Shown in pieces: positions 1 to 20,040 of a stretch of DNA of 20,040 bases (the first letter of the stretch is position 1; each line of letters begins with the position of its first letter). Origin of the DNA: a virus. Made by a program: the position numbers and the translations under genes. Under the pieces are notes generated by a model. The model was not told where the DNA came from. It saw only the letters and a list, made by a program, of their open reading frames with translations, and made no database searches. The DNA lies in IMG/VR virus record IMGVR_UViG_3300046000_012107, positions 1 to 20,040 of that record; one strand, given 5' to 3'.

Positions 1-386
1 TTAGATAAACTATTTGGTGAAAAAACAATTACTTTCTCATTTGGATATAAATTAATATAATCATCTACTATTCCAAAAACATTTAATAATACTTCAATAG
101 AATTATTAAAATTAGTTTTTTCAAAAGAACCTTTATAATTAAATGAAATTAAAGGTATTAAATTTTTATCTTTAAAAATAATATCAATAAATTCTTTATC
201 AAATGATTTATATTTATCATCTTCTTTATTTGATATTGTACTATCAAAATTATATTCAAAACCATTTTTAGTAATAAAAGTAGCTTTAAAAGATAGTGGA
301 TGTTTTCGTTTTATAGTATAATTTTTAATTAAACTTTCAAAAACTTCATTAATTATTTGTTTTATTTCGTTTATATTTCTTTTCAT
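1..386 (-). CDS. Hypothetical protein, 3' end beyond window (partial)
   Basis: An open frame runs from an ATG at 386 to the left edge with no stop, giving about 128 visible codons, so the C-terminus lies outside the window. The visible protein starts MKRNINEIKQIINEVFESL. It is lysine-, asparagine- and phenylalanine-rich, has no membrane segment, and near the visible end carries a hydrophobic patch (LLNVFGIVDDYINLYPN). I do not recognise a family. It lies 13 bp downstream of the small membrane-protein gene in the same direction, so it is probably the fourth or later gene of the operon that starts near 2913. The AT-rich leader before the ATG has no Shine-Dalgarno sequence, like its neighbours. 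No function is proposed. Confidence 0.75.
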   Translation of the reverse strand, partial: MKRNINEIKQIINEVFESLIKNYTIKRKHPLSFKATFITKNGFEYNFDSTISNKEDDKYKSFDKEFIDIIFKDKNLIPLISFNYKGSFEKTNFNNSIEVLLNVFGIVDDYINLYPNEKVIVFSPNSLS

Positions 387-399
387 TTTATATATATTT

Positions 400-597
400 T
401 TAATCAATTAAATCATCATTATCAATTAGTTTATCATTAGGATTATTTTTGTAATAAATAAAATCTAAATAATATCCAAGAAAAAATGATATAATTAAAC
501 TGTACATAAACAAATTTGTATTAATTAAGCTTGTCAGTAGAAATAAATCTACTGACAAGGTAATCACTATTATAAGTAATGGTAATAATATTATCAT
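400..597 (-). CDS. Small two-TM membrane protein, unknown function
   Basis: A 65-residue protein. Residues about 2-25 and 28-48 are strongly hydrophobic, and the C-terminal tail is charged (KNNPNDKLIDNDDLID), so it is probably an inner-membrane protein with two helices. The start is 1 bp after the stop of the phosphoesterase gene, which implies translational coupling. The first transmembrane helix is encoded across a perfect 12-bp inverted repeat (530-558), which is unusual inside such a short gene. I do not recognise a family. Small membrane proteins of this kind in phages include superinfection-exclusion or lysis-modulating proteins, but nothing here identifies either. Confidence 0.65.
   Translation of the reverse strand: MIILLPLLIIVITLSVDLFLLTSLINTNLFMYSLIISFFLGYYLDFIYYKNNPNDKLIDNDDLID
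530..558. repeat. Perfect 12-bp inverted repeat inside the small membrane gene
   Basis: The left arm CTTGTCAGTAGA (530-541) and right arm TCTACTGACAAG (548-558/559) are exact reverse complements around a 6-nt AT loop (542-547). There is no T-run after either arm, so it does not look like an intrinsic terminator. It is wholly within coding sequence. It could be an mRNA stability or processing hairpin, or a protein-binding dyad. Confidence 0.7.
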
Positions 598-598
598 C

Positions 599-2446
599 TT
601 AATTTAATTCTATATAACCTTCAACCATTTTACCGTTATTTTTATCTACTATATGAAATATTGTAGCTGGTTGTGTTTTACCGAAATTACTATCAATCCA
701 ACCTGAACCACCATATATAGAAGGTACGTTAATGTATTTAAAACCGTTATTTTTACTATATTCAGATGCGTAGCAATGTAAATCACCTTTAACAACTAAA
801 ATATTATCTTTTTTAATTTTATTCATTTTAATATAATTATCAAAGAATAATTCTGTTTTAATATCTAATGTTTTTGGAAAACCATGTTTTTGGTTTTTTG
901 TATCTTTACCATGTAAAATAATTAATTCAGTTTCACCATAACTAATTGAATCAATTTCTTTTTCAAATAAAGTAAATTTTAATTGAGGATATTTAAGTTC
1001 AAAAAGATATCTTAATGATTGGTTTGCTGCATGGTAAAAATAACCATCATGATTTCCACCTTCAACTGAAACAAATTCAATATTATTAGAAATATTCATT
1101 TTATGAATTTCATCAACAAACCAAATCATTGATTCAATATAAACTTGGAATTGTTCTTTTGGATTCATATTTTCAGGTAATTGATGACCACCTCTTGTTG
1201 TATAACCATTTACTGAATTTAAACAATCACCTAATGACCCAATAGTTATTTTATCAAATCTATTATACAAATCACCTTGGTCTTTAATTTCTGTTAAAAT
1301 TTGTTTTAACCTATCATAGTAAACATCTTTATTATAAGGTTTACTATATAAAGCACCTTTATTACAAGAACCAATATGTGTATCAGCTAACCAAATGAAT
1401 AATGCTTTTTCTGAATTTAATTTTTCATATTTAAAATAATTCTTACTACTAACTTCATCATCTTTTAAAATTTCTTTTATTGCATCTACAATAAAATCTT
1501 TTTCTTCCTTTAATTTAAATAATTCTTCTTGAACTTCTCTTAATTGTTTTTCAATAACAATAGGTTTTAGTTCTACAAATTTCTTTAAACCAGCTTTTTC
1601 TTTCGCTTTTAAAGCTAATTCAGCTAACGTATTTTCATCTAATTCTTCTAAAAGATGTTGTGGAAATAAACTATCTTTAGTTATCTTAAATGCTCTTAAA
1701 ATCTTTTTAAATTCAACAAAAGTTAAATAAGGAAAATAAGCACTACAATTTTTTTGTGTAACATAAGGGTAATTAGAAACAATTGTTTCCATTTGTTCCC
1801 TAGTTAATTCACCAATAAAATCTTTTTCATCTCTTACTAAGATATTATAAGTATATTTATTAATTAATCCTTCTGAATTTCTAATGACATCAGTTTTAGC
1901 CCTTTCATCAAAACTTTTTTCAATATCTTGATTATTTATTTTACTTACATGTCTACTTTCTAAATAATTATTATGTAAACCTTCTAATATTGAATATAAT
2001 TTAGAATCAAATCTACCATTTACAAGATTTTTTTCTAATGTATTTTTTCTTTTAGTAAAATAACTAGTATAAAACCCTAATATAAGTTCTGTTTCAGTAA
2101 TAGTTTTATTATTATTTATACTATAATCAAGTATATTTAATAGATTTTTATATGTAATGTCTATATTATCTGTATCATCTAAAATAGTATTTGTTTCACT
2201 TTTGATTTCTTTAATTTTTTTACTTGTTAATGTTTCATATAAATTTTTTAATTCATCATGAAATTCTTTTGAAATCTTCTTAGAATTTAAATTAGTATAT
2301 AGAAAATTTCTATCAAAAAAATTTCTAACATAATTGTCACCGTAACCTAATTCAACACATGATTGAGGAATTTTTACATTATTATCTTTTGCATGTAATA
2401 ATATTTTATAAACATTATTACACCTTTCATTATTAGATTTGACCAT
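599..2446 (-). CDS. Metallophosphoesterase (calcineurin-like) with HTH-like N-terminal units
   Basis: A 615-residue protein. The C-terminal half is a calcineurin-like phosphoesterase with the metal-binding motifs in order: DTH (D355, H357), GD (G406-D407), GNHD (464-467), LHG (H512) and GDLH (554-557). The last motif is normally GHxH, and here the first His is Asp. The N-terminal region appears to hold two related helical units (about residues 11-70 and 101-160; both share IL..A/S..NN..I......LG then a Y/F-rich helix). A third helix-turn-helix-like segment lies at about 214-290 (LTREQME...), followed by a charged coiled coil (about 295-328). Such units would suit nucleic-acid binding, so a DNA- or RNA-directed phosphodiesterase is likely. 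It differs in architecture from T4 gp47/SbcD. Its ATG overlaps the preceding stop by one base (TAATG). The substrate is unknown. Confidence 0.85.
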   Translation of the reverse strand: MVKSNNERCNNVYKILLHAKDNNVKIPQSCVELGYGDNYVRNFFDRNFLYTNLNSKKISKEFHDELKNLYETLTSKKIKEIKSETNTILDDTDNIDITYKNLLNILDYSINNNKTITETELILGFYTSYFTKRKNTLEKNLVNGRFDSKLYSILEGLHNNYLESRHVSKINNQDIEKSFDERAKTDVIRNSEGLINKYTYNILVRDEKDFIGELTREQMETIVSNYPYVTQKNCSAYFPYLTFVEFKKILRAFKITKDSLFPQHLLEELDENTLAELALKAKEKAGLKKFVELKPIVIEKQLREVQEELFKLKEEKDFIVDAIKEILKDDEVSSKNYFKYEKLNSEKALFIWLADTHIGSCNKGALYSKPYNKDVYYDRLKQILTEIKDQGDLYNRFDKITIGSLGDCLNSVNGYTTRGGHQLPENMNPKEQFQVYIESMIWFVDEIHKMNISNNIEFVSVEGGNHDGYFYHAANQSLRYLFELKYPQLKFTLFEKEIDSISYGETELIILHGKDTKNQKHGFPKTLDIKTELFFDNYIKMNKIKKDNILVVKGDLHCYASEYSKNNGFKYINVPSIYGGSGWIDSNFGKTQPATIFHIVDKNNGKMVEGYIELN

Positions 2447-2913
2447 TATTTTCTTTTATTATTTAATTTAATGTTAATTTTTGATTTAAGTTTACTAGCC
2501 TGTTCATAATTTTCATTTTCAATAGCTTCCTGTAATTGTAATTCTAACTCTTCAATAGTTTTTCTTTTTTTATTATTACCAGGTTTATCAATCTCTTTAA
2601 CAAATTGATAAATACATAAAGTATTGTTATCAAAACCATTAAGATAAAATAACATAGATGATTTTATTTGTTTTAAACCACCAATTTCTTTTACAGTTTT
2701 TGTATATTCTTCTTTACATAATTCAATATAACACCAATAAACAATTGGATATTGATATATAATTTCGCAATTACTCAATCCTGCATAATCTAAATTACTA
2801 CATACATTATCCATTAACTCTTTATCGTCATCAATACGTTGGATATTTAATAATATACTACGTTTTATTAAATTATTAACCATCGAAAATTGGTTATCAC
2901 TACTCATTTCCAT
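2446..2913 (-). CDS. Small protein with C-terminal UVR (UvrB/UvrC-type) motif
   Basis: A protein of about 155 residues if started at the ATG at 2913. The frame also opens with a TTG at 2940 (164 residues). I prefer 2913 because the promoter -7 element ends at 2946, so a TTG at 2940 would sit at or before the transcript start. The C-terminal 35 residues match the UVR motif pattern: a lysine-rich lead-in, then IEELELQLQEAIENENYEQA and a basic helix. UVR motifs mediate protein-protein contact in UvrB, UvrC, ClpC/McsA and others. The N-terminal 110 residues are not recognised; Cys are scattered without a zinc-ribbon pattern. It is the first gene of the phosphoesterase operon and overlaps the next start by one base, so an adaptor or partner role for that enzyme is plausible but unproven. 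Confidence 0.75.
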   Translation of the reverse strand: MEMSSDNQFSMVNNLIKRSILLNIQRIDDDKELMDNVCSNLDYAGLSNCEIIYQYPIVYWCYIELCKEEYTKTVKEIGGLKQIKSSMLFYLNGFDNNTLCIYQFVKEIDKPGNNKKRKTIEELELQLQEAIENENYEQASKLKSKINIKLNNKRK

Positions 2914-2945
2914 ATTACTAAGTATTAGTTTACAGTACAATTAAA

Positions 2946-2976
2946 CAAATTTAAAATAATTATTTTAATAAAACAA
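2946..2976 (-). promoter_or_regulatory. Bacteroidota-type promoter for the UVR/phosphoesterase operon
   Basis: On the minus strand a -33 TTG (2976-2974, within ATTTG) is followed after 20 bp by TAAATTTG (2953-2946), a perfect TAnnTTTG -7 box of the Bacteroidota housekeeping sigma factor. The expected transcript start is about 2939-2942, leaving a leader of about 28 nt to the ATG at 2913. It lies just downstream of the terminator at 3011-3046, as expected for a new unit. Confidence 0.65.
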
Positions 2977-3010
2977 ATAATTTACATAAATATTTAATTT
3001 ATTTTACAAA

Positions 3011-3046
3011 AAAAAATCTCTATTAAATTAATAATAGAGATTTTTT
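3011..3046. terminator. Bidirectional intrinsic terminator after the structural gene
   Basis: The arms AAAAAATCTCTATTA (3011-3025) and TAATAGAGATTTTTT (3032-3046) are perfect complements around the loop AATTAA. A-run and T-run on the two sides make it work in either direction; here it ends the minus-strand gene that stops at 3069. Confidence 0.85.
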
Positions 3047-3068
3047 AAATAGATAATAACTATATATT

Positions 3069-4430
3069 TTACAATAAACTTTTTACATTAAATTTGATTA
3101 TTTTATTTTCGCCATAAACTATATTGTCTTTTGTCACTTTAATATCAATATAATATGTTTTAGGTATTAATGAATCTATATCTATTTCAAAGAAATTACC
3201 ATTTTTATATTTACTAATTTGTGTTAATGGTATTATTTCTACTTCATTATCACCTTGTAATACATAAAGTCTATAAAATAAAGTATCTAATAAATTATTT
3301 TCAGTAATTGAATTATTATATAATCGTTTTGTAATCACTTCAATTTTTCTAATACCACTATTCTGTCTAATATCTTCACCATTTTTTATACCATATGTAC
3401 TAAAACTAAATTTACTAGTTTCTAAATAACTATCTTTATCATTAAAAATATCTTCTAATAATAATGTGAATTCTTGTTCTTGGTCTCTTATCACACCATC
3501 AACTGTATAGTTCCATACATCTTTAAAATTAACTAAATCTGGATAAGTATTACCACTAATAGTTAAATTAATACCATAATTTTTATTATCTATTTGTGTA
3601 ATACTATTACTTGTTAAAGTTTTAATTAAATTATCTTCATAATCATATATTTTTACACTATTAACAGATGTTATACCTCTATTAACATTGAAATATAAAT
3701 TATTGCTTTTATCCAAATAAAATTTATTTCTATCATCAATTATAACTGAATTAACAGTAGTTTCTAAACAAGGTTCAAAAAATGTTTGAGTCTCCTTTGC
3801 AAAAAAAGATGTTAAATATTTAGTTTCACCCGTTATTGTTTGTTCATCTGTTGATATATATGATATACCTAAATTTAATGTATTACCTGTTGTGTTATAT
3901 AATATATTATTTATGTAACTAGTGATATCCATTTCAATATTTTCATTACCTTGTTCAAAATATTGTGTTGTAATACCCGTTGTTGTACCCGTAAAAATAC
4001 CATTTTGTGACCAAGTATCAGTTTTAGTTCTATAATACCAATTTGGTGCATGTTCATTTAAACTTAACTCATTAAAACCACTATATATGTAATCAAAATA
4101 TAACCCTTCATTAAAATTTTCTGTTATTTCAAATAATTGTAATGTATATGAACTATCTCTATTAAAACCATTAACAGTAGTTTTACCAATTAAATCTTCC
4201 CTATAATTAATTGTAGAATAAAACTTAATTAAATGTTTTGTTATAACATTTTGTTTTATACCATTATTATTTATTTTATTCCTTAATTCACTCAAATCAA
4301 TATTAAAAATATATCTAGAATATAAATTCTTACCTCTAACCAATTCAAAAACAGGATTTTTTGAATTATTCGTCTGATTATTATAAATTAATGTTGATTG
4401 CTTATCTAAATATGTACGTATTAAATCCAT
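3069..4430 (-). CDS. Probable virion structural protein (tail/baseplate-associated)
   Basis: A 453-residue protein rich in Asn, Thr, Tyr and beta-forming stretches, without signal peptide or membrane segment. The N-terminus (YLDKQSTLIYNNQ, then SRYIFNIDLSELRNKI at about 38-53) resembles the opening of DNRLRE-type beta-sandwich domains, in which an unrestrained stretch is followed by SRxLxxFDLS. The central part is rich in glycine/threonine turns (TGTTTGITTQYFEQGNE), and the C-terminal third reads like one or two Ig-like beta domains (TYYIDIKVTKDNIVYGENKIIKF). It faces the tail-fibre gene divergently and has a T4-late-type TATAAATA core 50 bp upstream, which supports late expression of a virion part. 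The exact position in the particle cannot be read from the sequence, and the domain comparison is by eye only. Confidence 0.65.
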   Translation of the reverse strand: MDLIRTYLDKQSTLIYNNQTNNSKNPVFELVRGKNLYSRYIFNIDLSELRNKINNNGIKQNVITKHLIKFYSTINYREDLIGKTTVNGFNRDSSYTLQLFEITENFNEGLYFDYIYSGFNELSLNEHAPNWYYRTKTDTWSQNGIFTGTTTGITTQYFEQGNENIEMDITSYINNILYNTTGNTLNLGISYISTDEQTITGETKYLTSFFAKETQTFFEPCLETTVNSVIIDDRNKFYLDKSNNLYFNVNRGITSVNSVKIYDYEDNLIKTLTSNSITQIDNKNYGINLTISGNTYPDLVNFKDVWNYTVDGVIRDQEQEFTLLLEDIFNDKDSYLETSKFSFSTYGIKNGEDIRQNSGIRKIEVITKRLYNNSITENNLLDTLFYRLYVLQGDNEVEIIPLTQISKYKNGNFFEIDIDSLIPKTYYIDIKVTKDNIVYGENKIIKFNVKSLL

Positions 4431-4448
4431 TGTTATATATTTATTTAT

Positions 4449-4456
4449 TATAAATA
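4449..4456 (+). promoter_or_regulatory. T4-late-type promoter core TATAAATA for the tail-fibre gene
   Basis: An exact TATAAATA lies 46 bp before the fibre ATG at 4503, in the context TTATAAATAGTTT. T4 late promoters consist of just this -10 octamer recognised by gp55, and a gp55-like protein is encoded at 16299-17090. The octamer is not rare in DNA this AT-rich, so position and pairing with 4480-4487 carry the weight. The expected start is about 4462-4465. Confidence 0.6.
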
Positions 4457-4479
4457 GTTTTTAAAATATATTGTAAACC

Positions 4480-4487
4480 TATTTATA
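4480..4487 (-). promoter_or_regulatory. T4-late-type promoter core TATAAATA for the structural gene at 3069-4430
   Basis: The minus strand reads TTATAAATAGGTTT across 4488-4475, sharing the ten-base TTATAAATAG with the plus-strand site at 4449-4456. The ATG is 49 bp downstream at 4430. The two cores face each other, so the two leaders overlap by roughly ten bases. Confidence 0.6.
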
Positions 4488-4502
4488 ATTAAAAGTATTT
4501 AC

Positions 4503-7500
4503 ATGACTAAACCAGATTTATCCAGACAATCAATTATACCGTCAGGTAGTACTGCATCATTTGATGGTAGTATTAGTATTGGTGAAAAATTATTAGTGCA
4601 AGATGTTGAATTTGTTATATCAGGTATAACATCTGGACAAACATTAGTGTATAATTCTGTTTTAAATAAATTATTACCTACTTCAATAGATTTAAATGCT
4701 AGTTCAACATTATCAGGTATGACTGATGTTAATTTTACAACATTAACATCTGGTGATACTATTCTTTGGAATTCTAATACAAATAAATGGGAAAATAATA
4801 ATATTGTATTAAATACTGATTCAATTATTAATACATCAACCGTTACAGGTTCAACAACAACAAATGCATTAGATAATCTTAATACTAATAAAGCAGATTT
4901 AGTCGCTGGTAAAGTACCATCATCACAATTACCATCATATGTTGATGATGTAATTGAAGGGTATTATTATACTTCAAACTTTTATGAAGATAGTGGACAT
5001 ACTATAACTATAATAGGTGAAACAAGTAAAATTTATATTGATTTACCAACAAATTTAACATATAGATGGAGTGGTTCAATATATATTGAAATTAGTTCAA
5101 CAACATTATTAGGTACAACGGATAGAATAACAGTATCAGGTAGTACAATTGATATTGCATCAACATATACTGGTCAAACTTCTATAAATACTGTTGGTGG
5201 AATAACCACAGGCTCTTGGAGTGGTACACCAATAAATGATACTTATATTGATAGTTCAAGCAATTGGAATACAGCATATAATAATAGAATATCAACTTTT
5301 ACTGTTACAGGTACAAGTGGTTCAGCCACTTTTACTGGAAATACACTTAATATACCAACCTATACATTATCTGGTCTTGGTGGTCAACCACAATTAAATG
5401 GAAATGGATTTGTTCGTTCAACAGGAACAACAATAGGTTATTTAACTGGAACTACAAATCAATTCGTTAAAGCTGATGGTTCAGTTGATTCAAACGTTTA
5501 TTTAACAGGTGAAACTGAAATAGCTTATGAAACATGGAGTACTAATGCTAATTATACTACTGTAAATACAACTGCAAAAAGATTAATAGTCTTACAAACA
5601 GGAACATTAACGGCAACAAGAACATTAACACTTGCAAGTGTAACAGGTGCAGGTCAAGAAGTTATAATAGTTGCAGGTGGAAGTGTTTCATCTACTATTA
5701 AAATAATTGTTGCTGTTGGTTTTAAAATAAATGCAACATTAAATTCAATAGATATTACAATACCTTATTCACAAACATTATTAACTTCTGTTAGTAGTAC
5801 TTCATGGACTTCTGGGGATGCATCATCTTTATTTACTGACGATGGCACAACTGCTGAAACAACTCGAAGATTAAAAGCAAATTATTTTGCAAATGGTGTT
5901 AAAACATCGATGACTGGAACAATAGGGGCAGGAGATTTTCAAAGTGTTCTTATAAATTCTAACAGGGTTGGGTTTTCAGTAAATTCAACAGCAGGATTAA
6001 AATTTATTCCTGCAATAGATGGTGTTTCATATTGGTCTCAAGAAATAGGAGGAAATACTAATCTTAAATTTTGGGATGGTTCAGATGTTGGAAATGGGGC
6101 GTATGCTCCTAATACTCAAAATATTTATTACGGAGGTTGGAACTATTTTAGTGTGTCCAATCCAACTACTTATATTGAAGGGTACTATTACAATGTTGGT
6201 ACTATTTCACAATTAATAATCACAAAACCTACATCAAATGCAGCTGCTTTACAAGTTGCTTTAACAGGTGGTAAAATAGCTGTAACAACAAATTCAGGTT
6301 TGACTTTTGCAAAGCAACAGTTATTAAATACTTGGTTAAACAGTGAACTACCTTTATTAAATCAAAAATATTCAACAACAGGATTAGCTAATTATTGGAC
6401 AGGTAGTGAAGGTTTAGGAATAGGTCACACTTCACAAAATGCAAGTGCTATACTTCAAGCAGATAGTACTACTAAAGGTTCGTTGGTTAATCCTAGAATG
6501 ACCACTACTCAAAAGTTAGCAATAGCTTCTCCTGCAACAGGATTAGAAGTGTTTGATACAACTTTAAATGTTCCACAGTACTATAATGGTACTGCTTGGG
6601 TAAGTCTTTTAAGTGGCAGTATAAGTAATGGATTTATTCCATATTATAATGGTTCTAGTTTAGTAAATTCTAGAATTAGGCATAATTATTTTTCAGTTGG
6701 AACTTATGTTGAAGGAACAGCAGATGTAGGGGTTACGCAAGCATTTTCAGTATATAATAATTCTGGAAATATACCTTTACTTCAAATTGCTAATTCAGCA
6801 CTTTTAACAACTATGCAATGTAAGGATTTTTCAATTAGAAATGAACAAGGCACAGGTTACTCTGTTTCAATTTCTCCAAATGGAACTGGTAATTTTGGGT
6901 ATCAACTTTTTTTATTTACACAAGCTGCTTACAATCAAAATCCAATAGGTGTATATAATGAGCCTAATGATGTTTATGTATTCCGTATATTATCAAGTGG
7001 CGAAATCAGAAATCAAGCTGTTAATAGTACAGCAAGTACAATAATAAGTACATGGAGAAAAAAAGACGGTACAATAGTAGTAACAGTACAAAACGATGGG
7101 TTATATGTTGGTTCAGGCACGAAGTCAGCAAGTGCATCATTACAAACAGACAGCACAACTCAAGGTAGTTTACCAGCACCAAGAATGACAGCTGCACAAA
7201 GAGTTGCTATAGCGTCACCAGTTGCAGGATTAATAGTTTATCAAACTGATGTACATGCAGGTTATTGGTATCATGACGGAACTATTTGGCAAGACTTATC
7301 TCAACCAAGAGTAGGAACTACTGCATCAAGTGCTACACCAACTATTAATACAGATGTAACTGATTACTATGAAATTACAGGTCAAACTGTTGACATAACT
7401 TCATTTACAACTAACTTAACAGGTACTCCTGTAAGAGGTCAAAAGCTTTGGATAGATATTACAGGAACAGCTGCAAGAGCAATAACTTGGGGTGCAAGTT

Positions 7501-7613
7501 TTGAAGCATCTACTATAGCTTTACCTACTACAACTGTATCAACGGATAAATTAAGCGTTGACTTCATTTGGAATGTTGCAACTTCGAAATGGAGATGTAT
7601 AGGAGCTTATTAA
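4503..7613 (+). CDS. Tail fibre / receptor-binding protein, mosaic
   Basis: A 1036-residue protein built of Thr/Ser/Gly/Asn-rich beta repeats. The N-terminal 110 residues hold two units of the type SGxTSGxTLxxNxxxNKxxx (about 39-58 and 78-97) seen in phage fibre shafts. Residues about 118-200 contain NLNTNKADLVAGKVPSSQLP followed by YVDDVIEGYYY and TYRWSGSIYIEIS, an arrangement common in Bacteroidota phage tail proteins. Two paralogous units (about 645-703 and 874-933) share the pattern ASAxLQxDSTTxGSLxxPRM, then AIASPxxGLxVxxT and a final YxxGTxWxxL. The last 90 residues (about 945-1036) form a separate C-terminal domain ending ATSKWRCIGAY. From about residue 437 (near 5815) codon choice shifts, with more GGG/GGC glycine codons and more C-ending codons, which suggests the distal part was acquired. 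No peptidase-type chaperone domain is visible. It most likely determines receptor binding. Confidence 0.85.
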   Translation: MTKPDLSRQSIIPSGSTASFDGSISIGEKLLVQDVEFVISGITSGQTLVYNSVLNKLLPTSIDLNASSTLSGMTDVNFTTLTSGDTILWNSNTNKWENNNIVLNTDSIINTSTVTGSTTTNALDNLNTNKADLVAGKVPSSQLPSYVDDVIEGYYYTSNFYEDSGHTITIIGETSKIYIDLPTNLTYRWSGSIYIEISSTTLLGTTDRITVSGSTIDIASTYTGQTSINTVGGITTGSWSGTPINDTYIDSSSNWNTAYNNRISTFTVTGTSGSATFTGNTLNIPTYTLSGLGGQPQLNGNGFVRSTGTTIGYLTGTTNQFVKADGSVDSNVYLTGETEIAYETWSTNANYTTVNTTAKRLIVLQTGTLTATRTLTLASVTGAGQEVIIVAGGSVSSTIKIIVAVGFKINATLNSIDITIPYSQTLLTSVSSTSWTSGDASSLFTDDGTTAETTRRLKANYFANGVKTSMTGTIGAGDFQSVLINSNRVGFSVNSTAGLKFIPAIDGVSYWSQEIGGNTNLKFWDGSDVGNGAYAPNTQNIYYGGWNYFSVSNPTTYIEGYYYNVGTISQLIITKPTSNAAALQVALTGGKIAVTTNSGLTFAKQQLLNTWLNSELPLLNQKYSTTGLANYWTGSEGLGIGHTSQNASAILQADSTTKGSLVNPRMTTTQKLAIASPATGLEVFDTTLNVPQYYNGTAWVSLLSGSISNGFIPYYNGSSLVNSRIRHNYFSVGTYVEGTADVGVTQAFSVYNNSGNIPLLQIANSALLTTMQCKDFSIRNEQGTGYSVSISPNGTGNFGYQLFLFTQAAYNQNPIGVYNEPNDVYVFRILSSGEIRNQAVNSTASTIISTWRKKDGTIVVTVQNDGLYVGSGTKSASASLQTDSTTQGSLPAPRMTAAQRVAIASPVAGLIVYQTDVHAGYWYHDGTIWQDLSQPRVGTTASSATPTINTDVTDYYEITGQTVDITSFTTNLTGTPVRGQKLWIDITGTAARAITWGASFEASTIALPTTTVSTDKLSVDFIWNVATSKWRCIGAY

Positions 7614-7636
7614 TATAATACCAAAAATAAAATATT

Positions 7637-7723
7637 ATGAAAACTTTAGTTAATGTAAACACAAGTGCAGATTTCGTATTGGGAAACAAGAAAAGGATAT
7701 TCACATTCAGTTCAATAAAATAA
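7637..7723 (+). CDS. 28-codon ORF after the tail fibre, possible remnant
   Basis: An ATG preceded by CCAAAAATAAAATATT, the A-rich leader style of this genome, opens a 28-residue frame starting MKTLVNVNTSADFVLGNKK and closing with TAA at 7723. It lies 23 bp after the fibre stop and 26 bp before the next ATG, and fills the gap. Its start shares AGTTAATGTAA with the start of the next gene, so it may be a truncated copy of that gene's 5' end or a short tail left by the fibre exchange. Its codon use is like the distal fibre. It could also be non-coding. Confidence 0.4.
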   Translation: MKTLVNVNTSADFVLGNKKRIFTFSSIK

Positions 7724-7749
7724 TAATAACTATTTAAAATAAAAATAAT

Positions 7750-8238
7750 ATGAATACAGGTACACAAGTTAATGTAAGTAGGGAGATTGATTCTACTTAC
7801 GGTTTTATATATAAAATAGATGATAATGGTGATGGTAATGGTTATCTCTATGAAAAAGATAATATTAAATATATATCTATTTTTGGAGATATGATAATTT
7901 CTTCATGGGAAAGAAAAGTAACAACACCAATAATTGAAGTAATACAATTAGCTAATGATAATACAACATTTATTAAATCATATCCATCAGGAGTATATAA
8001 ATCAGATAGAATTTTATGCGATGATTTTACTATTGTGAATATTAGTGGTGGAACTGTAACAGATTTAACTACATGTTATGTAGAGGAAAAAGATAATGAA
8101 GGTAATTCTTATGACCCTATTAAATATAGTACAACATTAAAAACTGGTTTTAAAACACAATATCAATTTTATTTAGATAATATTGGTAAACCTATCATAT
8201 TTAAAGGGATTTATGATGTAATTAAAAATAGAATTTAA
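7750..8238 (+). CDS. Hypothetical protein of the tail-fibre cassette
   Basis: A 162-residue soluble protein starting MNTGTQVNVSREIDSTYGF. It has alternating short beta-like stretches (KYISIFGDMIISSWERKV, then IIEVIQLANDN) and no membrane segment or signal peptide. The ATG follows an A-rich leader (AAAATAAAAATAAT) typical of neighbouring starts. It is followed 23 bp later by a terminator, so it is the last gene of the fibre transcript. By position a small virion component or fibre-associated factor (for example an assembly chaperone) is plausible, but I see no motif that shows this. Confidence 0.65.
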   Translation: MNTGTQVNVSREIDSTYGFIYKIDDNGDGNGYLYEKDNIKYISIFGDMIISSWERKVTTPIIEVIQLANDNTTFIKSYPSGVYKSDRILCDDFTIVNISGGTVTDLTTCYVEEKDNEGNSYDPIKYSTTLKTGFKTQYQFYLDNIGKPIIFKGIYDVIKNRI

Positions 8239-8261
8239 TTATTTATTATAATATTTTACAA

Positions 8262-8293
8262 AAAATAACCACTTAGAAATAGGTGGTTATTTT
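8262..8293 (+). terminator. Intrinsic terminator of the fibre transcript
   Basis: The arms AAAATAACCACTT (8262-8274) and AGGTGGTTATTTT (8281-8293) form a 13-bp stem with one G-U pair and a 6-nt loop, followed by CGTTTTA. It lies 23 bp after the stop at 8238. Confidence 0.85.
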
Positions 8294-8320
8294 CGTTTTA
8301 AAACTATTTAATTTTAAATT

Positions 8321-8737
8321 ATGAATTTTATGTCATTAGATAAAAAAGGTACGGATAATATAACTTGGTCACAAATTGATAAATATATATATTTAGGTAC
8401 AATATTAGTTGGTGTTTTTTTATATATATCCAGTATAAAAACAGATGTTGAAGTAATGAAAAATGATATAAATAATATGAAAGATATGATTAAGGAATTA
8501 CATAATCAACATATTAAAGAAAATGGACCAATTGGTAGTTTTTATGATGTAAATAATAATTTAAAGAAAAATTGTTTTATAAGTATAAATAACAACATTA
8601 ATAATAAAATGCCACCTATTAAAGATGATATTGATAATCCAATATCAAAATTTTTATGGGTAGACAATAGAAAAAAAATAATTGACGGAACAGATTATTA
8701 TGATTTTTTTAAAGACAAAAAACCGCTACAAACTTAA
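8321..8737 (+). CDS. Single-TM protein with short coiled coil (holin-like architecture)
   Basis: A 138-residue protein. A hydrophobic segment at about 22-39 (YIYLGTILVGVFLYISSI) is followed directly by a heptad-like charged helix at about 41-66 (VEVMKNDINNMKDMIKELHN) and a polar, Asn-rich tail with no further motif. A TM followed by a coiled coil at the end of a tail-fibre cassette resembles some small lysis-associated phage proteins (XhlA-type or holin accessory). No endolysin is adjacent and the tail is longer than usual, so this is only a suggestion. A second in-frame ATG lies three codons in. The gene sits after a strong terminator and I see no promoter in the 27 bp between them, so its transcription depends on read-through or an unrecognised promoter. 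Its TAA lies inside the loop of the next terminator. Confidence 0.65.
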   Translation: MNFMSLDKKGTDNITWSQIDKYIYLGTILVGVFLYISSIKTDVEVMKNDINNMKDMIKELHNQHIKENGPIGSFYDVNNNLKKNCFISINNNINNKMPPIKDDIDNPISKFLWVDNRKKIIDGTDYYDFFKDKKPLQT

Positions 8738-8751
8738 TTGCAACGGTTTTT
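8718..8751. terminator. Stem-loop between convergent genes
   Basis: AAAAACCG (8718-8725) pairs with CGGTTTTT (8744-8751) around an 18-nt loop that contains the TAA of the upstream plus-strand gene. The A- and T-runs are suitable for termination from both sides, as needed between the plus-strand gene ending at 8737 and the minus-strand helicase gene ending at 8773. Confidence 0.65.
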
Positions 8752-8772
8752 ATAATAATTATAACATTTTAT

Positions 8773-10272
8773 TTAATCTATTAAATTTATTTTATTAATA
8801 ATTTCTGTATTATTTTCAAATGAATTAATACTCTCTTGATTATTAATTTTTTTAATAGCGGAATCATCAATTTTAATATTATCTTCTTTAATTACCAAAT
8901 CTTCATTAAACTGAGCATGATGCGAATCATCAATTTTAATATCCAAAGTATCATTATTAAATAAAATATCTTCCCAAACCCAACCTGCTCTCGCAAAACG
9001 ACATTTATTAATAACAATATTAATTTGATTAGAATTTAATTGATTAATATCCCTACCTAATGAAATAACCATGTGTGCCTTTTTCAATCTTTCAACAGAA
9101 CCACCACAATGATTCATATCTAATAATCTAACATTATTGGCTTCTTTTTTAGCTTGTATTGCTGCATACATTGCAACATCAAGTTCTTCACATAAAGATT
9201 CAATTTTTTTAACAACCTGTTCCTGTCCAAACCATTTATCATTATTTCTATCATCAGGTTCTAAACAATCAATATAATCTAATACAATTAAATCAATTTT
9301 GCCACGTTTATCTTCTTCTTTTTTAATGAATTTCTTTAATTTTGTTGGTGTGGTATCATCAGATAATCTAACAATTTTAAGTTTACCAACAATAGGACTC
9401 TTCTTTAAATCTTCAATTCTACTTTTAGCTTTTTCCTTTTGTTTTGATAATTGTGAAGAAGGAATACCTAATACCTTTGCATAAATTTTTCTTCTAATAT
9501 CATTTTCTTTACCTTCTAATATAATATGTAATACATTTTTACCTGCCATATAATTATTAGCAGCAATCAATGATAACATAGTTGATTTACCAATACCTGG
9601 CGATGCAAGTATTAATGCAAACTCACCTCTATCAATACCACCATTAACTTTATTATCAATTTCTTTTATACCAGTTCCAATAGGTCTCCTAGAATCCTCA
9701 GATAATACCTCATCAATCGATTCAAAAATATCTTTACCATGTCTTTGTGGTTGACCAATATCAATAATAGCTTTATACCTTTCAGATAATGCAATAATAG
9801 TGGATTCATCAACAATACCCTTCTCCAATTTTTCAGTAGATTCTTTATTTGCTTTTAAAAATTCTTGCTGTTTAACGAATGTTAAAGCTTGTTCTTTAAT
9901 AAATTTTCTATCTTCATTAATTTCACCTGACTTATACTTAATACCAAGATTTCTAATACTAACTAATCTAGCTTCAATCTCTTTTTTCTCAATATCATTT
10001 GATACCTCTGTCTCTGTTACCGTATAAATATTATCAATATTTGGTATGTTATTGTATTTCTTATAATAATCCTTTATTAAAACCATTATTCTTCTCATAT
10101 CCATTGTTTCAAAATATGATGGTTCTAAATATCTTATAATCTCTTCAAAGAAGATATTTTTTGTGTTCTCATTAATATTATTAGGTAATAATAATTCATA
10201 AACTAATTTAGTTTGATAGTTTAATCCTAATTTACCCATGTGTTGCTTTACTACTTCATTCTCGATAGACAT
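8773..10272 (-). CDS. DnaB-like replicative helicase (T4 gp41-type)
   Basis: A 499-residue hexameric-type (SF4) 5'-3' helicase that would unwind the fork and host primase. The RecA-like core begins near residue 197 (PIGTGIKEIDNKVNGGI) and shows Walker A SPGIGKST (224-231, K229), the H1a catalytic glutamate in LEGKEND (E253), Walker B LIVLDYID (D332), the sensor glutamine in AAIQAKK (Q373) and an arginine-rich strand KCRFARAG (about 423-430) suitable for the arginine finger. The NTD (about 1-150) is helical and shorter on motifs, as in gp41. The C-terminal 50 residues are acidic and Asn-rich. The gene closes the replication block and converges on the fibre cassette. A terminator lies upstream (10316-10348) with no clear promoter after it, so expression may rely on read-through. 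I read T4-type rather than bacterial DnaB from the gene company. Confidence 0.9.
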   Translation of the reverse strand: MSIENEVVKQHMGKLGLNYQTKLVYELLLPNNINENTKNIFFEEIIRYLEPSYFETMDMRRIMVLIKDYYKKYNNIPNIDNIYTVTETEVSNDIEKKEIEARLVSIRNLGIKYKSGEINEDRKFIKEQALTFVKQQEFLKANKESTEKLEKGIVDESTIIALSERYKAIIDIGQPQRHGKDIFESIDEVLSEDSRRPIGTGIKEIDNKVNGGIDRGEFALILASPGIGKSTMLSLIAANNYMAGKNVLHIILEGKENDIRRKIYAKVLGIPSSQLSKQKEKAKSRIEDLKKSPIVGKLKIVRLSDDTTPTKLKKFIKKEEDKRGKIDLIVLDYIDCLEPDDRNNDKWFGQEQVVKKIESLCEELDVAMYAAIQAKKEANNVRLLDMNHCGGSVERLKKAHMVISLGRDINQLNSNQINIVINKCRFARAGWVWEDILFNNDTLDIKIDDSHHAQFNEDLVIKEDNIKIDDSAIKKINNQESINSFENNTEIINKINLID

Positions 10273-10315
10273 GTTTTATTTTTTTATTTTAGGTTGAATT
10301 TTTAACTTTTAATTA

Positions 10316-10348
10316 AAATCTTGGATATAACTATTATACCCAAGATTT
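10316..10348 (-). terminator. Intrinsic terminator between the 204-residue gene and the helicase gene
   Basis: On the minus strand AAATCTTGG (10348-10340) pairs with CCAAGATTT (10324-10316) around a 15-nt AT loop, followed by TAATTAAAAG. It lies 12 bp after the stop of the upstream gene. There is no TAnnTTTG box in the 43 bp to the helicase ATG. Confidence 0.75.
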
Positions 10349-10359
10349 ATTTGTTATTA

Positions 10360-10974
10360 TTATATAATAGGCTCTACTAACATTTTTTCCTTTTGTTCAG
10401 CATTAAATTGTCTAATTGTGTCAATATCAAAACCATGACGATTTCTAATACTATATTCACCCCACATAAAATCAGAATCTTTTTGTTTTATGTGTAATTC
10501 AATATATTTTACAATATCATTAAAATAATTAGTTAATTCTGCCGAAAATCTAGCATTAGGATTATAATTCTTAACACAAAAATTTCTTTCAATAACATAA
10601 TTACCATTATAATATAGAATATATTTAAAATTCTCATTATTATTTAAATAATAACCATTAGTATTATTTAACGCTTCTTGTTCAGAACTTAAAGGTGTTC
10701 TAACACTCTTATCATGCTCTTTACTTAAACCAAAGAATTTAACATCTTCTTTATAGGTTTTTAAATATTTATCAATATTTAAATTACTATCATTAGTAGA
10801 AAGGATGTCTCTAAGACCTTTTATGATGTCATTAGCAACATCTTTTAAATTTAAATTCCTAGACTTTACATTATAAACATCAGCCCTAAAAACCCTCTCT
10901 AATATGGGGCTATCATTTAAGTATAAACCAAACTTATATTGGTCTTTTACAAAAGAATTAATTTGTTCACTCAT
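10360..10974 (-). CDS. Unknown protein of the replication block (204 residues)
   Basis: A soluble 204-residue protein starting MSEQINSFVKDQYKFGLYL. It has no recognisable nucleotide-binding, zinc or HTH motif; notable stretches are an NTNGYYLNNNENFKYILYYN beta region (about 104-123) and a helical segment ELTNYFNDIVKYIELHIKQ. In T4-type genomes the neighbourhood of rnh and the helicase often holds loader or late-transcription accessory genes (gp59, gp33). The length is near that of gp59 (about 217), but I see no specific resemblance and do not assign it. It has its own promoter-like element (11012-11047), shared only with the sigma-factor gene, and is followed by its own terminator, so it seems to be a single-gene unit. 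Confidence 0.7.
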   Translation of the reverse strand: MSEQINSFVKDQYKFGLYLNDSPILERVFRADVYNVKSRNLNLKDVANDIIKGLRDILSTNDSNLNIDKYLKTYKEDVKFFGLSKEHDKSVRTPLSSEQEALNNTNGYYLNNNENFKYILYYNGNYVIERNFCVKNYNPNARFSAELTNYFNDIVKYIELHIKQKDSDFMWGEYSIRNRHGFDIDTIRQFNAEQKEKMLVEPII

Positions 10975-11011
10975 TTGTTTTTTAAAATTTTAAGTTATTA
11001 ATAATTATTTA

Positions 11012-11047
11012 CAATTATAATTAAAATATCTGAATAATCCTATTATT
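11012..11047 (-). promoter_or_regulatory. Middle-type promoter candidate (copy 1)
   Basis: The minus strand carries the dyad AATAATAGGATTATT (11047-11033), a 13-bp spacer and TATAATTG (11019-11012), one mismatch from TAnnTTTG. Over 36 bp it matches the element at 17223-17258 at 32 positions with identical spacing. The dyad occupies the -33 position and no TTG is present there. The predicted start, near 11005, leaves about 30 nt of leader to the ATG at 10974. The dyad overlaps the last bases of the exonuclease stop codon (11049-11047). Confidence 0.6.
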
Positions 11048-12111
11048 TATTTATTATTTTTAAGATATTCTTTTTCTTTTAATATCACTGGATAAAATGG
11101 TAAACAAAAATCATTTATACTACCATTCCAAACTTTCATGAAACCATCTTCTTTCATTAACATTAATAAATTCTTACTACCTCTATTAGTATCATCTAAT
11201 TCTATTGTAGCAATATTCTCTACTTCATATTTCGCTTCCTTAGTAAGCATAGGCTCTTTAAGATTAATTATCTCATAATTTATACTATAAAAATCTCTAC
11301 CCAATACTTTACCATCAATACCTCTACCATCTATAATAGCATCAAGAACTAATAAAGGTTTAAGTTTTTTATTTAAACTTCTTTCCTCTTTGATTAACTT
11401 AGCATTTTCAATAACTTCATCGATAAACATTTCTTCATTAATCGCCTTTGGAAATAATTTTAAAAACGTCTTTTCCTGCAATCCATCTATATTAAAAATA
11501 TTATCTGAAATATCACCACAAAAAGTTTTAATCAAAGCAATATTTTTATAATGATGATTGAAATGAAGAAAATAATTATCTTTTGTTATAACTATTTTTT
11601 TATTTGCTAAATACAACTTAACTGTATCATATTGTATTAACTGACATAAATCCCTATCATTAGTAAAAATAGTAATATTTTCAGTTGTATGATATAACTT
11701 ACAATAATACGCAATTAAATCATCAGCTTCAATAAATTCAACACTCAATTGACGAATAAATAATTCTTCTAAATATTGTTGGATTCTTACCTTAGTCTTT
11801 AAAAGAGATTCTTTTGATTCTTGCTCTCTCTTCATTTCAGCCTCAGATAAATTAATTTTATTATACCAAGATTTGTTTTTTCTGTTAGCCTTATAGTTTT
11901 TACAAATGTTATGTCTTTGTTTTCCACCGTTCTCACCATCCCAACATACTAATATTTTATTAATTTTTAATTCCTTAGTAAGTGTTCTTAGTGTAAGAAA
12001 AAAATTAAATAACCCACTAATATTACCAAATTCATGTGTGTAATAATTTGATTTAACCAAAAATGAACGCTTTAATAAGTAATGTCCATCAACTAATAAT
12101 GTATTGTTCAT
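11047..12111 (-). CDS. rnh: 5'-3' exonuclease, T4 RNase H-like (FEN/PIN fold)
   Basis: A 354-residue flap-endonuclease-family nuclease that would remove RNA primers and flaps on the lagging strand. Acidic metal ligands appear in the family order: D8 in LLVDGHYLLKRSF, D58 in VCWDGE followed by the basic R66-HNICKNYKANR segment, E128/D130/D131 in FIEADDLIAYY, D152/D154 in FTNDRDLCQL, and D200/D203 in FCGDISDNIFNIDG leading into the helix-hairpin-helix-like region. The length is slightly above T4 RNase H (305 residues), the excess being C-terminal. The ATG lies 3 bp after the stop of the preceding tiny membrane gene, so it is co-translated from the same operon. An alternative reading as the N-terminal domain of a Pol I-type exonuclease is less likely because of the T4-type neighbours. 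Confidence 0.85.
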   Translation of the reverse strand: MNNTLLVDGHYLLKRSFLVKSNYYTHEFGNISGLFNFFLTLRTLTKELKINKILVCWDGENGGKQRHNICKNYKANRKNKSWYNKINLSEAEMKREQESKESLLKTKVRIQQYLEELFIRQLSVEFIEADDLIAYYCKLYHTTENITIFTNDRDLCQLIQYDTVKLYLANKKIVITKDNYFLHFNHHYKNIALIKTFCGDISDNIFNIDGLQEKTFLKLFPKAINEEMFIDEVIENAKLIKEERSLNKKLKPLLVLDAIIDGRGIDGKVLGRDFYSINYEIINLKEPMLTKEAKYEVENIATIELDDTNRGSKNLLMLMKEDGFMKVWNGSINDFCLPFYPVILKEKEYLKNNK

Positions 12112-12114
12112 TTA

Positions 12115-12261
12115 TTAATGCGTTAAATATAATAATACTGCTAATATATTCAGTGCAGCTAGAAATAAATCCCAATTATCCTTTGTTTTGTAATACAACC
12201 CCGTATAATATAATCCAAAAATTATAGTATATAATAATAGTACTATTCTAATTATTTCCAT
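12115..12261 (-). CDS. Tiny two-TM membrane protein (48 residues)
   Basis: An ATG at 12261 opens MEIIRIVLLLYTIIFGLYY and continues to a TAA at 12115. Residues about 3-23 and 30-46 are hydrophobic, separated by a polar loop YYKTKDNW, which gives a hairpin membrane protein. The start overlaps the last ten bases of the zinc-ribbon gene in another frame, and the stop is 3 bp before the exonuclease ATG, so it fills the gap exactly. No family is recognised. Confidence 0.65.
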   Translation of the reverse strand: MEIIRIVLLLYTIIFGLYYTGLYYKTKDNWDLFLAALNILAVLLYLTH

Positions 12262-12389
12262 TTTAAATGTTTTTTAAGTAAATTTTTTAAATTATTTAAA
12301 CTTTTTGTTATTCTTAAATCAATATCTGCACAACTAAAACAATAACCTAATCTTGGATTAATTATATTTCCACAAGATTTACATTTCAT
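12252..12389 (-). CDS. Tiny zinc-ribbon protein (45 residues)
   Basis: The start at 12389 overlaps the previous gene's stop (ATGA). The protein begins MKCKSCGNIINPRLGYCFSC with C3, C6, C17 and C20 spaced as CxxC-x10-CxxC, a zinc ribbon of rubredoxin-like knuckle form, followed by a basic helix (about 28-45, LNNLKNLLKKHLKWK). A Zn-bound nucleic-acid or protein adaptor is likely. The preserved cysteines and the coupled overlaps on both sides support that it is translated. Confidence 0.7.
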   Translation of the reverse strand: MKCKSCGNIINPRLGYCFSCADIDLRITKSLNNLKNLLKKHLKWK

Positions 12390-12583
12390 GATTTATAATT
12401 TTTATTGAAATATTTGTTGTAAATAACTACACCTAATATAAGTGTTATTATTAATCCTACTAACAAATATACAGGAAGAAATACATAAAACCAAGAGAAA
12501 TATGTATTTATTATAAGTTTATAGTAAATTAATATAAGTGTTAACTGTCCTATAAGGAATGGTATGTAAAATTGAAGTTTCAT
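12386..12583 (-). CDS. Small two-TM membrane protein (65 residues)
   Basis: A 65-residue protein with two long hydrophobic segments at about 5-27 and 31-55, and a basic tail (NKYFNKNYKS) that should stay in the cytoplasm. The ATG overlaps the TGA of the putative endonuclease gene (ATGA), and its own TGA overlaps the next ATG in the same way, so three genes in a row are translationally coupled. The TGA stops of these overlaps contrast with TAA elsewhere. Function unknown. Confidence 0.65.
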   Translation of the reverse strand: MKLQFYIPFLIGQLTLILIYYKLIINTYFSWFYVFLPVYLLVGLIITLILGVVIYNKYFNKNYKS

Positions 12584-13908
12584 AAAGGTGTGTTGTTTAG
12601 TAAATATTCTTCTAAGGTTTTTATTATATTTTTATCTGTATAAGGTATTCTTAATAAATTAATATCATTATCTTTACAGTATTTATTTTTAATTTCATCA
12701 CGAATTTGCGTTTCAATAAAAGATTTTTCACCACCAAACCATTCTATTGGTTTAAAATGTTGTTCTCCATCGTATTCTATGCATAAATTATATTCAGGTA
12801 GGTAAAAATCAAAAGTTAATACTTTTTTATATTTGCAATTACTGAATTTATGTTGTGGTATATATTTTATATTCTTATCATTTAGTAATTTACTTATCTT
12901 TCTTTCGCCTAGGGATTCATTACAATATGGGCAACCACATTGACTAGATATGTGGTGTGATAATTTTTGTTTAAAACTTTTTTTACAACTATTACAATAA
13001 ATATCAATTTTATCTTTATTTGAATTAAAAATTACATTATCATAATTAAATTTATTTTTACTGTGAACTTTTTTTGCTTTTATTAAAAAATCTTCTAAAC
13101 TCATTTTTAATGAATTTGATGTTTTTTCTGTACCGCATTTAGGACATCCTGTGGCATTTTTACCAATTAAATAACTAGAAATTGTTTCAAAATCACCATG
13201 TTTATTACAGGTAACAATAACATTTGTTTTTGAATTTATATATTTAACCTTATCGTATTTATATTTATCACCGTGAGTGTTAATTAATTCTTTAATAAAG
13301 CATTCATTACTTTTATTTGTTTTATCACTTAAACACTGTTCACAATTTGTTGAACCATTTATATGATGTTTAGGTTTTTGATAAAAAAAAGTATTGTGTT
13401 TATTACACTGAATTTCAACAGCAGTATTGCAATTAATATATTTTATATTATTATAATTGTATTTATTTAAATGTATTTCTTTTGATTTATTAATAAATAA
13501 ATTTTTATATTCATCATTTTTACAATCTTTACAAGATGTTTTGTCTAATAATTGTGATGCTTTTATATTATAATACCCATGTTTTTTACAACCAATAATT
13601 ACATCTTTATTTATATTATTATATATTACTTTATCATATAAAAAATTATCACCATATATATTTTTTATTTTATTAATAAATTCTTCGTTAGTAAAACTTC
13701 TTTGTTGTGAATTATATTCTTTCGCACATAATGAACATCCATGTTTTGAATAAATAAAATTACTTATTTTATTATCAAAATCACCATGAATATTGCAAGT
13801 TATTGTTATAATATCATTATAATTTTTAAATGATAAAACTTTGTCAAAATTAAATTTATCACCAAAAATTTTAAAAGATTTATTTTTTAAAATTTCTATA
13901 TTATTCAT
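12580..13908 (-). CDS. Putative homing endonuclease: zinc-knuckle repeats plus PD-(D/E)XK nuclease
   Basis: A 442-residue protein. Five tandem units of about 60-70 residues fill residues 1-333. Each has the form F/I..K...IHGDKY.Y..V.Y....., then V.I.C.KHG.F......H/L, then a C-x2-C pair (CSLC, CKDC, CEQC, CPKC, CPYC). This is the DUF723-like repeat found in phage and giant-virus nucleases. The C-terminal about 109 residues form a Vsr/EDxHD-like nuclease with E335 (GERKI), D367 in TFDFYLPEYN, E378 and D380 in CIEYDGEQH (384), and a terminal LLRIPY strand. Free-standing nucleases of this kind act as homing endonucleases in T4-like phages, and its position between uvsX and rnh fits an inserted mobile gene. 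The gene begins right after the uvsX terminator with no visible promoter. Specificity and activity are not shown by the sequence. Confidence 0.75.
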   Translation of the reverse strand: MNNIEILKNKSFKIFGDKFNFDKVLSFKNYNDIITITCNIHGDFDNKISNFIYSKHGCSLCAKEYNSQQRSFTNEEFINKIKNIYGDNFLYDKVIYNNINKDVIIGCKKHGYYNIKASQLLDKTSCKDCKNDEYKNLFINKSKEIHLNKYNYNNIKYINCNTAVEIQCNKHNTFFYQKPKHHINGSTNCEQCLSDKTNKSNECFIKELINTHGDKYKYDKVKYINSKTNVIVTCNKHGDFETISSYLIGKNATGCPKCGTEKTSNSLKMSLEDFLIKAKKVHSKNKFNYDNVIFNSNKDKIDIYCNSCKKSFKQKLSHHISSQCGCPYCNESLGERKISKLLNDKNIKYIPQHKFSNCKYKKVLTFDFYLPEYNLCIEYDGEQHFKPIEWFGGEKSFIETQIRDEIKNKYCKDNDINLLRIPYTDKNIIKTLEEYLLNNTPL

Positions 13909-13922
13909 ATATATTATATTTT

Positions 13923-13948
13923 AAATACCCCCAATTAAGGGGGTATTT
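13923..13948 (-). terminator. Intrinsic terminator of uvsX
   Basis: AAATACCCCC (13923-13932) and GGGGGTATTT (13939-13948) form a perfect 10-bp stem with loop AATTAA, 3 bp after the uvsX stop, followed on the minus strand by AAAATATAA. It is the most GC-rich stem in the window and separates uvsX from the putative homing endonuclease. Confidence 0.85.
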
Positions 13949-13951
13949 TAT

Positions 13952-15097
13952 TTAATCTACATCTTCATCTTTTGTAACAATTTCAGTTGTTTTTATTTCA
14001 ACATCAGCATCTTCTGGAATACCTAATTTAGATAATAAAAATAATTTATTTTCTTTTTTGTATTCCTCAACACCATCAACAGAAATAAATTTGTGCATTG
14101 TACTAATAATTTTATTCTCAGTACTAACCCCAGTAATATGATTTTTAATACATTTAGCTTTTACTTCAATACCATATTGATAACTATATTTTACACCTTT
14201 ATATGTACATTCAGCATAAAGTTTTCTTGTACCATGTGTTAATTGACCACCAAGTAAATAAATTGCCCTGGCACTATAAAAAAATGTTTCACCACCTTTC
14301 ATCTTAATAGAACTTCCATTCATGTTATCTAGCCATATCTTATTGACCGCCAGCACTGTATTGGTATATTGTCTATTCATTTTTCTAGAAGCAGGTATTC
14401 TATAATTTAATAATGATTGAAATTGTGTTGCATATGCACCAGCAGCAAATTGATTATTTCTAGAACCTAATGCACTTTTTTCATCTGCAAGAACACCGAT
14501 AGAATCTAATGTAATTAATAATGAGTAATCTAAATTACCATCTTCTTGTTCATCAAGAAGATGATTAATGCAAGCTGCTAAACCTTCAATTGTTGGTTCT
14601 TTTAACTTATTATTACGTTTTTTATCGTAATTATCTAATATATATTGTGAATTTATATATAAAAAGAAACCATCATAACCATTAATTTCACCAGTTTCTT
14701 CATCACAAACCTCTTCAAATTCCATACCCATTAATTTTGCACGTTCAAATGAAAAATTATTTTCAAGGTCAATAATTACTGGTAGTATACCTTTTTTTTG
14801 TGAGCCAACAATTGCTTCCATTACTAATGTAGATTTTCCAACACTTGAAAACCCTGCTACAATAGAAACATAACCGATAGCTATACCTAATCCTGTTGCT
14901 TCTTCAAATGCTGGTGAAACCCTAATATAATCTAATGTTTTATCTTTAACTTCATCATTTAAATTATTTTTTTGTTTAAAATCATTTAAACTAAACGACT
15001 TTTTTTCCATAGGTTTTTTCCTTGTTGGAATATTCTTATCTTCAATAGTATTTTCAACATTACTATCTACTATATTTTTATCTACTGGTTTTTTCAT
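13952..15097 (-). CDS. uvsX: UvsX/RecA-like recombinase
   Basis: A 381-residue strand-exchange ATPase for recombination-dependent replication and repair, acting on SSB-coated ssDNA. The N-terminal about 55 residues are charged and low-complexity (KKPVDKNIVDSNVENTIEDK). The RecA core has Walker A AGFSSVGKST (81-90, K88), the catalytic glutamate in IIDLENNF (E112), Walker B LLITLDSIG (D198), and a polar L2-like segment around 246-271 with NTVLAVNKIW, then KMKGGETFFYSA. The C-terminus is acidic (TKDEDVD), common in RecA-type proteins. The gene lies directly downstream of ssb, as the two act together. The leader carries a hairpin and a perfect dyad but no promoter I can see, so it is likely read from the ssb promoter. 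Confidence 0.9.
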   Translation of the reverse strand: MKKPVDKNIVDSNVENTIEDKNIPTRKKPMEKKSFSLNDFKQKNNLNDEVKDKTLDYIRVSPAFEEATGLGIAIGYVSIVAGFSSVGKSTLVMEAIVGSQKKGILPVIIDLENNFSFERAKLMGMEFEEVCDEETGEINGYDGFFLYINSQYILDNYDKKRNNKLKEPTIEGLAACINHLLDEQEDGNLDYSLLITLDSIGVLADEKSALGSRNNQFAAGAYATQFQSLLNYRIPASRKMNRQYTNTVLAVNKIWLDNMNGSSIKMKGGETFFYSARAIYLLGGQLTHGTRKLYAECTYKGVKYSYQYGIEVKAKCIKNHITGVSTENKIISTMHKFISVDGVEEYKKENKLFLLSKLGIPEDADVEIKTTEIVTKDEDVD

Positions 15098-15125
15098 TAT
15101 ATTATTATTTATATCATTAATTAGT

Positions 15126-15149
15126 TATTCCATATTCCGATATGGAATA
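15126..15149. repeat. Perfect 10-bp dyad in the uvsX leader
   Basis: TATTCCATAT (15126-15135) and ATATGGAATA (15140-15149) are exact complements around a 4-nt loop (TCCG on plus, CGGA on minus). It lies 28 bp before the uvsX ATG, close enough for an operator or an RNA element that controls uvsX translation. There is no T-run after it, so it is not a terminator. Confidence 0.7.
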
Positions 15150-15168
15150 TGTTATTCTTTAAAATATA

Positions 15169-15216
15169 AAGTCACCAAAACAATTAATCTTACGGGATTA
15201 AAAGTTAAGGTGACTT
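15169..15216 (-). terminator. Stem-loop after ssb (probable terminator or attenuator)
   Basis: An outer stem AAGTCACC (15169-15176)/GGTGACTT (15209-15216) encloses an inner stem TTAATC (15184-15189)/GATTAA (15196-15201). It lies 15 bp after the ssb stop, and the minus strand continues TATATTTTAAAG. As the only clear promoter for uvsX lies before ssb, it may be leaky. Confidence 0.6.
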
Positions 15217-15231
15217 ATATAGGGGTTTTAT

Positions 15232-16137
15232 TTAGAATGGCATATCATCATCACCAAGACTTGCAATTTTTTCTGCATTTGTTTTTGGTTTCGATGTTTT
15301 AGGTTCTTCTGTTGGGACACCTACTTTTTTCGACCATTCATCATCACTTAAAATTTCATTATCAGAACCACCTTCTTCTTCATATACTACATTACTAGGT
15401 GTAGTTGCTGTTTTAGGGGTTGTTGGTAAGATATTATAATTAACCTTAGATAAGTTAGGTAAGATATCTTTTTCAATTACGTCTAAATAAAATTGTTGAT
15501 GTTTTTTATGATTTTTAATTTCAGCTTCTTCACCATCGACAATTTTTTTAATCATTGTTGGTGGGACATCTGCTTTGAAGTCATATTTCCAAGATGCTTT
15601 TGTTTTATCTTCACCACCATCTTTTGGTGCTGCGAATCTAAAAAAGTCTTTTGAACCGCTAACCCAATCTTTATCATGTCTTAAAGTAAGATTGAAATTA
15701 ATTTCTGTTTTACCGTTTTTTTGTGATTCATTTTTGATAATAGATAGTTTAATTAAACCATATGATTTAATATTTGCTAAACTATTTAGCATGGTGCTTA
15801 CCATACTGTTTACTCTACCTTCATTATTTGTAAATGGTAATTGTAGAATATAATTTTCATTATCATCATCTGTAAATGAAAATTTAACATTTGGTGCTGG
15901 AATAATCTTTCCTGTTGAATCTTTATATGTAGCTTCTGAATCAACTTTAATATCCAATAGATAGCCATGAAATGGTAGTGGATAGTTAGCTGAGTTTTTT
16001 ATTAGGGTGTGTACATATTTTCCATCCCTTTTTTCTGATAATTGGAAAAATTTTCCTAAGATAATATCGCCATTTTTTTCGGAGATAACTTTTAACCATT
16101 TTACTGGTTTTGCGGTGTTTTGTGTTTCAAATCCCAT
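15232..16137 (-). CDS. Single-stranded DNA-binding protein (gp32/SSB-like) with DDDMPF tail
   Basis: A 301-residue protein. Residues about 1-200 look like an OB-type beta-rich DNA-binding core, with basic and aromatic residues (VKWLKVISEKNG, YVHTLIKNS, LTLRHDKDWVSG) and no zinc cysteine/histidine set like that of T4 gp32. A flexible acidic linker (about 240-290) leads to KIASLGDDDMPF at 290-301. This matches the bacterial SSB C-terminal tip (DDDIPF type) used to bind partner proteins, rather than the gp32 acidic tail. It sits directly upstream of uvsX, as expected for partners, and has a strong host-type promoter, so it is probably expressed early. The start at 16137 is preceded by an AT-rich leader without SD. 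Identity as SSB rests on the tail, size and context, and the core fold is inferred. Confidence 0.8.
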   Translation of the reverse strand: MGFETQNTAKPVKWLKVISEKNGDIILGKFFQLSEKRDGKYVHTLIKNSANYPLPFHGYLLDIKVDSEATYKDSTGKIIPAPNVKFSFTDDDNENYILQLPFTNNEGRVNSMVSTMLNSLANIKSYGLIKLSIIKNESQKNGKTEINFNLTLRHDKDWVSGSKDFFRFAAPKDGGEDKTKASWKYDFKADVPPTMIKKIVDGEEAEIKNHKKHQQFYLDVIEKDILPNLSKVNYNILPTTPKTATTPSNVVYEEEGGSDNEILSDDEWSKKVGVPTEEPKTSKPKTNAEKIASLGDDDMPF

Positions 16138-16189
16138 AATTTTAATTTAATTTTTAATTTATTATTATTCACTATTAGTTTAACTATAA

Positions 16190-16219
16190 CAAAGGTAACA
16201 TTTATATTTTATATAACAA
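16190..16219 (-). promoter_or_regulatory. Bacteroidota-type promoter for ssb
   Basis: On the minus strand a TTTG with TTG at 16219-16217 is followed by exactly 19 bp and TACCTTTG (16197-16190), a perfect TAnnTTTG. It matches the Bacteroidota housekeeping promoter consensus better than any other site here. The start is expected near 16183, a leader of about 45 nt. Confidence 0.8.
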
Positions 16220-16227
16220 ATAAAATA

Positions 16228-16253
16228 TCAACTATTTTATTATAAATAGTTGA
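16228..16253. repeat. 10-bp dyad just upstream of the ssb promoter
   Basis: TCAACTATTT (16228-16237) and AAATAGTTGA (16244-16253) form a perfect 10-bp inverted repeat with a 6-nt loop. It ends 9 bp before the -33 TTG of the ssb promoter and could bind a regulator. It also contains a plus-strand TATAAATA, which is judged fortuitous. Confidence 0.5.
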
Positions 16254-16260
16254 AAAAATA

Positions 16261-16297
16261 AAAAAGTACCTTAGTTATTACAATTAAGGTACTTTTT
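16261..16297 (-). terminator. Intrinsic terminator of the sigma-factor gene
   Basis: AAAAAGTACCTTA (16261-16273) and TAAGGTACTTTTT (16285-16297) form a perfect 13-bp stem with an 11-nt loop, immediately after the stop at 16299. A-rich on one flank and T-rich on the other, it should work in both directions. Confidence 0.85.
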
Positions 16298-16298
16298 T

Positions 16299-17090
16299 TT
16301 AGCCTACAACATCTTTTTTCACCATAAAATAAAGACTTTTAAATTTAAGTATTGATTTTCTAATATCTTTTGTATCTAATCTTGTTTGTTCTTTTAAAAT
16401 ATAAAATATTTTATTTTTGGTGTATATATTTGATGTTTTTTGTTTTTTAAGTTTTCCTCTTTTAGTATACTCTAATTTTTCATCATTTTCTTCGTAGAAG
16501 AAATATTCATAATTCATTAAAATAAGTATAATAGATTCTGCTACTTTTATATCATCATCTCTTAATGTTTTATTCTCTTTAATTTCCTTTTTAAGAGCCT
16601 CTACGGTATTATTAACTATTTTGTCTAGTACATCTGCTTCGCTACTAATATTGTCGTCTATATACGCTTTATCTTTGATTTGTTGTTCAATATAATCTAA
16701 ATTATATTGACCGATATCATCATTGATAGATTCTTTTTTATTTGCTTGTAGTGAGTGTGTTTTGTAGTAGTTGTTACATATAGTACCTAAGTATGAAAAT
16801 GCTTTAACATTTTTACCATCTTTTCCTATTTTTGTATAATCGAATCCTTGTATTGCATTATATACTTGTATGTATGCTCTTGCTTCTAATTCATCTATAC
16901 CGCAACTACCTACATATCTGGGGTATTTTTGTAATAAACCTTTTACTAATTTTTCGATAGGTTCGTGAAGATATTTTGTATAGATATAATTTTTTTCATC
17001 ATTATCTTTTGAGGATAAATATTCTATAACAGCTTTTTCTTCTTTTTCCCCGAAGTAATTTTCTTTTTCAGGTTTTTTTAATTTAGACAT
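16299..17090 (-). CDS. Late-transcription sigma factor (T4 gp55-like)
   Basis: A 263-residue protein resembling the divergent T4 gp55 family, which directs RNA polymerase to TATAAATA. The recognisable part is residues about 15-120. It has a helical start (EEKAVIEYLSS), the region-2-like stretch GIDELEARAYIQVYNAIQGF followed by DYTK, and KAFSYLGTICNNYYKTHSLQANKK (about 96-119). This has the A...I.GF(D)..K...A(Y/F)......N layout of sigma region 2. The C-terminal half is charged and helical (EALKKEIKENKTLRDD, then KLKKQKTSNIYTKNK) and may hold a polymerase or clamp contact. The presence of two TATAAATA promoters at the virion genes supports the role. The gene is preceded by a middle-type element and a long leader, and followed directly by a terminator. 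The gp33 and gp45 partners must be elsewhere if they exist. Confidence 0.7.
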   Translation of the reverse strand: MSKLKKPEKENYFGEKEEKAVIEYLSSKDNDEKNYIYTKYLHEPIEKLVKGLLQKYPRYVGSCGIDELEARAYIQVYNAIQGFDYTKIGKDGKNVKAFSYLGTICNNYYKTHSLQANKKESINDDIGQYNLDYIEQQIKDKAYIDDNISSEADVLDKIVNNTVEALKKEIKENKTLRDDDIKVAESIILILMNYEYFFYEENDEKLEYTKRGKLKKQKTSNIYTKNKIFYILKEQTRLDTKDIRKSILKFKSLYFMVKKDVVG

Positions 17091-17222
17091 TTAAATAATA
17101 TTCATTATAAAAAAAATTAGGTTAAAAAATAGTTTAAAATAATATATAAAATATTGTATTATTTAAAAATATATAAAAATATATAAAACTATTTTAAAAA
17201 TATTGTTTCTAATTATTATATA
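17091..17222 (-). other. Long AU-rich leader of the sigma-factor gene
   Basis: About 125 nt between the predicted start (near 17216) and the ATG at 17090 hold almost only A and T. The arms AAAATAGTTT (17126-17135) and AAACTATTTT (17186-17195) are perfect complements, and short ATATATTTTT repeats lie between them. No small ORF or second promoter is evident. Confidence 0.4.
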
Positions 17223-17258
17223 CAAATGTAAGTAAAATATTTGAATAATCCTATTATT
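17223..17258 (-). promoter_or_regulatory. Middle-type promoter candidate (copy 2) before the sigma-factor gene
   Basis: The minus strand has AATAATAGGATTATT (17258-17244), a 13-bp spacer and TACATTTG (17230-17223), a perfect -7 box. There is no TTG at -33; the 15-bp dyad sits there instead. It matches copy 1 (11012-11047) at 32 of 36 positions. Confidence 0.65.
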
Positions 17259-17282
17259 GTTTCATTTATTTTACTTACATTT
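17224..17282. repeat. 16-bp inverted repeat enclosing the middle-type promoter
   Basis: AAATGTAAGTAAAATA (17224-17239) and TATTTTACTTACATTT (17267-17282) are perfect complements with a 27-nt loop that holds the dyad. It lies just after the stop of the glycosyltransferase gene at 17289. The T-run (17280-17287) follows the plus-strand stem only, so as a minus-strand terminator it is weak. It may serve as both terminator and promoter. Confidence 0.7.
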
Positions 17283-17288
17283 TTTTTA

Positions 17289-18086
17289 TTAAGATAAAAT
17301 ATATTCTACTTTTCTTTCATCGGTAAAGTAGTATTCTTTTTTTGCCGTTTCATACCAGAATGTAACTTCTTCTTGTGTGATACCACGTTTATTTAAAATA
17401 TCTAAATAAGAGCCTTCTCTATTATTTCTATGTAATAATCCAATTTTAGGGATTGTATAAATAATTTGGTCATTAAATGTTGCTCTTAGTAAATATTCAT
17501 AGATAAAACTAATACTTAGTGAACTTTTAAAACCATTAATAATATTAAAGTCTTCTGTTTTATACATACCACCTGTAACTAATAATAATGTTAATTTATC
17601 TAACATTTTATTTGTAACAACACCAATTTTACCATCTTGATAAAAGCCTTTTGAAAATGCTTCTGTGTCAGTAAATTTCATGAAATTGTCTTTATTGTCA
17701 GTTTCTACAATAATAGGTAAAAATAGTGATACATTTGTATATGCTTTTGAATATTTATTATAATTTTTAAGGGCGTTATCACTTAATTCATCATCAAGTT
17801 CCAATGGAATAAAATATTCTGTAACACATTTTTCTTTTGCAAAGAAATTGATTTGTGAACAGTAATCACTATTACCTTTATTAATAATAACGTTTAAGTT
17901 ATATTTTTTTACTAAATCATTTATATCATATTCTTTAACTTCTTTTGTAAGAACAAGATTGATTGATTTTGGTGTAAAGTTATTTTTATCAATTGATTCC
18001 AATGCTTTTTCAAGAAAAACTTTATCATCTTTTGTAAGTTCATTAATTGGTATTACAATTGAGATATTTTCTAAAATTTCTTTCAT
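17289..18086 (-). CDS. GT-A fold glycosyltransferase (GT2-like)
   Basis: A 265-residue protein. The N-terminus ENISIVIPINELTKDDKVFL is the typical GT2 opening strand. The nucleotide-sugar region shows ELDDEL (96-101; D98, D99), which matches the DxD-type metal site. The acceptor part has LLLVTGGMYKTEDFNIINGF (168-187), matching the GG.....(F)...GGF pattern, and a later H-R-N-N-R segment. It would move a sugar from an NDP-sugar to an unknown acceptor; glycosylated DNA bases or virion proteins are both known phage targets. It follows the GT-B gene by 32 bp and may work in series with it. No hydroxymethylase or other base-modifying enzyme is in the window. Confidence 0.7.
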   Translation of the reverse strand: MKEILENISIVIPINELTKDDKVFLEKALESIDKNNFTPKSINLVLTKEVKEYDINDLVKKYNLNVIINKGNSDYCSQINFFAKEKCVTEYFIPLELDDELSDNALKNYNKYSKAYTNVSLFLPIIVETDNKDNFMKFTDTEAFSKGFYQDGKIGVVTNKMLDKLTLLLVTGGMYKTEDFNIINGFKSSLSISFIYEYLLRATFNDQIIYTIPKIGLLHRNNREGSYLDILNKRGITQEEVTFWYETAKKEYYFTDERKVEYILS

Positions 18087-18118
18087 TTTATATATTTTAT
18101 TTTATATTTATTAGTTAT

Positions 18119-19186
18119 TTATACAGTTTCTGTTGTGGTTTGAACTGGTTCAAGATATCTATTGAATTCTAATACTCTTTTGTTGAAGAAATATTTGTAT
18201 GTATCTTCAATTGATTTATTTGAATTTTCGATAGTATATTTTGAAGCTGTTTCTCTCATTTCATTGTAGAAACTATCATCGATTTTATCTTGAATAAAAT
18301 CTTCAATAAAATTTGCAATTAGTGTTGGCATTTGAAGAATATCATTTGTCCAGTAACCATTTTTTTCTGTAATATATTCTGGTCTTAAATCTGGGATAAA
18401 GCCAATTGGTACTGAACCGCATTTCATTGCTTCGATTGGTGTTGTACCAAAACTAGCGATTCTATCAATCCATAATGTTGCGGCTGATTTTGACATTTTA
18501 TCAGCAAATTCACTTCTTTTTGTTGGTCTTAAATCTTCAAAAGAAACAAATCTATAATGTGGGTATTTTAGATAAAATAATTTAAATACTTTACTAGCTT
18601 CTTGTGGATTTCTAGTTATAAAAGAAATAATTAAATCTTTTGGTTTAGTTGGTTCTTTAAAATATTCTGGAATACCGATTGTATAATTTTTTACATCATA
18701 ATTTTGTGACATATTAGTTTTAACAAATTCAGTTAAATTTTCATTTGTGGTAATTACATTAGTAATACCATATTTATCACCCCATTGTTCACCTGGTAGT
18801 AAACCTTTTAATCCATTTTCATATGATTGTAAAAGAACAACTTTACCACAATTCAATTGAGTGATTTGTTCCATTACATTAGTAAAGATTTCAGGGATAA
18901 TTAGGAAATCTTCAACTGAAATATTAAAATTAACTTTTGATGAAATATGTGGTAATACTTTCAAATCGTCATCTAACCATTCTGGTACAACATATTCATC
19001 TGTATCTGTTAAAATTTGTGAATCATATCCAAGTCCTCTTAGGATTTTAACATGATTATAAATTTCGATTACAGATGCACAAGCAGCATCTGGTTGAATC
19101 ATAAAAAACATTACTTTAAAATTTTTATTTAAAATGTTTTCTTTTGATAATTTAATTTTTTCTAATTTTTCATTTAATTCACTCAT
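18119..19186 (-). CDS. GT-B fold glycosyltransferase (GT4-like)
   Basis: A 355-residue protein. After a short charged N-terminus comes a Rossmann-like strand KVMFFMIQPDAACASVIEIY and the helix VKILRGLGYDSQILTDTD, the usual N-terminal acceptor domain of GT-B enzymes. The donor domain carries LIISFITRNPQEASKVFKLF and the signature FGTTPIEAMKCGSVPIG (246-262; E252), the EX7E-like motif of GT4 enzymes that binds the nucleotide sugar. It lies between the HAD-like gene (10 bp upstream) and the GT-A gene, so a small sugar-transfer operon is likely. The acceptor is not shown. Confidence 0.8.
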   Translation of the reverse strand: MSELNEKLEKIKLSKENILNKNFKVMFFMIQPDAACASVIEIYNHVKILRGLGYDSQILTDTDEYVVPEWLDDDLKVLPHISSKVNFNISVEDFLIIPEIFTNVMEQITQLNCGKVVLLQSYENGLKGLLPGEQWGDKYGITNVITTNENLTEFVKTNMSQNYDVKNYTIGIPEYFKEPTKPKDLIISFITRNPQEASKVFKLFYLKYPHYRFVSFEDLRPTKRSEFADKMSKSAATLWIDRIASFGTTPIEAMKCGSVPIGFIPDLRPEYITEKNGYWTNDILQMPTLIANFIEDFIQDKIDDSFYNEMRETASKYTIENSNKSIEDTYKYFFNKRVLEFNRYLEPVQTTTETV

Positions 19187-19196
19187 TGTATTTTAT

Positions 19197-19760
19197 TTAT
19201 TTTAATAATTTAAGTATAATTTTAGGTAAATCTTTTATTTCTCTAATAGAATATTCGGTAGAGATATTTTTATTGTATTCCATATCTAGTTTTACAACTA
19301 CCATACCATCTTTCTTAACTGACAATATTTTTGGATTACTTGAAAGCAATATAGAACAATTTTCTGTAATTTCCAAATTATTTTTAAAGAATTTTATTTC
19401 ATCGGACTGAATGACATGTTTTGCTAAAAAATATAATGTTGTTGGTTGTGCTTTGTATTGTTCAGTAGTACATAATCTAACTAAATAACCTTGGTCATTT
19501 AAAAATTGTTTTACTTTATTATAGTCTTGCGAACAACCTTGATAACATTCTGTTGCCATGCCGAGTAATTCAAATTGATTTTCTAAATGTAAAAATTCTT
19601 CTTCTTCCTTTTTATTAAAAAAATATCTATTAATATCATAAGGATTTAAATCAGTTATTTTATCTCTATCTGGATATGTTTGTTCATATAAATATATAAA
19701 TGTACCTGAATAATCTCTTATTACATCATCAATACAAATATTAATTATTTTTTGTTCCAT
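19197..19760 (-). CDS. HAD-like (5'-nucleotidase-like) protein, probably degenerate
   Basis: A 187-residue protein. The start KIINICIDDVIRDYSGTFIY looks like motif I of phage HAD-type nucleotidases (hhhDxDxVxRDF). Aligned on VxRD, the first Asp is replaced by Cys9 or shifted, so the nucleophile may be missing. Later, YLVRLCTTEQYKAQPTTLYF (about 92-111) fits the motif II region, with Thr in LCTTE, and ILLSSNPKILSVKKDGMVVV fits motif IV-like SxNPxxL, where the usual Asp pair is absent. A structural or regulatory role is therefore possible. The gene starts 3 bp after the PhoH stop and is in one operon with the glycosyltransferases. The family call is by eye and tentative; alternatives are an unrelated Rossmann-like protein. 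Confidence 0.45.
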   Translation of the reverse strand: MEQKIINICIDDVIRDYSGTFIYLYEQTYPDRDKITDLNPYDINRYFFNKKEEEEFLHLENQFELLGMATECYQGCSQDYNKVKQFLNDQGYLVRLCTTEQYKAQPTTLYFLAKHVIQSDEIKFFKNNLEITENCSILLSSNPKILSVKKDGMVVVKLDMEYNKNISTEYSIREIKDLPKIILKLLK

Positions 19761-19763
19761 AAA

Positions 19764-20040
19764 TTATCCTTTTAATATTTTCTTACCCCAAAAGTTAGTG
19801 GTTTCTTTATTATTATTTATTTGTTCATCTTTATATTGTTCGTATCTTTCAACAACTTCAATAAGAAATGGACTTCTCATTATATCTTTAGTAGAAAATT
19901 CAAATATTTTAATATCTTTAATATCTTTAACCATATTAATAAAATCTAGTAATTTAACATCTCTTCGTTTGATATCGAATTGTGAAACGTCTCCCATAAT
20001 AATTGCCTTGCTCTCTCTTCCTGTACGTGTTAACCATATT
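19764..20040 (-). CDS. phoH: PhoH-like ATPase, C-terminal part (5' end beyond window)
   Basis: The open frame continues to the right edge, so at least 91 C-terminal residues are visible and the Walker A part lies outside. The first visible residues read IWLTRTGRESKAIIMGDVSQ followed by FD, matching the PhoH signature (FLTRIGxxSKxVxTGDxxQxD). An internal ATG at 19997 is not the true start. The remainder (about residues 24-91) contains KDIKIFEFSTKDIMRSPFLI, the typical PhoH end with a conserved VR(H/S)P-like RSP. PhoH proteins are P-loop NTPases very common in T4-like phages, with proposed RNA or DNA roles. It leads the operon of the HAD-like and glycosyltransferase genes. Confidence 0.85.
   Translation of the reverse strand, partial: IWLTRTGRESKAIIMGDVSQFDIKRRDVKLLDFINMVKDIKDIKIFEFSTKDIMRSPFLIEVVERYEQYKDEQINNNKETTNFWGKKILKG

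Follow-up and report, generated by a model that had tools for sequence, protein, structure and literature searches.

Putative back-to-back promoters of a T4-type late class, with a changed box, between divergent viral genes

The window, i.e., the whole stretch of DNA analysed here, is a 20-kb fragment (20,040 nucleotides) of a virus record, in which a 72-bp gap (4431-4502) separates two divergent ORFs (Table 1). We interpret this gap as a divergent region that probably holds two back-to-back late-type promoters, which on sequence grounds would belong to the T4-type late class and use a changed box. The box lies on the sense strand shortly before genes, is associated with virion genes in relatives and is separate from promoters of the sigma-A type; a gp55-like sigma gene is present in all seven relatives searched. 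Other genes of the window encode a DnaB-like helicase, an exonuclease, a UvsX-like recombinase and the end of PhoH. In addition, the window carries an HNH/homing endonuclease-like gene among the replication genes (12580-13908), around which the alignment with the close relatives L090 and L091 breaks, and a gene whose small product bears a UVR (UvrB/UvrC) motif at its C terminus (2446-2940).

Table 1. Promoter elements and genes of the window discussed in the text (predicted from sequence)
Feature	Position	Strand	Remarks
Presumed structural gene, 453 aa	3069..4430	-	Downstream of the putative minus promoter; 73 relatives; no family match
Putative late-type promoter box CTATTTATAATAAATAA of the minus gene	4441..4457	-	Core TATTTATA 4456-4449; predicted start ~4443-4444
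Putative late-type promoter box CTATTTATAATTAAAA of the plus gene	4479..4494	+	Core TATTTATA 4480-4487; predicted start ~4492-4493
Tail-fibre-like gene, 1036 aa	4503..7613	+	Downstream of the putative plus promoter; partial PHROG matches incl. virion structural protein
CTATTTA core	7730..7736	+	20 nt before ORF 7750-8238
CTATTTA core	8304..8310	+	17 nt before ORF 8321-8737
Bacteroidota sigma-A-type promoter TTG-N19-TACCTTTG	16190..16219	-	Before gene 15232-16137; contrast to late-type box
Late-type box CAACTATTTATAATAAA	16236..16252	-	~100 nt before presumed ssDNA-binding protein gene 15232-16137; 10.0 bits
Putative gp55-like sigma factor gene, proposed reader of the boxes	16299..17090	-	Family A1 profile matches

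The first-pass annotation correctly located TATAAATA once on each strand of the gap (4449-4456 on the plus and 4480-4487 on the minus strand) and in a shared context, both copies sitting within TTATAAATAG. It read them as canonical late promoters standing face to face, with each transcript crossing the other promoter and with complementary leaders. On those strands the octamers are indeed the exact T4 consensus (PMC2984593), and they lie 46 and 49 bases before an ATG, within the 46-50 bp claimed. TATTTATA, the sequence of the same positions on the other strand, is the reverse complement of TATAAATA, so that one sequence alone cannot assign the strand.

With the minus gene as query, 73 relatives were obtained; one is 93% identical, most others 31-37%. 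Their upstream regions share a sense GATATTTAT-n-ATAAA shortly before the ATG. Among 48 distinct upstream regions sense TATTTAT is present at -35 to -9 in 43, whereas sense TATAAATA occurs at -60 to -41, the distance which the face-to-face arrangement needs, in a single one. When 936 upstream regions from relatives are considered, GATATTTAT occurs in 92 at -40 to -8 and in none at -100 to -67, while sense TATAAATA remains at background level. Expectation maximisation on 878 regions yields sense nAnATATTTATAAnTAA in 24% of the ORFs and, when seeded with TATAAATA, drifts to the opposite strand, where it settles on this box with the frame shifted. The method does not itself impose the strand of the box, because the same procedure applied to the T4 late region recovers TATAAATA in sense. 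The conserved element is a sense box [G/C]-A/T-TATTTATAAnTAA located 15-40 nt before the start codon. Each conserved box of the gap reads sense on the strand of its own gene, roughly 20-25 nt ahead of it, and the two promoters would therefore be divergent and directed outward, an arrangement from which no overlapping or complementary leaders are expected. Facing cores and complementary leaders are accordingly abandoned, as is the assignment of each TATAAATA octamer to the gene 46 or 49 bases away, and we regard the face-to-face arrangement as very improbable.

Both sites were recovered by a matrix whose training set consisted of relatives and excluded the window; they were ranked over about 40,000 window positions. 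The plus-gene site ranks second (11.9 bits at 4476 on the plus strand, matrix start 27 nt before the ATG) and the minus-gene site sixth (10.1 bits at 4460 on the minus strand, matrix start 30 nt before the ATG). The boxes themselves begin 24 nt before the plus gene (CTATTTATAATTAAAA) and 27 nt before the minus gene (CTATTTATAATAAATAA), each on its own gene's strand, and the plus-gene box has the position relative to the ATG that is seen in relatives. A chance origin of the pair in very A+T-rich intergenic DNA could be argued from the octamer, which the first-pass annotation already took to be at chance level when considered singly: TATAAATA occurs 14 times in the window against 14.5 expected, i.e., without general enrichment. 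Against chance stand the retention of the element in the 43 of 48 relatives mentioned above and the finding of one matrix site per strand in the gap, which only 0.18% of shuffled gaps equal in score. The earlier claim that the pair exceeds chance thus holds, albeit for the opposite strands, and coincidence has a next to negligible probability.

The close relatives of the window lengthen the locus on both sides. In 60 kb of this clade, for which a motif was derived separately from the matrix of the distant relatives, CTATTTA is the most enriched of all heptamers; it occurs 24 times on both strands, with 11 sense copies at -40 to -14 before ORFs compared to 0.33 expected. Genes preceded by it include a baseplate wedge protein gene and the window ORFs at 7750 and 8321. 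The matrix from the distant relatives places boxes at only two of 50 genes of the clade, because the clade mostly uses CTATTTAA.

One record (L089, identical with L009) shows two further features. At positions 1-395 the AATAAATAAATATATAACA-ATG of the minus gene is adjoined by a reading frame resembling the C-terminal part of TnpB, with an end richer in G+C (...GGTAGTTCAC); identified by eye, this seems to be an IS200/IS605-type element inserted in the promoter gap, parting the gene from its CTATTTAT box. At 6701-6732, a 32-bp gap between divergent ORFs contains the near-palindrome CTATTTATATTAAATAG, in which each strand carries a box. The two boxes overlap, each stands 24-25 nt before an ATG, and they would truly be face to face.

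Under the back-to-back reading, each promoter of the gap would consist of a single sense box CTATTTATAAT(A/T)AA lying roughly one helical turn upstream of the transcription start, with no -33 element, followed by an A-rich leader of about 10-13 nt and the ATG. The phage sigma, bound to host core RNA polymerase, would open the DNA where TATTTATA lies in sense. If the registers of T4 and Flavobacterium are taken as a guide, transcription is predicted to start about 12-13 nt from the first T of TATTTATA (Table 1), and promoters of this kind presumably act late. The nearness of the element to the start codon would also suit a signal at the RNA level, in translation initiation or processing. Such a role is improbable given that the distance to the ATG varies from about -17 to -42, that only some genes possess the element, that the late box and the sigma-A-type class share one gene of the Flavobacterium phage immuto, and that the known start-site determinant of Flavobacterium, an A at -3, lies nearer to the ATG (PMC6847099). 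An Rfam search of the window and its close relative L009 gave no match.

The association of the box with virion genes is best seen in Flavobacterium phage immuto, the closest isolate found, whose UvsX-like protein is 38.6% identical. The held-out matrix has 29 sense and 4 antisense matches in its genome, and 28 of the 29 sense matches fall within 80 nt upstream of a gene. In the virion blocks, which we delimited from the annotated gene order, 13 of 65 genes have a box, compared to 9 of 167 elsewhere (Fisher p = 0.0018), so that some non-virion genes are likewise preceded by it. The immuto genes with a box include those for terminase and portal, for the sheath and tube of the tail, and for the tape measure. 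Virion genes of the viral contigs also carry the box, which was counted in distinct upstream regions: it precedes portal genes in 10/10, terminase genes in 2/2 and prohead protease genes in 24/36 regions, and none of four replication or nucleotide genes, a small set. Several virion genes in these contigs (MCP, wedge, hub) have no box before them and may sit in operons. The first-pass annotation had expected TATAAATA to be enriched before virion genes; in that orientation it is not, and its reverse complement is the enriched element.

A motif search on immuto alone was dominated by a second class of element, TATATTTAG, which is concentrated in a block of small ORFs and has a TTG exactly 23 nt upstream in 23/23 cases. 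It resembles the Bacteroidota sigma-A promoter TTTG/TAnnTTTG (PMC6847099, PMC9723704). The same phage genomes carry such promoters for other genes, and the late box and sigma-A-type classes are distinct apart from the one shared gene: upstream of 22 late boxes of immuto TTG is scattered, without a fixed place, and no conserved -35 element is present. The -7 box of the sigma-A promoter resembles TATTTATA, from which it differs in that the late box lacks both the TTG at a fixed distance and the TTTG end. TTG-N18-21-TAnnTTTG has no match in the gap 4431-4502; it does have matches in the window clade (e.g., at 16219 on the minus strand), and a Bacteroidota-type host is supported by such promoters in immuto and in the window clade. 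Between 60 and 76 kb of immuto (L082-L085) a long repeated promoter-leader, TTG-N20-TATATTTAGGTATCAATAATTAAAAC, stands before many small ORFs, its conservation reaching well past the promoter. In the window itself (16190-16252), gene 15232-16137 is preceded by a tandem of late-type box and sigma-A-type promoter, which suggests that it is expressed both early and late.

The gene proposed to encode the reader of the boxes is a member of a protein family that contains sigma-70 region 2 and resembles gp55 weakly. By itself it gave no significant match, and tblastn of the window's sigma against isolate phages likewise found nothing, relatives being needed as queries. At the family level (family A1, an alignment of 23 members) Sigma70_r2 is matched by 22 members and phrog_234, the late sigma transcription factor, by 16, in both cases with weak E-values. 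The family profile finds immuto gp118 (KNV73_gp118; ~2e-26), a protein of Microcystis phage Mel-JY01 (3e-22), one of Rhodothermus phage RM378 (1.3e-8) and, weakly, T4 gp55 (E 0.0012). In most relatives the sigma homologues (~24-31% identity) are located a few kb upstream of the homologue of the minus gene, for which neither the window copy nor five relatives matched a PHROG. An AlphaFold model of the sigma was poor (pLDDT 61) and had no meaningful Foldseek match in the PDB; the gp55-like assignment consequently rests on sequence profiles.

The boxes might alternatively serve a host alternative sigma factor, or host sigma-A together with a phage activator, rather than the phage gp55-like sigma. 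The resemblance of TATTTATA to the Bacteroidota -7 box (PMC6847099) would fit this, as would Mel-JY01, which has a related sigma but no such box in the 50 kb examined, so that the sigma family alone does not imply the box. However, the upstream TTG fixed in the sigma-A-type class is missing at the late boxes, the sigma gene is retained in every relative searched, and phages that infect the same hosts but lack the sigma are also devoid of the boxes: neither a convincing sigma relative nor a gene with the box is present in the examined sequence of the Bacteroidota phages FCL-2 (47 kb) and phi4:1 (50 of 146 kb). The T4 control for the box gave one sense and two antisense matches. We consider service to a host factor unlikely and retain the phage sigma as the candidate reader.

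In T4 late transcription the sliding clamp gp45 acts as the activator (PMC2988020). No gp45- or DnaN-type clamp was found in the relatives or immuto: PF02916 and PF09116 matched nothing in immuto, in five large relatives or in two close relatives of the window, and PF00712 was likewise negative in immuto and in three large relatives; T4, as positive control, matches PF02916 at 2.9e-35. A diverged clamp or the use of the host clamp is possible. We give somewhat less than an even chance to the wider proposition that T4-like phages of the Bacteroidota/Rhodothermota branch have in common a class of late promoters whose sense box TATTTA(T/A) is read by a gp55-type sigma of increased size, no gp45-type sliding clamp being involved. 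If so, late transcription would not be tied to replication by a phage clamp, unlike in T4.

In the open-access literature searched we found no description of such a motif in Bacteroidota phages, of a late-type promoter class with sense TATTTATA in the T4-like members among them, or of the corresponding box in RM378. The class provides a usable promoter annotation, together with a candidate sigma, for a large and mostly uncultured group of Bacteroidota phages (contigs up to 362 kb), and a means to test how phage sigma and promoter co-change when the host polymerase differs. It is testable in the isolate immuto on Flavobacterium sp. LMO8.

In T4 late promoters (Straboviridae; gp55, gp33, gp45), a single A+T box of 8 bp occupies the -10 region, a -35 element is lacking and the downstream sequence is A+T-rich (PMC2988020). 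These traits are shared by the promoters described here, as are the position before virion genes on either strand and a phage-encoded, small and divergent factor of the sigma-70 family. The T4-type late system suggested by the first-pass annotation persists in its late-type promoters, one per strand, in the nearby gp55-like sigma gene and in the Bacteroidota type of the other promoters, but not in strand and geometry. The box about one helical turn before the predicted start is not sense TATAAATA, which stays at background level, but sense TATTTATA, which besides being the reverse complement is two substitutions away. The sigma is also larger (~240-263 aa versus 185 in gp55) and extends past the gp55-aligned region, and the clamp that T4 employs was not found. 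The cyanophages S-PM2 and Syn9 likewise operate a gp55-type late system in a non-enterobacterial host, with the late promoter NATAAATA; in contrast to the phages discussed here they retain a sense sequence like that of T4, and gp33 and gp45 are conserved in cyanomyoviruses (PMC2984593). RM378, which carries the relative of the sigma noted above, has sense TATTTAA instead of TATTTATA, in 17 upstream regions at -45 to -10 versus one further out. About half of its upstream regions tested (L124-L126) contain the sense TTATTTAAA box, which stands at about -27 before the sheath, tube and portal genes and, as in the window, forms back-to-back pairs in divergent gaps.
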